In this document: piece by piece, positions 1 to 64,000 of the stretch
Layout: each line of letters starts with the position of its first letter
Numbering within the stretch: the first letter of the stretch is position 1
Source: Salinirussus salinus
Lineage (GTDB): Archaea > Halobacteriota > Halobacteria > Halobacteriales > Haloarculaceae
Assembly (NCBI RefSeq): GCF_009831455.1
Contig: NZ_WOWO01000002.1
Coordinates: 992,001 to 1,056,000, forward strand
DNA: 64,000 bases
Direction of reading: 5' to 3'
Position numbers and translations under genes: made by a program
The notes under the pieces: model-generated
Databases searched by the model: none
Seen by the model: only the letters and a program-made list of their open reading frames with translations
What the model was told of the DNA's origin: nothing

Positions 1-398
1 AAGGGGGCGGTGAAGTCGCGCTTGTCGATGTGGTAGCGGTCGTCCGCGGGCGTGAGCACCTCGGACTCGTCGACCATGTCCGCGCCCGCGGCCTCGAGGA
101 TCTCCGCTTCCTTGGTGTGGCCGATGCGGGCCTTGCCCATCACCGGGATCGAGACTTCGTCGATGATCTCCTGCAGGGAGGCGGGGTCGGCCATCCGGGC
201 GACGCCGCCGCGCTTGCGGATGTCCGCCGGAACGGCTTCGAGGTTCATCACCGCGACCGCGCCGACGTCCTCCGCGATGCGGGCCTGTTCGGCGTTGACG
301 ACGTCCATGATCACGCCGCCTTTCTGCATCTTCGCGAAGCCGCGCTTGACCAGCTCGGTCCCGCGCTGCAACTCCTCCAGGTCCGTGTCGTCGTTCAT
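1..398 (-). CDS. pdxS: Pyridoxal 5'-phosphate synthase lyase subunit PdxS (3' end off window)
   Basis: PdxS condenses ribose 5-phosphate, glyceraldehyde 3-phosphate and ammonia (supplied by PdxT) into the vitamin B6 cofactor. About 132 N-terminal residues of the roughly 300-residue TIM barrel are visible. They start [20 protein letters not shown] and include the family signatures [20 protein letters not shown] and [11 protein letters not shown], which carries the substrate lysine. The ATG at 398 is the first Met before the conserved N-terminus. The gene runs off the left edge, so its 3' end and any pdxT neighbour cannot be seen. Identification is secure. Confidence 0.95.
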
Positions 399-530
399 AC
401 CGGAGCCGAGGGTCTGGATTCACTTAACCAATCGGTTGTCCCCCACACGCCCCGGTGGAAACGGGCCTGTCGGCCCGCCGGCCGGCGGACGACCGGTAGG
501 GTTTTGGACGCGCTGGCCCGGGGAGGAGAT

Positions 531-1256
531 ATGGCAACGGCTGGCGTCGGCGCCCGGGTCGAGAAGCTGGTCGCGCGCTACGTCGGCGGCCGGGTTCCCG
601 ACAGCGAGGGGCTGCCCCGCTACGTCGCACCCCTCCCCGAGTGGCTCGAGGACATCGGGCTCCGGCTGGCCTGGCCGGTCGTCCTCGTCAATCTCGCCGG
701 CACCGCCTTCGGCTTCTGGTACTACCGGTTCCAGCTCGCGGACACCTCACTGGTCGCCTGGCCGGTGGTTCCCGACAGCCCGGTGGCGACGCTGTTCATC
801 GCGCTCTCGCTGGCGGCCTGGCGGCTGGACGTCCGTGCCGGACCGCTACACGTCCTCGCCTTCTTCGGCTGTATCAAGCTGGGGGCCTGGACCCCCTACG
901 TCCAGCTCTTTTTGAACGGTCCCGGCGGGATCGCTGCCTGGCTGTACTGGTTTTTGATTCTCAGCCACGCCGCGATGGTCGTCGAGGCCTTCCTGATCCA
1001 CCGGTACGCCAGCTTCACCGTCGGGTCGGTGGCCGTCGCCGCCCTCTGGTACGGCTTCAACGACGTGGTCGACTACTTCTGGCCCCTTGTCGGTGACTTC
1101 CACCACACGGTTCTGCGTGCGGAGGCCACCGGGACGGGCATCAGCCACGCCCTGCCCGCACACGGCTACGCGGCCGCGTGTGCGGTCGTGCTCACCTTCG
1201 CCTGCATCTTCTTCGCGCTGTCGACGCGAGTCGAGAAACTGAAGGCCGGCGGGTGA
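531..1256 (+). CDS. DUF1405 family integral membrane protein
   Basis: A 241-residue polytopic protein with about seven hydrophobic helices after a roughly 45-residue soluble N-terminus. It resembles DUF1405, a membrane family of Bacillus and haloarchaea with no settled function. Visible features are the motif FGFWYYRFQL in the first membrane segment, FFGCIKLGAWTPYV in a middle helix and GFNDVVDYFWP near the end. The ATG at 531 follows a purine-rich GGGGAGGAG stretch and gives a natural N-terminus. An upstream in-frame extension would overlap the pdxS promoter region. It is divergent from pdxS. Confidence 0.75.
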   Translation: MATAGVGARVEKLVARYVGGRVPDSEGLPRYVAPLPEWLEDIGLRLAWPVVLVNLAGTAFGFWYYRFQLADTSLVAWPVVPDSPVATLFIALSLAAWRLDVRAGPLHVLAFFGCIKLGAWTPYVQLFLNGPGGIAAWLYWFLILSHAAMVVEAFLIHRYASFTVGSVAVAALWYGFNDVVDYFWPLVGDFHHTVLRAEATGTGISHALPAHGYAAACAVVLTFACIFFALSTRVEKLKAGG

Positions 1257-1291
1257 ACCGACGCGGCAGGCCCGGCAGGCGGCACGCCCAG

Positions 1292-1693
1292 CTAGCTCAG
1301 TTCGCGCTTGAAGACCTCGTCCGGGCGGATCCGCAGGATCACCCGCTCGGACTGGATGGGGTTGGGGTACTCCTGGTCCATGTACCGCTGTGCGAGTTCG
1401 TCGATGTGCTCGCGGGCGCCCTCGGTCGTCGTCTCCTCGACTTCACCGGTCACCGACAGATAGCGGTAGGGGTTGTCGGGGTCGACCATGCTCGCGGCCA
1501 CCCGCGGGTCCTCGGCGACGTTTTTCGCCTTCCGGCGGTGTCGTTCGGTGTTGACCAGCAGCCGGTCGTCGTCGGCGTCGTAGTCGACCCAGACCGGCGT
1601 GTTGTGTGGCCTGCCGTCCGGGAGCATCGTCACCACGTGGGCGATCGTCGGCTTCTCGAACAGGTCGTGGAATGTTTCCGGGATCTCCGGCAT
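1292..1693 (-). CDS. PPOX-class F420-/flavin-dependent oxidoreductase family protein
   Basis: A 133-residue split-barrel protein of the pyridoxamine-phosphate-oxidase-like superfamily. The N-terminus MPEIPETFHDLFEKP is followed by AHVVTMLPDGRPHNTPVWVD and RHRRKAKNVAEDPRVAASMV, the strand pattern that binds flavin or F420 in these proteins. The ATG at 1693 gives the usual family length. A longer open frame upstream is low-complexity and looks non-genic. The substrate cannot be told from sequence; F420-dependent reductases of this class are frequent in haloarchaea. Confidence 0.8.
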   Translation of the reverse strand: MPEIPETFHDLFEKPTIAHVVTMLPDGRPHNTPVWVDYDADDDRLLVNTERHRRKAKNVAEDPRVAASMVDPDNPYRYLSVTGEVEETTTEGAREHIDELAQRYMDQEYPNPIQSERVILRIRPDEVFKRELS

Positions 1694-1796
1694 CACCGGG
1701 AGGTGTCGCGCCTGCCTAATCAGCCTGCGGGTCGGCGCGGCCGGGTCGGGGTCCGCGGCACGCGACCGCCGCCCGCAGAGGGGCGCCGCCCGTGGC

Positions 1797-2714
1797 TCAG
1801 AGGTCGAGGTCGGCGTCCTCGCCGTTGCGGGAGTGAGAGCGGACCCACAGCTGCCCGATCCGCGAGAGTCGGGTCCGGTAGGACTTGCCGTGTGCCTCCT
1901 GTTCGATGTACCCCTTGCCGCCCGGACCGAGCCTGTCGACATTGTAAATGACCTTCGACCGGAAGGAGTCGGTGTACTCCTCGCCGAGCTCGCGGGCCAG
2001 CCGCTGGGCGAGCTCCGACACCGACTCGAACTCGCCGTGCTCCCCGAGAGTGAAGAGGATCACCTCCTCGAAGGGTTTGACGTTCGAGAAGGAGGCGACG
2101 GGGAGCTCGACGATGTGGCTGCCGTCGATCTCCTTGGCGCCGATGGTGGTCCCGCGCTCGTCGAACTCGCTCAGAAGCGACCGGGCGCTCTCGAAGCGTT
2201 CCTCGATGCGGTCGGCGGTCGCCCCCTCGAGGTCGTCCTGCAGGTCGGCAAGCAGGTCGCGCTGGGCGCGCAGCTCCTCGGCCAGCTCGGTCTCGAGGTA
2301 CTTCTCGGGGACGGTGTAGTAGGTGTGGATCCGGTTGCGGTCCCCCTCCCGCTCGACCATGATCGAGTGGGCGGCAGTCGCGAAGGCGAAGGAGACGGTA
2401 CGGGGCATCGCGGAGACGTTGACCCAGACCTCGTTGCCCCGGTCGAGTTCCTCGTTGATGAGTTCGAACGCCTGTTCGAAGGCGGTGTCGTAGTCGTAGA
2501 CGTCCTCGATGGCGACCCGTTCGGTGTTCGCGCCCAGCAGGTTCCGGTAGTCCTGCTCCAGTTTCTCCGCGAGATTGCGGGAGTACTCGACGTTTGCCTC
2601 GCTGCCCACCGACCCCTCCAGCAGGATGACTCGGTCGACATCCATCTGCTCGCGCACCAGCGGCGCGATGAGCCGGTCGTAATCGAAGCCGACCGGGACG
2701 ATGTGGGTCTGCAT
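1797..2714 (-). CDS. HFX_2341/DUF6293-type regulator: CARF-like sensor plus winged helix
   Basis: A 305-residue protein whose N-terminal half (about 1-150) has a Rossmann-like pattern beginning MQTHIVPVGFDYDRL. It carries NVSAMPRTVSFAFATAAHSI near residues 96-115, which resembles the nucleotide-binding strand/helix of CARF domains in CRISPR-linked regulators. A helical linker with charged heptads follows. The C-terminal third (about 215-295) looks like a winged helix (EVILFTLGEHGEFESVSELA). It sits alone, downstream of an unrelated transporter gene on the same strand. No CRISPR array or cas gene is in the window. Family assignment is fairly sure; ligand sensing is inference. Confidence 0.72.
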   Translation of the reverse strand: MQTHIVPVGFDYDRLIAPLVREQMDVDRVILLEGSVGSEANVEYSRNLAEKLEQDYRNLLGANTERVAIEDVYDYDTAFEQAFELINEELDRGNEVWVNVSAMPRTVSFAFATAAHSIMVEREGDRNRIHTYYTVPEKYLETELAEELRAQRDLLADLQDDLEGATADRIEERFESARSLLSEFDERGTTIGAKEIDGSHIVELPVASFSNVKPFEEVILFTLGEHGEFESVSELAQRLARELGEEYTDSFRSKVIYNVDRLGPGGKGYIEQEAHGKSYRTRLSRIGQLWVRSHSRNGEDADLDL

Positions 2715-2771
2715 GGACCGCCGTTGGCCGCGGGAGGTCGTTAAGCCTCCGGGTCAGTCCGCCGGGAGCCG

Positions 2772-4262
2772 TCAGTCAGCCGAGAGGCGCTCGTAGACCG
2801 AGGCGTCCTCGTCGGCCGTCGGGGAGGTGGCCGCCGAGACGCCGACGGTCAGGACCAGCCCCAGAATCATCCCGAGGACCGACGCCGACCAGCCGCCCAG
2901 CCCCGGCGCGACCGGGAGCTGGTACGAGGAGGGAACGGCCGGGACGAAGACGCTGGCGAGGTAGAACGTCTGGCTCCCCACCACCCCCGCGAGGATGCCG
3001 TCGCGGGTCGTCCCCCGCCAGTACAGCGCCACGGCGACGGGAAGTGCCAGCTGTGCGAACCCGCCGAATGCGGTCTCGCCGATCTGCAGGAGCGTGGCAG
3101 GCTGGAACAGACTGATGACGAAGGAGACCAGCGCGAGCGCGACGACGCCGACCCGGCCGACCAGCGCCTCGCGGCGCTCGGTGACGCCCTCGGCGACCTG
3201 CCGGTAGACGTCCCGCGTGAGATACGACGACCCCGACAGCAGCATCGAGTCGCTGGAGGACATCATCGCGGCGACCGCGCCGGCGATGACCAGCGCCGCG
3301 AACCAGCCGGGCGTGTACGCGGTCAAAAGCGGCGGGAGGATCCGACCGTTGACGTTCGGCGTCACGCCGAGGCCGGCGGCCCACGCGCCGAGCATGAACG
3401 CCGGGACGAACAGGAGAAGCACCAGCACCGGCCACAGCGTGAACGTCCGCTTGATGACCGCCGAGGACTTCGCGACGAAAAAGCGCTGGTTGACCTGCGG
3501 GAACATCGTCACGCCGAAGGCGATGCTGACGGCCGTCGAGATGATGTACGCCGGGGTGTACAGCCCCCCGCCGAGCGAGAGGTGTCCAGGAGTGTTCTCC
3601 GCGAGCAGCGCCGTCGCCGCGGCGGGGCCACCGACGGCACCGAGGATCCAGACAGCCGCCAGCCAGACGATCCCCAGCATGAAGATGCCCTGGAGGGTGT
3701 CCGTCCAGGCGACGCCGCGCATCCCCGAGAGGGCGACGTAGACGATCATGAAGAGGGTCACCCCGCCGGCGCCGGCCCAGTAGGGCACGGCCCCGTCGGT
3801 CAGCGCCGCCAGCGCCGTCCCCGCGCCCTGCTGTTGCAGCGTGATGTAGGGGACGAGCCAGAAGAGGCTGATCCCCGCGACGAGCACGCGCAGGCGCCGC
3901 GACCCGAAGCGGTCTCCGAGCATCTCGCCGAGGGTGACGTGGCCGTGTTTGCGCCCGACAAGCCACTGCTTGTAGCCGACGACGTACCAGAGGATCCCGA
4001 AGAGGACGCCGTCCATCAGCCCCATCACGAGCAACCACTCGGGGCCGTTGGCGAAGGCGGCGGTCGGGCCAGCGAAGAAGGTAAACGCCGACAGCAGCGT
4101 CGCGAAGGTGGTAAACAGCAGGACGACGGTCCCGAACGTCCGGCTCGCGAGGAAGTAGTCCTCGGCGGTGCGGTCGGTCAGCCGGTAGGCTACCAGCCCG
4201 ACCCCGAGCGTGAGCACGAGGTAGGCGACGATGATGCCGACCTGCAGCCCCGTCTCAGCCAT
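2772..4262 (-). CDS. Sodium:solute symporter family transporter (PanF-like)
   Basis: A 496-residue SSS-family permease with about 13 hydrophobic helices. The N-terminus runs MAETGLQVGIIVAYLVLTLG, followed by the SSS signature region EDYFLASRTFG and, later, FGVTMFPQVNQRFF. It overlaps the upstream DUF3311 gene by 8 bases; SSS permeases of the pantothenate-permease type often travel with such a small partner. A Met three residues earlier (4271) is also possible. Substrate is not determined; PanF-like transport of an organic acid by Na+ symport is the family expectation. Confidence 0.85.
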   Translation of the reverse strand: MAETGLQVGIIVAYLVLTLGVGLVAYRLTDRTAEDYFLASRTFGTVVLLFTTFATLLSAFTFFAGPTAAFANGPEWLLVMGLMDGVLFGILWYVVGYKQWLVGRKHGHVTLGEMLGDRFGSRRLRVLVAGISLFWLVPYITLQQQGAGTALAALTDGAVPYWAGAGGVTLFMIVYVALSGMRGVAWTDTLQGIFMLGIVWLAAVWILGAVGGPAAATALLAENTPGHLSLGGGLYTPAYIISTAVSIAFGVTMFPQVNQRFFVAKSSAVIKRTFTLWPVLVLLLFVPAFMLGAWAAGLGVTPNVNGRILPPLLTAYTPGWFAALVIAGAVAAMMSSSDSMLLSGSSYLTRDVYRQVAEGVTERREALVGRVGVVALALVSFVISLFQPATLLQIGETAFGGFAQLALPVAVALYWRGTTRDGILAGVVGSQTFYLASVFVPAVPSSYQLPVAPGLGGWSASVLGMILGLVLTVGVSAATSPTADEDASVYERLSAD

Positions 4263-4479
4263 CGACCTCACCCCGCGACTCGACGCCCAGCCCCCAGGCG
4301 GTCCGCGTGAAGACGTAGAAGACCCCCGCGGTGAGGACCATCCAGCCGACGTGCCACCAGACCCAGACCGGGAGGCCGGCCACGACCTGACTGGACCCCC
4401 ACAGGAACCACGGGACGGCGAGCGCCACGAGCACTACCGCGACGATACTCCATGCGTATTTCGCGTCCGAAGCGGGCAT
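4255..4479 (-). CDS. DUF3311 small membrane protein, partner of the symporter
   Basis: A 74-residue protein with two hydrophobic helices (AWSIVAVVLVALAVPWFLWG and VWWHVGWMVLTAGVFYVF). The family resembles YhdT, the small protein encoded next to pantothenate permease in bacteria. The 8-base overlap with the downstream symporter gene indicates translational coupling and probably a shared complex or shared regulation. Start chosen at the only ATG before the first helix. Confidence 0.8.
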   Translation of the reverse strand: MPASDAKYAWSIVAVVLVALAVPWFLWGSSQVVAGLPVWVWWHVGWMVLTAGVFYVFTRTAWGLGVESRGEVDG

Positions 4480-4560
4480 CCGTACGCTGAATTAACGACG
4501 GAGATGCAAAAAGAATGTTGGTAGCACTCAATGGGCTTTATTGAAGAGGAATTCTATTCA

Positions 4561-4642
4561 TATCCGTCCCGGGCGGCGGCCCCAGTCTTATCCGTCCGGG
4601 CGGTGACGAGTGGGGGGTTCCGGGGATGAGACGGTACGTACC
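4561..4642. promoter_or_regulatory. Repeats in the divergent intergenic region 4480-4741
   Basis: The 262-base gap between the divergent DUF3311 and DUF4870 genes holds two near-identical direct repeats (TATCCGTCCCGGGCGG at 4561-4576 and TATCCGTCCGGGCGG at 4589-4603). It also has a perfect 10-base palindrome GGTACGTACC at 4633-4642, followed by an ACACAA/TTGTGT inverted pair. These could be operator sites for one or both genes. No small gene is evident here. Confidence 0.35.
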
Positions 4643-4741
4643 ACATACACAACAGTTTGTGTCCTGATAGGAGTCTTCCGGGTGCCAGTAACGGGTACTA
4701 CGACGTTATGCCCCCGACAGACATCTAGTGCTACGACCAAC

Positions 4742-5185
4742 ATGGCATCCGAAACCGTCACGGACCCCGAGCCGGCCGGAGACAGCGCACAGCCCGCGGG
4801 ACAACAGGTCGGAGACGCGGGGCTGAACGAGAACGTCGCGGGGGCGCTGTCGTACCTGTTCGGCTTCCTCACGGGCGTGCTGTTTTTCGTCATCGACGAC
4901 CGGCCGGAGGTCCGGTTCCACGCCGCACAGAGCGTCCTGCTCTCGGTGGCTGCTATCGGGTCGTTTGTCCTGCTGACCGTCCTGAACACGGTGCTGTTCG
5001 CCAGCCTGTTCGGCGGCACGTTCGTCGTGGCCACCGTCCTCTGGCTCCTCTTCTCGCTGGTGTGGCTGGTCGTCGGGGTCGGCGGGTTCGTTCTCTGGCT
5101 GTACATGATGTACAGCACCTACACCGGCAGGACGGTCGCGCTCCCTGTGGTCGGCAGCCTGGCGAGAAGCGTCGCGTCGAAGTAG
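4742..5185 (+). CDS. DUF4870 domain membrane protein
   Basis: A 147-residue protein with a charged, acidic N-terminal 30 residues and about three or four hydrophobic helices. The DUF4870 pattern is present: AGALSYLFGFLTGVLFFVID, then RPEVRFHAAQSVLL, then a C-terminal helix ending LWLYMMYSTYTGR. The function of this family is unknown. The ATG at 4742 precedes the acidic N-terminus typical of haloarchaeal members; an extension upstream is Cys/Thr-rich and unlikely to be coding. Confidence 0.75.
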   Translation: MASETVTDPEPAGDSAQPAGQQVGDAGLNENVAGALSYLFGFLTGVLFFVIDDRPEVRFHAAQSVLLSVAAIGSFVLLTVLNTVLFASLFGGTFVVATVLWLLFSLVWLVVGVGGFVLWLYMMYSTYTGRTVALPVVGSLARSVASK

Positions 5186-5347
5186 CGGTCCCGGAGTGGG
5201 GCTGGCCGGTCCTTCGGTTCCAGCGGTCGCAAGCGTGGGCGAACCCGTCAGGTATTTCGGGTGACAGACCCGTATGTACGCTGTCCATGAGCCGATTCAT
5301 GGCATCACCATCCACACCATCACCGTCCCGCCAGGGGCAGATTCACC

Positions 5348-6769
5348 ATGCAGGATTCAGCCAAGTATCTCATTCACGCGAACATCCGCGCGAGCGGGGT
5401 GGTCGAACGGAGTGACGTCGTCGGCGCGATCTTCGGGCAGACGGAGGGGTTGCTGGGGTCGGACCTCGACCTCCGGGACCTCCAGGAGTCCTCGAAGGTC
5501 GGCCGCATCGACGTCGACATCGACTCGGAGGGCGGCCGTTCGTTCGGGACGGTCACCGTCGCGAGCGGGCTCGACAGAGTCGAGACCGCCGTTCTCGCCG
5601 CAGCCCTGGAGACGATCGAGCGGGTCGGTCCCTGCCGGGCCGAACTCCGTGTCAGCAACATCGAGGACGCCCGCGCCGCCAAGCGCCGGGAGCTGGTCGA
5701 CCGCGCCGTCGAGCTGCTCGCGGAGTTCGACGACCGCCAGCTCACCAGCGAGGAGCTACTCGCGGAGGTCCGCCAGCGCGCCGAGGTCGGCGACATCACC
5801 GACTACGAGGGGCTCCCCGCCGGCCCACGGGTGGCCGACAGCGACGCGGTCATCGTCGTCGAGGGTCGGGCCGACGTCCGCCAGCTGCTGGGGTACGGGA
5901 TCAAAAACGCCGTCGCCGTCGAGGGGACGGACGTCCCCGACGCCGTCGCGGAGCTGAGCGCCGACCGGACGGTCACTGCCTTCCTCGACGGCGACCGCGG
6001 CGGCGACCTGATCCTCCGGGAACTCGCCCAGGTCGGGGATGTCGACTACGTCGCCATCGCCCCGACCGGCGAGTCCGTCGAAGACCTCTCCCGGGAGGCC
6101 GTCCTCGACGCACTCCGGGAGAAGGTACCCTACGAGGAGTTCGAGCGGGAGGCGCCCTCGGGGAGCGACGAGTCCGCGCCGCCGGTCGACGCCGACGGCG
6201 GTAGCACGGTCGCGGCTGAGGCCGGGAGCGCGGACGCTACCGGACCCGACTCGCCGGACGGCTCGACCGACGCTCGGGAGCCCGAGCGGAGCGACGACCG
6301 GGCCGGGAGCTCGACGAACGGGCAAAGCACGGAGGCGGAGGCCGGCGAGGGAACGACAGCCAGCGAGGACGACGGGGAGACGGACGCCAGCGACGAGCCG
6401 GACGGGGAGGGGGCGACCCCGCCGGACGGGGCCGAGTCGGTCGAGCAGCGTGACGCGTCCGCCGAGCCGGAGACGCTCCCGGGTCACGTCAGCGCCGTCA
6501 TCGGGGGGCAGACGGGCCGGGCGCGGCTGCTCGACGCCGGGTTCGGGACGCTCGCCGAGGTCGACGCCGACGGGGTCTTCGACGCCGTCGCCGACGCGGA
6601 GGCGGTGCCCGCAGCGGTCGTCCTCGACGGGCCGCTGAGCCAGCGCGTGCTCGACGTGGCCGCCCAGCGCGGCGTCGGACAGGTCGTCGCGGCGGACACC
6701 GACTCCTTCGTCAAACAGCCCACGGGCGTCCGGGTCCGCACGGCCGCGGACTTCGAGGCAGCGACCTGA
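5348..6769 (+). CDS. dnaG: Archaeal DnaG primase-like protein
   Basis: A 473-residue archaeal DnaG. The N-terminal domain begins MQDSAKYLIHANIRASGVVE. The Toprim domain carries VVEGRADV near residue 172 (catalytic Glu) and FLDGDRGGD near 210-218 (metal-binding Asp pair). A long acidic, Gly/Ser/Thr-rich linker spans about 260-370, as in other haloarchaeal versions, and a conserved C-terminal domain follows. In archaea this protein has been linked both to primer synthesis and to the exosome. The linker is the least conserved part and could be mistaken for low complexity. The gene stands alone, followed by a converging acetyltransferase gene. Confidence 0.95.
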   Translation: MQDSAKYLIHANIRASGVVERSDVVGAIFGQTEGLLGSDLDLRDLQESSKVGRIDVDIDSEGGRSFGTVTVASGLDRVETAVLAAALETIERVGPCRAELRVSNIEDARAAKRRELVDRAVELLAEFDDRQLTSEELLAEVRQRAEVGDITDYEGLPAGPRVADSDAVIVVEGRADVRQLLGYGIKNAVAVEGTDVPDAVAELSADRTVTAFLDGDRGGDLILRELAQVGDVDYVAIAPTGESVEDLSREAVLDALREKVPYEEFEREAPSGSDESAPPVDADGGSTVAAEAGSADATGPDSPDGSTDAREPERSDDRAGSSTNGQSTEAEAGEGTTASEDDGETDASDEPDGEGATPPDGAESVEQRDASAEPETLPGHVSAVIGGQTGRARLLDAGFGTLAEVDADGVFDAVADAEAVPAAVVLDGPLSQRVLDVAAQRGVGQVVAADTDSFVKQPTGVRVRTAADFEAAT

Positions 6770-6847
6770 CTGCGGGGCCGGACCGGCAGACAGGGATTCG
6801 TCAGCGTCGGCCAGTCGCCACGGACCGGCCGGTCCGTCGACACGGCC

Positions 6848-7306
6848 TCAGAGGTCCCGGACCATCGCGACCCCATCCCCCGACTCGAAGAAGTCGGGGA
6901 GGCGCTCGAGGACGTCGAAGCCCCGTGACTCGTAGAACCGTCTCGCGCGGCTGTCGCCGGCGCGTGCCGTCACGCGCAGTCGGTCGGGGCCGCCCTCGCG
7001 CCCGCGCAGGTCCGCGACGACCGCGTCGAGCAGGGCCGTGCCGACGCCCTCGCCCTGGCGGGCGGGCGCGACCGCGAGTTCGGGGAGGTAGGCGACTGCG
7101 CCGGCGACGAGGACCGCGTAGCCGACAGGCTCGCCGTCGTCGGCGACGAACAGCGCGGGCGGGCCCTCCGCGGTCGCGGCGCGGAGCAGGTCCGGCGCCG
7201 GCTCGGCGAGTGCAGCGGCCTGTATCCGGCGGAGGTGGGGCAGGTCGCCGGGCTCGCCGCGGCGGACGCCGGGCGTGGGACCGGCGTCGGGCCCGGAGTC
7301 GGTCAT
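6848..7306 (-). CDS. GNAT family N-acetyltransferase
   Basis: A 152-residue acetyltransferase with the acetyl-CoA pyrophosphate loop RQGEGVG in motif A (ELAVAPARQGEGVGTALLDA) and a C-terminal FYESRGFDVLERLP segment typical of GNATs. Its start overlaps the stop of the upstream DUF92 gene by four bases (ATGA), so the two are translationally coupled. The acceptor substrate is unknown; RimI-like protein acetylation is one possibility. Confidence 0.88.
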   Translation of the reverse strand: MTDSGPDAGPTPGVRRGEPGDLPHLRRIQAAALAEPAPDLLRAATAEGPPALFVADDGEPVGYAVLVAGAVAYLPELAVAPARQGEGVGTALLDAVVADLRGREGGPDRLRVTARAGDSRARRFYESRGFDVLERLPDFFESGDGVAMVRDL

Positions 7307-8646
7307 AAGGCGGTCAGCCCGACGGCGACGGCCAGCCCGGCGCCGACCACGGCGGCGGCCAGCGTGGCGAGGAGGTTCACGCCCTGGTTGCCCAGCAGCC
7401 ACCCCTCCAGGGTCGCCCCGAGCAGGCTGTCGACGGTCATCCCGGCGACGCCGGCGGCGGCGACGACGGCCGCCCCGGGCACGCCGAGTTCGGCGAACCC
7501 GACGAAGCCGATGGCGGCGATCAGGAGGGCGCCGGCCAGGCCGGCGAGTTCGCCCTGCCAGGTGACCGCGCCGTCGGTGCCGGGCTCGACCACTTCGAAG
7601 GAGGTGACCAGCCGGGGGTTGTCGTACAGGCCGCCGACCTCGCTGGAGAGGGTATCGGCGAGGGCGGCCGCGAGCGAGCCGGCGAAGGCAAAGAGGAACA
7701 GACGGGGGGAGGTCGACAGCCAGGGGCTGGCGGCCGCGGCGAGCACCGCCACCAGCGCGACCAGCGAGTTCGCGAGGACGTTGCCCGTCCCGCGGGCGCC
7801 CTCGTTCTCCTCGGCGATGCCGCGTTGCTGTTTGACCTCGTAGCCGTACTTCGTCGAGAGGCCGCCGACCCCGAAGAAGGCCACCAGCATGGCGAACCAG
7901 CCGTAGTCCCCGAGCACGATAGTCAGGAGGCTCAGGAGGACGCCGGTGAGCATCCCCGGCAGCGAGGCGGTCTGGAGGGCGTACGAGAGGCCCCCGAGCA
8001 CGGCCGTGACGCCGAGGGCGACGACGATCCGGGTCGGCGTCACCGACAGCGGGAGGGCGGCGAACAGCCACAGCAGCATGGCGACCGAGACCATCACGAG
8101 CGGGTCGTCGCGGCGGAACAGCGCCTCGCGGAGCAGCGCGGCCAGCAGGGCGCCGCTGGCTGCCAGAAAGAGCACCATCGGCCAGGAGGCCGGCAGGTCG
8201 GCCAGCCGGGCGGCGGCGAGCTGGCTGGCGGCGGCGGCGAGAAAGCCGGCGACGACGAAGCCGCTGGTGGTCAGCAGCGCGCCCTGGCGGTACCGGGCGA
8301 CCAGGTGGCCCCCGAAGTTGCCGACTGCGAGCAGGAAGACGGTCCCGACGTAGACCGTGACCGGCATCCCGAATTCGACGGCGAGGATGGCCAGCCCGGC
8401 CGCCGAGAGCGCGAAGCCGGCCAGCCCGTAGAGCTTGCCGTCCTGGCGGTCGCCGGGGCGTGCGAACAGCTCGAACAGCCGTGTTCCGGAGCCGACGGTG
8501 AGCGCGACGGCCGCCACGAGCAGGAAGGGGAGCACGGCAGTGAGGGTGGCGAAGGCGGGCTCCTCGAGCCGTCTGACCCAGGGAACGACCAGCGAGAGCC
8601 CGCCGACCAGCGCGAAGGCGGCTGCACGCCGGACTGTCGATGTCAC
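7303..8646 (-). CDS. DUF92 (TMEM19/VTE6-like) integral membrane protein
   Basis: A 447-residue polytopic protein. The first half is a run of hydrophobic helices. The second half is a DUF92 domain with conserved loops GGLSTKYGYEVKQQRGIAEE, AALADTLSSEVG and PGTDGAVTWQGELAG. DUF92 includes plant VTE6, a CTP-dependent phytyl-phosphate kinase, and is related to dolichol-kinase-like proteins. Here the gene is divergent from a cis-prenyltransferase homologue, which fits a role in polyprenol phosphate metabolism, but that is inference. The GTG at 8646 is preferred because an ATG at 8751 would run through the shared promoter region. Confidence 0.75.
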   Translation of the reverse strand: MTSTVRRAAAFALVGGLSLVVPWVRRLEEPAFATLTAVLPFLLVAAVALTVGSGTRLFELFARPGDRQDGKLYGLAGFALSAAGLAILAVEFGMPVTVYVGTVFLLAVGNFGGHLVARYRQGALLTTSGFVVAGFLAAAASQLAAARLADLPASWPMVLFLAASGALLAALLREALFRRDDPLVMVSVAMLLWLFAALPLSVTPTRIVVALGVTAVLGGLSYALQTASLPGMLTGVLLSLLTIVLGDYGWFAMLVAFFGVGGLSTKYGYEVKQQRGIAEENEGARGTGNVLANSLVALVAVLAAAASPWLSTSPRLFLFAFAGSLAAALADTLSSEVGGLYDNPRLVTSFEVVEPGTDGAVTWQGELAGLAGALLIAAIGFVGFAELGVPGAAVVAAAGVAGMTVDSLLGATLEGWLLGNQGVNLLATLAAAVVGAGLAVAVGLTAL

Positions 8647-8759
8647 GACCTGCGGTACTGCCGAGTCGCACTTACCCCTTCCGGACCCGTTCCGGGCTCC
8701 TGCCCGACTCGTGGGGCCGCTCCCGGTGGATTTACCCCACGGCCGGGCCAAGCGCGGCC

Positions 8760-9365
8760 GTGGGTATCTACGACGCCTACCTCGCCGCCCGCATCCGGCA
8801 CAGCGACGCCGCCCTCCCCGAGACAGTCGCCGTGGTCCTCACGGAGCGGGACCTGCTCGACGGCGGGTACGCGACCCTGGAGGAGCTGCTGGGCTGGGCC
8901 GTCGAGTTCGGCGCCGACCGCGTGGTCGTCTACGTCAGTGTCCTCGACGAAGAAGCCGTCCCGCGGCTCCGGGAGGGGCTCGAGCGGGTCGAGGCGCCGC
9001 GACGGATGGCCGTCCGGAGTCCCGACGACGACGAGCGCGCCGACGCCCCCATCCAGGTGAGCATCGGGCTGGGCGGCAAACACGAGTTCACGACCGCCGT
9101 CCGGCAGCTGGCCGAGGCCGTCGACGCCGGCGAGCTCGACCCCGGGGAGATCGAGGAGGCGGACGTCGAGGAACGCCTCGTCTTCCCGGTCGCCCCCGAC
9201 CTGGTGGTCAAGACCGGCGCCGAGCGGCTCTCGGATTTCATGATCTGGCAGTCGGTCTACTCCGAACTCTACTTCACCGACGTGAACTGGCAGAACGTCC
9301 GCCGCCGGGACTACCTGCGCGCGCTGCGGGACTACCAGGACCGCCAGCGGCGATTCGGCCGATAG
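8760..9365 (+). CDS. Cis-prenyltransferase homologue lacking the catalytic motif (NgBR/Nus1-like accessory subunit candidate)
   Basis: A 201-residue protein of the undecaprenyl diphosphate synthase family. The C-terminal half matches catalytic enzymes well: PDLVVKTGAERLSDFMIWQS, then YSELYFTDVNW, and a terminal RFG (R198-F199-G200), the RXG motif that reaches into the partner active site. The N-terminal catalytic D-G-N-(R/G)-R motif and diphosphate-binding loop are gone: the strand VAVVL is followed by TERDLLDGGYAT. This is the pattern of the non-catalytic subunit of two-subunit cis-prenyltransferases. A GTG start at 8760 gives a family-like N-terminus (VGIYDAYLAARI). The intact paralogue lies at 11216-12151. 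Confidence 0.8.
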   Translation: MGIYDAYLAARIRHSDAALPETVAVVLTERDLLDGGYATLEELLGWAVEFGADRVVVYVSVLDEEAVPRLREGLERVEAPRRMAVRSPDDDERADAPIQVSIGLGGKHEFTTAVRQLAEAVDAGELDPGEIEEADVEERLVFPVAPDLVVKTGAERLSDFMIWQSVYSELYFTDVNWQNVRRRDYLRALRDYQDRQRRFGR

Positions 9366-9481
9366 GCCGGATCACGTGCGAGCAGTGCGAAGCGACGCGC
9401 CCTCCGCAGCTCCGGTCGAACGCCGGACGCGGCCGGGCGTTCGCCGGAAGCGTTATTTCGGTTGATGTGACACGTTACCAT

Positions 9482-9883
9482 ATGTATCGCGTGTTGATGC
9501 CGATCGACAGCAGCGAATCCCGGGGAGCCGCGCAGGCGGAGGCCGTCGCGGCGCTGCCGAACGCCGGCGAGGAGGTGACGGTGACGCTGCTGTACGCGTT
9601 CGACGACGGTGACAGAGGCGAGGAGACCGCACCCCGCCAGATCCCGGGCGGGAGCGTCGCCTACGACCGGCTGCAGGAGGCAGGCATCGCCGTCGAGCAG
9701 GTCTCGCGGGTCGGCGACCCGGCCGCGGAGATCCTCGCGGTGGCCGAGGAGGTCGACGCCGACCACATCGTGCTGGGCGGGCGCAAGCGCTCGCCGGCGC
9801 GGTCGCTGCTCTTTGGCAGCGTCACGCAGGCGGTGTTGCTCGACGCCGACCGCCCGGTGTCGGTCACCGGCGGCGAGAAGTAA
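9482..9883 (+). CDS. Universal stress protein UspA family
   Basis: A 133-residue single-domain Usp. It starts MYRVLMPIDSSESRG and has the ATP-binding-type loop LGGRKRSPARSLLFGSVT (G-x2-x-x9-G-S/T form) near residue 100, ending with the usual PVSVTGG. Proteins of this kind bind nucleotides and help cells survive stress. The ATG at 9482 lies 3' of an AT-rich GTTATTTCGG element that can serve as TATA box. It stands alone in its transcription unit. Confidence 0.9.
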   Translation: MYRVLMPIDSSESRGAAQAEAVAALPNAGEEVTVTLLYAFDDGDRGEETAPRQIPGGSVAYDRLQEAGIAVEQVSRVGDPAAEILAVAEEVDADHIVLGGRKRSPARSLLFGSVTQAVLLDADRPVSVTGGEK

Positions 9884-9932
9884 GGGGCGGTCCGACACAA
9901 GCGGTAAGCCCGGTGACGCCCACGTGCCGACG

Positions 9933-10430
9933 ATGACCGAACCCACGGGCGCCTGGTCGCGAGCGGAACTCGACGCGTTTCTGGACAGCGCGGTGGTCCC
10001 GGTCCGGCTGGGCTGTCGCCGGCCCGACGGCGGGCTATGGATGCTGTCGCTGTGGTACCGCCGCGAGGGCGAGCGCCTGCAGTGTGCGACCGGCGCCGGC
10101 GCGAACGTGGTCGAGTACCTGCGAGCGGACGGCTCGGTCGCCTTCGAGGTGTCGACCAACACGCCGCCCTACATGGGTGTCCGGGGCAACGGAACCGCGA
10201 CCGTCGAGCCCGACGCGGACAAGACCGTCATCCGGGCGCTCGTCGAGCGGTATCTCGGCGGGACGGGGTCGGCGATGGCCCGCCGCCTGCTCGCCGAGGA
10301 CCGCGAGGAGGTCCGGATCACCGTCGAGCCCGACCGGCTGTACACGTGGGACTTCACCGAGCGGATGCGGGAAGTCAGCGCCGGGGCGCCCGCGGCGGCC
10401 GGCGACCCCGCCTCGCCCCGACGGGAGTGA
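9933..10430 (+). CDS. Pyridoxamine 5'-phosphate oxidase-like (split barrel) protein
   Basis: A 165-residue protein with a split-barrel pattern: LDSAVVPVRLGCRRPDGGLW, then LSLWYRREGERLQCATG, then FEVSTNTPPYMGVRGNGTAT, then a C-terminal VRITVEPDRLYTWDF. This order is typical of haloarchaeal flavin- or F420-binding PPOX-like proteins. It starts 49 bases after uspA on the same strand and ends immediately before the stop codon of the converging DUF7344 gene, with no spacer. Substrate unknown. Confidence 0.72.
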   Translation: MTEPTGAWSRAELDAFLDSAVVPVRLGCRRPDGGLWMLSLWYRREGERLQCATGAGANVVEYLRADGSVAFEVSTNTPPYMGVRGNGTATVEPDADKTVIRALVERYLGGTGSAMARRLLAEDREEVRITVEPDRLYTWDFTERMREVSAGAPAAAGDPASPRRE

Positions 10431-10829
10431 TCAGTACAGGTCTCCGGGGAAGGCGTCGGCGTTCTCGGCGAGCGTGCGAAGCGCCGGCTCGGCCTCCTCG
10501 AAGCCGGGACCCCGGGAGACGGACCTCTCGTCGGGGTCCCACTCGACCAGCCCCCGGTTTTCGAGTTTCGGCAGGTGCTTGTGGACGAGCGCGAGTTCGA
10601 GGTCCTCCTCCCGCGCCGTGGCACTCGAAGGTGAGCCGTCCCCCGGCCGTGTCTCCCCTCCGGACGCCGACACTGACCGTCGCCCCCCGGCGTTTCCGTC
10701 GTCGGCAGACGCCCCCCGCGTGAGCAGCCCCTCCGGCAGATTGACCGCCTCGCGCTCACAGAGCAAAAAGAGGATGCGCCGGCGGTGGGCCGCCGCCAGG
10801 ATCCCGAACAGCTCGGAAGCGTCTGACAT
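10431..10829 (-). CDS. DUF7344 winged-helix regulator
   Basis: A 132-residue haloarchaeal winged-helix protein. The N-terminal helix pair is LFGILAAAHRRRILFLLCER and the recognition/wing part is HLPKLENRGLVEWDPDER. Between them is a roughly 40-residue Gly/Ser-rich insertion. Proteins of this kind are small DNA-binding regulators; many lie next to HalOD1 genes, as here (10963). The start at 10829 lies 24 bases from a TATA box on the same strand, so the mRNA is probably leaderless. Confidence 0.75.
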   Translation of the reverse strand: MSDASELFGILAAAHRRRILFLLCEREAVNLPEGLLTRGASADDGNAGGRRSVSASGGETRPGDGSPSSATAREEDLELALVHKHLPKLENRGLVEWDPDERSVSRGPGFEEAEPALRTLAENADAFPGDLY

Positions 10830-10830
10830 A

Positions 10831-10860
10831 CCGATCGATCGGCACGACAGCAGTATAAAT
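10831..10860 (-). promoter_or_regulatory. TATA box and 12-bp palindrome before the DUF7344 gene
   Basis: A perfect palindrome CCGATCGATCGG occupies 10831-10842, directly between the start codon at 10829 and the TATA-like ATTTATACT (minus strand) at 10853-10860. A repressor bound here would block transcription initiation, so autoregulation by the DUF7344 protein is plausible but unproven. Confidence 0.45.
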
Positions 10861-10962
10861 GTTAGTCAGACAAGACGTATGACGGGCAGTGTGACAGCCG
10901 GCGGGAGACGGAGTCCCGCGAACGGCCACGAGGCTTTTCACGGTGTCGGGCCCGCACCCGGT

Positions 10963-11205
10963 ATGGACCGCTCACCGCTCGTGTCGAAGGTCGTCGGCGC
11001 GCTCGCCGACGCAGAGGGCGTCGACCCGGCGGAGCTCGACTTCGTCCTCCAGAACCACGTCGACGCCGACGCGGTGGGGGCGATCGCGCGATACTCGGAC
11101 ACCACGTGGACGCTCTCTTTCGAGGTCCCGGGGCACACGGTCACGGTGACCGACGAGCGAGTGGTGCTCGTCGACGGCGCGCGGGCGGAGCCGGCGTGGC
11201 CCTGA
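10963..11205 (+). CDS. HalOD1 output-domain protein
   Basis: An 80-residue single-domain HalOD1 protein. The family pattern is SKVVGALADAEGVDPAELDF at the N-terminus and a C-terminal beta hairpin (TVTVTDERVVLVDG). HalOD1 is a haloarchaeal output domain of signalling proteins whose molecular role is unknown. It is divergent from the DUF7344 regulator at 10431, a pairing that recurs at 54085-54755 in this window. Confidence 0.7.
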   Translation: MDRSPLVSKVVGALADAEGVDPAELDFVLQNHVDADAVGAIARYSDTTWTLSFEVPGHTVTVTDERVVLVDGARAEPAWP

Positions 11206-11215
11206 GGCAATGTCG

Positions 11216-12151
11216 TCAGTCGGCCGGCTGTTCGACTTCCTCTTCGACGGCCTCGCGCTCGCCGCTGGGGAGCGCATCCCGGAACCGCCGGAGCACCCGC
11301 CGGGCACGCGGGGTCTCGGCGTCGCCGCCGAGCGCGCGCACCAGCGCCAGCGCGCGGCGGGCCCGGGTGCGGCGCCAGGACTGTTCGCGGTGCTGGTAGG
11401 TCCGGATCCCCCGCAGGAAGTCGATCTTCCGGAACTCCGGCCAGTAGGGCGTACAGAAGTAGACGGCGGCCTCGTTGCCGTTGGCCTGCCAGGGCAGGAA
11501 GTTCGAGGTGCGCTCGTCGCCGCCGGTGCGGACGATGAGGTCGACGTCGCGGGTCGGCCCTTCCGGCAGTGCCGCCTCGACGGCCCCGGTGTCGACCTCG
11601 CCGGGGTCGCGCTCGCCGGCGGCCACCTCGCGGGCGATGTCGCGGGCGGCCCCCAGAAGCTCCGCCCGGCCGCCGTAGGCCAGCGCGACGTTGAGGTGCA
11701 GCCGGTCGTACTCGCGGGTTCGGGCCTCGGCGTAGTCGACGGCCTCCCGGACCCGCTCGGGGAGGCGGTCGCGGTCGCCGATGGCGCGGATCCGGACCTC
11801 GGCGTCGTGGACCCGGTCGGCGTCGGCGAACTCCCGGAGTTTCTCCGTGATCAGGTCGAAGAGGTGTTCGCGCTCCTCGGGGGGGCGCTCGAAGTTCTCC
11901 GTCGAGAATGCGTAGAGGGTGACCTCCCGGACGCCGAGTTCGTCACACCAGTCGAGCAGCTGTTCGGTGGTCTGGGCACCCGCGCGGTGGCCGTCGGCGG
12001 CGTCCCCGCCCTGCCTGTCGGCGTACCGACGGTTGCCGTCCTGGATGACCGCCACGTGCGACGGGGTCTCGGAGAGTTCGGCCCGGAGCAGCCGCTCGTA
12101 GGCCGCGTCGGCGAGCCGTCGCAGGTACGTTCGCATCTGTCGGATACCCAT
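11216..12151 (-). CDS. uppS: Tritrans,polycis-undecaprenyl diphosphate synthase (catalytic cis-prenyltransferase)
   Basis: A 311-residue enzyme that chain-elongates allylic diphosphates with isopentenyl diphosphate to make the polyprenyl carrier for glycosylation. It retains HVAVIQDGNRRYAD with the catalytic Asp, LYAFSTENFERP, and DLIVRTGGDERTSNFLPWQ. The usual C-terminal R-X-G after the YQ-RE helix is absent: the chain continues REQSWRRTRARR into a basic/acidic extension of about 55 residues. Eukaryotic catalytic subunits that need an NgBR/Nus1 partner lack the same motif. The likely partner is the truncated paralogue at 8760-9365. Confidence 0.92.
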   Translation of the reverse strand: MGIRQMRTYLRRLADAAYERLLRAELSETPSHVAVIQDGNRRYADRQGGDAADGHRAGAQTTEQLLDWCDELGVREVTLYAFSTENFERPPEEREHLFDLITEKLREFADADRVHDAEVRIRAIGDRDRLPERVREAVDYAEARTREYDRLHLNVALAYGGRAELLGAARDIAREVAAGERDPGEVDTGAVEAALPEGPTRDVDLIVRTGGDERTSNFLPWQANGNEAAVYFCTPYWPEFRKIDFLRGIRTYQHREQSWRRTRARRALALVRALGGDAETPRARRVLRRFRDALPSGEREAVEEEVEQPAD

Positions 12152-12193
12152 GATGGATCGGCTATGAGTCTTGTGTTGTCAGTCGAGCCGTCA

Positions 12194-12203
12194 TTTTTTA
12201 ATA
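12194..12203 (+). promoter_or_regulatory. TATA-like box of the first cold shock gene
   Basis: The T-rich TTTTTTAATA ends 26 bases before the ATG at 12229, the spacing of a leaderless haloarchaeal transcript. Confidence 0.55.
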
Positions 12204-12228
12204 CGCTGCCTACGACCCTTCGGGTGCA

Positions 12229-12423
12229 ATGGCGAAAGGTACGGTGGACTTCTTCAAGGAGTCCGGCGGTTACGGTTTCATCGAGACTGACGACGCGGAC
12301 GAGGACGTGTTCTTCCACATGGAGGACATCGGCGGCCCCGACCTCGAGGAGGGGCAGGAAGTCGAATTCGACATCGAACAGGCCGAGAAGGGGCCGCGCG
12401 CGACCAACCTCAAGCGTCTGTAG
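12229..12423 (+). CDS. cspA: Cold shock domain protein CspA (copy 1)
   Basis: A 64-residue single cold shock domain. RNP1 is GGYGFIET and RNP2 is EDVFFHMEDI, both intact for single-stranded RNA/DNA binding. It begins MAKGTVDFF and ends with the haloarchaeal KGPRATNLKRL. The domain is far more acidic than bacterial CspA, as expected in high salt. A close paralogue lies at 32301-32495. Confidence 0.95.
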   Translation: MAKGTVDFFKESGGYGFIETDDADEDVFFHMEDIGGPDLEEGQEVEFDIEQAEKGPRATNLKRL

Positions 12424-12642
12424 ACGCGGGTCGAACCGCGGTAGCCGACGGCTACCGACGACGAGCGGTGGTGCCAGCGCCAGCGGCGGCGCCGTCAGGC
12501 ACGCTCGTCGGTTCGACCACAGCGAACGCCGGCGCGGTCGCGGGCGTACCGGCGCCGACTGGCGGCTGTGAGCGGTAGCCGGTGGTCGTGAGTGGTCTCC
12601 GGTGATCGTGAGGCGTAAGCCCCGGGGGACGAACCTACCGGT

Positions 12643-13086
12643 ATGACCGACGAGAGCGCCGGGCGGCGGGACACCGACCTGGTCCAGCGGACCTGGCAAC
12701 TGCTCCAGCCCGGCGAGATCGAGCTCAACGGGCTCGTCGTCCACACGGGGTTCGACGGGAGTCAGGAGACACAGATGCACCAGGCCACGCTGGAGGTCGG
12801 CGAGATAATCGCCGAGGCCGCGGGTCACGACCCGACCGACACGTACGTCGAGTCGGGCAACGACGACCCCGAGTTCTCCTCGAACCAGCACCAGGGGCTG
12901 ACACTCGACGGCGAGGAGTTCGTCTGGGAGTGCCAGCAACTGCTCCGCGACGGCGCGTTCGACGTCGTCTTCTACTACGAGGCCAGTGCCGACCACGAGG
13001 CGGTCCAGGCGGCGGCCCGGGAGGCGGGCTACGAGGTGACCGGCGTCCGCGGCGACGCCGACAGCCCGGCCGACGCCCTGGAGTGA
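12643..13086 (+). CDS. DUF5778 family conserved haloarchaeal protein
   Basis: A 147-residue acidic soluble protein of unknown function, apparently a DUF5778 member. Recognisable segments are RTWQLLQPGEIELNGLVVHT, TYVESGNDDPEFSSNQHQGL and a C-terminal half with a predicted alpha/beta pattern (DVVFYYEASADHEAVQAAAR). No catalytic motif or metal site is evident. It precedes the tetrapyrrole genes on the same strand by 75 bases and may share their transcript. Confidence 0.65.
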   Translation: MTDESAGRRDTDLVQRTWQLLQPGEIELNGLVVHTGFDGSQETQMHQATLEVGEIIAEAAGHDPTDTYVESGNDDPEFSSNQHQGLTLDGEEFVWECQQLLRDGAFDVVFYYEASADHEAVQAAAREAGYEVTGVRGDADSPADALE

Positions 13087-13161
13087 CCGGCGGGCGCGCC
13101 TCGGCAGCGAGCGCCGCAGACGACGAACGGTTTAACCCCGCCGAGCCCCGAAATCCAGGGG

Positions 13162-13842
13162 ATGATACCGCTGCTCCACGACTTCGCCGGCGAGCGCGTG
13201 CTCGTGTTCGGGGGCGGGGCCGTCGGGGCCCGGAAGGCCCGCCGGTTCGCCCGCGAGGCCGAGGTCGTGGTGCTCGCACCCGACTTCCCGGGCGAGTTCG
13301 GGGACGGCGGCGGGGCCGGAAGCCTCGAACTCGTGCGGGCAGCGCCCGCTCCCGGGGACGTGGCCGGGTGGCTCGACCGGGTGGAACCGGCGCTGGCCGT
13401 CGCCGCCACCGACGACGCGGCGGTGAACGACGCGGTCGAGCGCGCGGCCGGGGAGCGGGGCGTGCTGGTGAACCGGGCCGACCGGTCCCGTGTCGACCGG
13501 GGTGAAGAGGCCGGGACGCCGAACGCCGCCCGGGTGGTCGTTCCGGCGACAGTCCGGGACGGCCCCGTCGTCGCGAGCGTCGCGACCGGGGGTCGGGCGC
13601 CGGCGCTGTCCCGGCGGCTCAGACGTGACCTCGAGGGGGTCGTTGACGGAGCGGGCGAGCTGGCGGAGGTGACCGCCGAGTTGCGCGCGGAACTGCGGGA
13701 CAGCGCGCCGGAAGAGCGCCGGGCAGCGGTCCGGGCGGTCGTCGACAGCGACGCCGTTTGGAAGGCTTTAGATACCCCCGACGACAACCTCCGGAAGACA
13801 GCAAGAGCCGTGATCTCAGACGTGACGGGTGACCCGGGATGA
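13162..13842 (+). CDS. Precorrin-2 dehydrogenase / sirohydrochlorin ferrochelatase family protein
   Basis: A 226-residue CysG-N/Met8-type protein that oxidises precorrin-2 with NAD+ on the siroheme and archaeal heme route. The Rossmann loop is VLVFGGGAVGARKARRF. The middle strand ALAVAATDDAAVNDAV and the VPATVRDGPVVASVATGGRA segment are family hallmarks. Its stop overlaps the start of hemA by four bases (ATGA), placing both in one operon for tetrapyrrole synthesis, the usual archaeal order. Confidence 0.9.
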   Translation: MIPLLHDFAGERVLVFGGGAVGARKARRFAREAEVVVLAPDFPGEFGDGGGAGSLELVRAAPAPGDVAGWLDRVEPALAVAATDDAAVNDAVERAAGERGVLVNRADRSRVDRGEEAGTPNAARVVVPATVRDGPVVASVATGGRAPALSRRLRRDLEGVVDGAGELAEVTAELRAELRDSAPEERRAAVRAVVDSDAVWKALDTPDDNLRKTARAVISDVTGDPG

Positions 13843-15176
13843 CGTCGACGGGCACCATCGCCGGGGCGAGCATCTCTCACACGCGGGCGACGGTCGACCA
13901 GCTCGAGGCGGCCGCGGCCCCCAGCCAGCGCGAGGCCGTGCTCGACCTGCTCGATGCCGGCGCCGAGGAGGCCTTCGTCCTCCAGACGTGCAACCGCGTC
14001 GAGGGGTACGTCGTCGCCGATACCGCCGAGGACGGACAGGCCGCCCTCGAGGCGCTGGTCGGTGACACGCCGGAGGAGCTCGTCGCCCGGATGGACCACA
14101 CAGAGAGCCTGCGCCACCTGCTGCGGGTGGCCGCAGGCCTCGAATCTCTGGTGGTGGGGGAGGACCAGATCCTCGGCCAGGTCCGGGACGCCTACGAGGA
14201 CGCCCGCGGCGTCGGCGGCATCGACACCATCCTCGAAGACGGCGTGACCAAGGCGATCCGCGTCGGCGAGCGCGCCCGCACCGAGACGGCGATAAACGAG
14301 GGCGTGGTCTCGCTGGCCAGCGCGGCAGCCCGGCTCGCCGCGGAGGACGTCGACCTCGGGACCGCGACCGGACTCGTCGTGGGCGCCGGCGAGATGGGAA
14401 CGCTGGCGGCGAAGACACTCGCCGGCCGGGTCGAGGAGCTGGTCGTCGCCAACCGGACCGTCCCTCACGCCGAGCACGTGGCCGAGCAGGTCGACCACGA
14501 GGACGCCGACGCGGTCGGGCTCGACGACCTGCCCGAGGCCGTGAATCGTGCGGACCTCGTCGTGACGGCCACCGGCAGCGAGGACGCCGTGCTGGGCCGG
14601 GAGACGCTGGCCGGGGCTGGCGAGACGTTCGTCGTCGACCTGGGCCAGCCCAGGGACGTGCCCCCGGCGGCCGCCGAGGTACCGGACGCGACGGTCAGGG
14701 ACCTGGACGCGCTGGAGGCGGTCACCGAGCGAACCCGCGAGCAGCGCCAGCGGGCCGCCGCGCGCGTCGAGGAGATCATCGACGAGGAGTTCGACCGGCT
14801 GCTCGCCGGCTACAAGCGCAAGCGCGCCGACCGGGTCATCTCCGCGATGTACGAGAGCGCCGAGCGTGTCAAGGCCGCGGAGGTCGAGCGCGCCGTTCAG
14901 GAGGGAGACTTCGACGACGAGCAGCGGGCGGCCGTCGAGGCGATGGCCGACTCAATCGTCTCCCAGCTCCTGGCGGCGCCGACGAACAGCCTCCGGGACG
15001 CCGCCGAGCAGGACGACTGGTCGACGATCAACACCGCCCTCCAACTGTTCGACCCCGACTTCGGGCCCGACGCCACCGAGCCGCCCTCGTTCGTCGAGGG
15101 GATGAGCCCCGAGGAGATCCCCGAGGCCATGCGCGAGGAGATGCCGGCGGCCGTGCTCGACCAGCTCGAGGAGTAG
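13839..15176 (+). CDS. hemA: Glutamyl-tRNA reductase
   Basis: A 445-residue enzyme that reduces Glu-tRNA to glutamate 1-semialdehyde, the first step of C5 tetrapyrrole synthesis. The catalytic cysteine is in VLQTCNRVEGY. The loop GLESLVVGEDQILGQVRDAY and the NADPH fold with GLVVGAGEMGTLAAKTL follow. The C-terminal dimerisation helices contain a basic KRKRADRVISAMY stretch. The C-terminus extends into an acidic tail of about 60 residues (FDPDFGPD to the end). It overlaps the precorrin-2 dehydrogenase gene as ATGA. Confidence 0.97.
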   Translation: MTSTGTIAGASISHTRATVDQLEAAAAPSQREAVLDLLDAGAEEAFVLQTCNRVEGYVVADTAEDGQAALEALVGDTPEELVARMDHTESLRHLLRVAAGLESLVVGEDQILGQVRDAYEDARGVGGIDTILEDGVTKAIRVGERARTETAINEGVVSLASAAARLAAEDVDLGTATGLVVGAGEMGTLAAKTLAGRVEELVVANRTVPHAEHVAEQVDHEDADAVGLDDLPEAVNRADLVVTATGSEDAVLGRETLAGAGETFVVDLGQPRDVPPAAAEVPDATVRDLDALEAVTERTREQRQRAAARVEEIIDEEFDRLLAGYKRKRADRVISAMYESAERVKAAEVERAVQEGDFDDEQRAAVEAMADSIVSQLLAAPTNSLRDAAEQDDWSTINTALQLFDPDFGPDATEPPSFVEGMSPEEIPEAMREEMPAAVLDQLEE

Positions 15177-15260
15177 AGCGGCCTCCGGCCAGCCGGGGCA
15201 GGGCCCGCCCCGCTCGCTGCCGGGGGTAGACTCTTTGTCCCGGCGGCCGTGTCCCCGAGC

Positions 15261-15539
15261 ATGGCCGACCCACTCTCCGACGCGGAGGTCGAGGCACAGC
15301 TTCCCGGCGGCTGGGAGCACGACGGCGACGAAATCGTCCGCACCTTCGAGTTCGACTCCTACCTGGACGGCGTGGGCTTTCTCTCGGGCGCGGCGGGGCT
15401 GGCCGAGGAGGCCTGGCACCACCCCGAGATGACCGTCACCTGGGGCGAGGTGGAGGTCCGCCTGACCACCCACGAGGAGGACGCCGTGACCGGGAAGGAC
15501 ATCGACCTCGCCGAGCGGTTCAACGAGATATACGACTGA
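15261..15539 (+). CDS. 4a-hydroxytetrahydrobiopterin dehydratase (PCD/DCoH family)
   Basis: A 92-residue protein with the PCD pattern: GGWEHDGDEIVRTFEFDSY, then the catalytic HHPEMTVTW and LTTHEEDAVTGKDIDLA. It dehydrates pterin carbinolamine or acts as a pterin-linked accessory protein in molybdopterin or folate-like metabolism. The ATG at 15261 is preferred over a start four codons upstream because MADPLSDAEVE matches the family N-terminus. Confidence 0.88.
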   Translation: MADPLSDAEVEAQLPGGWEHDGDEIVRTFEFDSYLDGVGFLSGAAGLAEEAWHHPEMTVTWGEVEVRLTTHEEDAVTGKDIDLAERFNEIYD

Positions 15540-15729
15540 CCGCTCGCGACGGGGCGCCGTGCCGGTCACAGCGACAGCGCCGCCAGTTCGCCGCCCAGCA
15601 GCGCGGTGCCGACGGAGGATAGTTCGAGGAGGATGCCCGTGTGGGGGGACCACGGGGCACCTGTGGGGTCGGGTCCACTCGGCGGGCCCCAGAAGGTACT
15701 TGACCGCCGGTGACCTACCCTGCACCCTG

Positions 15730-16371
15730 ATGACCGGTCGCGACTACGACTTCTGGCTGCTGGACCTGGACGGCACCGTCGTGGACGTCCGCCAGCCCTA
15801 CGTCCACGAGGTGGTCGAGGAGGTCGGCGACCGGCTGGGCGTGGGCTTCACCGACCGGGAGGCGAACCTCATCTGGTACGGTCCCGGCCGGGCGCGCGAG
15901 GCCATGTTCGCCCGCAAGGACGTCGACGCGGAGGCGTTCTGGGGCGTGTTCCACGAGGTCGACCGGCCGGAGAACCGCGCCGAGGCCTCCTACGTCTACG
16001 AGGACGCGGCCGCCACGGTCCCCGACCTCTCGGGGCCGGTCGGAGTCGTGACTCACTGCCAGGAGCATTTGACCGGCCCGGTGCTGGAGGCACTGGACAT
16101 CGGGGACTGGTTCGACACCGTCGTCTGTTGTACCCACGAAACGGGCTGGAAGCCCGACCCGACGCCGGTGGAGATGGCCATCGCCGACCTCGGGATACGC
16201 GGCGCCCGGACGGGTGCAATGGCCGGTGACGGCCCGCGGGACGTGCAGGCGGCCCACAACGCGGGACTGGACGGGATCCACGTGGCCCGTCACGACCACC
16301 CGGCGGGCGCCGAGGCAGCAGCCCTCGACGGCGCCACCCGGGTGCGGACGCTGACGGACCTGTGGGACTGA
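15730..16371 (+). CDS. HAD superfamily hydrolase
   Basis: A 213-residue phosphatase-like protein. Motif I is LLDLDGTVVD with the nucleophile and acid Asp pair; motif II is VGVVTHCQEH; the lysine is in ETGWKPDPTPVEMA; motif IV is MAGDGPRDVQAA. The cap is the alpha-helical phosphoglycolate-phosphatase type. Substrate unknown. The 190-base gap upstream contains only a GC-rich stretch and a short T-poor region; no other gene is evident. Confidence 0.88.
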   Translation: MTGRDYDFWLLDLDGTVVDVRQPYVHEVVEEVGDRLGVGFTDREANLIWYGPGRAREAMFARKDVDAEAFWGVFHEVDRPENRAEASYVYEDAAATVPDLSGPVGVVTHCQEHLTGPVLEALDIGDWFDTVVCCTHETGWKPDPTPVEMAIADLGIRGARTGAMAGDGPRDVQAAHNAGLDGIHVARHDHPAGAEAAALDGATRVRTLTDLWD

Positions 16372-16464
16372 GCGGGCATCGGGCGGAGCCGACAGCACGG
16401 CCCGCGTGGACCGTGCGAACCGCGTACCGGGGGCTTTAACGCCGACGACGCCCAACCCCGGTGT

Positions 16465-16821
16465 ATGTCCGCGCTCCGAGACGCGTTGCGGGACCTGCCA
16501 GACGCGGTGTTCGCCGACCTGCTGGAGAGTGACGACGCCTACCTCCTGGTGATCGACCTCCCGGGGGCGACGGCGGAGACGGTCGACGTCCGCGTCGAGG
16601 GCGCGACGCTGGTCATCGAGGCCCGCCGGGAGAAGGACGTGCCCCCGGAGTTCCGGTTCGTCGAGGAGGACCGGTCGCTGTTCCTGGACGTCCGGCTCCC
16701 GCTGCCGCCGGATGCCACCGGCACGGACGCCGAGGGGAGCGTCGCGGGGGGCGTGCTCGAGCTTCGCCTGCCGAAGCGGTCGGCGACGCCGGAGACGGCG
16801 GTTCCGGTTCACGAGGGGTGA
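16465..16821 (+). CDS. Hsp20/alpha-crystallin family small heat shock protein
   Basis: A 118-residue single alpha-crystallin domain. Strands DAYLLVIDLPGATAETVDV, TLVIEARRE and RSLFLDVRLPLPPDAT are followed by the signature A-x-x-x-G-V-L-x-L-x-L-P (GSVAGGVLELRLPKR). The short N-terminus lacks the phenylalanine-rich arm of large-oligomer members. It is followed 16 bases later by the UbiB-like gene and may be cotranscribed with it. Confidence 0.85.
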   Translation: MSALRDALRDLPDAVFADLLESDDAYLLVIDLPGATAETVDVRVEGATLVIEARREKDVPPEFRFVEEDRSLFLDVRLPLPPDATGTDAEGSVAGGVLELRLPKRSATPETAVPVHEG

Positions 16822-16837
16822 CGGGGGGACCCGCGCG

Positions 16838-18676
16838 GTGAACCTCCGTTCCTACTGGCGATTTTTGGTCGTCGTCAAGCAGTTTCTCCCGCTTATCGTC
16901 GCCTACGCCCGCGACCGCAGGCGGTTCCTGCTGTTCGGCCGCTCCCGGCAGGTCTCGCCGGCGACCCGGCGGCGGCGGGCCCGGAAGCTGCTGCAGTCGC
17001 TGCTGACGCTCGGGCCGACGTTCATCAAACTGGGCCAGCTGCTCTCGACCCGGCCCGACATCCTGCCCCCGGAGTACATCGACGAGTTCACCCAGCTCCA
17101 GGACAGCGTCCCGCCGGCGGAGTGGGCGGACGCGCGGGGCGTCATCGAGGCCGACCTGGGGCCCGTCGAGCAAGCCTTCGACGAGTTCGACACCGACGCC
17201 ATCAGCGGCGCGAGCCTCGGGCAGGTCTACCTGGCCGAACACGGGGGCGAGCAGGTGGCCGTGAAGGTCCGCCGGCCGGGCGTGGAGGACCTCGTCGAGG
17301 CCGACCTGCGGGTGATCAGGTGGTCGATCCCGATACTCTCCCGCTTCGTCGGCGAGGCGCAGTCCTTCTCGCTGGAGACGCTGGCCGACGAGTTCGCCAA
17401 GACGATCCGCGAGGAGATGGATTACGCCCGCGAGGCGCGGATGCTCGAGGAGATCAAGGAAAACTTCGCGGACAACCCCGAGATCCGGATCCCGTCGGTC
17501 GTCGACGAGCGCTCGACGGGCCGGGTGCTGACCATGGAGTACGTCCCCGGCACGAAGATCAGCAACGTCGAGGAGCTGGACACCCGCCGGCTCGACCGGA
17601 CCGAGCTCGCGGAGACCCTCCAGCGGGCCTACCTCGATATGATCATCGAGGACGGCGTCTTCCACGCCGACCCCCACCCCGGCAATCTCGCCGTCCAAGA
17701 CGACGGGACGCTGGTCTTCTACGACTTCGGCATGTCGGGCTACGTCGACCCGTTCATCCAGGACCGGATCGTCGATTTTTATGCGGCTGTCGCCGCCCAG
17801 GACATCGACGCGATCCTCGACACGCTGATCGAGATGGGGACGCTCTCCCCGGAGGCCGACCGCCAGGTGATGGCCGACGTGATGGAGCTGGCGATCGCGG
17901 ACGCCCGCGGCGAGGAGATCGAGCAGTACCGCGTCCAGCAGATCGTCCAGCAGGTCGAGGACACCATCTACGAGTTCCCCCTCCGTCTGCCCTCGAATCT
18001 GGCGCTCGTGCTCCGGGTGGCGACGGTCGTCGAGGGCGTCTGTGTGACGCTGGACCCGGAGTTCGACTTCATCTCGGTGGCGACGGAGTACCTCGGCGAG
18101 CAGGGGTTCATCGAGGAGGGCGTCCGGGAGTACGTCGAGGACCGCGTGACCGAGGTGACCGACGCCGCGCAGTCGGCGGTGCGCGTGCCGCCGAAGCTGG
18201 AGTCGGCGCTCGACACCATCGAACGTGACGCACTGACGGTCAAGGCGGAGCTCAAGGACCCCGACAGGCGGTTCGAGCGGCTGGCAAAGCGAGTGATCCT
18301 CGGGCTCGTCTTCACCGCTGGGGTCCTCGCGACGACGGTCCTGTACGTCTTCGAGACGGCGCAGGCCACCGGTATCGCCGCCGGCCTCACGCTCGTCGTG
18401 GGCGTTCTCATCTGGCGGTCGTTCCGCAAGCGCCGCGGTATCCGGGCCGAGCCCCAGTTCACCCGGCAGGCGATGCGCGAGCGCGACGAGGGAACGGAGT
18501 CGGAGGGGCCGGCACTGGGACTCGGTGGCGCCGGACCCGGAGTCGGCCCCGGGTCGGGAGCCGGTACCGGGCCCGGAGCCGACGCCGGGGAGGGAGAGAG
18601 TGCCAGCCCGAGCAGGCCGGAAAGCGGAGCCGACACCGGGAACCCGGAGGACCGCCCCGGAAGCGGGCCGGGGTAA
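16838..18676 (+). CDS. AarF/ABC1/UbiB family atypical kinase
   Basis: A 612-residue membrane-associated protein of the UbiB family. Motifs in order: FIKLGQLLSTR (KxGQ), GASLGQVY (Ala-rich loop replacement), VAVKVRRPGV (catalytic Lys), EMDYAREA, FHADPHPGN and YDFGMSGYV. Two membrane helices follow near residues 485-530, then a Gly/Ser/Glu low-complexity tail. Family members act as ATPases or kinases supporting isoprenoid quinone synthesis. The GTG at 16838 is the best start; the frame upstream is shadowed by the Hsp20 gene. Confidence 0.9.
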   Translation: MNLRSYWRFLVVVKQFLPLIVAYARDRRRFLLFGRSRQVSPATRRRRARKLLQSLLTLGPTFIKLGQLLSTRPDILPPEYIDEFTQLQDSVPPAEWADARGVIEADLGPVEQAFDEFDTDAISGASLGQVYLAEHGGEQVAVKVRRPGVEDLVEADLRVIRWSIPILSRFVGEAQSFSLETLADEFAKTIREEMDYAREARMLEEIKENFADNPEIRIPSVVDERSTGRVLTMEYVPGTKISNVEELDTRRLDRTELAETLQRAYLDMIIEDGVFHADPHPGNLAVQDDGTLVFYDFGMSGYVDPFIQDRIVDFYAAVAAQDIDAILDTLIEMGTLSPEADRQVMADVMELAIADARGEEIEQYRVQQIVQQVEDTIYEFPLRLPSNLALVLRVATVVEGVCVTLDPEFDFISVATEYLGEQGFIEEGVREYVEDRVTEVTDAAQSAVRVPPKLESALDTIERDALTVKAELKDPDRRFERLAKRVILGLVFTAGVLATTVLYVFETAQATGIAAGLTLVVGVLIWRSFRKRRGIRAEPQFTRQAMRERDEGTESEGPALGLGGAGPGVGPGSGAGTGPGADAGEGESASPSRPESGADTGNPEDRPGSGPG

Positions 18677-18724
18677 GCCTGAGCGGTCGAACGGCCGTGA
18701 GCCGAACGGAGCCGTTCCAAACCG

Positions 18725-18730
18725 TTTATA
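18725..18730 (+). promoter_or_regulatory. TATA box of the aIF5A gene
   Basis: TTTATA ends 25 bases before the ATG at 18755, consistent with a leaderless transcript that may continue into the agmatinase gene. Confidence 0.55.
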
Positions 18731-18754
18731 CTCGGGGATCGACAACCGGGAGGC

Positions 18755-19126
18755 ATGCCACGAGAGCAGACCGAGGTCCGCGACCTCGACGAGGGGAGCT
18801 ACGTCATGATCGACGACGCCCCCTGCAAGATCAACTCCTACAGCACGGCGAAGCCGGGCAAACACGGCAGCGCGAAAGCCCGTATCGAGGCCGAGGGCGT
18901 CTTCGACGGCAAGAAGCGCTCGCTCTCCCAGCCCGTCGACGCCAAGGTCTGGGTCCCGATCATCAACCGCAAACAGGGCCAGGTCATCAACGTGGACGGC
19001 GACGAGATCCAGGTGATGGACCTGGAGACCTACGAGAATTTCGTGATGCGCGCCGACGGGGTCGACGCCGAGGCCGACGACGAGATCGAGTTCCTGGAGT
19101 ACGAGGAGCAACGGAAGATCGTCTGA
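18755..19126 (+). CDS. eif5A: Translation initiation factor aIF5A
   Basis: A 123-residue protein with an N-terminal SH3-like domain carrying the modification loop [10 protein letters not shown] (the lysine before HG receives hypusine) and a C-terminal OB fold. It relieves ribosome stalling at difficult peptide sequences. The next gene, agmatinase, starts at the base after its stop codon, and deoxyhypusine synthase lies 2.7 kb downstream. The modifying enzymes are therefore nearby. Confidence 0.97.
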
Positions 19127-19933
19127 ATGTTCCCGGGGGCAACGGCCGACCGGACCGACGCCGACTACGCCCTCGTCGGGGCGCCGCTGGATGCCACGAC
19201 TTCCTTCCGGCCGGGGACCCGCTTCGGACCCCGCGAGGTCCGGCACGCTGCCGGCGGCTTCGAGGATTTCGACCACCGCTCCGGCCGCTCCTTCTCGGAT
19301 CTTGCCGTCCACGACCACGGCGACGTCCACCCCCGCGCCGACGTCGACGAGTATCTCGAGTACCTCCGCGGAACACTCGCGGACTACGCAGTGGAGGGGA
19401 CGGTACCGCTCGTGGTCGGCGGCGAGCATACCGTCGCGCTGGCGGCGGTGCGGGCGCTCGAGCCCGACGTGGCGGTCGTTCTCGACGCCCATCTGGACCT
19501 CCGGGAGACGTACGCGGACGCCGGGACGAGTCACGCGACGGTCACCCGCCGGCTGCTCTCGGTCGTCGACGAGGTCGTCGTCCTGGGTGCCCGGGCCGGC
19601 AGCCAGGAGGGGTGGGAGCGGGCCGAGGCCGACGACGTGACCGTCGTGGGCCCGGACGCGGTGAGCGAGTGGGAGCCGGAACTGGAGGGGGACGTCTATC
19701 TGAGCGTCGACGTCGACGCCGCGGACCCGGGGTACGCGCCGGGCACCGGCACGCCGGAGCCGTTCGGGCTGGAGCCGGCGACGATGCGCGGTGTGGTCCG
19801 CGGGGTCGCCCCCCGGGCCGTCGGGTTCGACGCCGTCGAGGTCAACGACCGCGACGACGGCCAGGCGGCGACGCTCGCCGCCAAGCTCCTCCGCGAGTTC
19901 GTCTTCGCACACGCCGCGGGTTCGGACGCGTAG
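19127..19933 (+). CDS. speB: Agmatinase/arginase-family ureohydrolase
   Basis: A 268-residue binuclear-metal ureohydrolase. Metal ligands are in VVGGEHTVAL, LDAHLDLRE and SVDVDAADPGYAPGTGTPEP. It hydrolyses agmatine, or an agmatine-derived guanidine, to urea. In haloarchaea, an agmatine-based route to hypusine has been proposed in which deoxyhypusine synthase transfers from agmatine and an agmatinase homologue removes urea. Direct adjacency to aIF5A (no spacer) supports that role here, but free agmatine hydrolysis is also possible. Confidence 0.9.
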   Translation: MFPGATADRTDADYALVGAPLDATTSFRPGTRFGPREVRHAAGGFEDFDHRSGRSFSDLAVHDHGDVHPRADVDEYLEYLRGTLADYAVEGTVPLVVGGEHTVALAAVRALEPDVAVVLDAHLDLRETYADAGTSHATVTRRLLSVVDEVVVLGARAGSQEGWERAEADDVTVVGPDAVSEWEPELEGDVYLSVDVDAADPGYAPGTGTPEPFGLEPATMRGVVRGVAPRAVGFDAVEVNDRDDGQAATLAAKLLREFVFAHAAGSDA

Positions 19934-20019
19934 GCCGGCGGGCGCGACTGCGGGTCCCGCGCCCGCCCGGGTGGCGTCGGTGGCGTGGCCTTTTTGCCCG
20001 GAGCCCCACTGCCCCCGGT

Positions 20020-20949
20020 ATGGACCGCCTCTCCTCGTGTTACTTCTGCGGGACGGCCCTCGACGAGCCGCTGCAGGACTACTCCCTGGTCGCGGGGGAC
20101 ACCGGCGAGCACGGGGCTGTGGTGACGCTGTGCCCGGGCTGTCACCACAAGCTCGAGACCGTCCTCGACGTGGTAGTCGGCGAAGACGAGATCCTCCCCG
20201 CGCTCGAGGACACAGACCGGGCTGCCCTCGAGGGTGAGTCGCCCGCGGCGCTGACCGAACCCGAGACCGAGAGCGGGCCCGACCCCATCGCGCTGGGCGA
20301 CGGCGAACAGAGCGACAGCGAGGAGCGCGACGGGGCGAGCGACGCGGGCAGCGTCGGTGGCGCGGGCGAAGGCGGCGAGGGCGACACCGGCGGGGCGGCC
20401 CCGACCGACGCCGAGACCGAAGCCGGGGATGGGGCCGAACCGGATGTCGAACCGCCCGCTGTCGACAGCGCGGACGCGGAGAGCGGGAGGGACGCCGATG
20501 GGCCGGACGACGAGACGGCCGGGGACTCGCGCGACGCCGGCGCGGACCCCCCAGACGCCGACGGTGACACGTCGGACGCGGACCGTGGGGCGGCCGACGA
20601 CGGGAGCGACGGGGCCGGCGGAACGGGATCGCCGTCGCCGGCAGACGGCAGGAACACGGGGACGGACAGTACGGCAACCGAGGCGGCGACGGCCGGCGAC
20701 ACGGCGGACGAGAGAGGCGGAACGGACCCCGACAGGGAGGTGACGGCGACGGTCTCGGCGCTGGAGTACAACAAGGTGATGCGGCTGCTCCAGAACCGGG
20801 AGTTCCCGGTCGACCGGGCGGAGATCGAGACCGTCGCCGCCAGCGCCTACGAGCTCTCCGAGAGCGAGTGTGCGGCGGTGATCGACCTGGCGGTCGACCG
20901 CGGGCTGATCGCCGAACGGGACGGCCAGCTCGTCCGGCCCGACGGATAG
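20020..20949 (+). CDS. Zinc-finger protein with long acidic linker
   Basis: A 309-residue protein of unknown function. An N-terminal CYFCGTALDEP ... CPGCHHKLETVLD module has two CxxC pairs that probably bind zinc. A roughly 150-residue disordered stretch of Asp, Glu, Gly, Ala and Ser follows. The C-terminal 70 residues look like a winged helix (SALEYNKVMRLLQNREFPVD to LAVDRGLIAERDGQLVRPDG). The architecture suggests a nucleic-acid-binding regulator. It lies between agmatinase and Nif3 in the same direction. I do not recognise a named family. Confidence 0.7.
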   Translation: MDRLSSCYFCGTALDEPLQDYSLVAGDTGEHGAVVTLCPGCHHKLETVLDVVVGEDEILPALEDTDRAALEGESPAALTEPETESGPDPIALGDGEQSDSEERDGASDAGSVGGAGEGGEGDTGGAAPTDAETEAGDGAEPDVEPPAVDSADAESGRDADGPDDETAGDSRDAGADPPDADGDTSDADRGAADDGSDGAGGTGSPSPADGRNTGTDSTATEAATAGDTADERGGTDPDREVTATVSALEYNKVMRLLQNREFPVDRAEIETVAASAYELSESECAAVIDLAVDRGLIAERDGQLVRPDG

Positions 20950-20976
20950 AAGGGCGCCGACGCCACAGACGTGGAC

Positions 20977-21744
20977 ATGCACTGTGGCGACCTCTGTGAC
21001 CGGCTGGACGAGTTGCTGGACACGGCGGCCTACGCCGACCTCGACGCCAGCGCGAACGGCCTCCAGATCGGCCGGCGAGAGCGGGAGGTCGACCGGGTCG
21101 CGGTCGCGGTCGACGCCGCGGAGGCGACAGTCGAGGCAGCCCGCGAGGCCGGCGCGGACCTTCTGTTGACCCACCACGGCCTCGTCTGGGACGGGCTGGA
21201 GCGGGTGACCGGTCGCGACTACGACCGGGTCGCGGGGCTGGTCGAAGGCGACGTCGGGCTGTACGTCTCCCACCTCCCGCTCGATGGTCACCAGAAGCTG
21301 GGCAACGCCGCCGGCGTGGGCGACGTGCTCGGTCTGGCAGACCGGGAGCCCTTCGGGACCATGGGCCCGGAGGAGATCGGCCAGCGAGGGCGGCTCCCGG
21401 AGCCTGCCGCGGTCGGCGACCTGCGGGAGCGGCTCGCGGCGGAACTCAACACCGGCGGGCAGGGCGTGCAGGTGCTGGACTTCGGCCCCGAGGCCGTCGA
21501 GGACGTCGCCGTCGTCACCGGGAGCGGCGTCGACTGGCTGGAGGAGGCCATCGAGGTCGGGGCGGACGCGCTGGTCACCGGCGAGGGCAAGCAGTTCGCC
21601 TACCACGAGGCCCGGGAAGCCGGGGTTCACGTCGTGCTCGCGGGCCACTACGCCACCGAGACCTTCGGCGTGCGGGCGCTCGCCGGGCGGCTCGAGGAGT
21701 GGGGACTGGAGACGACGTACATCGACCACCCGACGGGGCTGTAG
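20977..21744 (+). CDS. Nif3-like dinuclear metal centre protein
   Basis: A 255-residue NIF3/DUF34 member. Hallmarks are the DASANGLQIG loop near the N-terminus, LLLTHHGLVWDG (metal-binding His pair), LYVSHLPLDGH and a C-terminal VLAGHYATETFGV. The family forms hexameric toroids with two metals; biochemical function is debated (GTP cyclohydrolase-like or metal chaperone). A GTG at 20971 two codons upstream is an alternative start. Part of the collinear run from aIF5A to deoxyhypusine synthase. Confidence 0.88.
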   Translation: MHCGDLCDRLDELLDTAAYADLDASANGLQIGRREREVDRVAVAVDAAEATVEAAREAGADLLLTHHGLVWDGLERVTGRDYDRVAGLVEGDVGLYVSHLPLDGHQKLGNAAGVGDVLGLADREPFGTMGPEEIGQRGRLPEPAAVGDLRERLAAELNTGGQGVQVLDFGPEAVEDVAVVTGSGVDWLEEAIEVGADALVTGEGKQFAYHEAREAGVHVVLAGHYATETFGVRALAGRLEEWGLETTYIDHPTGL

Positions 21745-21810
21745 GACCGCAACCGGAGTCGTCACCCCCGGACCGCACGGCTTTAGCCGGCTCGCAGTCG
21801 ATGCGGGGAC

Positions 21811-22809
21811 ATGAGCGAGGACAGCCGCGAGGCGTTCGACCACGACCCCGTGGCGCACGCGGAGGCGCGAGCGGGGATGACCGTCGGCGAACTCGCCGCG
21901 GAGTACGGCTCTGCCGGCTTCGGGGCGGGGGCGCTCCACGAGGCCGTCGACATCTACGCCGAGATGCTCGGCGACGGGGTGACGAACTTCGTCGGGCTGG
22001 CGGGCGCGATGGTCCCGGCGGGGATGCGCCGGCTCGTCGCCGACCTGGTCCGGGACGGGCACGTCGACGCCCTCGTGACGACGGGCGCGAACCTCACCCA
22101 CGACACCATCGAGGCCATCGGCGGCCACCACCACCACGGCGAGGAGCCCCCGGAAGCCGAGCGCCGGGCCCACGACGAACAGCTCCGCGAGGAGGGCGTC
22201 GACCGCATCTACGACGTCTACCTCCCTCAGGAACACTTCACCGCCTTCGAGTCACACCTCCGCAGCGAGGTCTTCCCGGCCCTCGCGGAGGAGGGGACCG
22301 TGAGCATCCAGCGGCTGACCGAGGAGCTCGGGCGGGCGAACGCGGACACGAATGTCACAGAGGATATCGACGCCGGCCCCGGTATCGCGGCCGCGGCGTA
22401 CGAGGCCGGCGTGCCGGTCTACTGTCCGGCCGTCCAGGACTCGGTGCTGGGGCTGCAGGCCTGGATGTACGGCCAGACCTCCGACTTTTCGCTCGATGCG
22501 CTGGCCGATATGGACCGGCTGACCGACCAGGCCTACCACGCCGAGGAGGCCGGGGCGCTGGTGGTCGGCGGCGGCGTGCCCAAGAACTTCGTGCTCCAGA
22601 CGATGCTCGTCTCGCCCGATGCCTACGACTACGCGGTCCAGCTGACAATGGACCCGCCACAGACCGGCGGGCTCTCCGGGGCGACGCTCGACGAGGCCCG
22701 CTCGTGGGGGAAACTCGAGCGAGCGGCCCGGAACGTCTCCGTCTACGCCGACGCGACGATCACGCTCCCGCTTCTGGTCGCGGCGGCGCGGGAACGGGTC
22801 GGGGAGTAA
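21811..22809 (+). CDS. dys: Deoxyhypusine synthase
   Basis: A 332-residue NAD-dependent enzyme that transfers an aminobutyl group (or, in the proposed haloarchaeal variant, the agmatine-derived group) to the aIF5A lysine. The catalytic lysine lies in VVGGGVPKNFVLQ near residue 256. Other family blocks are VTNFVGLAGAMVPAGMRRLV, DALVTTGANLTHD and VYCPAVQDSVLG. A His-rich loop (GGHHHHGEE) follows the TTGANLTHD block. It is collinear with aIF5A and agmatinase. Confidence 0.96.
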   Translation: MSEDSREAFDHDPVAHAEARAGMTVGELAAEYGSAGFGAGALHEAVDIYAEMLGDGVTNFVGLAGAMVPAGMRRLVADLVRDGHVDALVTTGANLTHDTIEAIGGHHHHGEEPPEAERRAHDEQLREEGVDRIYDVYLPQEHFTAFESHLRSEVFPALAEEGTVSIQRLTEELGRANADTNVTEDIDAGPGIAAAAYEAGVPVYCPAVQDSVLGLQAWMYGQTSDFSLDALADMDRLTDQAYHAEEAGALVVGGGVPKNFVLQTMLVSPDAYDYAVQLTMDPPQTGGLSGATLDEARSWGKLERAARNVSVYADATITLPLLVAAARERVGE

Positions 22810-22812
22810 GAG

Positions 22813-24294
22813 TCAGCGCCAGCCGGCCGGGATAGCCTCGGGCTGGCGGCGGTCGACGACGACGTAGACGGCCAGCAGGGCGACCCCGGCGGCGGCGACG
22901 ACGAGGAAGTTCGTGTTCAGTCCCGAGAAGACCCCGTCGACGAGTGCCTGCGCGGTTTCGACGACGAACTCCTGGTCGGCGTCCGCGAGGGCGTCCCCGA
23001 GTTGCCGGTCGGCCTCGCCGCTCCCGACCGTCCCCGCGACGAACCCGAGCACCCCGGCCACGAGCAGGCTCGCGCCCACGGCGCGGGCGGCCTTGCTGAC
23101 CGAGTGCGAGACGAGGAGGATCGAGAGCGCCAAGATTAGGGCCACGACCGGAAGGACGAGCCCGAGCGTGCTCACCAGCTGGACCGTCCCCCGTGCCTCG
23201 TCGACGGCCTGGCGCTGGTCGTCGGAGAGCTGTTCGGTGACGTCGATGGTGTCGTCGACCTGCCCGCCCACCTGCTCCTGGGCGTAGCGGGCGACGCTGC
23301 CGTAGAACTCGTCACGGGCGGCCTGCACGCGCTGGCGGAACTCCTCGTGGGAGAGGTCGCTGGTGAACCCGAGGATGAAGGTCGTCTCCAGCCGGAAAAT
23401 GGAGTCCTGGAGGTACGGCGGGAGGTCGCTGACCTGCGGGCGGGTGTTGTCGACGACCGTCCGGTTGAGGTCCTCGCGGGTGGCGCCGGTCCGGTCGAGG
23501 GCCTGGCTGTACTCGTTCTGCAGTTCGCGGTAGGTCTCCGGGTCCTCGTAAGCGCGCGCGAGCCGGTCGGGGTCGACCTCGGCGCCCGGAAGCGAGAAGG
23601 CGCCGGCGAAGGCCTCCTGCTGGAGCAGGTCGGTCACCGGGACTTCCTGGAGTTGCTCCTCGACGGTCGGCTCGATGTTGTCGGTGACCGGTGTCGTGTC
23701 GACGGCCAGCACGAGGTCGGCCCGTTCGCCCTTGAGGTAGGCGTAGAAGCGTTCGAGGTTGGTCGAGATGACGTCGCTCACGTACTCCTCGGTCACCAGT
23801 TCCCGGACGGTCCCCTCGACGAGTCCGTCCGCGTTGGGGATGTAGTCGGCCCCGCCCAGCGAGCCAGCCTCTTCGATGATGACGTCCTCTGCCTGCACCT
23901 CGATCTCGGCGGTCGCGTCCGTCCCCTCGAGCGTGTTCGAGACGTAGTCGGCGTTCAGCGCCGTCCCCTGCGCGGCGAAGATGCCGCTCGTGGCGATGAC
24001 GCTGACCGCCAGCAGGAACCCGAGGACGAAGACCCCGACCCGCCGGGCCGTCGAGGGACCCTCGTCGCCGGGCGGCCGGGTGCCGCCCGGGCCGCCGGGA
24101 GGGGCCGGTCCGCCGCCTCCCTCGGAACCACCGCCGCGGCGTTCCGTCCCGCTCTCGCGACCGGACTGTCGGCCCGGCCGGTCGCCAGACCGTGTCTGTG
24201 CCTCTGTTCGGCCGTCCCGTGGCTCCCCCTGACGGCCACCCCCATCAGCCACGACTCGGACGGCACCGCCGACTGACTGCTCGTCTGACGTCAC
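22813..24294 (-). CDS. Haloarchaeal membrane protein of unknown function
   Basis: A 493-residue protein with a roughly 85-residue Gly/Arg/Pro/Glu-rich disordered N-terminus. One hydrophobic helix (VGVFVLGFLLAVSVIATSGI) follows, then a roughly 270-residue acidic, helical extracytoplasmic region, then three C-terminal helices. The topology, one helix plus a large external domain plus three helices, recalls some transport-accessory proteins, but I recognise no family. It converges with deoxyhypusine synthase and borders the AT-rich island on its 5' side. Confidence 0.7.
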   Translation of the reverse strand: MTSDEQSVGGAVRVVADGGGRQGEPRDGRTEAQTRSGDRPGRQSGRESGTERRGGGSEGGGGPAPPGGPGGTRPPGDEGPSTARRVGVFVLGFLLAVSVIATSGIFAAQGTALNADYVSNTLEGTDATAEIEVQAEDVIIEEAGSLGGADYIPNADGLVEGTVRELVTEEYVSDVISTNLERFYAYLKGERADLVLAVDTTPVTDNIEPTVEEQLQEVPVTDLLQQEAFAGAFSLPGAEVDPDRLARAYEDPETYRELQNEYSQALDRTGATREDLNRTVVDNTRPQVSDLPPYLQDSIFRLETTFILGFTSDLSHEEFRQRVQAARDEFYGSVARYAQEQVGGQVDDTIDVTEQLSDDQRQAVDEARGTVQLVSTLGLVLPVVALILALSILLVSHSVSKAARAVGASLLVAGVLGFVAGTVGSGEADRQLGDALADADQEFVVETAQALVDGVFSGLNTNFLVVAAAGVALLAVYVVVDRRQPEAIPAGWR

Positions 24295-24639
24295 GGATGT
24301 GCGAACCTGTAGGATACAACTACTTATGTCATCCGGCCGGGCCCGGAACCGTCTTCCGTGGCCGGCCGGTACCCCCGGCCGGCCGATGACGAACCGTGTG
24401 TTCCGAGCCGCATTCTCCCGCGGCGATGACGAACCCTATGAGTGCCGAGGTCTGCATCTCTTACCTAAGAGATGCATTCGTTATTGGACGAATGAACAGC
24501 AGAGCGTGGAGAACAGAGCTAATAAATTACAATTTCGCGTTCGATACGAGGTTTCAGTTTTTGTCCACACGTCGATCGATACGGTGAATCTCGGACGGAT
24601 CAACGGAAAGGTGAGTCACAGTTGGCTGTTTTCACCCGG
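24295..24639. other. Island-edge intergenic region with palindromes and a direct repeat
   Basis: No gene is apparent in these 345 bases. Two copies of CGATGACGAACC lie at 24384-24395 and 24424-24435, in a wider imperfect repeat ending in CCGAG. A perfect inverted repeat TGCATCTCTTA / TAAGAGATGCA spans 24453-24476 with a two-base centre. It is followed at once by ATTCGT / ACGAAT (24476-24493). Base composition changes here from GC-rich chromosome to AT-richer island. Possible roles are an operator, a transcription end, or a relic of the integration site. Confidence 0.5.
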
Positions 24640-25581
24640 CTACTTCTTCCCTTGGCTTTTGAGGTGGTACTCCAATATCGTATCCATACCTGTGAGAAAT
24701 TCCGTGACGTCGATGGATTCGATGGAATACTCATCCTCGAGTCGCTCTCTTCGTGTTTCCCACTCTGAGAGGAACCAATCAGCGATATCGGCCTCTTCGA
24801 TAGCTGCGATAACCTCTTCCGGAGAGACCTCTGATTTCTCATCGACAAGCATTTGTGGGTCGAAAAGCCCCTCTTCTGCTGCTCGGATCACGACCCCTGA
24901 CGACAGATCGCCTTCCTGAATCTCTCGTCGCCACGTACTTACCCAGTTGCCGATACGGGCCATCTGCTGGCACTCGTAGATCAATCCTCGGAGTCGACCC
25001 AAGTCGGTCGGATCGAACGAGGGCGAGTACGTCAAGTCTATATCGGCGTACGGGAACATGACCATGTTGTAACTCCCGAGGGCGTACGCTTCAGAGAGAT
25101 TCGCCATCGTTGGCGTGTGGTTGACCAGAAATCCGTACCGCATCGACTGCAGAGCCTGACGGAGATCGAAGAGAAAGACGTCTTCGTATTCTCCATAGAG
25201 TGGATTTGCCTGGAGCGCTGTCTCGAACTCGTCCCACACGTCCCTTACGACGGAAAGATACTCGCTGTCGACGTTGGAGTGACCCGTCTCACTGCTGTAC
25301 TGCTCGAACGGGATCTTTGCACCCTCTTCGAAGGTTTCCTTGTCGTGAATCTGGTCTGCCAGGTCATCCAGGAGCGTGATATACATCGTGAGTAGGGTTT
25401 TCTGCTCCCGCACCTCTCCCCCCTTATTGACAACAGAAGAAAGTCGGAAATTCGGCCATAGTGAATGCAACCATTTCCAGACATAGTCGTCTCGGATCCC
25501 GACATTTTCGTCATACTCGGCTTCTAATTGAATAACCGATTCCGGAAGAGATACCTCTCGAACCCCCAATTCACTATCCAT
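24640..25581 (-). CDS. Candidate class I terpene synthase
   Basis: A 313-residue protein with both metal-binding signatures of class I terpene cyclases. An aspartate-rich DDLAD lies at residues 72-76 (TLLDDLADQIHD). An NSE-type N-x-x-x-T-x-x-x-E lies at 212-220 (NWVSTWRREI), in the familiar context of MARIGNW before it and EGDLSSGVV after it. The spacing of about 140 residues and the overall length fit bacterial class I cyclases. Aromatic-rich helices and MRYGFL near 147-152 add support. These enzymes ionise a prenyl diphosphate and cyclise it. Codon use is AT-richer than in flanking genes, which suggests transfer. No prenyltransferase neighbour is visible; the product cannot be predicted. 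Confidence 0.7.
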   Translation of the reverse strand: MDSELGVREVSLPESVIQLEAEYDENVGIRDDYVWKWLHSLWPNFRLSSVVNKGGEVREQKTLLTMYITLLDDLADQIHDKETFEEGAKIPFEQYSSETGHSNVDSEYLSVVRDVWDEFETALQANPLYGEYEDVFLFDLRQALQSMRYGFLVNHTPTMANLSEAYALGSYNMVMFPYADIDLTYSPSFDPTDLGRLRGLIYECQQMARIGNWVSTWRREIQEGDLSSGVVIRAAEEGLFDPQMLVDEKSEVSPEEVIAAIEEADIADWFLSEWETRRERLEDEYSIESIDVTEFLTGMDTILEYHLKSQGKK

Positions 25582-25841
25582 CAGTATCCCATCAGCTCCA
25601 AATCATTACCAAGTATTTGTCCAGTGGCTATTAAATCCAGCCTTTTCGACAAAATCGGTCTATTCGATAGCACCAGCACCACTCCTTGACATCGTCGCTG
25701 AGAACGATTCCCTATTGAGTCGGAGTGGATTTCTTCCGGCCGATGCAGATCGAACGGGAAACAGCCCGCCGTGAACCGGCACGGGATCCGTTCGATTGGG
25801 TGGTATTGCGGCTATCCAACCGCTCTAAAAGTAGAGGTTTT

Positions 25842-26279
25842 TCAGTCGTCGGCCGGTGCAGCTCCGGTCGGCCCGCTTCCAGCAGTTGAAGAATCCTGGC
25901 TCAGAGTTGCGTACAGCATGATCAGCATGGACACTATGAGTGCTATTCCCCAAAGGAAGCCGGTGGGCATGAGGAAACCGAGGTCGAAGCCTTCTCCAAG
26001 CCAGACGATACCAGGAATACCCCACTGACCAGCGATGAACAAGGCCGTGACCGCGGTGCGAAGATTACCGGTGACTTCGAGTGCTGGTACAGCGAAGCCC
26101 ATCACGATTGCGAGGATCGAGATTACTCCAAGGTGTGCGTGACCACCGATCATCCAGCCAGGACTCCCGTTGCCGCCGGCCAACAAGGTGAACTGGTACA
26201 GTCCGACAGCCATCATCGTTGCGAGCTCAAGGAACCCACTGGCTTTGAGCGCCTTTGTAATATACAGTGCAGGGAACAT
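25842..26279 (-). CDS. Small polytopic membrane protein (possible heme-binding isomerase-like fold)
   Basis: A 145-residue protein with four hydrophobic helices and a short Ser/Gly/Pro C-terminal tail. A conserved-looking GGHAHLGVISILAIVMGFAV at the second helix and IAGQWGIPGIVWLGEG at the third faintly recall the helices of styrene oxide isomerase-type heme proteins. The resemblance is weak, and I would not assign function. It lies upstream of the terpene synthase on the same strand with a 260-base gap. A small CTCTA/TAGAG hairpin at 25823-25836 follows its stop. Confidence 0.6.
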   Translation of the reverse strand: MFPALYITKALKASGFLELATMMAVGLYQFTLLAGGNGSPGWMIGGHAHLGVISILAIVMGFAVPALEVTGNLRTAVTALFIAGQWGIPGIVWLGEGFDLGFLMPTGFLWGIALIVSMLIMLYATLSQDSSTAGSGPTGAAPADD

Positions 26280-26315
26280 ATTCGACCATGTTAAAAATTG
26301 ATGATTAGATGACTA

Positions 26316-26441
26316 TCATCCAGTAACTTCGATTTCTATCGAGCCCTCTTCACGGGCTTCTTTGACCTCTTCAGTCGTCAAAAAGACAGACGCACCAACG
26401 AGGTCACCATCCCTATTCTTCCATTCCATCAATTCGTGCAT
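26316..26441 (-). CDS. 41-residue small protein downstream of the integrase
   Basis: A short open frame encoding 41 residues (start MHELMEWKNRDGDLVGASVF, end EEGSIEIEVTG). A full GGAGGTGA Shine-Dalgarno sequence lies 12 bases before the ATG, which is stronger than for most genes here. It starts 25 bases after the integrase stop on the same strand, so it is probably part of the integrase operon. The sequence is acidic and looks like a small alpha/beta or AbrB-like fragment. Function unknown; coding status rests on the ribosome site and codon sense. Confidence 0.5.
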   Translation of the reverse strand: MHELMEWKNRDGDLVGASVFLTTEEVKEAREEGSIEIEVTG

Positions 26442-26466
26442 TTGGTAGATCGTTCACCTCCGGTAT

Positions 26467-27402
26467 TTAGAGATTGAGGGGTTTGATACAGTCTAGATAC
26501 TCCTTGCGAGCATCCTCTCGGTCGACTCGCGTGTAGATATCCATCGTTTCACTTGCCGCGTCACCACGGATGTACCGCAGTATGTGTTGCTTCATTCCTT
26601 GATTCCGCATCAGCGTTGTGAATACAGTTCGATAGGTGTGCGGCGTGAACTTCTTGTGAAATCTGTCCTCGCTGCGCTCCATCACACCTGCCTTGACGGT
26701 GGCATCCTTCACTGCCCGCTGCACCTGAGTCTTCGATACACGGTTCCCACGGATACTGAGGAACAAGTAGTCCGAATCGTCGTTCGATGGCCGGGTGAAT
26801 TTGAACCGCTCAATGGTCTGGATCGTCTCCTCGTCTACCGGCACGACCGTCTGCTTGCCACCTTTCCGTTCTCGGAGACGAACGAATCCCTCGTCTAACA
26901 TCAGGTCATCCATCTTCACTTCCAAGGCCTCGCTGACACGACAGCCGGTCTTGGCGAGGAGGACGGCGACCGTCTTGTTCCGTGGATCGGTCATCTCCCG
27001 GATTATCTTGGCACCGTTCTCCCAGGTCGCACAGTCGGGCCGTTTGCGGATCTTCTTCGGGATGTCCTCCAACACGACGGCAGCCGGATTCCCAGTAATG
27101 TCCTCGAATCGGGGCCGTTTCATCGTCCAGTCGTAGAACGCCGAGAGCGATTCGAGGTATCGTCGTTTCGTGTTCTGCGACAGGCCACGCTGGTCGAGCG
27201 TTACTACGTAGTCCTCGACGTGTCGCACCGTTACCTCGGACGGCGTGAGGTCCGGGAACTGCTCGTGGAAGAACTTCTTCAGTGTCCGGCTGTAGGAGTT
27301 GAGCGTCCGGTGGCTACAGCCGGTGCTCTGTTTCTTCCGGATGAACTCGTTGACCACGTCGTGTTTGTTCTCGTAGACCGTCTCGTACCAGTCATCGGCC
27401 AT
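26467..27402 (-). CDS. Tyrosine recombinase (phage-type integrase)
   Basis: A 311-residue site-specific recombinase with an N-terminal SAM-like core-binding domain (about 1-110) and a C-terminal catalytic domain. Catalytic residues: Arg155 in KTGCRVSEAL, Lys180 or 183 in RKGGKQTVVP, His255 and Arg258 in TPHTYRTV, and Tyr290 in MDIYTRVD. The second His/Trp box is replaced by YIRGD (277-281), as in many haloarchaeal members. The gene overlaps its upstream partner by 11 bases. The ATG at 27408 would add two residues. No tRNA target is nearby. The protein looks intact. Confidence 0.9.
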   Translation of the reverse strand: MADDWYETVYENKHDVVNEFIRKKQSTGCSHRTLNSYSRTLKKFFHEQFPDLTPSEVTVRHVEDYVVTLDQRGLSQNTKRRYLESLSAFYDWTMKRPRFEDITGNPAAVVLEDIPKKIRKRPDCATWENGAKIIREMTDPRNKTVAVLLAKTGCRVSEALEVKMDDLMLDEGFVRLRERKGGKQTVVPVDEETIQTIERFKFTRPSNDDSDYLFLSIRGNRVSKTQVQRAVKDATVKAGVMERSEDRFHKKFTPHTYRTVFTTLMRNQGMKQHILRYIRGDAASETMDIYTRVDREDARKEYLDCIKPLNL

Positions 27403-27907
27403 CGCCATCACCCCCGTCAGTGAGTCGCCAGCCGTGACCACGCTCGTACTCCACGCGCTCCTGCGAGGCCAGGAAGTAAAGTTCGTCCTCAACCGGCTTC
27501 CGGATCAAGTTGTCCAGCGCACCACTCTCCACGATGTCCTGCAGAATCTCGGGTAGCGTCTGGTACTCCGTGGAGAGGAACTGTTCGAGGAAGTCGATGT
27601 CGTCGATCTTCGTGGTTCCACTCTCCTTCTTCCGCTCTCGCTCCAGCTGCGTCTCCAGTTCCTCGATCCGTAATTTGAGTTCGGCTATCTCCTCCTCGCT
27701 CTGGTGGTGCGCGAGATACCCTTGCTGTCGATAGGCGCGGGCCTCCTGTACCAGTTCGTAGAGGTATTTGCTCGTGCTTCGGTAGCCCTTCTCCTCTGCT
27801 TCTTCATCCCACTCTTCCTTGTCGGGTTCTTTGCAGACGATCTGGGCGACCGTCGAGTCGGCTGCGAGGCCTGCGGTCTGTTTCCATTGGTCTTTGTCGT
27901 CGGACAT
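27392..27907 (-). CDS. Integrase-linked coiled-coil protein
   Basis: A 171-residue acidic protein encoded just before the integrase and overlapping it. The N-terminal third has a segment that looks like a tetramerising or ribbon-helix-helix fold (YRSTSKYLYELVQEARAYRQ). The middle is a strong coiled coil (EEEIAELKLRIEELETQLER). The C-terminus ends in an apparent winged-helix wing, RVEYERGHGWRLTDGG. Haloarchaeal integrases are often preceded by such genes; a role as excision or DNA-binding partner is inference. Confidence 0.7.
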   Translation of the reverse strand: MSDDKDQWKQTAGLAADSTVAQIVCKEPDKEEWDEEAEEKGYRSTSKYLYELVQEARAYRQQGYLAHHQSEEEIAELKLRIEELETQLERERKKESGTTKIDDIDFLEQFLSTEYQTLPEILQDIVESGALDNLIRKPVEDELYFLASQERVEYERGHGWRLTDGGDGDGR

Positions 27908-27960
27908 ACTGACACCTCTTGCGGACAGGAGAAGGCGGGAAAACCCGCTTCGCCTCCGTA

Positions 27961-28020
27961 CACTCTGGAATTTACTATCAACTTTTTAATATCTTATCTA
28001 TGTTGATATTCACCAGAGTG
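27961..28020. promoter_or_regulatory. Nested inverted repeat upstream of the integrase operon
   Basis: Outer arms CACTCTGG (27961-27968) and CCAGAGTG (28013-28020) and inner arms TATCAAC (27976-27982) and GTTGATA (28002-28008) enclose an AT-rich centre. The element lies between the integrase operon start (27907) and the first toxin-antitoxin repeat. It could be an operator, a recombinase binding site or an att core. Confidence 0.5.
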
Positions 28021-28101
28021 CCGAGGCCACCGGTTTTTGACGGTAGAACGAGTCTCTGGGGATATCTGGCTGTGGCCACGGTAGACAGAGGCCCCGGTCA
28101 G
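28016..28101 (+). repeat. Direct repeat A of the toxin-antitoxin array
   Basis: An 86-base copy beginning GAGTGCCGAGGCCACCGGTT and ending AGGCCCCGGTCAG. It matches repeat B (28818-28903) base for base over most of its length without gaps. It lies just upstream of the TATA box for the DUF433 antitoxin gene. Internal GGCCAC/GTGGCC pairs could fold. Confidence 0.85.
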
Positions 28102-28117
28102 TTCGGCGTCGACCACG

Positions 28118-28126
28118 TTTTTATTA
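28118..28126 (+). promoter_or_regulatory. TATA-like box of the DUF433/DUF5615 module
   Basis: TTTTTATTA lies 24 bases before the antitoxin ATG at 28150, giving a leaderless transcript. The second module has ATTTATG (28929-28935) at the same distance from its ATG at 28960. Confidence 0.5.
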
Positions 28127-28149
28127 CCGAGAGAGCGCGAAGGCCATCC

Positions 28150-28374
28150 ATGAGCATCGTCCAAGACCCCGAGCACAGCGACGGTGCCCCGACCATCGAG
28201 GGCACTGGTATCCGGGTGAAAGACGTCGCGGTCGCGTACGAGCATAGCGGGTACGAGCCCGACGAGATTACCCAGCTGTACCCGGACCTCTCGCTCGGTG
28301 ATGTCCACCGTGCCCTCGCGTACTATTACGACCATATCGACGACTTCAGATCCGCCGAATCTGCGACGGCATGA
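28150..28374 (+). CDS. DUF433 family antitoxin
   Basis: A 74-residue small helical DNA-binding protein of the DUF433 (VapB45-like) family. The signature IEGTGIRVKDVAVAYEHSGY is followed by DEITQLYPDLSLGDVHRALA. It is predicted to bind the operator of its own module and to neutralise the DUF5615 toxin encoded next. The two genes overlap by four bases (ATGA). Confidence 0.85.
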   Translation: MSIVQDPEHSDGAPTIEGTGIRVKDVAVAYEHSGYEPDEITQLYPDLSLGDVHRALAYYYDHIDDFRSAESATA

Positions 28375-28694
28375 GGTCGCTGTACTGTGACGAGAGTATA
28401 TGGATTCCAGTCGCGGACGGACTCCGCCGTCGTGGCTGGACCGTCTACACTGCTCGGGACGAGGGACGATTGGGCGACCCCGACCGGGAACACCTCTCGT
28501 ATGCAGTCGAGAACGACTGGATACTGGTGACGTTCGACGACGACTTCCTCTCGCTCGTCGAAGGATCCGGATTCGAGCACGCTGGAATCATCTACGTTCA
28601 GCAGGCTGGCCGAGACATCGGGGACGTCGTGAAAACGGTCGACGCGCACCTCGAATCACGTCCTGAAGACGACCGCTGCATTCACTACTGCTGA
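28371..28694 (+). CDS. DUF5615 PIN-like toxin
   Basis: A 107-residue PIN-like (Mut7-C/DUF5615) putative ribonuclease. Conserved acidic residues are in LYCDESIW near the N-terminus and in WILVTFDDDFL near the middle, and a second acidic patch follows (EHAGIIYVQQ). It pairs with the upstream DUF433 antitoxin, the usual partner. The sequence looks full length. Target RNA unknown. Confidence 0.85.
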   Translation: MRSLYCDESIWIPVADGLRRRGWTVYTARDEGRLGDPDREHLSYAVENDWILVTFDDDFLSLVEGSGFEHAGIIYVQQAGRDIGDVVKTVDAHLESRPEDDRCIHYC

Positions 28695-28755
28695 TATTCG
28701 ACGGTACGACAAACCACGAGACCTAGACGCGGTAGCGGCCGCTAAATGTAGAATG

Positions 28756-28903
28756 ACGGAACGAGGGGCCACTATAGACGCGCTAAACACATTCACTATG
28801 GATAGATTGTGAGTCGTGAGTGCAGAGGCCACTGGTTTTTGACGGAAGACGGCGTCTCTGGGGATATCTGGTTGTGGCCACGGTAGACATAGGCCCCGGT
28901 CAG
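28756..28903 (+). repeat. Direct repeat B of the toxin-antitoxin array
   Basis: The first 103 bases (28756-28858) align without gaps with repeat C (29678-29780) and share the block CTATAGACGCGCTAAACACA-like plus GAGTGCAGAGGCCAC. The last 86 bases (28818-28903) align with repeat A. The copy is therefore an overlap of both shorter ones and sits upstream of the second module. Confidence 0.85.
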
Positions 28904-28959
28904 ATTCTCGTCGGGCAGGCAGACACGGATTTATGAACGTTGCCGAGCAACCACACTGT

Positions 28960-29211
28960 ATGGCCGCCGAAATCTCGGACCGGGTACGAGAAATCGCGGA
29001 GGCACGCGGCCTTCCAGAGTCCGAGGTGTTCGAACGGGCACTGGAACGCGGTCTCGAAGACCTGTGGGAAGACCTCGTGCTCGCACAGTACCTCGACGGA
29101 GAACTCGACCGCGAGGGAGCGATCGAGCGCGTCGGTCGGACGAAAGTCGAGCGAGCTGAGCGCGAGCGTGAGGTGGTCGAGGATGACGTCGACTGGGGCC
29201 TGAACGCGTGA
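28960..29211 (+). CDS. VapB/UPF0175-like antitoxin
   Basis: An 83-residue acidic, helical protein: MAAEISDRVREIAEARGLPE, then EVFERALERGLEDLWEDLVL, then ERVGRTKVERAEREREVVED. It fits the short antitoxins paired with DUF3368 PIN proteins. The ATG at 28960 was chosen over one at 28933 because a TATA box (28929-28935) overlaps the latter. Its stop overlaps the toxin GTG start by three bases. Confidence 0.78.
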   Translation: MAAEISDRVREIAEARGLPESEVFERALERGLEDLWEDLVLAQYLDGELDREGAIERVGRTKVERAEREREVVEDDVDWGLNA

Positions 29212-29678
29212 CGCTTGCGGCCGTTTCAGATGCCGGACCACTCATTCACCTCGCCGAAACCGATTCACTCGAACTGCTCTCGGCGTTTGACACGCTCCTC
29301 GTTCCAGAGACGGTTTACGAGGAAGTCGAGGTCGGTGGTGTTCCGGACGAACTGGCTGACCTCTCGTACGAACTCGTCGAAGCCGATGAAAGCCGAGTCG
29401 AAGCCGAAGAACTGGACGCTGGGGAACGCGCCGCGATTGCGGTCGCAAAAGAGCGGGGAGTCGTTCTCTTGACCGATGACCTCGCCGCTCGAGAGGCGGC
29501 ATCCAGCGCTGACATCGAAGTACGCGGTTCCATCGGCGTCATCGCGCTCGGTTACGGCCGCGGATTACTCGACAGAGACGAAGCGGCATCCCGTATGCGA
29601 GCACTCCAGCGTGAGACGAGCCTCTTTGTGACCGACGCAGTCGTGGAGCGAGGCATCCGGATGTTGGACGAGCAGTAA
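29208..29678 (+). CDS. DUF3368 PIN-domain toxin
   Basis: A 156-residue PIN-fold putative ribonuclease. The N-terminal VSDAGPLIHLAETDSLELL carries the first catalytic Asp. The second acidic residues are in DAGERAAIAVAKERGVVLLT, and the third pair is TDDLAAREAA. A GIGVIALGYGRGLL-like helix closes the fold. It overlaps its antitoxin as GTGA. A decayed N-terminal copy of a related gene lies at 29791-29885 behind repeat C. Confidence 0.85.
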   Translation: MTLAAVSDAGPLIHLAETDSLELLSAFDTLLVPETVYEEVEVGGVPDELADLSYELVEADESRVEAEELDAGERAAIAVAKERGVVLLTDDLAAREAASSADIEVRGSIGVIALGYGRGLLDRDEAASRMRALQRETSLFVTDAVVERGIRMLDEQ

Positions 29679-29780
29679 TGGAACGAGCGCCCTCTATAGA
29701 CGCGCTAAACACAGCCGCTATGGATAGATTGCGGGTCGTGAGTGCAGAGGCCACCGATTTTTGACAGCAGACGGCATCTC
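29678..29780 (+). repeat. Direct repeat C of the toxin-antitoxin array
   Basis: A 103-base copy, gap-free with the first 103 bases of repeat B. It lacks the last 45 bases of B, including the GGGGATATCTGG block. It starts at the last base of the intact PIN toxin gene, so the boundary between cassettes is exact. It precedes the decayed toxin fragment. Confidence 0.8.
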
Positions 29781-29790
29781 CCGCGGGGTC

Positions 29791-29885
29791 TCTCAGTGGT
29801 CGTGATAGCGCCCTCCATCTCGCCGAAGTTGATTCGTTCGAACTGCTCGCGACGTTTGATGCACTCCTCGCTCCAGAAAGGGGAG
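29791..29885 (+). pseudogene. Decayed N-terminal fragment of a DUF3368 PIN toxin
   Basis: About 90 bases read LAEVDSFELLATFDALLAPE, which matches LAETDSLELLSAFDTLLVPE of the intact toxin at 29208-29678. No antitoxin gene lies before it and the frame upstream is broken. The similarity stops after about 30 codons. It is a remnant of a third module, not a functional gene. The rest of the gap to 29997 holds no gene I can support. Confidence 0.8.
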
Positions 29886-29997
29886 GTCCCGCTGAATTTT
29901 TATCGGCTGACAGTACTGGTGTGTGGATACAGCGGGTATCGCACGGTCCACCTGTCGGAGAGACGTCGGACGGTGTGCGCTGCGCGGGGACCCGCTT

Positions 29998-30879
29998 CTA
30001 CGTCCCTGGACGGGCCTCTTCTGCAGCCTCCGCGGCGGCCACCACCGCCTCGACGCGGCGCTCCAGTGTCGAGTCGTCAAGCAGCAGGCCTCGCTGTTCG
30101 TGTGTCACCGTCGCCTCCGGGGTGTCCCCCTGACCCCCTTCTGCGGCGTCCAGCACTCCCTGTACGAGGCCGGTGCCGAGCCCGTCGGCATCCTCGAGCA
30201 TCTCGCTCATCGCGTCGATCATCGTTCCCGCGGCATCCCCGACGCTGACGCCACCCTCGATGTCCGTCACTGCGCGCTCCACGCGTGGGGTGAGTAGCGC
30301 TTCTGCGCGCTCCGCCGAGAGGCCGCCCCACACCGCCAGCCCGTCCCGGACGGTCACTGTCTGGGTCTCACCCATCTCGGGAACGGCGGCCAGCGACTCC
30401 TCCTCCGGACCGATGTCAGGGGTCGCGCCGCCGGAGCGTCCGAGGTCGGTCAACTCCCCGTCCGGAGGGCCGACGATAGCGCTCCACTCGACCGGAGACT
30501 CGAGTTCCGTCTCGATGAGCGTGTAGGTCCGGCTCGAGCCGGAGTCCCCGCCGCCCCCGGTGCTTTCGGTGTAGGTGTGGACGCGAACCGGCCGGCCCTC
30601 CACCTCTCCGGTCAGGTCGTGCTTTGCGAAGACGTTGATGCCGCCCTCCGGCGTTAATCCCAGACCACGACCCATTCCTCGCCAGATCCGCGCGTTGATC
30701 ACGCTGTTGAGCAGGACGGCGGCGAACAGGAGTGCGATGGCCCCGCCGAACGCGACCGGCGGCTCCACGGGCACCGCCGAGGAGGAGACGTACGGCTCGG
30801 CGACCCCGAAGCTCACAGCGGCGACACCGAACGCGATGATGACGATACTTCCGAGCAACAGACCTGAAGTGCGTGTCAT
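29998..30879 (-). CDS. Membrane-anchored protein of unknown function
   Basis: A 293-residue protein with two N-terminal membrane helices (LLLGSIVIIAFGVAAVSFGV and AFGGAIALLFAAVLLNSVIN). A largely beta, acidic cytoplasmic or external region follows, with VEGRPVRVHTYTESTGGGGD near residue 95. The C-terminal part is helical and ends in Ala/Glu-rich repeats (VEAVVAAAEAAEEARPGT). The pattern resembles haloarchaeal proteins with a bacterial-PH-like domain, but I cannot name a family. GC content is again chromosomal, so the island ends before this gene. Confidence 0.7.
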   Translation of the reverse strand: MTRTSGLLLGSIVIIAFGVAAVSFGVAEPYVSSSAVPVEPPVAFGGAIALLFAAVLLNSVINARIWRGMGRGLGLTPEGGINVFAKHDLTGEVEGRPVRVHTYTESTGGGGDSGSSRTYTLIETELESPVEWSAIVGPPDGELTDLGRSGGATPDIGPEEESLAAVPEMGETQTVTVRDGLAVWGGLSAERAEALLTPRVERAVTDIEGGVSVGDAAGTMIDAMSEMLEDADGLGTGLVQGVLDAAEGGQGDTPEATVTHEQRGLLLDDSTLERRVEAVVAAAEAAEEARPGT

Positions 30880-31185
30880 CTGTCAGTATCAGGTCCGGTT
30901 TTCGGGAAGGGATAAAAAAAGTTAGGTGTGCGGATAGCGACAAATAGCCGGTCCCCGTGGATGGCTGCGGCATGTGAGCCCCGGGTTCAGCGCGTTCGGG
31001 GAATCATGTCAATTAGTGTGTATTTTCTGCACGAACGAGGACGACGGCGCCCCGGGCAGCGGGTACGGGACACGGGCGAGGACGTCGGTCGGGAAGGGCA
31101 TAGAGTGGCCGTACTCCACAAAAAACTCGACCCGGGCGCGGATCGTATCGTTTAGGCCGGCGGGACCGCTCGCCCCGGCCGGGGA
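30880..31185. other. Intergenic region without a supported gene
   Basis: These 306 bases lie between two divergent genes. An A-rich GGGATAAAAAAAGTT element at 30909-30923 could hold the minus-strand promoter. Short open frames on both strands have no family features and unfavourable composition. Confidence 0.5.
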
Positions 31186-32109
31186 ATGAGATTCCGGAAC
31201 GCGCTGCTGTTTCTCGCGCTCGCGACCGCCTGGGGCAGCGCCTTCACCGCCATCAAAGCCGGCCTTGAATTCTTCCCGCCGGTGCTGTTCGCGGCCTTCC
31301 GGTACGACCTCGCGGGCGTGCTCGTCCTGGCGTACGCGGCCTACGCCACCGACCGGTGGCGACCCCGCGAGCGCGAGGAGTGGCTCTCCGTCGCCGTCGG
31401 CGGGGCGTTGCTGATCGCCGCCTACCACGCCTTCCTGTTCGTGGGCGAGCAGGGGACCACGAGTGGCGCGGCGGCGGTCGTCGTCAGCCTCTCGCCGGTG
31501 CTCACGACCGGATTCGCCCGCGCCTTTCTACCCGACGAGCGACTCACCGCGTTCGGTCTGCTCGGCCTGGGGCTGGGCTTTGCCGGCGTGGCCGTCCTGA
31601 GCGCGCCAGCCCCCGGCGACCTGCTGACTGCTCGGACCGTCTCGCTGTTTCTGGTGTTGCTCGCGGCGGCCTCGTTCGCGCTTGGCAGTGTCCTCACCCG
31701 GCGGATCGACGCCGGACTGCCCGTCGAGACGATGGAGGCGTGGTCGATGGTGATCGGCGCGGCTCTGATGCACGCCGCCAGCGTCGCAGTCGGGGAGTCG
31801 CCCGCCGCCGTCCGGTGGACGGGCGAGGCCGTTCTCGCACTGGGCTACCTGGTCGTCGTCGCCAGTGCGCTCGGCTTTCTGATCTACTTCGACCTGCTCG
31901 AGCGGCTCGGCCCCATCGAGATCAACCTCGTCTCCTACGCGGCGCCGGCCGTCGCGGTCCTGACCGGCCTCGTCTTTCTCGGGGAGGAGCCGACCGTCCA
32001 CACCGCGGCCGGGTTCGCGCTCGTCCTCCTCGGGTTCGCACTGGTCAAGCGCCGGGAACTCCGCGAGGAGCTGGGCCGGCTCGACCCTGCCGGCGAGGTC
32101 CGGGAGTGA
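31186..32109 (+). CDS. EamA/DMT superfamily transporter
   Basis: A 307-residue exporter-like protein with about ten hydrophobic helices in two EamA repeats. The first repeat starts LLFLALATAWGSAFTAIKAG; the second begins near LFLVLLAAASFALGSVLTRR and ends with a long helix and a basic tail. Such proteins move amino acids, nucleotides or other metabolites out of the cell. The C-terminus VLLGFALVKRRELREELG fits the family. Confidence 0.9.
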   Translation: MRFRNALLFLALATAWGSAFTAIKAGLEFFPPVLFAAFRYDLAGVLVLAYAAYATDRWRPREREEWLSVAVGGALLIAAYHAFLFVGEQGTTSGAAAVVVSLSPVLTTGFARAFLPDERLTAFGLLGLGLGFAGVAVLSAPAPGDLLTARTVSLFLVLLAAASFALGSVLTRRIDAGLPVETMEAWSMVIGAALMHAASVAVGESPAAVRWTGEAVLALGYLVVVASALGFLIYFDLLERLGPIEINLVSYAAPAVAVLTGLVFLGEEPTVHTAAGFALVLLGFALVKRRELREELGRLDPAGEVRE

Positions 32110-32300
32110 GTGACGCCGGAGCCGACGATCCGACGGACGGGCCGTTCCACGCGCCGGGACCACACGTCCGCCCACCGTTACCGGCTATTGTACTCCTATC
32201 AGAAATTTCCGAGTATTTTTCAACGTTTTTCAGATTAAGGACCGGATGCGATACGGATATCGGAACGGTTATCCGGTGACCACCCATCTGTCCATTCGCA

Positions 32301-32495
32301 ATGGCAAACGGTAAGGTGGATTTCTTCCACGACACTGGCGGTTACGGTTTCATTTCGACTGAGGACGCGGACGATGACGTCTTCTTCCACATGGAGGATG
32401 TCGGCGGCCCGGACCTCGAAGAAGGACAGGATGTCGACTTCGACATCGAACAGGCCCCCAAGGGCCCCCGCGCGACGAACCTCGTCCGCAACTAG
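32301..32495 (+). CDS. cspA: Cold shock domain protein CspA (copy 2)
   Basis: A 64-residue paralogue of the protein at 12229. RNP1 is GGYGFIST and RNP2 is DDVFFHMEDV. It differs from the first copy mainly at N-terminal positions and in the last residues (ATNLVRN). The upstream sequence 32196-32240 is unusually AT-rich for the chromosome, with T runs. A T6 run after the stop (32532-32537) could end the transcript. Confidence 0.95.
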   Translation: MANGKVDFFHDTGGYGFISTEDADDDVFFHMEDVGGPDLEEGQDVDFDIEQAPKGPRATNLVRN

Positions 32496-32531
32496 CGCTG
32501 ACCCCGGTGCCCCACGGCACCCGGACGGCGG

Positions 32532-32537
32532 TTTTTT
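32532..32537 (+). terminator. T-run terminator after the second cold shock gene
   Basis: TTTTTT follows a GC-rich GGACGGCGG 37 bases after the stop codon, the simple T-tract form of archaeal termination. Confidence 0.45.
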
Positions 32538-32566
32538 GTGCTGTATCCCCTCCAGTCAGGACTCTC

Positions 32567-32911
32567 TCACTCCCGCTCGCGCCGGTCGTGTTCGCCGCCG
32601 GTGTCGTGCACTTCGACGACCCCCTCGCTCCGGACCGACACCTCGTACCGGTCGTACGTGAACCGGACGAGTCCACGCTCCCCGTAGCGCCGCGCCGCCG
32701 CCTCCTCGAAGAGCCTGTCGAGCGCGTCCGTGTCTACTGCGTCGTACAGCGGCGGCAGGTCAGAGATGTCCCCCCCGTCGGCTTCGGTCAGGACGAGCAT
32801 GACCGCCTCGCTCGGGGAGACGACGCTCCGGTCGTAGGTCGCCCGGTACGTCCCCCCTTCGGAGCCATCTGAACAGAACTCCACGGCGTCGCGGCGGTCA
32901 GGCCCCGTCAC
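32567..32911 (-). CDS. HalOD1 output-domain protein
   Basis: A 114-residue HalOD1 protein. The family core is DLPPLYDAVDTDALDRLFEE near residues 51-70, followed by a beta hairpin (GLVRFTYDRYEVSVRSEGVV). It begins with GTG at 32911, overlapping the end of the Lrp/AsnC gene by 14 bases. It is therefore translationally coupled to that regulator, which may link it to amino-acid or redox sensing. Confidence 0.78.
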   Translation of the reverse strand: MTGPDRRDAVEFCSDGSEGGTYRATYDRSVVSPSEAVMLVLTEADGGDISDLPPLYDAVDTDALDRLFEEAAARRYGERGLVRFTYDRYEVSVRSEGVVEVHDTGGEHDRRERE

Positions 32912-33374
32912 CCTCGACCACCCCCTGCCCGAAGTGGTCGTAGGGCTGGAGGTGGGCGCTTTTGATCACCTTCGAGTTGACCACGTCGAGGCCGAGGTCG
33001 CTGAGCTCGTCGTTGATGCGTGCCATGTCGTCGGTGTCGGTGCCGACGGCCTCGACCTGGATGTTGTCCTCGCCGTTCAACACCTCGTAGACGGCCACGA
33101 CACCCTCGACCTCGCGTGCGTCCGTGGCCAGCTGTCCGCGGTCGGGGTTCGGGGCGCTACAGATGAAAAAGACGTGCAGCTGCAGCCCGGCCTTGTCGTA
33201 GTCCACGATCGGGTGATACCCCCTGATGACGCCGGTCCGCTCCATCTTCTTGATCCGGTTCCGCACCGTGCTCGCAGACATGCCGACCCGCTCCGCCATC
33301 TCGCTGGTCGTCGCCCCCCGGGCGTCGCGCTGGAGCATGTAGAGGATCGCCTTGTCGGTCCCGTCGAGGGTCAT
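32898..33374 (-). CDS. Lrp/AsnC family transcriptional regulator
   Basis: A 158-residue regulator with an N-terminal HTH (LDGTDKAILYMLQRDARGAT, then SASTVRNRIKKMERTGVIRG) and a C-terminal RAM/AsnC ligand-binding domain (HVFFICSAPN ... GEDNIQVEAVGTDTDD). The ATG at 33374 gives the usual haloarchaeal N-terminus; a GTG five codons upstream is less likely. It heads an operon with the HalOD1 gene. The AT-rich upstream region holds short inverted repeats that could be its operator. Confidence 0.88.
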   Translation of the reverse strand: MTLDGTDKAILYMLQRDARGATTSEMAERVGMSASTVRNRIKKMERTGVIRGYHPIVDYDKAGLQLHVFFICSAPNPDRGQLATDAREVEGVVAVYEVLNGEDNIQVEAVGTDTDDMARINDELSDLGLDVVNSKVIKSAHLQPYDHFGQGVVEGDGA

Positions 33375-33412
33375 GCCGCCACAGACCACGGCACGGTACT
33401 TGTATTTTCGTT

Positions 33413-33440
33413 CTAATTCCGTATTAGATACAAATTTTGT
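33413..33440. promoter_or_regulatory. Inverted repeats upstream of the Lrp gene (gap 33375-33724)
   Basis: CTAAT-TCCGT-ATTAG (33413-33427) and ACAAA-T-TTTGT (33430-33440) lie in the AT-rich part of the 350-base gap between the divergent Lrp and surface-protein genes. Lrp/AsnC regulators commonly bind such short dyads near their own promoters. The rest of the gap is GC-rich and shows no gene. Confidence 0.4.
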
Positions 33441-33724
33441 AGCTATTTGTGTTATTTCTGTGAAATTAGTAACTCCGTCGCTTGTCGGCTGCGGCGACGC
33501 AGAGAGCCTGCGGACCGACCGCCGTCGGTCCAGAAATATCAGCTTATCGACCGACGGAGCGGGGCCAGTGCCAGGAGGTAGCGGTGCCGTGCTCGCCCGT
33601 GGCCCCGGAGGAGGGCCGGAAGCCGTGCGACTAAGCTCACGTTAGTGAACGGTTGGGTTCCCCTTCGGAACTGAACTGTCGGCTCGCTTTATGCAGACTC
33701 CAGCCGAGCGGTTCTCTGCCGAAA

Positions 33725-35365
33725 ATGACACGACTCAAACTACTCGCGATCGCGCTTGTGCTCGTCGCGCTGGGCGGAGTCGCCACGCAGGCGACCGCCG
33801 TCCAGTCGCCGGCACTGGCACAGGCGGGCAATGGCGGAGGCATCGGCGGTGTCGGGAACCAGGGGGTGGCGGTCACCGGACTGACGGCTCCCGAGAGCGC
33901 CCCGCCGGGGGAGGAGGTAACGGTCACGGCGACGCTGAGCAACCCGACAGACGGGGTCCTGACCGAACGCGTCGAGTTCCGGTTCGGGGGTGACGTGGTC
34001 GACCGGAGTACGGTGACGCTTAACGCCGGCGAGACCACGACAGTGACCGGCTCGGTCAACACCACCGAGGTCGAACCCGGGGACTACGTCTACGCGGTCT
34101 TCACCGACAGCGGTGGAGCGGTCGGGCAGCTGACCGTCTCCGACTCGTTCACGCTCGACTCCCTCGAGGCACCCTCCACGGCGACTGTCGGTGACACCGT
34201 CACGGTGAACGCGACGGTCGCAAACCCCAACGAGTTCACCACGACCCAGGCGGTCGAGTTCCGGGTCGCAGGGATCCCCCTCGCCAGCCAGGACGTGACA
34301 CTCGAGGCGGACAGTTCGACGACGGTCTCCTTCGAGCTCTCGACTGAGGGGCTGGACCCCGGCGAGTACATCCACGGCGCGTTCACGCGCGACCGGGGAG
34401 CGTTCGCGACACTGACACTCGAGACCCTCGCGGAGACGACAGCCTCCGTCACCTTCGAGGACCAGACCTCGGACGGGACGACCGTCACCGTCGCTGAGGT
34501 GACGATTCCCGAGGACGGCTACGTGGCGATCCACGACTCCTCGCTGCTCGACGGCGAGGTCGTGGGCAGCGTCATCGGCGTCTCCGAGTACCGGGAGGCC
34601 GGTACCTACGAGGACCTCAACGTCACGCTGTTCGACGTGCCGGGTGCCGAGTTCAACGAGACCGAACTGACCGAGAACGACACTCTGATCGCCATGCCCC
34701 ACGAGGAGACGAATAACAACACCGTCTACGACTTCGTGGCGACCGACGGCATGGAGGACGGTCCCTTCGTCGCCGACGGCCAGCCGGTGACGGACTCGGC
34801 AGCCGTGACGGTCGCGCCGGGGCCGAACGTGACCGAGCCGAACGCGACCACCCAGGCCTCGGTCGTCTTCGAGAACCAGACCTCCGACGGCACGAGCGTC
34901 ACGGTCGCCAACGCGACCCTCCCTGATGACGGCTACGTGGCGATCCACGACTCCTCGCTGCTCGACGGCGAGGTCGTTGGCAGCGTCGTCGGTGTCTCCG
35001 AGTACCTGGGGAACGGTACCTACGAGAACCTCACGGTCACGCTGTTCGACGTGCCGGGTGCGACGTTCAACGAAACGGTGCTCACCGAGAACGACACCCT
35101 GATCGCCATGCCCCACGAGGAGACGAATAACAACACCGTCTACGACTTCGTCGCGACGGACGGCATGGAAGACGGACCGTTCCTGGTCGACGGGGAGCCC
35201 GTCGTCGACTCCGGGCTGGTGACCGTGGCGGCTATGACTCCGCCGGCCGACAACGGAACCGCAGGGAACGGCACGGCCGGTGACGGAACTGCGGGCAACG
35301 GCACGGCAGGAAACGGAACTGCGGGCAACGGAACAGCGGGGAACGGTACAGCCGGCAACGGGTGA
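33725..35365 (+). CDS. Secreted or surface repeat protein with DUF7282-like domains and sequon-rich tail
   Basis: A 546-residue exported protein. A Sec-type signal peptide (MTRLKLLAIALVLVALGGVA) is followed by two CARDB-like beta domains (about 50-240), then two nearly identical DUF7282-like domains (about 243-370 and 381-510), each with DGYVAIHDSSLLDGEVVGSV and DTLIAMPHEETNNNTVYDF. The last 38 residues are tandem GNGTA units with six NGT sequons, candidates for dense N-glycosylation. No PGF-CTERM or membrane helix follows, so the anchor is missing or the protein is released. Confidence 0.8.
   Translation: MTRLKLLAIALVLVALGGVATQATAVQSPALAQAGNGGGIGGVGNQGVAVTGLTAPESAPPGEEVTVTATLSNPTDGVLTERVEFRFGGDVVDRSTVTLNAGETTTVTGSVNTTEVEPGDYVYAVFTDSGGAVGQLTVSDSFTLDSLEAPSTATVGDTVTVNATVANPNEFTTTQAVEFRVAGIPLASQDVTLEADSSTTVSFELSTEGLDPGEYIHGAFTRDRGAFATLTLETLAETTASVTFEDQTSDGTTVTVAEVTIPEDGYVAIHDSSLLDGEVVGSVIGVSEYREAGTYEDLNVTLFDVPGAEFNETELTENDTLIAMPHEETNNNTVYDFVATDGMEDGPFVADGQPVTDSAAVTVAPGPNVTEPNATTQASVVFENQTSDGTSVTVANATLPDDGYVAIHDSSLLDGEVVGSVVGVSEYLGNGTYENLTVTLFDVPGATFNETVLTENDTLIAMPHEETNNNTVYDFVATDGMEDGPFLVDGEPVVDSGLVTVAAMTPPADNGTAGNGTAGDGTAGNGTAGNGTAGNGTAGNGTAGNG
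35251..35362 (+). repeat. 15-bp tandem repeats encoding GNGTA units
   Basis: About seven in-frame copies of a 15-base unit (GGCAACGGAACTGCG-like) end at the stop codon of the surface protein. Silent changes between units show that the peptide, not the DNA, has been conserved. Confidence 0.8.
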
Positions 35366-35713
35366 CCGGAGAGACGTTCCGGGCGCCACCCTTCCGGACA
35401 TCCCCATCCGAACTCTCGCGTCCCGTTTTTTGCGCTGCCCCGTTCGCCGAGTCACAACACCCGGGAAGGCTGAGACCACGCCCGCCGCGGGAGCGGAGTC
35501 GCCCTGGCCCTTGCACCAACTCTTCGACAGTGGCTCCGTGCCGGCGGACGACCTTCTCACGCGGACGACCTTCTCACGCACCATGCACGCCTTCGCGCGA
35601 TCCCGAAGCGAGAGGTATGAAGCGAGAGGTGTCCTCGGCACCGAACGAACTGAGAACGGGTCGTCTGTCAGGTTTGAGCCCTGCGGGTCGACAGAGAAAC
35701 CGAGAGGAATCGG
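35366..35713. repeat. Intergenic region with short tandem repeats
   Basis: The gap between the surface-protein gene and converging coxC has a T-run (35426-35431) that could terminate the former. It also has a perfect 17-base tandem duplication of GCGGACGACCTTCTCAC (35544-35577) and a 14-base-period pair of GAAGCGAGAGGT at about 35605-35630. No gene is supported here. Confidence 0.55.
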
Positions 35714-36562
35714 TCAGGACACGGAGGCGCCGACGTAGAGGACGACGACGAGGAACACCCAGACGACGTCGACGAAGTGCCAGTACATCGAGACGGTGGA
35801 GACGGAGGTGTGCTGGTCGGCGGAGTAGTGGCCCAGCCGTCCCCGGAAGTAGACGATTGCGAGCAACACGCCGCCCAGCGAGACGTGCAGGCCGTGGAGG
35901 CCGGTCAGGCCGTAGAAGGCCGAGCCGAAGGCACCGGTGAAGAGGTCGAAGCCCTCGTGGACGATGAACTCGTAGTACTCGAGCACCTGGCCGCCGATGA
36001 AGACCACCCCAAGCAGCAGGGTCACGCCGGTGAGCCGGACGAACCGTTGCTGGTTGCCCTTCCGGAGCGCGACGTGGGCGAAGTGCAGCGTGAAGCTGCT
36101 GGCGATCAGGATGGCGGTGTTGACCAGGACGAGACTCGAGAGGAGGTTCGGGAGTTCGGGCGACCAGGGGCCCGACCGGATGAAGAAGTAGTAGACGAAG
36201 CCGGCGCCGAAGGTGGCGACCTCCGACCCCAGAAACAGGAGCATCGCGAACTTGAGGCTGCTCCCGCTGTGGCCCTCGGTACCGTGTTTCAGGAAGCCGG
36301 CGATGAAGCCGTGGTAGAGCCAGCCGTACAGCCCGACCAGGAACAGCCCGGTCGAGCCGACGAGCACGCCCGGCCCGACCAGCGGGCCGATGACGTCGTA
36401 GCTGTGTCCCATGACGAACAGTGCGGCCCCGACGTAGATCCCGCCGACCCCGAGCGCGGCGATGAAGGGCCACCAGGAGGCCTCGCCGAAGCCGCGCGGC
36501 CAGTCCTCGACAGCCGGCAGGTGGTGGCCGCCGTGATCCTCTGAGTCGTCTGCGACGGTCAT
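35714..36562 (-). CDS. coxC: Cytochrome c oxidase subunit III
   Basis: A 282-residue heme-copper oxidase subunit III with seven hydrophobic helices. Family segments are KFAMLLFLGSEVATFGAGFV, SSFTLHFAHVALRKGN, LTGLHGLHVSLGGVLLAIVY and the terminal STVSMYWHFVDVVWVFLVVV. The N-terminus is His-rich (DDSEDHGGHHLPAVED). Subunits I and II are not in the window. The divergent membrane genes at 36684 may belong to the same respiratory cluster. Confidence 0.93.
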   Translation of the reverse strand: MTVADDSEDHGGHHLPAVEDWPRGFGEASWWPFIAALGVGGIYVGAALFVMGHSYDVIGPLVGPGVLVGSTGLFLVGLYGWLYHGFIAGFLKHGTEGHSGSSLKFAMLLFLGSEVATFGAGFVYYFFIRSGPWSPELPNLLSSLVLVNTAILIASSFTLHFAHVALRKGNQQRFVRLTGVTLLLGVVFIGGQVLEYYEFIVHEGFDLFTGAFGSAFYGLTGLHGLHVSLGGVLLAIVYFRGRLGHYSADQHTSVSTVSMYWHFVDVVWVFLVVVLYVGASVS

Positions 36563-36683
36563 GCTCCGACGTTGCGAGTCGACTACCAAAAACCCTCCCA
36601 ATGTGACCGCGGCGGAGTCCGCCGCCGCTCTCCCGCTCCGCCCGTCCCGACAGGTACTCGTCCCCGCCGACCCAAGCGCGTAC

Positions 36684-38042
36684 ATGTCCCGGCTCCGGGT
36701 CCGGCTGGCCGGCGCCGCCGCCGGCCTGCTCGCGCTCCTCGCCGTGGCCGACCCCGCCCTCGCCCACGGGGGTGCCATCGCCGCCAACCGCCAACCGGTG
36801 ACCGTCCCCACCTGGCTCGTGTTGCTGACCGGGGGTGCGGCCGTCGGCGCCTCGTTCCTGCTCGCGACGTTCGTCACCGACCGGGCGATGGTCCGGGCGG
36901 TCGACGGCTGGCGCCGGCTGGTGCCCGCGCCCGGCCGGCTCGCCCGCGGGGTCGCGAAGGCCGTCGGCGTCCTCGGGCTGGTCGCCGTCCTGGCGGTCGC
37001 GGCTGTCGGCCCGACCGGGAACAACGCCGCCGTCCTCTTCGTCTGGGTTGGCTGGTGGGCCGGCTACACGATGACGACCTACCTGGTGGGCGACTCCTGG
37101 CCGGCGGTGAACCCCTGGCGAACCCTCGCCGGCCTGCTCCCCTCTATGGACGAGTCCTACCCCGACCGCCTCGGGTCGTGGCCGGCCACCCTGGCGCTGC
37201 TGGCGCTCATCTGGGTCGAGACCGTCAGCCCGATAACCGACGACCCGCGCCCGATGGCGGCCGTCGTCCTCGCGTACACGCTCGTGACGCTGACCGGTGC
37301 GGCCGTCTACGGGGCCGACCAGTGGTTCCGCCGCGCGGACCCGATGGCCCGGGTCTTCCGCTACTACGGGGCCGTTGCGCCCGTCCAGCGGACCGGCGAC
37401 GGGCTCTCCGTCCGGCTCCCCGGCGGCGCCCTCTCCGAGCTGGAGGTCGAGGACGGCAGCGAGGTGGCCTTCGTGGTCGCGTTGCTATGGGCGACGACCT
37501 TCGACGGCTTCGTCTCGACTGCGGCGTGGGCCGGTGTTGCGGAAGGGGTCCGCGCCGCCGGGGTCCCGCTCGCGCTCGCGTACCTGGCTGTGCTCGCGGG
37601 CGGGTTCGGGCTCTTCCTCGGCGGCTACCGGCTGTCCTCGCGGCTCGCGCGCCGGACCGGCGACACCTACCTCTCGGCGGGCGTCGTCGCCCGCCGCTTT
37701 GCCCCCTCGCTTCTGGCCATTGCGGCCGGCTACCACCTCGCCCACTACCTGGGCTTTCTGCTCTCGCTGGCCCCGGCCATCGTGGTGCTGGCGGCGACGC
37801 CGCTGTCGGTGCCGGCCCAGGTCCCCGTCCTCCCGCTCCCGGGCTGGTTCGACCTGGTCGGGATGGCTGCCATCCTCCTCGGCCACGTGCTGGCAGTCTG
37901 GGTGGCCCACGCAACCGCCTACGACCTCTTCCCCGGCCGCCTGCAGGCGGTCCGGAGCCAGTACCCATTCATCGCGGTGATGGTCTTCTACACGATGACG
38001 AGCCTGTGGCTGCTCGCCCAGCCGGAGGTGCCGACGCCGTGA
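36684..38042 (+). CDS. Polytopic membrane protein near coxC
   Basis: A 452-residue protein with a signal-like first helix ([20 protein letters not shown] followed by HGGAIAANR) and about ten to twelve further hydrophobic helices. Notable loops are [20 protein letters not shown] and [20 protein letters not shown]. It is found divergent from oxidase subunit III and overlaps the next small gene as GTGA. A role in oxidase assembly or copper handling is conceivable from position only. Confidence 0.75.
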
Positions 38043-38401
38043 GCGAACGCGACGCGGCCGCCGAAGAGGCCCCCGGCCGGAACGGGCAGGAGGCGGCGGC
38101 GAGCCCGGCGGCACCCACCCACGTCGGGACGGGTCCCGGAACCCTCGACGGGGAGTTCGACCTCCCGGCCGACGCCCGCGCGGTCGAGTGTGGCTACTGC
38201 GGTCGGCCCTTCGCCGACGAGGAGTTGCTCGCGCTCCACCGGGGCCACGCCCACCACGACCGGCTCACCGCGGAGGAGCAGGCAGCCTTCGAGGCGGCCT
38301 ACGAGGCCGAGACGACCGAGATGCGGCGCTTCCAGCTCAAGGCCGCCGGGGCGGTCATCCTCCTCTATTTCCTGCTTCTGATGGTCTACGCCCTCGTCTG
38401 A
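38039..38401 (+). CDS. C2H2-type zinc-finger protein with C-terminal membrane helix
   Basis: A 120-residue protein with a disordered N-terminus and a [23 protein letters not shown] zinc-finger-like segment (CxxC then HxxxHxH). One C-terminal membrane helix, [16 protein letters not shown], ends the chain. GTG start at 38039 overlaps the upstream stop. Tail-anchored zinc proteins like this are recurrent in haloarchaeal respiratory clusters; function unknown. Confidence 0.75.
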
Positions 38402-38442
38402 GAGTCGAAAGGTTGAGGTGTCCAACTGGCGGTATGAGAGGT

Positions 38443-38727
38443 ATGGAACTTCGGGTCATCGAGAACGAGGCGACGGAACTCTCCATCGAGATCGCCGGCG
38501 AGGACCACACCTTTCTGAACGTCCTCAAGGGCGCGCTGCTCGAGACGGAGGGCGTGGCCGCCGCGACCTACGACATGAACCCCGAGCAGTCCGGCGGCCA
38601 GACCGACCCGATCCTCACGGTCAAGACCGACGAGGAGACCGACGCGCTGGACGCGCTCGAGGCGGGCGCCCAGCGGGTCATCGACAAGTCCGCCGACTTC
38701 CGGGACGCCTACGAGGCGGCGGTCTGA
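38443..38727 (+). CDS. rpoL: DNA-directed RNA polymerase subunit L
   Basis: A 94-residue subunit homologous to eukaryotic Rpb11, which pairs with subunit D in polymerase assembly. Conserved segments are [20 protein letters not shown] and [20 protein letters not shown]. An ATG at 38434 would add three residues. Its stop directly abuts the stop codon of the converging zinc-ribbon membrane gene. Confidence 0.95.
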
Positions 38728-39543
38728 TCAGCAGACGACCTGGAGCAGGTAGACCCGTCCGTCGGGGGTAGCGTGGAGGTCGAGACCGGTCCGCGCGCCC
38801 TCCATCGTGTCGGTCCCACGGTTCTGTACTGTGGCGGTGACCAGCGCGTCACCGAGCGACGCCGCCGAGGTAACCGAGCCCGTGCCGACGTTCGCGATGG
38901 CGACCTCCGGTGACCGCTCGCAGGCACCCTCCAGAACGCCCCGGATCTGGTCGTTTTCCTCGCGCGAGACTCCCTCCTCTTTCACGCGTTTCTGGTTGAG
39001 AAACGCTGCGACCGCGTCCAGGTCGCCGTCCCGGGAAAGCGGCGATACACTCGCCGACTCGCGTGCGTCGTTCAGGCGGGTCAGGTACGCCCGTTCGGCG
39101 TCGTCGAAGGAGACGTTGCCGGCGGCCGCGGCGTCGCCCGGCACGTCAGAAACTTCGGGAACGCCGCCGCCAAAGCCGGGGATGTCGACGATACCGGTGA
39201 CGCCGAGGGCGAAGATGCCCGCGACCGCGAGCACCACCACGAGCCCGAGGATGTACCTGGGAGTGAGGAGGTCGAAATACCCCGGCACCTCGAGTTCGTC
39301 GTCGCTGACCTCCTGGCGCTGCAGTTCGAGGTCGGCGTTGCCACACCGGCTGCAGGGCGGGTTGTGCTTGGTGTGCTCGCGGCCACACGCCGTGCAGACC
39401 CAGACCGTCGCCTCCGAGCCCAGCGTCTCCTCGGAGTTCGCGACCGGAACGACCGCCCGCTCGAAACTCCCGTGACCGCAGTTGTCACACGGCGGGTCGT
39501 CTTCCTCGTGAGGTTTGCCACACCACTCACACCGCCACTCCAT
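38728..39543 (-). CDS. Double zinc-ribbon membrane protein
   Basis: A 271-residue protein with two N-terminal zinc ribbons (WRCEWCGKPHEEDDPPCDNC and WVCTACGREHTKHNPPCSRC), one membrane helix (YILGLVVVLAVAGIFALGVT) and a C-terminal extracytoplasmic domain with conserved ERAYLTRLNDARESA and LDLHATPDGRVYLLQVVC. The external domain looks like a CAP/SCP-type or unknown fold. A GTG at 39552 is an alternative start. Family not recognised. Confidence 0.75.
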   Translation of the reverse strand: MEWRCEWCGKPHEEDDPPCDNCGHGSFERAVVPVANSEETLGSEATVWVCTACGREHTKHNPPCSRCGNADLELQRQEVSDDELEVPGYFDLLTPRYILGLVVVLAVAGIFALGVTGIVDIPGFGGGVPEVSDVPGDAAAAGNVSFDDAERAYLTRLNDARESASVSPLSRDGDLDAVAAFLNQKRVKEEGVSREENDQIRGVLEGACERSPEVAIANVGTGSVTSAASLGDALVTATVQNRGTDTMEGARTGLDLHATPDGRVYLLQVVC

Positions 39544-39722
39544 CGCTTCCACGTAGTGGATTCCGGGCGAAAAGGCTGCCGTTTGGCGGCCACGCTCCCG
39601 GCCGTCCGTGCCACGGGCGCCGCCCCGTCTCCGTGCCGCCGGACTCGAGCTTCGCTCCTGCCCCGACGTGTCTACGGGTTTTCCGCCGGGACCGCTATGT
39701 ACGTCCAGTACGTAGGCGGGCT

Positions 39723-39962
39723 ATGAGCGACAACACGCAGGAGCGAGACCGGGTCGCGGAACTGGAGGCGGAGGTCGACCGGCTGCGCGAGCAGGTCGAG
39801 GAACAGCGGGAGGTGCTCAGTATCCTCGCGGCCGGCCAGCAGTCCGAGACCCTCCCCGACCTGGGCTGTCCGTACTGCGGCGAGGGAACGCTCGTCGGGA
39901 GCAGCGGCATCTCCTGGACGCAGGTCGAGTGCACCGCCTGTGATTTTAAAGAATACCTCTGA
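39723..39962 (+). CDS. Small coiled-coil zinc-ribbon protein
   Basis: A 79-residue protein with an N-terminal coiled coil (VAELEAEVDRLREQVEEQRE) and a C-terminal zinc ribbon with GCPYCGEGTLV and VECTACDFKEYL. Such proteins are widespread in haloarchaea and may bind nucleic acid or a partner. It ends directly before a duplicated 3' fragment of hisF lying on the other strand. Confidence 0.8.
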   Translation: MSDNTQERDRVAELEAEVDRLREQVEEQREVLSILAAGQQSETLPDLGCPYCGEGTLVGSSGISWTQVECTACDFKEYL

Positions 39963-39963
39963 C

Positions 39964-40134
39964 CTACAGCCGCACAGGGATCCCGCGCTCGTCGAGGTAC
40001 TACGACCACTTTTTACTGCGTCGGGTCGCGGCCTCGCCGCGACCTCTCCTTGCAAAAACGTGGGGAAAAACGTTTCCGCGCGAGGCCGGCGGCCTCGCGC
40101 GGAATGAACCGCCTCACTCCGTTCGGCGGACGAA
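39964..40134 (-). repeat. Duplicated hisF tail plus hairpin-rich spacer
   Basis: On the minus strand, 39964-40001 encodes [11 protein letters not shown] and stop, the exact C-terminus of the hisF that ends at 40135, with several silent differences. The intervening 133 bases contain two perfect hairpins: 8-bp arms GGTCGCGG/CCGCGACC at 40024-40044 and 12-bp arms CCGCGCGAGGCC/GGCCTCGCGCGG at 40076-40102. They also contain TGCAAAAACGTGGGGAAAAA. The layout suggests insertion of a small palindromic element, or replacement of hisF by an incoming allele that left the old tail behind. Confidence 0.7.
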
Positions 40135-40950
40135 TTACAGCCGCACCGGAATCCCGCGCTCGTCGAGATACTCCTTGACCTCGCGGATCGAGTACTCCCC
40201 GAAGTGGAAGATCGAGGCCGCGAGCGCCGCGTCGGCGTCGGCCTCGGTGAACACCTCGTAGGCGTCCTCCGGCCCGCCACACCCCGACGAGGCGATGACG
40301 GGCGTCGAGACGGCGTCACAGACCGCCCTCATCAGCGGGATGTCGTAGCCGTCCTTGGTGCCGTCGGCGTCGATGGAGTTGATGAAGAGTTCCCCCGCCC
40401 CGCGCTGCTCGGCCTCCCGTGCCCACGCGACGGCGTCGATACCGGTCCCCTCGCGGCCGCCCTTGACGGTGCACTCGAACCAGCAGGACTCCCCGTCGAC
40501 CTGCGCGTAGTGTTCGCCCTCCTCGTCGAAGCGACGGCGGGCGTCGACGGAGATGACGATACACTGGCTGCCGAAGGCCGCGGCGCCCTCCCCGACCAGT
40601 TCGGGGCGCTCCAGCGCGCCGGTGTTGATCGAGACCTTGTCGGCGCCCGCACGGAGCGTCTCCTTGACGTCATCGCGGGTGCGGATGCCGCCGCCGACGG
40701 TCAGGGGAATGAAGACCTCGTCGGCGACGCCCTCGACGACGTCGAGCATCGTCTCCCGGCCCTCCGCGGAGGCAGTGATGTCGAGGAAGACGAACTCGTC
40801 GGCGCCGGCTTCGTTGTAGCGTTTGGCCATCTCGACGGGGTCACCGGTGTACTTCAGCTCCTCGAAGTTCACCCCCGTGTAGACCGCGGCCTCGCCGTTC
40901 TCGTCGATGTCCACGTCGATACACGGGATGATGCGTTTTGTCAGCGTCAT
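40135..40950 (-). CDS. hisF: Imidazole glycerol phosphate synthase cyclase subunit
   Basis: A 271-residue TIM barrel that, with HisH, closes the imidazole ring and releases AICAR in histidine synthesis. The catalytic Asp residues are in [13 protein letters not shown] and [10 protein letters not shown]. Other family blocks are [20 protein letters not shown] and [18 protein letters not shown]. It is isolated from other his genes, as is common in haloarchaea. A second copy of its last 11 codons lies at 39964-40001. Confidence 0.96.
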
Positions 40951-41105
40951 AGGTCTGGGGTCGCGGCCCCGGCGAGCGGTCGGGGCCAGCGGCGGGTCAC
41001 ACCTCCACGGATGCCCCGCCGCCTCATAAATGAGTCGCGTCGGCCGTGCGGGGCGGAGAGCCGGTCGGGCGGTGGGGCTCGTACGGTCACTCCGGTCTGT
41101 GCCGG

Positions 41106-41231
41106 TCAGTCGGCGCTCTGCTTCGGGACGTACCGGCAGTCCGTACAGGCCCACTCGCGGTCGAAGACGACTGCGCCGTCACACTCGGGACACCGGTACG
41201 TTCCAGCGGGAGTCTCCTGGGTCGTTGCCAT
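41106..41231 (-). CDS. 41-residue zinc-finger micro-protein
   Basis: A short open frame starting MATTQETPAGTYRCPECDGA and continuing to CTDCRYVPKQSAD. Two CxxC pairs 15 residues apart, and a body made of little else, mark it as one of the one-domain zinc-finger micro-proteins described from haloarchaea. It is in its own transcription unit between hisF and the glp operon. Function unknown. Confidence 0.7.
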   Translation of the reverse strand: MATTQETPAGTYRCPECDGAVVFDREWACTDCRYVPKQSAD

Positions 41232-41273
41232 CACTTCACCCTGAGACACCGAGGAATATGAGTGTTGTTATGA

Positions 41274-41284
41274 TATTGACAATA
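41274..41284. promoter_or_regulatory. Small dyad in the AT-rich region before glpA
   Basis: TATTG-A-CAATA lies in the only AT-rich part of the 286-base gap upstream of glpA (41232-41517). It may be a regulator site for the glp operon or for the divergent zinc-finger gene. Confidence 0.3.
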
Positions 41285-41517
41285 CAATATTAGGTCGTCT
41301 AGATCGCCATCAGAGCGGATTTGGGCGGTGATCGGCCGTTCCGCCGGCTCACAGACGTCGCTTCCTGCGCTCTGTTCCGGGATCGCGGTTTTCGTATGAG
41401 GGGCATAAAGGATCACACCTGACCGGCGCCGGGGGGGCAGTGCCGGCTCGTCGGTCCGGGGCGGCCGCGGCTGTCGCCCGTCGACAGGAATAAACCGGTC
41501 GCTCCGAACGTAGGCGT

Positions 41518-43245
41518 GTGTCATCGACGCCGTCGGTGCTGGTGGTCGGCGGCGGGTCGACGGGCGCCGGCGTCGCCCGGGACCTCGCCATGCGGGGGCT
41601 GGAGGTCACCCTCGTCGAGCAGGGCAACCTCACCCACGGCACCACCGGCCGGATGCACGGCCTGCTGCACAGCGGCGGCCGCTACGCCGTCGCCGACCCC
41701 GACAGCGCCGCCGAATGCATCGCCGAGAACCGGGTCCTCCGGGATATCGCCGCCCACTGCGTGGAGATGACCGGCGGCCTGTTCGTCAAGCGCCCCGAGG
41801 ACAGCGAGGACTACTTCGAGCGCAAGCTCCGGGGGTGTGAGGACTGCGGGATCCCCGCCGAAGTGCTCTCGGGGGCAGACGCCCGGCGGATGGAACCCCG
41901 TCTCGCCCCCGACATCGACCGCGCCATCTCGGTGCCCGACGCCGCGATCGACCCCTTCCGGCTAGTCGTCGCGAACGCCGCCGACGCCGAGGCCAACGGC
42001 GCGCGGGTCGAGACCCACACCACAGTCACGGACCTGCTCGTCGAGGGCGGCGAGGTGGTCGGCGCCGAACTCGAACACGGCTCCGGCCCGGACAAGCGGG
42101 TCCGGGGCCGGGAGGGCGAACGCGAGACCCTGCGGGTCGACCACGTCGTCAACGCGACCGGGGCGTGGGCCGGACAGGTCGGAAAGATGGCCGGCGTCGA
42201 CGTCGACGTCCGGCCCTCGAAGGGGGTGATGACGGTGATGAACGTCCGCCAGGTCGACACCGTGGTCAACCGCTGCCGTCCGAAGGGTGACGCCGACATT
42301 ATCGTCCCCCACGAGACCGCTGCCATCCTCGGAACGACCGACGAGGAGGTCGAGAAGCCCGCCGAATTCCCGGAGGAGCAGTGGGAGGTCGACCTCATGA
42401 TAGAGGAGCTCTCGAAGCTCGTGCCCGCGCTGCGGGAGGCCCGCACCCTCCGGTCGTTCTGGGGGGTCCGCCCGCTGTACGAGCCCCCGGAGGTCGGCAG
42501 CGAGGACCCCACCGACATCACGCGCGATTTCTTCCTGCTGGACCACGCCGACCGCGACGGGCTGGGCGGCCTGACAAGCATCGTCGGCGGGAAGCTCACC
42601 ACCTACCGGATGATGGCCGAGGCCGTCGCGGACCACGTCTGTGCCCGCTTCGGGGTGCGCGCGGACTGCCGGACCGCCGACGAGCCGCTGCCGGGCAGTG
42701 AGGACTTCTCGGTGCTCCGGGAGCACATGGACGAGTTCGGCCTCCGCTCGCCCGTGGGCCGCCGGAGCGTCGAGCGCTTGGGCTCGCGGGCCGACGAGGT
42801 GCTCGACACGGAGGGCCCGAACCCGACGGTCTGCGAGTGCGAGGCGGTCACCCGCGCCGAGGTGCAGGACGCCATCGCCGGGGCCGGCCCGGACCTCAAC
42901 GCGGTCAGGCTTCGGACCCGCGCCTCGATGGGCAACTGCCAGGGCGGGTTCTGTGTCCACCGCATGGCTGGCGAGCTCCACGGGTACGGCGACTACGACG
43001 AGGCGGTCGTCCGCGAGGCCTGGGACGCGCTCATCGAGGAGCGCTGGAGGGGCCAACGACACGCCCTCTGGGGCGAACAGCTCTCCCAGGCCGCGCTGAA
43101 CTACGCGCTCCAGGCCGCGACCGGCAACCGCGACCGCGACCCCGCCGACGAAGGCGAGGTCGACTTCGCGGCCTTCGATGGCGGCCCGGACGGGACGGAG
43201 CGCCCGGACGCCGCCGCGGACGGGGGTGACCGGGATGGCGATTGA
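41518..43245 (+). CDS. glpA: Anaerobic glycerol-3-phosphate dehydrogenase subunit A
   Basis: A 575-residue FAD enzyme that oxidises glycerol 3-phosphate to dihydroxyacetone phosphate. The FAD-binding loop is [34 protein letters not shown] and [16 protein letters not shown] are family motifs. The C-terminal BFD-like [2Fe-2S] domain has CECEAVTR and NCQGGFC. A GTG start at 41518 follows an AT-poor leader. It overlaps glpB by 11 bases. Haloarchaea use this complex to grow on glycerol. Confidence 0.95.
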
Positions 43246-44527
43246 CTCGGCGGTGCTGGTGGTCGGCGGCGGGCTGGCGGGCCTGACGAGCGCTCTGGCG
43301 GCCGCCCGTGCGGGCGCGGACGTGCGCCTGCTCTCGCATAAGCGCAGCACGCTCCGGAACGCCTCCGGGCTCGTGGACGTGCTCGGCTACGCGCCCGACG
43401 GTGAGGGGCCGCTCGTCGACCCCTTCGGAGCCATCCCCGAGTTGCCCGACCGCCACCCCTATCGAACTGTGGGCGTCGAGACAGTTCGCGAGGGGCTCGC
43501 ACTGTTCGACGATGCCGTCCCCGGTTACCGGGGCGGCCACACCGACCGCAACGCCCTCGTCCCGACTCACGGCGGGACAGTCAAGCCGACCGCCCGCTAT
43601 CCCGCGAGTGCCGAAGCCGGCCTCGCCAGCGACGCCCGAGAGACGCTGCTTGTCGGGTTCGAGGCGCTGACCGACTTCGACGCCGCCCACGCCGCCGCCC
43701 ACCTGGAAGCCGCGGGTGTCCCCTTCGACGTCCGGGGCGTCACGGTCCGGTTCCCCGGCGACCTGCGGGCCGACGCGGGCGTCACCCGGTACGCGGCACT
43801 CCTCGACGGGGACGGGGTGACCGTCGACGGCCGCTCGGTCGGCGCCCGCCAGGCACTCGCCGAGCAGGTCAAGCCCCATCTCGGAGAGGCCGAACGGGCC
43901 GGTTTTCCCGCAGTACTCGGCGACGACGACCCCGCGGGTGTGCGGGAGGGTCTCGCCGACGCGCTCGGGGCCGACGTCTTCGAGGTGCCGATGGGCCCGC
44001 CCTCGCTGCCCGGCCTCCGGCTGGCCGAGCGCCTGTTCGACGCGCTCGACGCCGCCGGCGCGAGCATCGAGACGGGCAATCCGGTTGTCGGCTACGAGGC
44101 CGAGGACGCCAGCGGGAGAGGCAGCACCCGCGTCGAGCGCGTGTTCGTCGACAAGAACGGCGCCGATATCCCGTACGCCGCCGAACAGTACATCCTCGCC
44201 ACCGGCGGCCTGGTCGGCAAGGGGCTGGACTCCGACCGCGAGACGGTCCGGGAGCCGGTCTTCGGCTGTCACGTCCCCCATCCGGAGGACCGCTACGAGT
44301 GGTTCGCCGACGACGCCTTCGGCGACCATCCCTTCGCTCGCTTCGGGGTCGACACCGACGGCGACCTCCGGCCGGTGGACGCGCGCGGGGAGCCGGAGTT
44401 CGGGAACCTCCGGGCCGCCGGGAGCGTCCTCGGGGGCTACGACTTCGCCGCCGAGAAGTCGGGGAGTGGGGTCTCCATCGCGACCGGCTACGCGGCGGGG
44501 CGGGCGGCCGCGGAGGTGGTCGCGTGA
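43235..44527 (+). CDS. glpB: Anaerobic glycerol-3-phosphate dehydrogenase subunit B
   Basis: A 430-residue flavoprotein subunit. The dinucleotide-binding loop is [20 protein letters not shown], and the C-terminal FAD segment is [20 protein letters not shown]. It bridges GlpA to the iron-sulphur subunit GlpC. Gene overlaps on both sides (11 bases with glpA, GTGA with glpC) show one operon with tight translational coupling. Confidence 0.95.
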
Positions 44528-45948
44528 GCGACAGCCCGGACCCGGCCGAGGGCGGGGCCGACCGCGACCCCGGCGGGAGCGCGCCCGGCGTGCCGGAGAC
44601 CGAGGGGGTCGACCCCACCGAGACGGACCTCGACCCCACCGCCGTCTTCGAGGAGGGCGAGGACTTCGACCTCCGGCCGGGCGCGGACTCCTGTTACAAG
44701 TGCTCGGCGTGTGACGTGAGCTGTCCGGTCGCGGAGGTCGACGACGACTTCCCCGGGCCGAAGTTCCAGGGCCCCGAGCAGTGGCGGCTCAAGCAGAACG
44801 ACGACCGCGGGGTCGACGAGTCCATCATGGACTGTTCGAACTGCATGCGGTGTGACGACGCCTGCCCCTCGGGGGTCCCGCTCTCCCAGATGCACAACAC
44901 TGCCCGCGGGCAGTACGTCGAGGAGGAGATGAGCCGCCTCTCCCGGGAGTACCTCCGCAACCGCGTGCTGGCGAACTACCGCTTTTTCGCCTCGCTGGCC
45001 AGTCGGTTCCCCCGGCTCAGTACGGCAGTGCTCAACAGCCGGCCGGTCCGGTGGCTCAACGAGAAACTCCTGGGTATCTCGGGCGAGCGTGAGTTCCCCG
45101 CCTTCGCGACCGAGACCTTCCGGGAGTGGTGGGCGGCCCGCGGCGGCGCGGCCGCCTCCCGGGAGCGCGCTCGAGAAGCCCGCGAGCGGCGTGGTGAATC
45201 CGGGACCGACAAGAAGGTCGCCTACTTCCACGGCTGCTACGCCAACTACAACACCCCGGAAGTCGGGCGGGCGCTGGTCCGGACCTTCGAGCACTTCGGC
45301 TACGAGCTCGTGGTCCCCGAGCAGCGGTGTTCGGGGACGCCGATGTTCGCCAACGGGATGCTGGGCGACGCCCGCCGCGCCGCCGATGTCAACGTCTCCT
45401 CGATGGCCGACCTCGTCGCGGAGGGGTACGACGCCGTCGCCTCCTGTACCTCCTGTTCGATGTCGCTGCGCCAGGAGTACCCCGAACTCTTCGACTTCGA
45501 GGGGGTCGAGGAGGTGGCCAGCCACACCTTCGAGGCCGTCGAGTACCTCCGGATCCACGAGGACATCCGGGGGGAGGTCCGGGAGGCGGACGTCTCGGGA
45601 GAACTCGCCGCCGACTTTGCCTACCACGCCCCCTGTCACGCCCGCAACCAGGGACTGGACCGACAGGCCGTCGAGCTGTTCCGCGAGCTCGAAGACGTAG
45701 GCATCGAGGACGTCGGCGACTCCTGTTCGGGCATCTCGGGCACCTACGGCTGGAAGGCCGAGAAGTACGAGAAATCGATGGCGATCGGCGCGGAGATGTT
45801 CGAGCACATGGAAACTGCGGAGGGGGAGACCGGAATGACGGAGTGTCCGACCTGCGCGATGCAGATGGAACACGGCACCGGCTACGAGGTCAGACACCCG
45901 CTGGAGCTGCTGGAGGCGGCGCTGGTCGGTGATAGGGACGGGAACTGA
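44524..45948 (+). CDS. glpC: Anaerobic glycerol-3-phosphate dehydrogenase subunit C
   Basis: A 474-residue iron-sulphur, membrane-associated subunit that passes electrons to the quinone pool. Two [4Fe-4S] motifs are CYKCSACDVSCP and CSNCMRCDDACP. Two cysteine-rich CCG-type domains follow, with variant motifs around HGCYANYNTPEV and HAPCHARNQGLD. An acidic N-terminal tail of about 50 residues precedes the first cluster. The last gene of the glpABC operon; no glycerol kinase gene follows. Confidence 0.95.
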   Translation: MSDSPDPAEGGADRDPGGSAPGVPETEGVDPTETDLDPTAVFEEGEDFDLRPGADSCYKCSACDVSCPVAEVDDDFPGPKFQGPEQWRLKQNDDRGVDESIMDCSNCMRCDDACPSGVPLSQMHNTARGQYVEEEMSRLSREYLRNRVLANYRFFASLASRFPRLSTAVLNSRPVRWLNEKLLGISGEREFPAFATETFREWWAARGGAAASRERAREARERRGESGTDKKVAYFHGCYANYNTPEVGRALVRTFEHFGYELVVPEQRCSGTPMFANGMLGDARRAADVNVSSMADLVAEGYDAVASCTSCSMSLRQEYPELFDFEGVEEVASHTFEAVEYLRIHEDIRGEVREADVSGELAADFAYHAPCHARNQGLDRQAVELFRELEDVGIEDVGDSCSGISGTYGWKAEKYEKSMAIGAEMFEHMETAEGETGMTECPTCAMQMEHGTGYEVRHPLELLEAALVGDRDGN

Positions 45949-45973
45949 GTATCTTCGGAACCCTGGCCCGGAG

Positions 45974-46669
45974 TCACTCGCCCTCGCCGGTGGTGAACCC
46001 CACCTCGGCGTGGGTCCCGTCACAGAACGGCTTGTCACCCGACCGCCCGCACCGACACAGCGCCGCCCCGTCCTGGGTCGTTTCGGTCCCGCCGACCCGG
46101 AGGTCGAACGGGCCGTCGAGCACGAACGGGCCGTTCCGGCTGGGAGTGACCGTCAGCGGTCCGTGGGACTCCCGGCCCGGGTCCGAGCTACGTTCCTGTT
46201 CGGCAGAGGGAGAGTCCTCAGCATCTGGTTCGGCGCCGTCGTCGTCGCCGTCCGACTCGAACACCCGGCTGTGGCTGTTGTCACAGAGGGGTTTGTTTCC
46301 GGAGCGCCCACACCGGCAGAGGCCGAGGCGCGTATCCGCGAGCAGCGGGTCGCCGTCCGGGGTCCGGACATCGACATCGCCGTGGATGTACAGCGGGCCG
46401 TCGGCACTGGCGGTCACGGTGTTCCGGTCCGGGGGGCGCTCGCCGTCGTCGCCGTCGGGGCGCGTGTACTGGAGGGCACCCGTCGGACACTGCTCGACGA
46501 CCGCTGCGGTCCGGTCGGCGTCTGCCCCGTCGGCGTCGACCCACGGCCGTTCCTCCGGGTCGAACACCTCCGGGAGCCCCTCAACGCAGGCTCTGACGTG
46601 GATACAGCGGTTCGAGTCGTAGCTTACCTCGATATCTGTGCCGTGGTACCGATGCACATCTTTCTCCAT
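45974..46669 (-). CDS. Fused (4Fe-4S)-like and double CDGSH iron-sulphur protein
   Basis: A 231-residue protein. The N-terminal divergent ferredoxin-like part (Fer4_19 type) has RCIHVRACVEGLPEVF and VVEQCPTGALQYTRPDG. Two CDGSH-type [2Fe-2S] modules follow: CRCGRSGNKPLCDNSH and CRCGRSGDKPFCDGTH, each with the three Cys and one His of MitoNEET-like sites. An acidic linker separates the modules. Probably a soluble electron-transfer or iron-sulphur storage protein, encoded convergently with glpC. Confidence 0.88.
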   Translation of the reverse strand: MEKDVHRYHGTDIEVSYDSNRCIHVRACVEGLPEVFDPEERPWVDADGADADRTAAVVEQCPTGALQYTRPDGDDGERPPDRNTVTASADGPLYIHGDVDVRTPDGDPLLADTRLGLCRCGRSGNKPLCDNSHSRVFESDGDDDGAEPDAEDSPSAEQERSSDPGRESHGPLTVTPSRNGPFVLDGPFDLRVGGTETTQDGAALCRCGRSGDKPFCDGTHAEVGFTTGEGE

Positions 46670-46708
46670 ACCACGGCTTCGGCGGGACCGGGGATAGCCG
46701 TTCCGGCG

Positions 46709-47161
46709 CTACATCTCGATGACGTTCCCGCAGTCGGGGCACTCCAGGGTCACGCCGCTCTCGTCGACGACGGCGACGTGGTAGTCAGCGCCACACTCCT
46801 CGCAGGGCAGTGCCGAGCGCGTCTCGCCGGCGTCCTGGGGCGCCCCCAGCGCGAGCGCCTTGATGCGCTCGTCGCTCTCGTTTTTCCCCTCCTGGTACTC
46901 GCCGGGGGCAAAGCGGACGACCTCGTCGGCGCCCACCTCGACCTCGCCGTCCATCGTCTCGAAGGTGGCCGTCCCCTCGATGACGTAGAAGACCTCCTCC
47001 TGGTTCATGTGTGTGTGCAGCCCGCCGGAGAAGGAATCGCCGGGCTCGAGTTCGTAGTAGTTCATCGCCATATCCGAGAGGTTCAGCGGCGAACTCGCGT
47101 GCTTCTGGACGTCGGCGACGCGCGGTTCGTTGTCGAGGCTGTCGATGGATACTTTCTCCAT
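46709..47161 (-). CDS. Cupin protein with C-terminal zinc ribbon
   Basis: A 150-residue protein with a cupin barrel (SGGLHTHMNQEEVFYVIEGT, then VRFAPGEYQEGKN) and a C-terminal zinc ribbon (LPCEECGADY and LECPDCGNVIEM). Metal ligands are the two His and the Glu of motif 1. Substrate unknown; such proteins occur across haloarchaea. It is followed at 47262 by another small cupin on the same strand, upstream in transcription. Confidence 0.85.
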   Translation of the reverse strand: MEKVSIDSLDNEPRVADVQKHASSPLNLSDMAMNYYELEPGDSFSGGLHTHMNQEEVFYVIEGTATFETMDGEVEVGADEVVRFAPGEYQEGKNESDERIKALALGAPQDAGETRSALPCEECGADYHVAVVDESGVTLECPDCGNVIEM

Positions 47162-47261
47162 GTGCGTGTGCTCGGATGCGGCCCTGTTATGTTTTGGCAA
47201 AGCGGCTACCCCGACGGTCCGTCCGGGGTCGGCCCGTGGCGTGTGACGACCCCCGGAGGGA

Positions 47262-47573
47262 TTACCCTGGCATCGGACAGAGGCTCGCCGTGAAGACCGC
47301 GACCTCGTCGGTGTCGTTGCGCGCCCCGTGGGGGACGCCGCGGTCGTGGTGGACGACGCCCGGTGCCTCGATGGCCTCCTCCTCACCGTCCCGGAGGACC
47401 GTCACGGTTCCCTCGACGACGTGGAAGACGTTGGTCGAGTCGGGGTGGTCGTGGGCGTCGAGTTCGGCGCCCGGCCCGAGCGCGAACGCCTTCACGAGTA
47501 CGTCCTCGGAGACGACGAGCTCGGTGTCGAGAACTTCCCCCGCTTCGGGTTCGAGCTTGTGGTACTGGTCCAT
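47262..47573 (-). CDS. Single-domain cupin
   Basis: A 103-residue cupin: GPGAELDAHDHPDSTNVFHV carries the motif 1 His and Asp/Asn positions, and GVVHHDRGVPHGARNDTDEV is motif 2. The ATG at 47573 gives MDQYHKLEPEAGEVL, a family-like N-terminus; a further nine residues upstream are possible. Function unknown. It probably forms an operon with the cupin at 46709. Confidence 0.82.
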   Translation of the reverse strand: MDQYHKLEPEAGEVLDTELVVSEDVLVKAFALGPGAELDAHDHPDSTNVFHVVEGTVTVLRDGEEEAIEAPGVVHHDRGVPHGARNDTDEVAVFTASLCPMPG

Positions 47574-47650
47574 ACGGGGTGACGGTTGGCCAGTAGCCAC
47601 TTAGCGGTTTGCACACCGGGGTTTATGCCGGCCCGGGCCCCCGTCACGGC

Positions 47651-48376
47651 ATGGCCGAGATCCGATTGCTCCGACACGCCACGCTGCTCGTCGACGTCGG
47701 GGAGACGACCCTACTCGTCGACCCGATGCTGAGCGCGCCCGGCGATATCCCGCCGATCCCGAACTCCCCCAACGACCGCGAGAACCCGCTCGTCCCGATG
47801 CCCGACGTGGGACTGGAGTACGACGCCGTCCTCGTCACCCACCGCCACCGCGACCACTTCGACGACGCGGCCGCCGACCGCCTCGCTGCCGACGACCCGA
47901 TCCTCTGTCAGCCCGCGGAGGCCGAAGCCTTCCGCGGGGACGGCTTCGAGGACGTCCGCCCGGTCGAGGAGGCACTCGACTACGCGGGGGTCGATATCAC
48001 CAGAACGCCAGCCAGACACGGCCACGGGGAGCTGGCCGAACAGATGGGGCCCGTGTCGGGGTTCGTTCTGGAGGGAGAGAAGCGCCTGTATCTCGCCGGC
48101 GACACCGTCTGGTACGACGCCGTCCCGGAGACGCTCGACCGCCACGACCCGGACGCCGTCGTGGTCAACGCAGGCGCCGCACAGTTCGTCGAGGGCGAAC
48201 CGATCACCATGGACGCCGACGACGTCCGCCGGGTGCGCGAGTACGTCGACGACGGCGTGCCGGTGGTCGCCGACCACATGGAGGCGATCAACCACTGCCT
48301 GCTCACCCGCGAGGAGCTGCTGGCGGCCGTCGACGGCGTGGAGATCCCGGAGGACGGGGAGACCGTCGCGGTCTGA
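47651..48376 (+). CDS. MBL-fold metallo-hydrolase
   Basis: A 241-residue metallo-beta-lactamase-fold protein. The metal motif HxHxDH is VTHRHRDHFD. Other metal positions are PARHGHGE and YLAGDTVWYD. The C-terminal VPVVADHMEAINHCLLTREE carries the last His. It belongs to the UlaG/L-ascorbate-6-phosphate lactonase-like group. Substrate unknown. It is divergent from the two cupin genes. Confidence 0.88.
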   Translation: MAEIRLLRHATLLVDVGETTLLVDPMLSAPGDIPPIPNSPNDRENPLVPMPDVGLEYDAVLVTHRHRDHFDDAAADRLAADDPILCQPAEAEAFRGDGFEDVRPVEEALDYAGVDITRTPARHGHGELAEQMGPVSGFVLEGEKRLYLAGDTVWYDAVPETLDRHDPDAVVVNAGAAQFVEGEPITMDADDVRRVREYVDDGVPVVADHMEAINHCLLTREELLAAVDGVEIPEDGETVAV

Positions 48377-48503
48377 TACGGAGTGCTGTGAGCCGGTCCG
48401 GTACTGACTCACAGCAATCCGTACGAGTCGACCCGTTGCCGTGCCGGCCGTGGGCCGGGCACAGTCCACGAAGCATTTACCGGTGCCCGTCAGACGGACT
48501 GGC

Positions 48504-49358
48504 ATGCGACGACGCGATTTCCTCGCGCTGTCGGGTGCGGCGGCCGGACTGGCCGGGTGTGCCGGTCCCGCCGGGACGCGCACGCTCCCGACGCCCCTGC
48601 GCGACGAGTCCGGCTTTCCCGCGGAGGCGACCTACGGGTTCGGGGAGGAAGCCGGGGCCGAGCTGACTGCCGTCGCCGCCCTCGACGTGGCGGTCCGACG
48701 CTCGGACCACTACCGCACCGGGTCGGGGGCGCTCGACGTCTACGCCCCGCCGGACAGCTACCTCGTCTCCGTCCGGGTCACCGCCCAGGGCGAGCAGCGC
48801 CCGCCACTGTCCGCCTTCGAGCTCCGGGTCGGCGAGGAGTCCTACCCCGCACTGACCTCGGTCGCGGGGCAGCCGCTCTCGGCGCTGCTCACCCGGTACG
48901 GCCCCTACACGCCGGACGCGGAGCCGGACCCCGACGGCCGGTTGCTGCTGTTCGAGGTTCCGGCCGGGAGTGCGGGCGAAACGGCCGCGGTCGTCTGGAC
49001 GCCGTCCGGGGGAGAACCGGCCTACTGGCCGCTCCGCGACCGACAGCGGGCCGCCCTCGGGCAGTCGCTCCCCCCGCTGACTGTCGAGGCCTTCGAGACC
49101 CCGGCAACCGCCGGAGCGGACGCCGACCCGACGGCCACCCTCCGGGTGGCAAACGGCGGCGACCGGGGCGGCACGCTCCGTGCGGCGCTGAACTACGCGG
49201 GCGCCGTAGACGCCTCCGAGACCCTCTCCGTGTCGGTCCCCGCGGGGGAGACGACGGCGACGGAGTACGGCCTCCCCTGGAGCGGCCGGCGCCTCGAGGT
49301 CGAGCTCGCGTGGGCGGGGGCCCACGAGCAGCGGACCATCGACCCCGAGAGCGGGTAG
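48504..49358 (+). CDS. Tat-exported lipoprotein of unknown function
   Basis: A 284-residue lipoprotein. The Tat signal MRRRDFLALSGAAAGLAGCA ends in the lipobox LAGC. The mature protein is beta-rich (YLVSVRVTAQGEQRPPLSAF; LLLFEVPAGSAGETAAVVWT), with repeated Ig-like pattern and no catalytic motif. It is likely anchored outside the membrane. Family not recognised. Confidence 0.82.
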   Translation: MRRRDFLALSGAAAGLAGCAGPAGTRTLPTPLRDESGFPAEATYGFGEEAGAELTAVAALDVAVRRSDHYRTGSGALDVYAPPDSYLVSVRVTAQGEQRPPLSAFELRVGEESYPALTSVAGQPLSALLTRYGPYTPDAEPDPDGRLLLFEVPAGSAGETAAVVWTPSGGEPAYWPLRDRQRAALGQSLPPLTVEAFETPATAGADADPTATLRVANGGDRGGTLRAALNYAGAVDASETLSVSVPAGETTATEYGLPWSGRRLEVELAWAGAHEQRTIDPESG

Positions 49359-49451
49359 ACGGCCGCGAGCGGCGGCGCTGGCCACGGCCCCCCATCGGCT
49401 GCGAGCCGGGGAACCGACACACGGAAGTGGTCGAGCGGAGAAGGCCGGCGT

Positions 49452-49637
49452 ATGGCAGACGACCACGACGAGGACCGGCCGGCCTACGACCCGGATGCAC
49501 CGACCCCGCCCGAGCGCGAGCCGCCGCTGCGCTCGACGGCCCCACAGAGCGAGTTCACCTCGGGCCAGGTCGGCGTCGGGGCCCTGGTCACGCTCGTCGG
49601 GCTGGTGGTCACCTTCGGCCTGCCGCTGCTCCTCTGA
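49452..49637 (+). CDS. Small membrane protein
   Basis: A 61-residue protein with an acidic, proline-rich N-terminus (DDHDEDRPAYDPDAPTPPER) and one C-terminal hydrophobic helix (VGALVTLVGLVVTFGLPLLL). It resembles the small DUF7550-type haloarchaeal membrane proteins; role unknown. It lies just upstream of the tRNA-Met gene. Confidence 0.65.
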   Translation: MADDHDEDRPAYDPDAPTPPEREPPLRSTAPQSEFTSGQVGVGALVTLVGLVVTFGLPLLL

Positions 49638-49683
49638 GCGAGATGGGAAGGTTAAAGACCGGGACAGCGCTACGACCGTCTGC

Positions 49684-49811
49684 GCCCGGGTGGCTTAGCT
49701 GGACATAGCGCCGCACTCATAGGGTTCTCACACACGCGGCACGCGTCCCCCGAGGTTCGTCCTCGGACCTGGGATATGCGGAGATCGAGGGTTCGGAGCC
49801 CTCCCCGGGCA
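49684..49811 (+). tRNA. Elongator tRNA-Met (CAT) with intron
   Basis: The acceptor stem GCCCGGG (49684-49690) pairs with CCCGGGC (49804-49810), followed by the discriminator A. The anticodon stem is CCGCA/TGCGG and the loop CTCATA-A, with anticodon CAT at 49718-49720. The T arm is GAGGG-TTCGGAG-CCCTC. A 54-base intron (49722-49775) interrupts after position 37, the canonical archaeal site cut by the splicing endonuclease. An isoleucine tRNA with a modified CAT anticodon is the alternative. Haloarchaeal elongator tRNA-Met genes are known to carry introns. Confidence 0.88.
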
Positions 49812-49987
49812 CTCTTTCCATGTCGAGCGACAGGACCCGCCAGCCACGGCTCCTCCTCCGAACGGCCACGGCCCTGCACGCCCGTCGGACCCGCCACGGC
49901 TCCCGGATGTCCGCCAGGCTGCCCGGTCACTACGTATCTAGCGCCCCCATTTAGGACGGTAGATCGCAACGGACCTCAACGCACGGG

Positions 49988-51559
49988 ATGAGGGTACCAC
50001 GCACGCGGACAGCAGCGGACGGAACCGACTCCGACGAACACACTGACGACGCGGGCGACCCGGAGTGTGCCGACTCCGGTGGAGCGCCGTCGACCGCGAC
50101 GGGCCGACACTCCCGCCGCGCGTTCCTCGCGACCGCGGCCGCCGTGGGCGGGACGCTCGCACTCGCCGGCTGCAGCGAGATCACCGACCAGGAGTTCACC
50201 GCCGACAGGGTCGTGCTTCCGGAGGACGCACGCGAGGAACTGGTCCTCTCGGAAGTCGCGAGCGAGTCCCGGACGGTCTCGCGGACCCCCTCCGCGGGCG
50301 GTGTCGAGGGGGAGGTCTCGGTCACGAGCCACGCCGTGGCCTACCACCGCGGGCCGGCACGGGGCACGCCCACCGCGACGGAAGCGTTCCTGAGCGGGGT
50401 CAACGGCACGGAGGGCGCCGGGCCGGCGAAGGTCATGTCGGCCAGCGCCGCCGGGGTCGAGGAGGTTCGGCCCGACCCCGGGCGGCTCCCCTTCGATGTC
50501 GATTCGTCGCCGTTCTTGCCCGGCGACAGCGTCGGCCTGGTCGTCCCTGCCGGTGCACGCGACGGCGAGAGCGTCGACCCCACACGGACGCTCGCGCTGA
50601 TTTCCGGCAGGACCTGGGCCGACCGACACGGACCGATGCGCGTCCCGGACCGCCACGGACCGATGCGGATCCCGAGTACCACTTGGATGCCCGACCGCCA
50701 CGGGCCCCTCAAGGAAGAGATACCCCCGAGCCTCTGGATCCCGAGTACCACCTGGGTCCCAGAGGACCCGGGGAGTATCGGGGTCGTCGTCGAGACCGGC
50801 GAGCAGTCTCTCGAAGAGGTTGTCGGGGTATCCGCGGAGGCGGTAGACGCCGAGCCGGTCGAGAGCGGCGCGGAGTTCGACCCCGAGAGCACGATGATCG
50901 CACACCGCCCGGGTCGAACGTGGGCCGACCGGCACGGGCCGATGAGAGCCGAGACGGTCTTCGGCGCCGGGTTCCCGGCCCCGCTGGGCGGGGCGACCTT
51001 CGGGATGGGGGTGCTGTCGACGCCGACCGCGGAAGTCGGCGGGGAAATCCAGAACCCCTTCGCCAGCGAGGACCTGGGGACGCTGCTCGGCGGGAACCGC
51101 GCCCGGATGCTGCTCCAGCAAGCGGGCCTCGACCGGGCCGGGGAGTTCGAGTGGCTCGCCGGGCCGGAGGAGGCCACCGCCGAGAGGGTGGCCGAGACCC
51201 TCGGGAACGAGGGGACCCAGGTGCCAAAGACCTGGCCCGAGTTCGACTCGCTGTCCGTGCTGGGGGCCGACGCCGAGGTGAAGAGTTTCGCGGGGGTCAT
51301 CGGCGGCGGCGAGGGACCGACTGCCGTCGGCATCCACGTCGCGCGGGTGCGGAGCGACGGCAACACCGTCATCGCGGCCGGCGTTCACCGGACGCCGGCC
51401 GGCAGCGCAAAGTCGACCGGGTATCCGGTGCCGCGACCCGACTACTACCCGGACGCCAGACCCGATTCCTACCCCGTACCGCGACCCGATTACTTCCGCT
51501 CGCGGGCGCTTGCCGGGGAGACGGCCGGACGGGTGGTGTACGCCGATGAGCCGGAGTAG
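49988..51559 (+). CDS. Tat lipoprotein with repeated DRHGP motifs (DUF6517-like)
   Basis: A 523-residue protein with a Tat signal (SRRAFLATAAAVGGTLALAG) and lipobox LAGC at residues 59-62. The C-terminal region around FDSLSVLGADAEVKSFAGVI resembles DUF6517 lipoproteins. Unusual insertions carry four DRHGP copies (212-216, 221-225, 236-240, 313-317), two IPSTTW blocks between and after them, and a C-terminal YPVPRPDY repeat near 484-508. Histidine-containing repeats could bind metal. It overlaps the next membrane gene by 14 bases. Confidence 0.75.
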   Translation: MRVPRTRTAADGTDSDEHTDDAGDPECADSGGAPSTATGRHSRRAFLATAAAVGGTLALAGCSEITDQEFTADRVVLPEDAREELVLSEVASESRTVSRTPSAGGVEGEVSVTSHAVAYHRGPARGTPTATEAFLSGVNGTEGAGPAKVMSASAAGVEEVRPDPGRLPFDVDSSPFLPGDSVGLVVPAGARDGESVDPTRTLALISGRTWADRHGPMRVPDRHGPMRIPSTTWMPDRHGPLKEEIPPSLWIPSTTWVPEDPGSIGVVVETGEQSLEEVVGVSAEAVDAEPVESGAEFDPESTMIAHRPGRTWADRHGPMRAETVFGAGFPAPLGGATFGMGVLSTPTAEVGGEIQNPFASEDLGTLLGGNRARMLLQQAGLDRAGEFEWLAGPEEATAERVAETLGNEGTQVPKTWPEFDSLSVLGADAEVKSFAGVIGGGEGPTAVGIHVARVRSDGNTVIAAGVHRTPAGSAKSTGYPVPRPDYYPDARPDSYPVPRPDYFRSRALAGETAGRVVYADEPE

Positions 51560-52106
51560 CGACCCCGACGGGCGGGGCGCGCCCGGCGCATCCACCGTGT
51601 TCCGGTACGCGGTGTACTACCGGGCAGTCGCCACGGTCTCCTTTCTGGTCGGGATGGGCATCGCGCTGGCTGGCGTCTGGCTCGGCCTGGGCGAGGCCGT
51701 CTCTGTCGCGCTGGACAGCTTCCTCCAGGAGGGGGTGATGGGGCGGGCGATGGACGCCGCGAACCTCCCGCTGACGCTCGCGCTCGTCGCCGTCGGCGTG
51801 CTCGTCTGGCAGGTCGGCAAGACGGCCGCGTTCTACTGGACCTTCAGTGCGGCACTGGCGGAAGGCGACGCCAGTCCAACCGGTGGCGAGCCCGCACCGC
51901 CCGCGGGCTCCGGTTCCCCGGACACCCCGACCGGGGCGACGCAGGGCCGGGGTGAAACGGCCCCGTCGCGCCAGGGGGAGTCGACGACTCCGGCTGAGCC
52001 GACTGCCGGCTCCGAGACGGCCGGAGACGGGTCGGCCGACCCCCTCGCTGGCGGGACCGAAGCCGCCGAGGGCGGCCGGCCCGACGACGGCGGCGCCCCG
52101 GAGTGA
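51546..52106 (+). CDS. Two-helix membrane protein with disordered tail
   Basis: A 186-residue protein with two hydrophobic segments (AVATVSFLVGMGIALAGVWL and LPLTLALVAVGVLVWQVGKT) and a C-terminal half of Pro/Gly/Ser/Thr/Glu low complexity. It starts within the end of the lipoprotein gene (14-base overlap), so both are translated together and may act in the membrane as a pair. Function unknown. Confidence 0.7.
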   Translation: MSRSSDPDGRGAPGASTVFRYAVYYRAVATVSFLVGMGIALAGVWLGLGEAVSVALDSFLQEGVMGRAMDAANLPLTLALVAVGVLVWQVGKTAAFYWTFSAALAEGDASPTGGEPAPPAGSGSPDTPTGATQGRGETAPSRQGESTTPAEPTAGSETAGDGSADPLAGGTEAAEGGRPDDGGAPE

Positions 52107-52227
52107 AACGGTCCGGACCGCGGGGTCGTCCCACCTGCTGTCGGCCACCGTCCACGGACCTGGCCCGTTGCGCGGGGCTTTCGACTGACCGGTATATATT
52201 GCTCTATGTGTATATTAGCAGATTTTA

Positions 52228-52233
52228 TTTATA
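52228..52233 (+). promoter_or_regulatory. TATA box of the ComB-like gene
   Basis: TTTATA ends 23 bases before the ATG at 52256 inside the AT-rich stretch 52191-52253, giving a leaderless transcript. Confidence 0.5.
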
Positions 52234-52255
52234 AACGCCCGGAAAAAAATATACG

Positions 52256-53032
52256 ATGGCAACCGACGTCGGCGGCGGCCGGCCGGCGAACCGCCTCGAC
52301 GACCGACTCATCGAGCGGTGTGAGGCGCTCCCGGACCGGCCCGCCCCCGGGGTGTACGTGGTCATCGACACGATGCACTTCTCGAACACCGTCATCGAAC
52401 TGCTGGCGAACGGGGCCGACCACGTCCACGTCGCTGCCGAGCGCGGGCTGGAGTTCGACTACCGCGCCTCGAATCCCGGGACGCTGGTCGGCGGCGAGGC
52501 AACCGCCGCGTACGAGCCCGCACCGGGTTACGACTTCATCAACTCCCCGAGCTACGTGCAGGACCTGACCGTCGAGGGGCGGCCCGTCAGCATGACCTCG
52601 ACCAACGGCGGCCGGACTGTCACGACGCTGCGCGAACGGGGGGGCGACGGGGTCGATGTCTACGTCGGCTCGCCGCTGAACGCGGCGGCGCTCGCGACCC
52701 ACCTTCGGGAGCAGGACCGCCCGGTCCACCTGGTCAGCGCGGGCACGAGAGGCGACGTCGCCGTCGAGGACCACGTCGGCGCTGCACTCATCAGCCGCTA
52801 CCTCGACGGGCTCCCGGTCTCGGAGACCGAACGTCACCTGCTCCGCCAGCAACTGCGGGACGCGAAGGGCGTCGACTACGTCGAGAGCCACGAACTCCGG
52901 CGCCGGGACGTCCTCGACTTCGCGATGGACCTGAACGGCCGGAGCGTCGTTCCCCGGATGGTCGACGGTGCCCTCGTCGACATTGGGGGCGCTACGGAGA
53001 GCCGACTGGTCGGGGAACGGACCGCCGACTGA
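52256..53032 (+). CDS. 2-phosphosulfolactate phosphatase (ComB) family protein
   Basis: A 258-residue member of the ComB family. The pattern is VYVVIDTMHFSNTVIELLAN, TLVGGEATAAYEPAPGYDFI, NSPSYVQDLTVEGRPVSMTS and TNGGRTVTTL. In methanogens ComB makes sulfolactate on the way to coenzyme M, which haloarchaea are not known to use. The substrate here is therefore open (sulfolactate or another 2-phospho acid). The gene stands alone behind a strong AT-rich promoter. Confidence 0.85.
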   Translation: MATDVGGGRPANRLDDRLIERCEALPDRPAPGVYVVIDTMHFSNTVIELLANGADHVHVAAERGLEFDYRASNPGTLVGGEATAAYEPAPGYDFINSPSYVQDLTVEGRPVSMTSTNGGRTVTTLRERGGDGVDVYVGSPLNAAALATHLREQDRPVHLVSAGTRGDVAVEDHVGAALISRYLDGLPVSETERHLLRQQLRDAKGVDYVESHELRRRDVLDFAMDLNGRSVVPRMVDGALVDIGGATESRLVGERTAD

Positions 53033-53209
53033 GACTGTCGGGCAAACCGGCAGCAGTCGGTACGGGACCCACACACGACCTGACAGTAACCCGGCCCGAC
53101 CCCGTACGTTCGCTTTTTGCCGTCCGTCGGATACGGTGGTGCGGCGACGGAACATGCTGGCCCGCACGGCCCGGTATCGGTAGCGAGGTATCGGTCGAAC
53201 TCCGGACTC

Positions 53210-53965
53210 ATGTCAGGACTTCCGACCTACGCCGCGGGGGTCGTCGCCGCGGTCGCGCTGCTGGCGGCCGGTGTCGGACCGGCCGCGGCCACCCCCGCGG
53301 GGCAGTACGGCCCGACGACCGTCGACTGTGCCACCCAACCACCGACCGGCGCCGACGACGGTGCCCCGCTCCCGGCCGACGGGGCGGGTGACTCCGGTCC
53401 GAGGCTGCCTGTCGGTTCCGAGGTGTCGCTCGGTTTCGACGTGACGTCGCTCGCGGTGTCGGACGTGCCGCCGACGGTGCTGGTCCCGCTGGCCGGCTAC
53501 AGCCGGTTCGACGACTCCGACCCCCTCAACAGTGACCTCCGGGCCCGACTGTACGAGACGGTCGCCGAGTCGCCGGGGACCTACCTCAGCGAACTCGCCG
53601 CGACGGCCGACGTGCCGGTGTCGACGGCCCGGTATCACGTCCGGGTCCTCGAACGCGAGGGGGTCGTCGAGACCGAACGGATCCGCGGGAAACGGCGGCT
53701 GTTTCCCGGGAACGCCGCGACCGGCCCGCTCGACGCCGCGCTCAACGACGCGTCGACGGAGCCGATCCTGCGGGCGGTCCGCCGCGAGGAACCCGTCAGC
53801 GTGTCGGGGCTCGCGGACTCGGTCGACCGGGCGGCGAGTACGGTTTCGTACCACCTCGCGCGCCTGGAGGACGCGGACCTGGTCGAGCGCGCCCGGGACG
53901 GCACGTCCGTCCGCGTCTCGCTGACGCCGGCGACCAGGGCGGCCCTCCGCGGGCCGTCCAACTGA
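53210..53965 (+). CDS. Two-module wHTH regulator with a signal-like N-terminus
   Basis: A 251-residue protein with a signal-peptide-like first 28 residues (YAAGVVAAVALLAAGVGPAA). An extracytoplasmic-looking stretch of about 60 residues and a weakly hydrophobic LAVSDVPPTVLVPLAGYSRF follow. Two winged helices come next: LYETVAESPGTYLSELAATA ... STARYHVRVLEREGVVETER, then VSVSGLADSVDRAASTVSYH. If the first segment is a membrane anchor, the second weak segment must return the chain to the cytoplasm. Such membrane-linked regulators exist in haloarchaea. Confidence 0.75.
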   Translation: MSGLPTYAAGVVAAVALLAAGVGPAAATPAGQYGPTTVDCATQPPTGADDGAPLPADGAGDSGPRLPVGSEVSLGFDVTSLAVSDVPPTVLVPLAGYSRFDDSDPLNSDLRARLYETVAESPGTYLSELAATADVPVSTARYHVRVLEREGVVETERIRGKRRLFPGNAATGPLDAALNDASTEPILRAVRREEPVSVSGLADSVDRAASTVSYHLARLEDADLVERARDGTSVRVSLTPATRAALRGPSN

Positions 53966-54084
53966 CGCCGCGTCGATGCCCGTGCGTGACCGCTCCCCGT
54001 CGCCACGCCGCCTCCCGTTTTTCGACCCTTTCGAGAGTTCCGTCAGAATCCCTTAGGAGCGTCCAACCCTCGGTCCGACTGACG

Positions 54085-54456
54085 ATGTCACGGAATTCCC
54101 ACATCGACGAGACGGGCGGAGAGCCCCCCCTGGCGCTGATGCGGGCCGTGCTGGACACGAACCGCATCCACGTGCTCGCTCGGCTTGAGGCCGCCCCCGG
54201 CCCGGTCGACGTCGAGGCGCTGGGCGACTCGCTCGCGGCCGAACGGACCGACGGCCGCCACTCCAGCCGGGACGCTCTCCGGATGCGGACAGCCCTGGTC
54301 CACGTCCACCTCCCCAAGCTCGAGGATGCCGACCTGGTCAGCCACGACCGGGAGCGCGGTGAGGTGAGTCCGGGCGAGTCGTTTCGACCGCTCTCGGAAC
54401 TGCGCCAGGCGTGGGACCGCTGTCTGGCCGACTCCCGATACCACCCCAGCGAGTGA
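54085..54456 (+). CDS. DUF7344-type winged-helix regulator
   Basis: A 123-residue small wHTH protein: LALMRAVLDTNRIHVLARLE forms the first helices, and HVHLPKLEDADLVSHDRERG is the recognition helix and wing, as in the protein at 10431. It overlaps the following HalOD1 gene by four bases (GTGA), so the two are translationally coupled and probably act together. Confidence 0.72.
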   Translation: MSRNSHIDETGGEPPLALMRAVLDTNRIHVLARLEAAPGPVDVEALGDSLAAERTDGRHSSRDALRMRTALVHVHLPKLEDADLVSHDRERGEVSPGESFRPLSELRQAWDRCLADSRYHPSE

Positions 54457-54755
54457 CCGGGCGGGTAACGATGCCACTCGACTGCCGGGACGTCTCGACC
54501 GTGAGCTACGACCCCGCGACTGACTCGCTGGCCGTCCGGCTCGCCTGTGCGGTCGCAGCCGTCCGGGGGGTCGAGCCGACCCGGCTCCCGCCGCTGGCCG
54601 ATGTGCTCGACCCGGAACCGCTTGAGCGGCTGCTCGCCTCGGCTGCCACCGACCCGCCGGCCGAAGTCTCCGTCCGGTTCCAGTACGCCGGGCTGGTCGT
54701 CCGGGTTACCGCCGACCGGATCTTTCTTCTGGACTGCGACGCGGCTGGCTGCTGA
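54453..54755 (+). CDS. HalOD1 output-domain protein
   Basis: A 100-residue HalOD1 protein. SYDPATDSLAVRLACAVAAV, then LPPLADVLDPEPLERLLASA, then a C-terminal beta hairpin (LVVRVTADRIFLLDCDAAGC). A GTG at 54453 overlaps the DUF7344 stop; an ATG at 54471 is possible. Partner of the regulator upstream. Confidence 0.72.
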   Translation: MTGRVTMPLDCRDVSTVSYDPATDSLAVRLACAVAAVRGVEPTRLPPLADVLDPEPLERLLASAATDPPAEVSVRFQYAGLVVRVTADRIFLLDCDAAGC

Positions 54756-54850
54756 ACCAGTCTCCGGCGGCCAGCCCGTGCTCGTTTCCCGGCAATATCG
54801 GCACTCCTCCGCCGCGGAGACCGGGGGCTACCCCCGCCGGAGGCCGCCGC

Positions 54851-55618
54851 TCACTCCCCCCGGAAGGTCGGCTCCCGACCCTCCAGAAACGCCCCCATCG
54901 CCTCGGACTGGTCGCGGGTGTCGAAGCAGGCGGCGATGAGTTCCATCGTGTGGTCGATTCCGCGCTCGACCCCCACGGAGCGCCAGGCGCGGAAGGCCTC
55001 CTTCTGCCGGCGCATGACCAGCGGGCTCTTCGCGGCGAGGGTCCCGACGAGGTCGTCGACTGCCTCGTCGTGGTCGTCGGCCGGGACCGCGCGGTTGACG
55101 AGCCCGAGCTCCGCGGCTTCCTCGCCGGAGACCGGCTCGCCGGTATAAATCATCTCTTTCGCGGCCTGGAGGCCGACCAGCCGGACCAGCAGGCCGCCCT
55201 GGATCCCCGTGACCAGCCCGACGTCGACCTCGGGCAGGCCGAGGGCGGCCTCGCGTTCGGCGACTCTGAAATCACAGGCCATCGCCAGCTCCAGGCCCGC
55301 CCCCAGCGCGTAGCCGCCACAGCCACAGACCGTGACGGCGTCGGCGTCCCGGACGTTCCGGATGGCACCCCGGAGGTCACTGAGCACGTCGCGGGCCTCG
55401 GTCGCCGAGAACCCTCGCACTTCGTCGAGCTTGAGCCCGCCGGTCAGGCCGTCGCCGTCGCCGGTGACAGTGAGGACCGCGACTTCCTCGGGTACGTCGG
55501 CGGCCGTCTCCCGCAGGTCGCGGATGAGCGCGGGGCTCAGGAGGTTCAGGTCGCCGGCGGACAGTTCCAGGTGGGCGACGTGCTCGCGGTCCGGGTCCCG
55601 GGAGAGCGTGACTGGCAT
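54851..55618 (-). CDS. Enoyl-CoA hydratase/isomerase family protein
   Basis: A 255-residue crotonase-fold enzyme. The oxyanion-hole loops are VCGCGGYALGAGLELAMACD and ALGLPEVDVGLVTGIQGG, each with the expected Glu (GLELA, LPEV). The C-terminus has VMRRQKEAFRAWRSVG. It is the last gene of a minus-strand run with acyl-CoA dehydrogenase, a flippase and a thiolase, consistent with fatty-acid or branched-acid beta-oxidation. Confidence 0.9.
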   Translation of the reverse strand: MPVTLSRDPDREHVAHLELSAGDLNLLSPALIRDLRETAADVPEEVAVLTVTGDGDGLTGGLKLDEVRGFSATEARDVLSDLRGAIRNVRDADAVTVCGCGGYALGAGLELAMACDFRVAEREAALGLPEVDVGLVTGIQGGLLVRLVGLQAAKEMIYTGEPVSGEEAAELGLVNRAVPADDHDEAVDDLVGTLAAKSPLVMRRQKEAFRAWRSVGVERGIDHTMELIAACFDTRDQSEAMGAFLEGREPTFRGE

Positions 55619-55668
55619 GGTCGCGCTTTGCCGGGTCGACACATCAAGGTTGGTCGTCGCGGCGGGTG

Positions 55669-56838
55669 TCAGTACGACCGCGGGAGGTCGAGCACGTGGC
55701 GGGCGATGTAGTTTTTCACCATCTCGTTGGAGACCGGGGCGATGACGTTGATCATCGTCTCGCGCCAGTACCGCTCGACGTCGTACTCGGCGGCGTAGCC
55801 CATCCCGCCGTGGACGCGCATGGCGCGCTCGCAGGCCTCCAGGGAGTCCTCGCTCGCGCGCAGTTTCACGGCGTTCGCGGCCGCGCCGGCGTCGCGGTCG
55901 GTGTCGTAGAGCCAGGCGGCCTTCCGGACCATCAGTTCGTCCTGCTCGAGCTTGCTCCAGGACTCCGCGAGCGGGTGCTGGACGGCCTGGTAGGAGCCGA
56001 TCGGCGCGTCGAAGACCTCCCGCTCGCGGGCGTAGTCGGCGCCTTTCTCGACCGCCGCCTGGCCGACACCGACTGCGTTCGCGGCGATGGAGATCCGCTC
56101 GGAGTTGGCAAAGGAGAGCAGATACCGGAACCCCTCCCCCTCCTCGCCGATGCGGTCCTCGGCGGGGACCCGCACCCCGTCGAACCACACCTCGTTGGAG
56201 TCGGCGGCGCCGCGGCCGGCCTTGGGGATCTCCGAGACGTCGACGCCGTCCATGTCGGGGCTGAACTCCGTGAAAAACAGCGAGAGGCCGGCAAAGCGGT
56301 CGTCGGGGTCGCGCTCGCCGGTCCGGGCCAGCAGCATGATCACGTCGGCCTCCTGGGCCTTCGAGGTCCAGATCTTCTGGCCGTCGACGACGTACTCGTC
56401 GCCCTCGCGGGTCGCGGTGGTCTCGACGCGGGAGGTGTCCGTGCCGGCGTTGGGTTCGGTGACGCCGGTACAGACCATCACGTCCCCGCTGGCGATGTCG
56501 GGGAGGTACCGCTCCCGGTGGTCGTCGTCGCCGTACTCGACGAGGGGGGCGGCGCTGAAGACGTGGTGGGAGGTGATCGAGGTGCCCGCCATCCCCGCCC
56601 CCGAGCGGGCGATCTCCTGCTGGACCAGCGAGGCCTCCTGGACGCCGTAGCCCTCGCCGCCGTACTCCCGGGGGACGGTGACGCCACACCAGCCGTCGTC
56701 GGCGAAGGCCTCGAAAAAGTCCCAGGCGAACTCGTGGTCTCTGTCCTTCCGGCGCCAGTAGTCGTCCCCGAAGTCGGCACAGAGCTTGCGGATCTGGTCG
56801 CGGATGAGCCGTTGTTCCTCGCTGAGCTGGAAGTCCAT
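55669..56838 (-). CDS. Acyl-CoA dehydrogenase
   Basis: A 389-residue FAD enzyme that oxidises acyl-CoA to enoyl-CoA. N-terminal helices (LSEEQRLIRDQIRKLCADFG), the flavin region CTGVTEPNAGTDTS, IWTSKAQEADV and the C-terminal RVHGGMGYAAEYDVERYWRE are family blocks. The catalytic base region near YDVERYWRE is intact. Co-directional with the enoyl-CoA hydratase 50 bases downstream. Confidence 0.94.
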   Translation of the reverse strand: MDFQLSEEQRLIRDQIRKLCADFGDDYWRRKDRDHEFAWDFFEAFADDGWCGVTVPREYGGEGYGVQEASLVQQEIARSGAGMAGTSITSHHVFSAAPLVEYGDDDHRERYLPDIASGDVMVCTGVTEPNAGTDTSRVETTATREGDEYVVDGQKIWTSKAQEADVIMLLARTGERDPDDRFAGLSLFFTEFSPDMDGVDVSEIPKAGRGAADSNEVWFDGVRVPAEDRIGEEGEGFRYLLSFANSERISIAANAVGVGQAAVEKGADYAREREVFDAPIGSYQAVQHPLAESWSKLEQDELMVRKAAWLYDTDRDAGAAANAVKLRASEDSLEACERAMRVHGGMGYAAEYDVERYWRETMINVIAPVSNEMVKNYIARHVLDLPRSY

Positions 56839-56920
56839 TGACGGGGACAGCGCCGGCACTCGAATAACTCTGTCCCCGGTCGGGCCGGCTGGGGTGTCGT
56901 CCCGCCGGCAACGACCACCG

Positions 56921-58528
56921 TCAGGGCAACACGGCCCCGAGGCTGCGCCGGTAGCGGGCGGCCAGCGTCCGGGCGACCAGACGGTCCTGGGCGGTCACGC
57001 CCAGGGCGACGAGCGTCCCGAGGTACACCGCCACGCCGACGGGGACGCCGGCGGCCAGCGACGCGAGCCCGCCGACCGCGGCTCGCGTCAGCCACATCGC
57101 GCCGGCCATCGCCACGCCCGCAGCCAGCGGCTTCAGGAAGGTGGCGTCGAAGGCGAACAGCCCCTCGTAGTGTCTGAGGACCAGGACCTGGAGGCCGTTC
57201 TGGAGGGCGATGGCCAGCCCGGTGCCCAGTGCCGCGCCGACGAGCCCGAACGCCGAGATGAACAGGTAGGTGAGGGCGACGTTCCCGGCCGCGAGCAGCC
57301 AGTCGAGCGCCATCCGGATGTACTGGTGGTCGGTCATCACGAGCAGCCACCCCGTCGCCCCGACCGCGCTGCCGGCGAGCACGCCCGCGAGGTAGACCAC
57401 GAGCGGGAGATAGCCCGCCGTGTAGGTCGGGCCGAACAGCCCCAGGAGCTCGCGGCCGAAGACCGTCTGGACGGCCAGGATGGGGACGACGGCAGTGAGG
57501 ATCAGCCGGGTGATGGACGTGTAGACCCGGTCCAGCGTGTCGACCCGGTCCTCGGCGTACAGCTCCGTCGCGACCGGCGGCAGGAGCATGTTGAACGCCA
57601 GCAGCGGGATCCAGGCCAGCGAGACGTAGACGAGCACGACGCCGTAGACCCCCGTCGCGGTCGCGGTGAGCAGGGCGCCGACGAGCAGGATGTCCACCCG
57701 GTTCTGGAACACCTTCCCGATGCTGCTGAGCGCGACCGGCGTCGCGTGGTTGTAGAAGGCCCGCAGCTCCGACCGGGCGCCCCGGACGGTCGGCCGGATG
57801 CCGGTCGCGGAGACCACCGCCGGCGCCCCGATGGCGACGAGCAGGGCGGTCCCGACCGCCAGCGCGCCCATCACCCCGACCACGGAGTATCCCAGCCCGA
57901 CGGCGAGCAGGGCCGTCGCCAGCCGGACAGCCGGGAGTAACACCCGGGTGAAGGTCACCTCGCCACGCGCCGACCCGACCGCCCGCAGCAGCGAGGCGTG
58001 GGTCCGCACGATGCCCGTCAGCGCGACCACCGCCCCGACGGCCGCCATCGCCGGCGGGAACAGGGGGTGGGCGACGGTGAGCGCGTTGAGCCGGTCGGCG
58101 GTCGCCACCAGCGCCACGGCCAGCCCCGCCCCGACGGCGGCGGTCGTCAGGTAGGCCAGCCCGGCGACCCGGGCGCGCCGTCCGTGGTCGTCCTCGTACG
58201 CGGGGACGTACCGCTGGAGGGTCTGGACGGTCCCGAAGTTCACGAAGCGAAAGAGCAGCTGGGCGAGCCGCCAGGCCAGCGCGTAGACCCCGTAGACGAC
58301 CGGGCCGAGCGCACGCGCGAGGACGAACTCGGTGGCGGTGGCGAGCACGCGCTGGAGCGACAGCCCGCCCGAGGTCACGACCGCGCCGTGGGCGATGGTG
58401 ACCAGTGCGTCCCGTTCGTCGGCCGGGACGCTCTCCCGGTGCTCCGCCCGCGTCTCGTCGTCCGGCCGCGACTCCCCCGGCGGGGTTTCCCCCGCGGGCG
58501 GCCGGGACATCTCTTCGGCCTCGGTCAT
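56921..58528 (-). CDS. Wzx-type polysaccharide flippase family protein
   Basis: A 535-residue membrane protein with about 12-14 helices, of the MOP/PST oligosaccharide flippase type. VTSGGLSLQRVLATATEFVL opens the first helix, and YNHATPVALSSIGKVFQNRV and GLFGPTYTAGYLPLVVYLAG are family-like. The N-terminal 45 residues are acidic and disordered. It probably flips a lipid-linked sugar outward. It starts three bases after the thiolase stop, so it shares that transcript, an odd functional mix. Confidence 0.85.
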   Translation of the reverse strand: MTEAEEMSRPPAGETPPGESRPDDETRAEHRESVPADERDALVTIAHGAVVTSGGLSLQRVLATATEFVLARALGPVVYGVYALAWRLAQLLFRFVNFGTVQTLQRYVPAYEDDHGRRARVAGLAYLTTAAVGAGLAVALVATADRLNALTVAHPLFPPAMAAVGAVVALTGIVRTHASLLRAVGSARGEVTFTRVLLPAVRLATALLAVGLGYSVVGVMGALAVGTALLVAIGAPAVVSATGIRPTVRGARSELRAFYNHATPVALSSIGKVFQNRVDILLVGALLTATATGVYGVVLVYVSLAWIPLLAFNMLLPPVATELYAEDRVDTLDRVYTSITRLILTAVVPILAVQTVFGRELLGLFGPTYTAGYLPLVVYLAGVLAGSAVGATGWLLVMTDHQYIRMALDWLLAAGNVALTYLFISAFGLVGAALGTGLAIALQNGLQVLVLRHYEGLFAFDATFLKPLAAGVAMAGAMWLTRAAVGGLASLAAGVPVGVAVYLGTLVALGVTAQDRLVARTLAARYRRSLGAVLP

Positions 58529-58531
58529 CTG

Positions 58532-59668
58532 CTACTGCACGCGGAACTCGATGGCCGCACCCTGGCCGTAGCCGACACACATGGTCGAGAGTCCGAGGCC
58601 GCCGCCCCGGCGCCGGAGTTCGTGGATCAGCGTCACGGGCAACCGGGCGCCGGAGGCACCGAGCGGGTGGCCGATGGCGATGGCGCCGCCGTTGACGTTG
58701 AAGACCTCGTCGTCGAAGCCGAGTTCGTCCTGGCAGTACAGCGTCTGGCTGGCGAAGGCCTCGTTGAGTTCGACGAGGTCGTAGTCGTCGGCAGCGTGGC
58801 CGGTCCGCTCCCAGAGCTGGCGGACCGCGGGGACGGGGCCGATCCCCATCACTTCGGGGTCGACGCCCGCGACCTCGTGGGCGCCGACCTCCGCCAGCAC
58901 CGCCAGACCGTGCTCCTCGGCGTAGGCCCGGGAGGTGACCATGACCGCGGCCGCGCCGTCGGAGATCTGGGCGGCGTTCGCGGCGGTGACGGAGCCGTCC
59001 TCGCGGAACGCGGGCGGGAGCCCGGCGATCTTCTCTTTGGTGGTGCCCGGCCGCAGCCCCTCGTCCTCCTCGACGACTCCCTCGCCGGTGTCGATGGGAA
59101 CGATCTCGTCGTCGAATTTGCCGGCTTCGGTGGCCTCACACGCCCGCTGCTGGCTGCGTGCGCCGTAAGCGTCCTGGCGCTCGCGGGGGATATCGTAGCG
59201 CTCGGCGACCTCCTCGGCGGTCTGCCCCATCTGGAGGTCGCGGGCGTCGTACTGGGCGGCGATGCAGTCGTAGGAGTCGATCCCGTAGTCGCGCTCGACG
59301 CGAGTCATGTGCTCGACGCCGCCGGCGACCATGACCTCGCGCTGGCCCGCCCGGATGGCGTCGCTGGCGTCCATGATGGCCTGGGCGGAGGAGGCACACA
59401 GCCGGTCGATGGTCCGGCCGGGGACGCCCTCGCCAAGCTCCGAGCAGAGCGCGATGACCCGGCCCATGTTGTTGCTGTGCTCTTTGACCTGCTTGGCACA
59501 GCCCCAGGCGACGTCGTCGACGTCCCCGGGGTCGATCCCCGTCCGGGCCAGTAGCTCGTTCACCAGGGGCACCGAGAGGCGCTCGCTTTTGACGTCCGCG
59601 TAGACGCCGCCGTCCCGGCCCTGTGGGGTCCGTACGCCCGCCACCACGACTGGCTGTCGGTCGTCCAT
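58532..59668 (-). CDS. Thiolase (acetyl-CoA C-acyltransferase)
   Basis: A 378-residue thiolase. Catalytic residues: Cys in [14 protein letters not shown], His in [14 protein letters not shown], and Cys in [14 protein letters not shown], where the usual GGG is GYG. NEAFASQ is also present. It cleaves or forms 3-oxoacyl-CoA in beta-oxidation or ketone-body-like metabolism. The first gene of the minus-strand lipid cluster. Confidence 0.95.
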
Positions 59669-59753
59669 TGGCTACGCCTCGGTCGGGGGGAATAAGTGCG
59701 TGGTGCTCGGCCGCCACGCCGGGGTGTTCGACTGGGTGACCCGGGCGCCCGGC

Positions 59754-60359
59754 TCAGTCCCCGGCGCCGGCCTCCCGGAAGGCCGCCTCGTAATCGTCGC
59801 CCACCCTGGAGAGGGCGACGTCGGCCCGCGTTTCCAGCCGCCGGACGCGCTCTGTCAGCGCCGCGTACCGCTCGCTTCGCTCCAGCTCCCGGGCCGGTTT
59901 CTCGGCCTCCAGGGTCGCCTTCTTCTCCGCGAGCGCGAAGTACTCCCGGAGCGTCTCGTCGTAGCTGGCGCGGGCGAGCATCGTCGCGACGGCGTCGGTG
60001 ACGTCCTCGCGGGTCACCGGCTTCACGAGGTAGTCGTCGAAGGGCATGTCGAGGATGTCGAAGTCGGGGTCGACGGCCGTCACCATCACCACCCGGACGT
60101 CCAGCCCGCGTTCGCGGACCCGCTCGAGCACCTCGTCGCCGGCGAGTCCGGGCATCTGTCTGTCCAGGAGGAACACGTCCACACTCCCGTCGAGCGCCTC
60201 CAGTGCCTCTGTCCCGCCGTACGCGACCCGGACCTCGTACCGTCCCTGCAGCCAGGTCGCGTACAGGTCCGCGACGTCCCCGTCGTCGTCGGCGACGAGT
60301 ACCGTCGCGTCTCCGGACGCGTCTCTCGCCCTCCGTCCCGGCGTGCGGTCGTCGGACAC
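59754..60359 (-). CDS. Response regulator with C-terminal HalX domain
   Basis: A 201-residue protein: the receiver domain (about 18-122) has the acidic pair DDD at 24-26, phospho-acceptor Asp66 in VFLLDRQMPG, Thr94 and Lys113 in YLVKPV. A HalX domain follows (ARASYDETLREYFALAEKKA, then an amphipathic coil). HalX is a haloarchaeal output domain without a DNA-binding motif that I can see. No histidine kinase is nearby. Confidence 0.9.
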   Translation of the reverse strand: MSDDRTPGRRARDASGDATVLVADDDGDVADLYATWLQGRYEVRVAYGGTEALEALDGSVDVFLLDRQMPGLAGDEVLERVRERGLDVRVVMVTAVDPDFDILDMPFDDYLVKPVTREDVTDAVATMLARASYDETLREYFALAEKKATLEAEKPARELERSERYAALTERVRRLETRADVALSRVGDDYEAAFREAGAGD

Positions 60360-60505
60360 GGGTTACCACCGCCCGGTTCGCAAAGGGCGAGATTAAAGTT
60401 ACCGGCCGCGTTCTCAGTCTTGATTCCGGGGAAGGGCGGCGGCGGGGCCGGCGGGCGGTGCCCGGGACCCGGAACGTCTTTGCCTCCCTGCGTCGACCCC
60501 ACTGC

Positions 60506-60943
60506 ATGGGCGAGGCGGACCCGACGGCCATCGAGCGCCTGGCAGTGACGGCGTCGGACCTGGTGGCGGCGCTGGAGACGAACCGCACCACCGGCCGGAC
60601 GGCCGTCCTCCGGGTGACGCCACCGTTCAGCGGCCGGATGCGCGCCCGCCTGCACGTCGAGGGCGGCGAGGAGTACGACGAGCCCCGACCGGTCCACGTC
60701 CCGCCGCGGGCGCTCGTCGCCGAGGACGCGCCGGCGTACCCGACCCCCGCCGAGACCGAGGACGCCCTCCGCGCCGACCCCGACCGCGAGTACACCGTCG
60801 AGCGCCACCGGGCCCGCCACGAGGCCGCCGTCGAGGAGTGGCGCCGCGAGCTACTCGGGTCGGTCCGCGAGGAGGCCGCCGTCGAGACGCCGGCCGGGAC
60901 GGTGACGGTCAGGGTGTCGCTGCTCGGTGACGTCCCGGAGTGA
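60506..60943 (+). CDS. Conserved haloarchaeal protein of unknown function
   Basis: A 145-residue soluble protein. VTASDLVAALETNRTTGRTA and LRVTPPFSGRMRARLHVEGG form an N-terminal beta part, and a central acidic-basic helix (HRARHEAAVEEWRRELLGSV) precedes a C-terminal beta hairpin. I recognise no family; it may bind nucleic acid or a small molecule. It lies divergent from the response regulator. Confidence 0.65.
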   Translation: MGEADPTAIERLAVTASDLVAALETNRTTGRTAVLRVTPPFSGRMRARLHVEGGEEYDEPRPVHVPPRALVAEDAPAYPTPAETEDALRADPDREYTVERHRARHEAAVEEWRRELLGSVREEAAVETPAGTVTVRVSLLGDVPE

Positions 60944-61025
60944 CCGCGGGTCGCTCCAGTAACGGGCGGCTCGCAGCGGTCGCCGCGGACAGTACACTTA
61001 CAATCCCGCCTGTCCTAGCCGTCGT

Positions 61026-61652
61026 ATGGCCGCACACGGCCGGCCGGACCTCCGGGACCTGTTCGACGAGTCACCGACGCCGCACATCGCCCACCCGCCC
61101 CGGACACACCACCGAGACTTCTACCTCGCTACCGACGGCTCCTTCCGGGAGTCGGGCGGCGGGCTGGGCGCCGTGATCGAGACCCGCGACGGCGAGCGGG
61201 TCGCGCGGGTCGCGCTCTCCGACCAGGCCCCCGACAACAACGTCGCCGAGTACCGGGCGCTGCATCTCGGGCTCGACGTGCTCGCCGCCCGCTCGCCCGC
61301 CGGGGCCCGCGTGGGCGTGCTCGTCGACCACGACGACCTCGCGGCGAACGTCAACGCCGCCATCCTCGCGGCCCGGGGCGGGCATCCGGGGACGCCCCAC
61401 CGCGTCAGCGTCCCCCGGGCCACCGGCCTCCACTGGCGGGGGATTCGGGCCCGCCTGCACGGCTTCGGCGAGGTCCGCGCCGCCCGCATCCCCAGCGACC
61501 GCAACCCCGCCCACCCGCTCGCCAACGCGCCCGGCCGGTACGCCCACGTCAACGGCGAACCCGACCGCTGTCTGCGCCCCGAAGCCCCCGGCACGCCCGG
61601 CGAAGAGCGCATCCCCCCGCCCTCGCGGTCGGACCGCGGCGCCGGCGACTGA
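61026..61652 (+). CDS. RNase H-like protein
   Basis: A 208-residue protein with an RNase H fold. ATDGSFRESGGGLGAVIETR holds the first Asp, NNVAEYRALHLGLDVL the Glu, and VLVDHDDLAAN the next Asp. Haloarchaeal RNase HI proteins of this shape cleave RNA in RNA-DNA hybrids. The C-terminal half is His/Arg/Pro-rich and less conserved. Active-site completeness cannot be proved here. Confidence 0.78.
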   Translation: MAAHGRPDLRDLFDESPTPHIAHPPRTHHRDFYLATDGSFRESGGGLGAVIETRDGERVARVALSDQAPDNNVAEYRALHLGLDVLAARSPAGARVGVLVDHDDLAANVNAAILAARGGHPGTPHRVSVPRATGLHWRGIRARLHGFGEVRAARIPSDRNPAHPLANAPGRYAHVNGEPDRCLRPEAPGTPGEERIPPPSRSDRGAGD

Positions 61653-61839
61653 CCCGGGCGTTCTCTTCTTCCCGCTCGGTCGCTACCCACGGACAGAGGT
61701 CTGCTTATATTATTTTCGCAACTTATGTATATATAACTCGGAACCCTGGAAGACTCTTGAAGTGTGTTCCCCCAACGTGACTGGAGTAACGTTTTAGTGG
61801 GATCAGAAACGTATATTCAGACAGGAGGTGACGGCAACC

Positions 61840-62094
61840 ATGGCAACCAGTCGTCGTTCCGGGCACAGCAGAGAAACCCCGTTCCGCTCCTTCCGGGACG
61901 GGTTGCCCGACCTGTCCCGGTACGACCTCCTGCTGGCGGCCATCCCGCTGGTGTTCGCCGTCGTGCTTGCCGTCCACGCCGCGCTGGGGGTGCCGTTCAG
62001 GGCCGCCGTCGCGACGGGGGCTCTGTTCAGCGCCGTCGTCGTCTTCGACGCCCTCTTTTTCAACCCGCCGACCGGTCCCGACCGGCCGGAGTGA
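61840..62094 (+). CDS. Small two-helix membrane protein
   Basis: An 84-residue protein with a basic N-terminus (ATSRRSGHSRETPFRSF) and two hydrophobic helices (LLLAAIPLVFAVVLAVHAAL and VATGALFSAVVVFDALFF). A full Shine-Dalgarno GGAGGTGA at 61824-61831 lies eight bases before the ATG, unlike the leaderless neighbours, and decides the start. The upstream 61700-61800 is AT-rich and holds the promoter. Function unknown. Confidence 0.75.
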   Translation: MATSRRSGHSRETPFRSFRDGLPDLSRYDLLLAAIPLVFAVVLAVHAALGVPFRAAVATGALFSAVVVFDALFFNPPTGPDRPE

Positions 62095-62133
62095 CGCGGC
62101 AAGCGTTTTGCCGGCCGGCGTACTGGATGAAGT

Positions 62134-62376
62134 ATGGACCTGACCGAAGTCGAGCGGCTCATCGAGGACGCGGTTCCGGACGCGGAGGCGGAGGTGCGCC
62201 GGGCCCGCCACGAGGGCGACGACGACCACCTGGCGGCGACGGTCGTCTCGCCGGCCTTCGAGGGCGAGTCGCTGGTCGACCGCCACCAGCGCGTCTACGA
62301 CGCGCTCGGCGAGCACATGACGACCGATATCCACGCCCTCGAGGTCGAGACGTACACTCCTGACGAGCGGGGGTGA
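62134..62376 (+). CDS. BolA family protein
   Basis: An 80-residue BolA-like protein: LTEVERLIEDAVPDAEAEVR, then SPAFEGESLVDRHQRVYDAL, then TTDIHALEVETYTPDE, with the conserved His of IHALEV that binds an iron-sulphur cluster with a CGFS-type glutaredoxin. Such a glutaredoxin is the next but one feature downstream (62461), so the pair probably acts in iron-sulphur trafficking. Confidence 0.88.
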   Translation: MDLTEVERLIEDAVPDAEAEVRRARHEGDDDHLAATVVSPAFEGESLVDRHQRVYDALGEHMTTDIHALEVETYTPDERG

Positions 62377-62460
62377 CCCACACCCTCAGCGCGCGGGAGT
62401 ACCCCCCCGCGCCCGACGAGCGGGGTAATGCCTTTCCCCGCGGACCCGCTGGGTAGGGAT

Positions 62461-62802
62461 ATGACGTTCGACCCGAACCAGAGTCTCCCCCAGGAGGAGG
62501 TCACCGAGCGCGTCGACCGGGCCATCGAGGAGAACGAGGTGGTGCTGTTCATGAAGGGAACGCCGATGATGCCCCAGTGTGGCTACTCCGAGCGCGCGCT
62601 GGGGCTGCTCGGCAAGCACCGCGAGGACGTGGCGACCGTCGACGTCCTCGAGTCCCTGGAGGAGTTCCGGACCGCCCTCGAGCGACACAGCGGCCGCGAG
62701 ACCATCCCCCAGACGTTCGTCGATGGCGAGTTCGTCGGCGGCAGCGACATCCTCGCCCAGCTGGAGGAGCGGGGCGAACTCGGCGAGAAACTCGCCGTCT
62801 GA
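62461..62802 (+). CDS. Monothiol glutaredoxin (Grx4/CGFS type)
   Basis: A 113-residue monothiol glutaredoxin. The active site is MMPQCGYSERALGLL, with CGYS instead of the usual CGFS; the single cysteine is kept. KGTPMMP before it, TIPQTFVDGEFVGGSDIL after it and the C-terminal helix match the family. It likely carries a [2Fe-2S] cluster together with BolA encoded 84 bases upstream. Confidence 0.9.
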   Translation: MTFDPNQSLPQEEVTERVDRAIEENEVVLFMKGTPMMPQCGYSERALGLLGKHREDVATVDVLESLEEFRTALERHSGRETIPQTFVDGEFVGGSDILAQLEERGELGEKLAV

Positions 62803-62813
62803 CGCGGCCGCGG

Positions 62814-63119
62814 TCACTCGCCCGACCCGGCAGTTCCCCGCTCGTCGAGCCGCCGCTCGTACTTCTCGAGTGACTCCTCCAGCGCTGCCGAGGCGTCGAC
62901 GTCGAGCTCTTCAGCCAGTGCGAGCAGCGCGAACAGGGCGTCCCCGAGCTCGTCGCGGTCGACGTCGACCGTCCCCGGCGACGCGCCGTAGCCCGTCGAC
63001 TCGGTAACTTCCTTGCCGAGCTCACCCACCTCCGAGACCAGGTCGAGCAGCCGGTAGGCCGGCGGCGCCTCCAGGCCGTGCTCCGTGACGAAGGCCGCGA
63101 CCCGCTGTTGGTCGTCCAT
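62814..63119 (-). CDS. MazG-like nucleotide pyrophosphohydrolase
   Basis: A 101-residue all-helical protein. The metal motif is LVSEVGELGKEV with the E-x-x-E pair and RDELGDALFALLALAEELDV with the E-x-x-D/E pair. Such MazG-type enzymes hydrolyse (d)NTPs to monophosphates and pyrophosphate, cleaning the pool. It is a stand-alone gene converging with the glutaredoxin. Confidence 0.88.
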   Translation of the reverse strand: MDDQQRVAAFVTEHGLEAPPAYRLLDLVSEVGELGKEVTESTGYGASPGTVDVDRDELGDALFALLALAEELDVDASAALEESLEKYERRLDERGTAGSGE

Positions 63120-63193
63120 ACGCCGGCCTCACACACCGCCGTAAAAAACCGTGTGGGTCCGTTGCGCCGGCTCCCGGCGGCCGGTGCCGCCGG

Positions 63194-64000
63194 CTACTCC
63201 TCCTCGTCCTGAGCGTCCACCACGGCGACCCCGGCGAGGTTGACGATATCCTTCACCTCGTCGCCGCGCTGGAGGACGTGGACCGGCTCGTCCATCCCGA
63301 CGAGCATGGGACCGATCGCCTCCGCGCCGCCCAGCCGCTGGAGCAGCTTGTAGCCGATGTTGCCGGCCTCCAGGTTCGGGAAGACGAGGATGTTCGCCGG
63401 CTCGTCGAGCTCCGAGAACTCGTAGCTGTCCGTGAGAATGTCCTCGACGAGCGCGGTGTCGGCCTGCATCTCCCCGTCGACGGGGAAGTCGACGGTCGGG
63501 TCGGCCCGGAGGCTGTCGGCCGCCGAGCGGACCTTCCGGGTGCCCTCGTTGTCGACGCTGCCGAAATCCGAGTACGAGAGTAGCGCCGCCCGGGGCTCGA
63601 CGTTGAACCGCCGGGCGAGCTCGGCGGTGTGGCGGGTCATCTCCTCCAGCACGTCGCTGGAAGGGTCCTGGTTGACCGTGGCGTCGACACAGAAGACGAC
63701 ACGGTTCTTGAAGGTGAGCATGTAGACGCCGCCGGCGTAGTCGGCGTCCTCGGCGGTCCCGATGACCTGCAGCGGCGGCCGGAGCGCAGCCGGGTAGTGG
63801 TGCATCAGTCCCGTCAGCATCGCGTCGGCGTCGCCCATCTCGACCATCACGCTCCCGAGGTAGTTGCCGTCCTGGATGAGTTCCTCGGCCTCCCGCCGGG
63901 TGAGCCCGTGGCGCTTGCGGAGGTCGTGGAGGCGCTCGGCGTAGGGCCCGAGGTTGTCCTCGTCGGGGTCGACGATCTCCGGGTCGAAGCTCAGCCCCAG
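63194..64000 (-). CDS. maeB: NADP-dependent malic enzyme, C-terminal phosphotransacetylase domain (5' end off window)
   Basis: The visible 268 residues are the phosphate-acetyltransferase-like C-terminal domain of a MaeB-type malic enzyme. Segments are SVMVEMGDADAMLTGLMHHY, VIGTAEDADYAGGVYMLTFK, LLSYSDFGSVDNEG and GPMLVGMDEPVHVLQRGDEV. The frame continues across the right edge, so the malic-enzyme part, which decarboxylates malate to pyruvate, lies outside. An internal Met at 63850 is not the start. Confidence 0.93.
   Translation of the reverse strand: MGLSFDPEIVDPDEDNLGPYAERLHDLRKRHGLTRREAEELIQDGNYLGSVMVEMGDADAMLTGLMHHYPAALRPPLQVIGTAEDADYAGGVYMLTFKNRVVFCVDATVNQDPSSDVLEEMTRHTAELARRFNVEPRAALLSYSDFGSVDNEGTRKVRSAADSLRADPTVDFPVDGEMQADTALVEDILTDSYEFSELDEPANILVFPNLEAGNIGYKLLQRLGGAEAIGPMLVGMDEPVHVLQRGDEVKDIVNLAGVAVVDAQDEEE

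What the first reader, a model, noticed from the sequence alone, without database searches (positions are those of the whole stretch)
8760..12151. Complementary motif loss suggests a two-subunit cis-prenyltransferase in a haloarchaeon
Two homologues lie 1.85 kb apart. The one at 11216-12151 keeps the catalytic DGNRR and FSTENF motifs but lacks the C-terminal R-X-G. The one at 8760-9365 has lost the catalytic Asp and the diphosphate loop but ends in RFG. That reciprocal pattern is the hallmark of heteromeric enzymes (NgBR/Nus1 with DHDDS/Rer2 in eukaryotes, and reported in some archaea). Here the accessory subunit would be required for making the polyprenyl carrier used in surface-protein glycosylation.
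Basis: partly seen in the sequence, partly recalled or inferred. Interest (0 to 1): 0.75.

Follow-up and report, generated by a model that had tools for sequence, protein, structure and literature searches.

The report
Haloarchaeal two-part lipid-carrier enzyme
In this salt-loving archaeon the enzyme that builds the lipid carrier for surface sugars appears to be split into a working half and a helper half, the same arrangement humans and yeast use; it is a new, very widespread case of a known kind, not a new kind of system.

Summary
Observation confirmed. Window 11216-12151(-) encodes a full cis-prenyltransferase with DGNRR and FSTENF but no C-terminal RXG. Window 8760-9365(+) encodes a shortened homologue with no catalytic Asp that ends R-F-G-R. 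They are the only two PF01255 proteins in the genome.

The pattern is fixed, not chance. Of 292 haloarchaeal genomes, 281 have exactly two PF01255 matches, and 116 of 116 encode the small protein. Across the phylum, 85 of 87 small proteins examined carry RxG (2 KxG), always one residue from the end. None of 84 catalytic partners has it at the aligned position. The two form separate branches of one tree. Where linked in haloarchaea they lie tail-to-tail (40 of 40).

Best reading: a two-subunit cis-prenyltransferase in which the small subunit lends its C-terminus to the partner's active site, as NgBR does for DHDDS. This is inferred; no complex was modelled or assayed.

It is not a new kind: a heteromeric enzyme is published for Methanosarcina mazei. 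What is added is distribution, exact C-terminus length, and a conserved neighbour: a DUF92 membrane protein head-to-head with the small, not the catalytic, subunit (46 of 51 loci).

The parts
8760..9365 (+). Small, noncatalytic cis-prenyltransferase subunit (NgBR/Nus1-like), 201 aa, GTG start, ends R-F-G-R
   Evidence: PF01255 C-terminal half only; TERDL instead of DGNRR; RFG one residue from the end; 116 of 116 haloarchaeal genomes have it
11216..12151 (-). Catalytic cis-prenyltransferase subunit (DHDDS/Rer2-like), 311 aa, with a C-terminal extension of about 50 aa and no RXG
   Evidence: PF01255 full length; DGNRR, FSTENF, R208/R214/S216 invariant in 39 relatives; no RXG at the aligned place
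7303..8646 (-). DUF92 integral membrane protein (start at 8646 inferred), head-to-head with the small subunit; predicted relative of CTP-dependent dolichol/isoprenoid kinases; associated gene, not shown to be a subunit
   Evidence: PF01940 4.7e-56; only PF01940 match in the genome; head-to-head with the small gene in 46 of 51 haloarchaeal loci
8647..8759 (.). 113-bp divergent intergenic region between DUF92 and the small subunit; presumed shared promoter region
   Evidence: read directly from the sequence; promoter role is inference
9366..11215 (.). Spacer between the two convergent subunit genes; holds a Usp protein, a PNPOx-like protein, a DUF7344 protein and a short ORF that are not part of the system
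   Evidence: in relatives the gap is 7-2577 bp

Best explanation
The two genes encode the two subunits of one heteromeric cis-prenyltransferase. The catalytic subunit binds the allylic and isopentenyl diphosphates and carries the catalytic Asp and tunnel, but cannot complete a site by itself because its C-terminus runs on as a helical extension instead of ending in RXG. The small subunit has lost the diphosphate loop and catalytic Asp. In the dimer its C-terminus (R198-F199-G200-R201) should reach across the interface and close the partner's active site, as NgBR R290-L291-G292-K293 does in human DHDDS. The product would be the polyprenyl diphosphate that becomes dolichyl phosphate for N-glycosylation. 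Shown here: homology, motif pattern, fold of each chain, co-occurrence, linkage, purifying selection, absence of any other PF01255 protein. Inferred: complex formation, the trans active site, dependence of activity on the small subunit, and the product's use.
For: Only two PF01255 proteins in the genome, so no homomeric enzyme is left to do the job. 281 of 292 class genomes have exactly two matches; small subunit in 116 of 116. Motif census: small RxG end 51 of 51, catalytic DGNRR and FSTEN 40 of 40; phylum-wide small 85 RxG + 2 KxG of 87, all with one residue after Gly; catalytic 0 of 84 at the aligned place. Same C-terminal length as human NgBR, whose L291/G292 backbone contacts the phosphate and whose K293 is the last residue (passages of PMC7573591). 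Both fold as cis-prenyltransferases: small model pLDDT 84.7, NgBR 6z1n_B Z 13.1, rmsd 4.1 over 176 residues; catalytic model, DHDDS 7pb1_A Z 23.0, rmsd 3.7 over 251. One small/catalytic split in the tree with similar groupings on each side. dN/dS 0.04-0.13 for small genes. Tail-to-tail linkage 40 of 40 where linked. M. mazei MM_0618/MM_1083 form a heteromeric enzyme (passage of PMC8131916). Own genome has STT3-family matches.
Against: No complex was modelled or measured. The catalytic model is weak at residues 210-238 and the small model at 165-169, both in the IPP-site part of the chain. Fold scores do not separate NgBR from catalytic relatives for the small protein (Z within 1). In 11 of 51 haloarchaeal loci the two genes are not within about 5 kb of each other. 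Three non-haloarchaeal catalytic subunits carry RxG one residue earlier than the aligned position (G312, G356, G449), so loss is not absolute phylum-wide. Seven of 246 phylum genomes show no PF01255 match.
Confidence: 0.88

Rival explanations
1. Two independent homodimers: the long protein is a self-sufficient cis-prenyltransferase and the small one has another role (regulator or lipid-binding protein).
For: The fold permits homodimers; MM_0014, another archaeal cis-prenyltransferase, crystallised as one (PMC8131916 passages); the two genes are on opposite strands and in 11 of 51 haloarchaeal loci not near each other.
Against: The long protein lacks the RXG that the E. coli enzyme carries in the same chain (alignment), and so do all 84 catalytic rows, while the paralogue that co-occurs keeps it at a fixed distance from its end. 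The two are co-inherited throughout the phylum.
Confidence: 0.07
2. The heteromeric enzyme includes or works with the DUF92 membrane protein: a three-gene module in which DUF92 anchors the complex at the membrane or phosphorylates its product. (An extension of the best explanation, not an alternative to it.)
For: DUF92 is head-to-head with the small gene in 46 of 51 haloarchaeal loci and in 38 of 80 named loci, including Methanoperedens and ANME-2; it is the only DUF92 in the genome. A conserved arCOG02245-uppS context was noted by others, who relate the family to cytidylyltransferases and dolichol kinase (PMC5898192 passage). The small subunit starts without room for the transmembrane segment that NgBR has.
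Against: 42 of 80 named loci, Methanosarcina among them, have neither DUF92 nor the catalytic gene in reach of the small gene, so the heteromer does not need the linkage. Gene neighbourhood alone shows no contact.
Confidence: 0.2
3. The small gene is a decaying duplicate without function.
For: It has lost the catalytic residues and part of the domain.
Against: Present in 116 of 116 genomes, dN/dS 0.04-0.13, terminal motif and its distance to the end unchanged across the phylum.
Confidence: 0.01

Closest known systems
Methanosarcina mazei MM_0618/MM_1083 heteromeric cis-prenyltransferase (Emi et al. 2019)
   Same: Archaeal, two-subunit, said to make C45-50 products for the glycosyl carrier lipid (stated in PMC8131916; the 2019 paper itself was not held). 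Methanosarcina small subunits ending in RxG plus one residue are in the set.
   Different: In Methanosarcina loci neither the catalytic gene nor DUF92 lies near the small gene; haloarchaea have a tail-to-tail pair plus DUF92. The two M. mazei sequences were not identified by name here.
Human DHDDS/NgBR and yeast Rer2/Nus1
   Same: Catalytic subunit with a C-terminal helical extension; noncatalytic subunit ending R-x-G plus one residue in human NgBR (PMC7573591 passages)
   Different: NgBR has an N-terminal transmembrane domain; the haloarchaeal small subunit starts directly with the domain and still keeps K151/R156/S158 at the IPP-site positions. Orthology to NgBR was not tested. Nus1 has Asn in place of the Arg.
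Bacterial homodimeric UppS
   Same: Fold and catalytic motifs of the long protein
   Different: E. coli UppS carries RXG in the same chain; the long protein does not
arCOG02245 (DUF92) - uppS context (Makarova et al. 2015, PMC5898192)
   Same: The neighbourhood DUF92 + uppS was reported there (passage)
   Different: Here the neighbour is shown to be the noncatalytic subunit, in head-to-head orientation, with the catalytic one beyond it; the passage I read speaks of one uppS
Archaeoglobus fulgidus heteromeric cis-prenyltransferase
   Same: Recalled from memory as a second archaeal case
   Different: Not confirmed by any search (searches did not show it)

Membership tests
Heteromeric cis-prenyltransferase | Catalytic subunit with complete catalytic motifs | tested here: met
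   DGNRR and FSTEN in 40 of 40 haloarchaeal catalytic proteins; D38, R41, R42, N86, R89, R208, R214, S216 invariant in 39
Heteromeric cis-prenyltransferase | Catalytic subunit lacks the C-terminal RXG | tested here: met
   0 of 84 at the aligned columns; 3 of 84, all outside haloarchaea, have RxG shifted by one residue
Heteromeric cis-prenyltransferase | Noncatalytic subunit homologous in the C-terminal half, catalytic Asp lost | tested here: met
   PF01255 114-219 only; DGN in 0 of 51; Asp at that column in 5 of 87 small rows phylum-wide, none of them with DGN
Heteromeric cis-prenyltransferase | Noncatalytic subunit ends in RXG | tested here: met
   85 of 87 RxG, 2 of 87 KxG, one residue after Gly in 87 of 87
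Heteromeric cis-prenyltransferase | The two subunits form a complex and both are needed for full activity | not testable with these tools
Heteromeric cis-prenyltransferase | Subunits co-occur in genomes | tested here: met
   Two matches in 281 of 292 class genomes; phylum table: 7 of 246 none, 7 one, 18 three or four, rest two, by my reading; the 5 catalytic-only ones are drafts of 79-89% completeness
Homodimeric UppS | RXG in the same chain as the catalytic Asp | tested here: not met
   Window protein reads QSWR at that place
NgBR/Nus1 orthology | Small subunit groups with eukaryotic NgBR rather than arising separately | not tested
   No eukaryotic sequences were in the tree; fold scores are tied

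The most novel reading that the evidence does not exclude
The archaeal enzyme is a three-component machine: the small subunit is tethered to, and co-regulated with, the DUF92 membrane protein, which takes the place of NgBR's transmembrane anchor and acts on the nascent polyprenyl product (for example as a CTP-dependent polyprenol kinase or recycling enzyme), so the module couples chain synthesis to carrier-lipid phosphorylation at the membrane.
Probability: 0.2. Interest if true: 0.65.

Novelty: new member of a known kind. Interest (0 to 1): 0.38.

Why it matters
Haloferax and Halobacterium are the standard models of archaeal N-glycosylation, yet the enzyme making their dolichyl chain is named in the literature I saw as a plain undecaprenyl pyrophosphate synthase. 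If the pair is one enzyme, the split design known from eukaryotes is standard for a whole archaeal phylum and can be tested genetically in tractable species. It also gives hundreds of natural subunit pairs for studying how a pseudo-enzyme subunit completes a partner's active site, and a specific lead for the function of DUF92.

Tried and rejected
NgBR versus catalytic relatives by fold: VIA-align Z values for the small model are tied within 1, so fold does not decide which it resembles more. No yeast Nus1 entry was seen among the rows listed; this says nothing against the resemblance. Other archaeal phyla: not reached; the single genome scan kept the best 80 loci, whose titles name haloarchaea, methanogens, ANME archaea or unclassified archaea. 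Its search pattern included part of the RRF end, so the 80 of 80 RxG ends in that set are partly circular and not used as evidence. Coevolution (DCA) between subunits: not run; too few pairs. The 'decaying duplicate' reading was rejected on conservation. A regex found one RxG downstream of the aligned place in one catalytic protein (RRG in the tail); the aligned count is used instead. The careful tree did not finish; the quick tree is reported. Papers: the 2019 M. mazei paper and PMC5655512 on the RXG motif were not held; literature searches listed no paper that I recognised as describing a haloarchaeal heteromeric cis-prenyltransferase, but subscription journals are mostly missing.
Full report
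What is there. The window holds two homologues of the cis-prenyltransferase family PF01255. The protein at 11216-12151(-) matches the family over its full length (E 3.2e-68), the one at 8760-9365(+) only over its C-terminal half (E 1.7e-24). They are the only two PF01255 matches in the 3.37-Mb genome, which is 99.8% complete by the tool's estimate. The organism is a haloarchaeon: genomes of its class in the search have contigs of the same length as named records, for example G077:C1 and Halopiger goleimassiliensis NZ_HG315690.1, and G004:C1 and Natrinema altunense NZ_JNCS01000001.1.

Motifs. The long protein keeps DGNRR, FSTENF and the IPP-site residues, but where E. coli has RRFG it reads QSWR and continues for about 50 residues (alignment). 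The short protein has TERDL in place of DGNRR and is about 45 residues shorter between that point and its GLGGK segment, so the helices that form the substrate tunnel in active members are reduced; it ends RRFGR, in line with E. coli RRFG. Across one genome per genus plus extras (51 loci), the small protein ends R-[FY]-G plus one residue in 51 of 51 and has no DGN in any; the catalytic protein has DGNRR and FSTEN in 40 of 40 linked loci. Extended to 32 catalytic and 32 small proteins from outside the haloarchaea, 85 of 87 small proteins have RxG (2 have KxG), 87 of 87 have exactly one residue after the Gly, and 0 of 84 catalytic proteins have RxG at the aligned place. Three non-haloarchaeal catalytic proteins (G312, G356, G449) have RxG one residue earlier.

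The fixed distance to the C-terminus matters. In the human complex NgBR ends R290-L291-G292-K293; the backbone of L291 and G292 contacts the phosphate in the S2 site, and the terminal K293 carboxylate contacts DHDDS R37 and R85 (passages of PMC7573591). The archaeal small subunits end at the same place. [quoted passage not shown] the predicted haloarchaeal catalytic subunit has a long helix at 242-274 and two more after it. That the extension plays the same role is inference.

Distribution. 292 of 292 genomes of the class have PF01255 matches; 281 have exactly two, eight have three, two have four and one has one (G072, the small gene only, in a draft of about 120 contigs) (my count from the table). 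A search with the small protein found it in 116 of 116. In the phylum table (246 genomes) I count 7 with none, 7 with one, 18 with three or four and the rest with two. Of the seven with one, five have only the catalytic gene and are drafts of 79-89% completeness; two have only the small gene. Five of the seven with none belong to one family label (f18, 75-91% complete), an exception I cannot explain. Even families in which the small-subunit profile gave only weak matches (G300, G309, G318) proved to have a short, fast-evolving small subunit of about 144-167 aa ending RRFG plus one.

Evolution. In a tree of 101 sequences the small and catalytic proteins are separated by one branch with support 100, and several families (for example G299/G308; G306/G338/G315/G297; G408/G423) group alike on both sides (quick tree, the careful one did not finish). 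This fits one old duplication before the phylum radiated, followed by joint inheritance. Nei-Gojobori dN/dS between close species is 0.04-0.13 for three small pairs and 0.06-0.08 for two catalytic pairs.

Gene order. In 40 of 51 haloarchaeal loci both genes lie within about 5 kb, and in all 40 they are convergent, with gaps of 7 to 2577 bp; the window's gap is at the long end and is filled by a Usp protein, a PNPOx-like protein, a DUF7344 protein and a short ORF. In the other 11 the partner was not found within the fetched stretch; where the class search listed it, it lies elsewhere in the genome. On the other side of the small gene lies a DUF92 membrane protein in head-to-head orientation in 46 of 51 haloarchaeal loci; it is the only DUF92 match in the window's genome. 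Among 80 named loci 38 have DUF92 in reach and all 38 are head-to-head; 27 have the catalytic gene in reach and all 27 are tail-to-tail; 42 (Methanosarcina, Methanophagales and others) have neither in reach. The order DUF92 - small - catalytic occurs in Methanoperedens, Argoarchaeum, Halobacterium salinarum and Natrinema. In the phylum set of 66 loci, 36 hold a small gene; 16 of these have DUF92 (all head-to-head), 15 the catalytic gene, 12 of them tail-to-tail and 3 not (L220, L228, L240). The sets overlap in part. Makarova and colleagues had reported the DUF92-uppS context and suggested a kinase-requiring step of isoprenoid synthesis (passage of PMC5898192); what is added is that the adjacent partner is the noncatalytic subunit.

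Structure. AlphaFold models: small pLDDT 84.7, pTM 0.81; catalytic pLDDT 76.6, pTM 0.68, with the 210-238 stretch below 50. Both match cis-prenyltransferases: small to human NgBR 6z1n_B with Z 13.1, rmsd 4.1, 176 aligned, tied with catalytic relatives at 13.7; catalytic to DHDDS 7pb1_A with Z 23.0, rmsd 3.7, 251 aligned, tied with UppS at 23.5. These confirm the fold of each chain, not the pairing.

What is known. PMC8131916 states that MM_0618 and MM_1083 of M. [quoted passage not shown] I recall a similar report for Archaeoglobus fulgidus but no call confirmed it. HVO_2318 of H. volcanii is named as an undecaprenyl pyrophosphate synthase in two papers (passages), in the second as part of the N-glycosylation pathway. 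No paper that my searches listed describes, as far as I could see from the listings, a haloarchaeal heteromeric enzyme; that is a limited statement, since most subscription journals are not held.

Verdict. The finding is a new and phylum-wide set of members of a known kind. The carrier's use in glycosylation is plausible (the genome has two STT3-family matches) but untested here. The least expected part, and the one worth following, is the DUF92 neighbour of the noncatalytic subunit.

Noticed in passing
window 7303-8646: DUF92 membrane protein head-to-head with the noncatalytic subunit, conserved in 46 of 51 haloarchaeal loci and 38 of 80 named loci
   Followed up: partly
L245:2014-2715: A third, very divergent PF01255 paralogue with DGHRR instead of DGNRR in haloarchaeal genome G002
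   Followed up: no
G298, G307, G316, G325, G332 (family label f18): Five of five genomes of one family in the phylum show no PF01255 match at 75-91% completeness; how they make a carrier lipid is unexplained
   Followed up: no
L231, L233, L234: Reduced small subunits of about 144-167 aa that keep the C-terminal part and the RRFG end
   Followed up: partly
L239-L243: Haloarchaeal genomes G195 and G225 carry extra catalytic copies, one beside a second small subunit in a different orientation
   Followed up: no
L110, L111: Small subunits in genus g17 appear longer or carry an insert and have no catalytic gene within the fetched stretch
   Followed up: no
window 11216-12151, residues 223-233 of the protein: Haloarchaeal catalytic subunits share an ANGNEAA-[VA]-[YF]-F-C segment with two extra residues where UppS has AYAELYFTD
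   Followed up: no

Follow-up and report, generated by a model that had tools for sequence, protein, structure and literature searches.

The question raised by this locus is whether a gene lying next to an integrase in Salinirussus salinus encodes a class I terpene synthase, and of what kind. As of 2023 bacterioruberin and halocin were the only products confidently linked to archaeal biosynthetic gene clusters, and among archaeal terpenes bacterioruberin alone had been tied to a cluster (PMC10105419), while terpene clusters in Archaea have been reported in silico (PMC12144867, PMC8600319). In the open-access papers searched, no characterised archaeal class I terpene synthase or cyclase was found. 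Fold, metal motifs, family and composition were established by computation on the window (the whole stretch of 64,000 nucleotides that was analysed) and on related genomes, and make it likely that the gene belongs to a divergent haloarchaeal family of class I terpene synthases, is functional and was acquired laterally beside the integrase. The gene and its motifs are as follows:

24640..25581, minus strand: divergent class I terpene synthase, 313 aa (Pfam, family alignment, AlphaFold model, fold matches)
25354..25368, minus strand: Asp-rich metal motif DDLAD, residues 72–76 (alignment of 70 relatives)
24922..24948, minus strand: NSE-type metal motif NWVSTWRRE, residues 212–220 (alignment of 70 relatives)

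The open reading frame begins with ATG and holds 313 codons, and its extent, both motifs and the 140 residues between them are exactly as given in the initial annotation. When the window protein was shuffled 20,000 times, both motifs appeared at a spacing of 136–146 residues in 1.0% of the shuffles, and the same search found no such pair in 393 other, unrelated ORFs of comparable length taken from related loci. Of 106 sequence entries for relatives, in which some genomes appear twice, 83 have a spacing of exactly 140.

A search of Pfam gave PF19086 (Terpene_syn_C_2) as the sole sensible match of the window protein, with 16.6 bits (E 0.0071) against a curated cut-off of 23.7 bits; no match was obtained in NCBIfam, nor by phmmer against PDB. 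The same family is matched by 17 of 24 relatives and by 47 of the 70 aligned members at E<=0.01 (best E 2.6e-8), is the only one matched consistently across relatives, and in a paralog of the same genome, G000:C2:206209-207117, exceeds the cut-off (24.8 bits; match region G000:C2:206383-206922). In the profile search proposed in the initial annotation, most relatives thus match the family and the paralog passes the cut-off, with the window protein itself below it. An AlphaFold2 model made from the alignment of 70 family sequences (pLDDT 93.9, pTM 0.92; a single-sequence prediction reached only pLDDT 50) has the all-alpha class I terpenoid synthase fold. Foldseek comparison of the model with PDB gave 38 matches at E<=0.001, the top ones being the synthases of T-muurolol, hydropyrene and aristolochene (E about 1e-4, probability 1.00, TM 0.50–0.64, RMSD 5–7 Å, identity 10–16%), with human FPP synthase only at rank 46 (E 1.6e-3). 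No match was found when the model was compared with viral folds, and there is therefore no sign of a viral enzyme in the predicted structure.

When the family profile was compared with that of 11 synthases encoded on the Streptomyces clavuligerus ATCC 27064 plasmid, residues 71–307 aligned (E 7.5e-4, with an hhalign probability of only 26%) and, unprompted, DDLAD fell on DDHFD and NWVSTWRRE on NDVLSLEKE, so that both motifs were in register, while the controls gave no alignment of this kind (reversed, E 0.3; a one-sequence prenyl synthase, E 0.7). Among the Streptomyces enzymes with a recognisable Asp-rich motif the two motifs are 138–143 residues apart, around the 140 of the window protein. 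With the bacterial and fungal synthases of PF19086 (T-muurolol synthase 9hqm, hydropyrene synthase 8b4m) the window protein shares the all-alpha class I fold, D(D/E)xx(D/E) followed by NxxxTxxxE in the same order, a basic residue preceding the final E of the NSE motif and a length of about 310 aa. Trans-prenyl diphosphate synthases (PF00348) have the superfamily fold and the Asp-rich motif in common with it, but the second motif of the window protein is NSE-type and not a second DDxxD, and PF00348 matches neither it nor its relatives. On the all-alpha fold, DDLAD fits the Asp-rich motif (D/N)Dxx(D/E), and the triad ligands N212, T216 and E220 of the NSE motif are present; the strict class I NSE/DTE consensus (N,D)D(L,I,V)x(S,T)xxxE, as quoted in PMC7192455, is broken at its second residue, which is W. 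The class I assignment holds, with metal motifs conserved in the family and a fold that matches solved class I synthases, and, judged from sequence and model, the gene probably encodes an enzyme turning a prenyl diphosphate into a terpene.

Alignment of 70 relatives revealed 21 invariant columns, both metal motifs included. D72, D73, N212, T216, R219 and E220 are invariant and residue 76 is D or E in all, the motifs DD(x2)(D/E) and N(x3)T(x3)E being kept, while the second residue of the NSE motif is Trp throughout (W213), giving NW where the canonical enzymes and those of PF19086 have ND. All 11 Streptomyces enzymes carry a diphosphate-sensor Arg 45 or 46 residues before the NSE motif and RY or RF 87–99 residues after it, whereas in the haloarchaeal family the sensor column is mixed (Tyr166 in the window protein, as judged by sequence register) and no conserved RY is found at the C-terminus, which ends YH...K. 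Because of the Trp and of the missing conservation of sensor Arg and C-terminal Arg-Tyr, the family is a divergent class I variant, and catalysis may differ from that of the canonical enzymes or be altered, since the latter two features are not conserved. Ten invariant residues are instead missing from canonical enzymes (R30, W37, D139, Q142, N172, D182, R198, R209, W213 and W217), so that the Trp/Arg set too is unlike that of the bacterial and fungal synthases, and the invariant basic residues R30, K61, R198, R209 and R219 are candidate replacements for sensor Arg and RY.

This different invariant set could also belong to an enzyme with the all-alpha terpenoid fold that is not a cyclase: a phosphatase or lyase acting on prenyl diphosphates, a synthase that does not cyclise, or an enzyme that transfers prenyl groups to a small acceptor. 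Its metal motifs would be the same and its diphosphate site different. The absence of tailoring enzymes beside the window copy would fit this reading as well. We regard such a function as unlikely, since the best fold matches are cyclases and not chain-elongating enzymes such as the human FPP synthase, and since PF19086 stands alone as consistent Pfam family. For a class I synthase, metal-dependent ionisation by the family enzymes is a well supported prediction from motifs and model. Catalysis, substrate, diphosphate grip and product of the window enzyme are what we infer from this: D72/D73 together with N212/T216/E220 would hold Mg2+ ions for binding and ionising a prenyl diphosphate, which would most likely be a C15 or C20 product of prenyl synthases of the host itself; cyclisation or quenching of the carbocation would yield a terpene, with the diphosphate probably gripped by the five basic residues named above and not by sensor Arg and Arg-Tyr. 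The family could thereby reveal a second mode of diphosphate grip in the terpenoid synthase fold.

Next to the window synthase there is no gene for a prenyl synthase, a P450 or any other tailoring enzyme, which agrees with the initial annotation as to the absence of a prenyltransferase beside it. The three PF00348 genes of the genome are located about 185–275 kb away on the same contig, and substrate supply therefore needs no neighbour gene; four PF00067 matches are found elsewhere in the host genome.

When searching for relatives, a first scan of genome contigs with the single window protein as query found none, while an alignment-based scan of GTDB-representative contigs found 113. In whole genomes, relatives occur in 120 of 391 class-mates (31%) and in 39 of 86 genera, and in another sample in 24 of 97 haloarchaeal genomes; the host genome itself holds three copies, the window copy, G000:C2:206209-207117 and G000:C4:123170-124084. 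The term orphan, used of the gene in the initial annotation, is thus true of its immediate neighbourhood but not of the genome, with its two paralogs, or of the class. The family is widespread but unstudied in salt-loving archaea, and the records of six haloarchaeal plasmids label its members 'hypothetical protein'. It may extend beyond Halobacteria, because four members (L108, L120, L124 and L125), which cluster together in the tree (100/99), come from contigs of 31–49% GC in MAGs that are labelled Methanohalobium, archaeon and bacterium. Two copies on one contig were seen in L100 (Natrialba chahannaoensis), in tandem, and in L050 (Halobacteriales archaeon QS_5_70_17), about 9 kb apart. In the maximum-likelihood tree the window sequence stands alone on a long branch (0.97 changes per site), within a group of 34 rows (96/94).

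The window gene lies in an AT-rich stretch from about 24.3 to 30 kb of the window, together with the following genes:

25842..26279, minus strand: 145-aa membrane-like protein, between integrase and synthase (gene survey)
26467..27441, minus strand: tyrosine integrase (XerA/XerD-like), a probable mobile-element marker (PF00589 E 5e-25)
27392..27907, minus strand: 171-aa coiled-coil protein, overlapping the integrase start (ORF and domain survey) and probably in the same operon as the integrase

The integrase reported beside the synthase is hence confirmed, upstream on the same strand and with one gene between, and so are the AT-richer codons: the synthase has a GC of 0.52 and a GC3 of 0.62, compared with a GC3 of 0.90–0.93 in four flanking host genes and 0.92–0.93 in the two paralogs. 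The 145-aa protein was considered as a partner of the synthase and set aside, its homologs (up to 79% identity, in 36 of 194 haloarchaeal genomes) being located elsewhere in other genomes; it is probably an unrelated passenger, because no reported homolog locus coincides with a family synthase. Toxin-antitoxin-like pairs follow at 28.0–29.7 kb, a DUF433/DUF5615-PIN pair at 28000-28694 and next in row a CopG-like/PIN-like pair at 28933-29678, each accompanied by a copy, 87–88% identical, of a repeat about 100 bp long (28016/28818, 28758/29680), of which a decayed third copy is seen at about 29742-29882. Neither a tRNA within the window nor convincing att direct repeats around the island were found, and in a same-genus genome the contig ends at the island start, leaving no empty site visible.

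The window copy seems to have been acquired laterally next to the integrase, given its composition, its lone long branch and its missing regulator partner (below). The copy might be silent or decaying, although intact, because of this branch length and the lack of the regulator of the related clade. Such a copy would have the right fold and no physiological role in the host; its low GC3, the nearby integrase and the absence of linked regulator or pathway genes would fit, but the frame of 313 codons is unbroken and all 21 invariant columns are kept, making this even less probable than a non-cyclising function. We retain the functional, acquired synthase as the preferred reading.

Neighbouring genes in other genomes were taken from our own ORF picker in high-GC DNA, so that some may be wrong. 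A PAS-GAF-BAT-HTH_10 protein (PF15915, PF04967) was found <=1.5 kb from the synthase in 31 of 74 loci, a count that leaves out 8 loci without an anchor, and these loci often also carry a HalOD1 protein (PF18545). Of the 254 near ORFs in these loci 31 coded for such proteins, but of the 1030 far ones only 2 did (Fisher P 1e-20, a value that ignores relatedness). All 31 linked loci belong to one branch-supported group of 42 rows (99/93), the regulator being either divergent from or co-directional with the synthase, and in Halobellus limi the RefSeq-derived annotation independently places a bacterio-opsin activator domain protein and a HalOD1 protein next to it. Another Halobellus limi gene, near the synthase copy and annotated 'prenyltransferase/squalene oxidase repeat', was rejected as a class II partner, its best Pfam match being a GH127 glycosidase domain.

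This Bat-linked clade (e.g. Haloarcula, Halorubrum, Halomarina and the host's own G000:C2:206209-207117) is of the same family, with the same motifs and about 40–45% identity, but the window copy falls outside it and has neither regulator nor HalOD1 protein, and would, if expressed, work without the sensor-regulator. The main interest is in the family, with its absent sensor Arg and RY and the sensor-regulator linkage in one clade, and less in the single window copy; with members in about a third of haloarchaeal genomes and a regulator-tied clade, haloarchaeal terpene chemistry would become directly testable. Tentatively, and with less confidence than in the assignment itself, it may be proposed that haloarchaea own a class I synthase family with diphosphate binding unlike that of bacterial, fungal and plant enzymes, that one clade, under the control of Bat-type environmental sensor-regulators, makes terpenes unseen in Archaea, and that the copy in the window is a branch of the family that moves horizontally and has no regulator.

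Outside the regulator-linked core several members are flanked by PAS histidine kinases. Among Natrialbaceae (L090, L098, L102, L109, L110, L112, L115, L119, L126 and others; Natrinema, Natrialba) a gene for a metallo-beta-lactamase-fold hydrolase is divergent from the synthase (11 near, 3 far), and in L111 and L118 an FAD-binding oxidoreductase/monooxygenase-like gene, possibly a tailoring enzyme, adjoins it downstream. In Haloarcula (L063, L067, L059, L086 and L065) a 522-aa gene, resembling 2-isopropylmalate synthase/homocitrate synthase as judged by eye, is convergent with the synthase.
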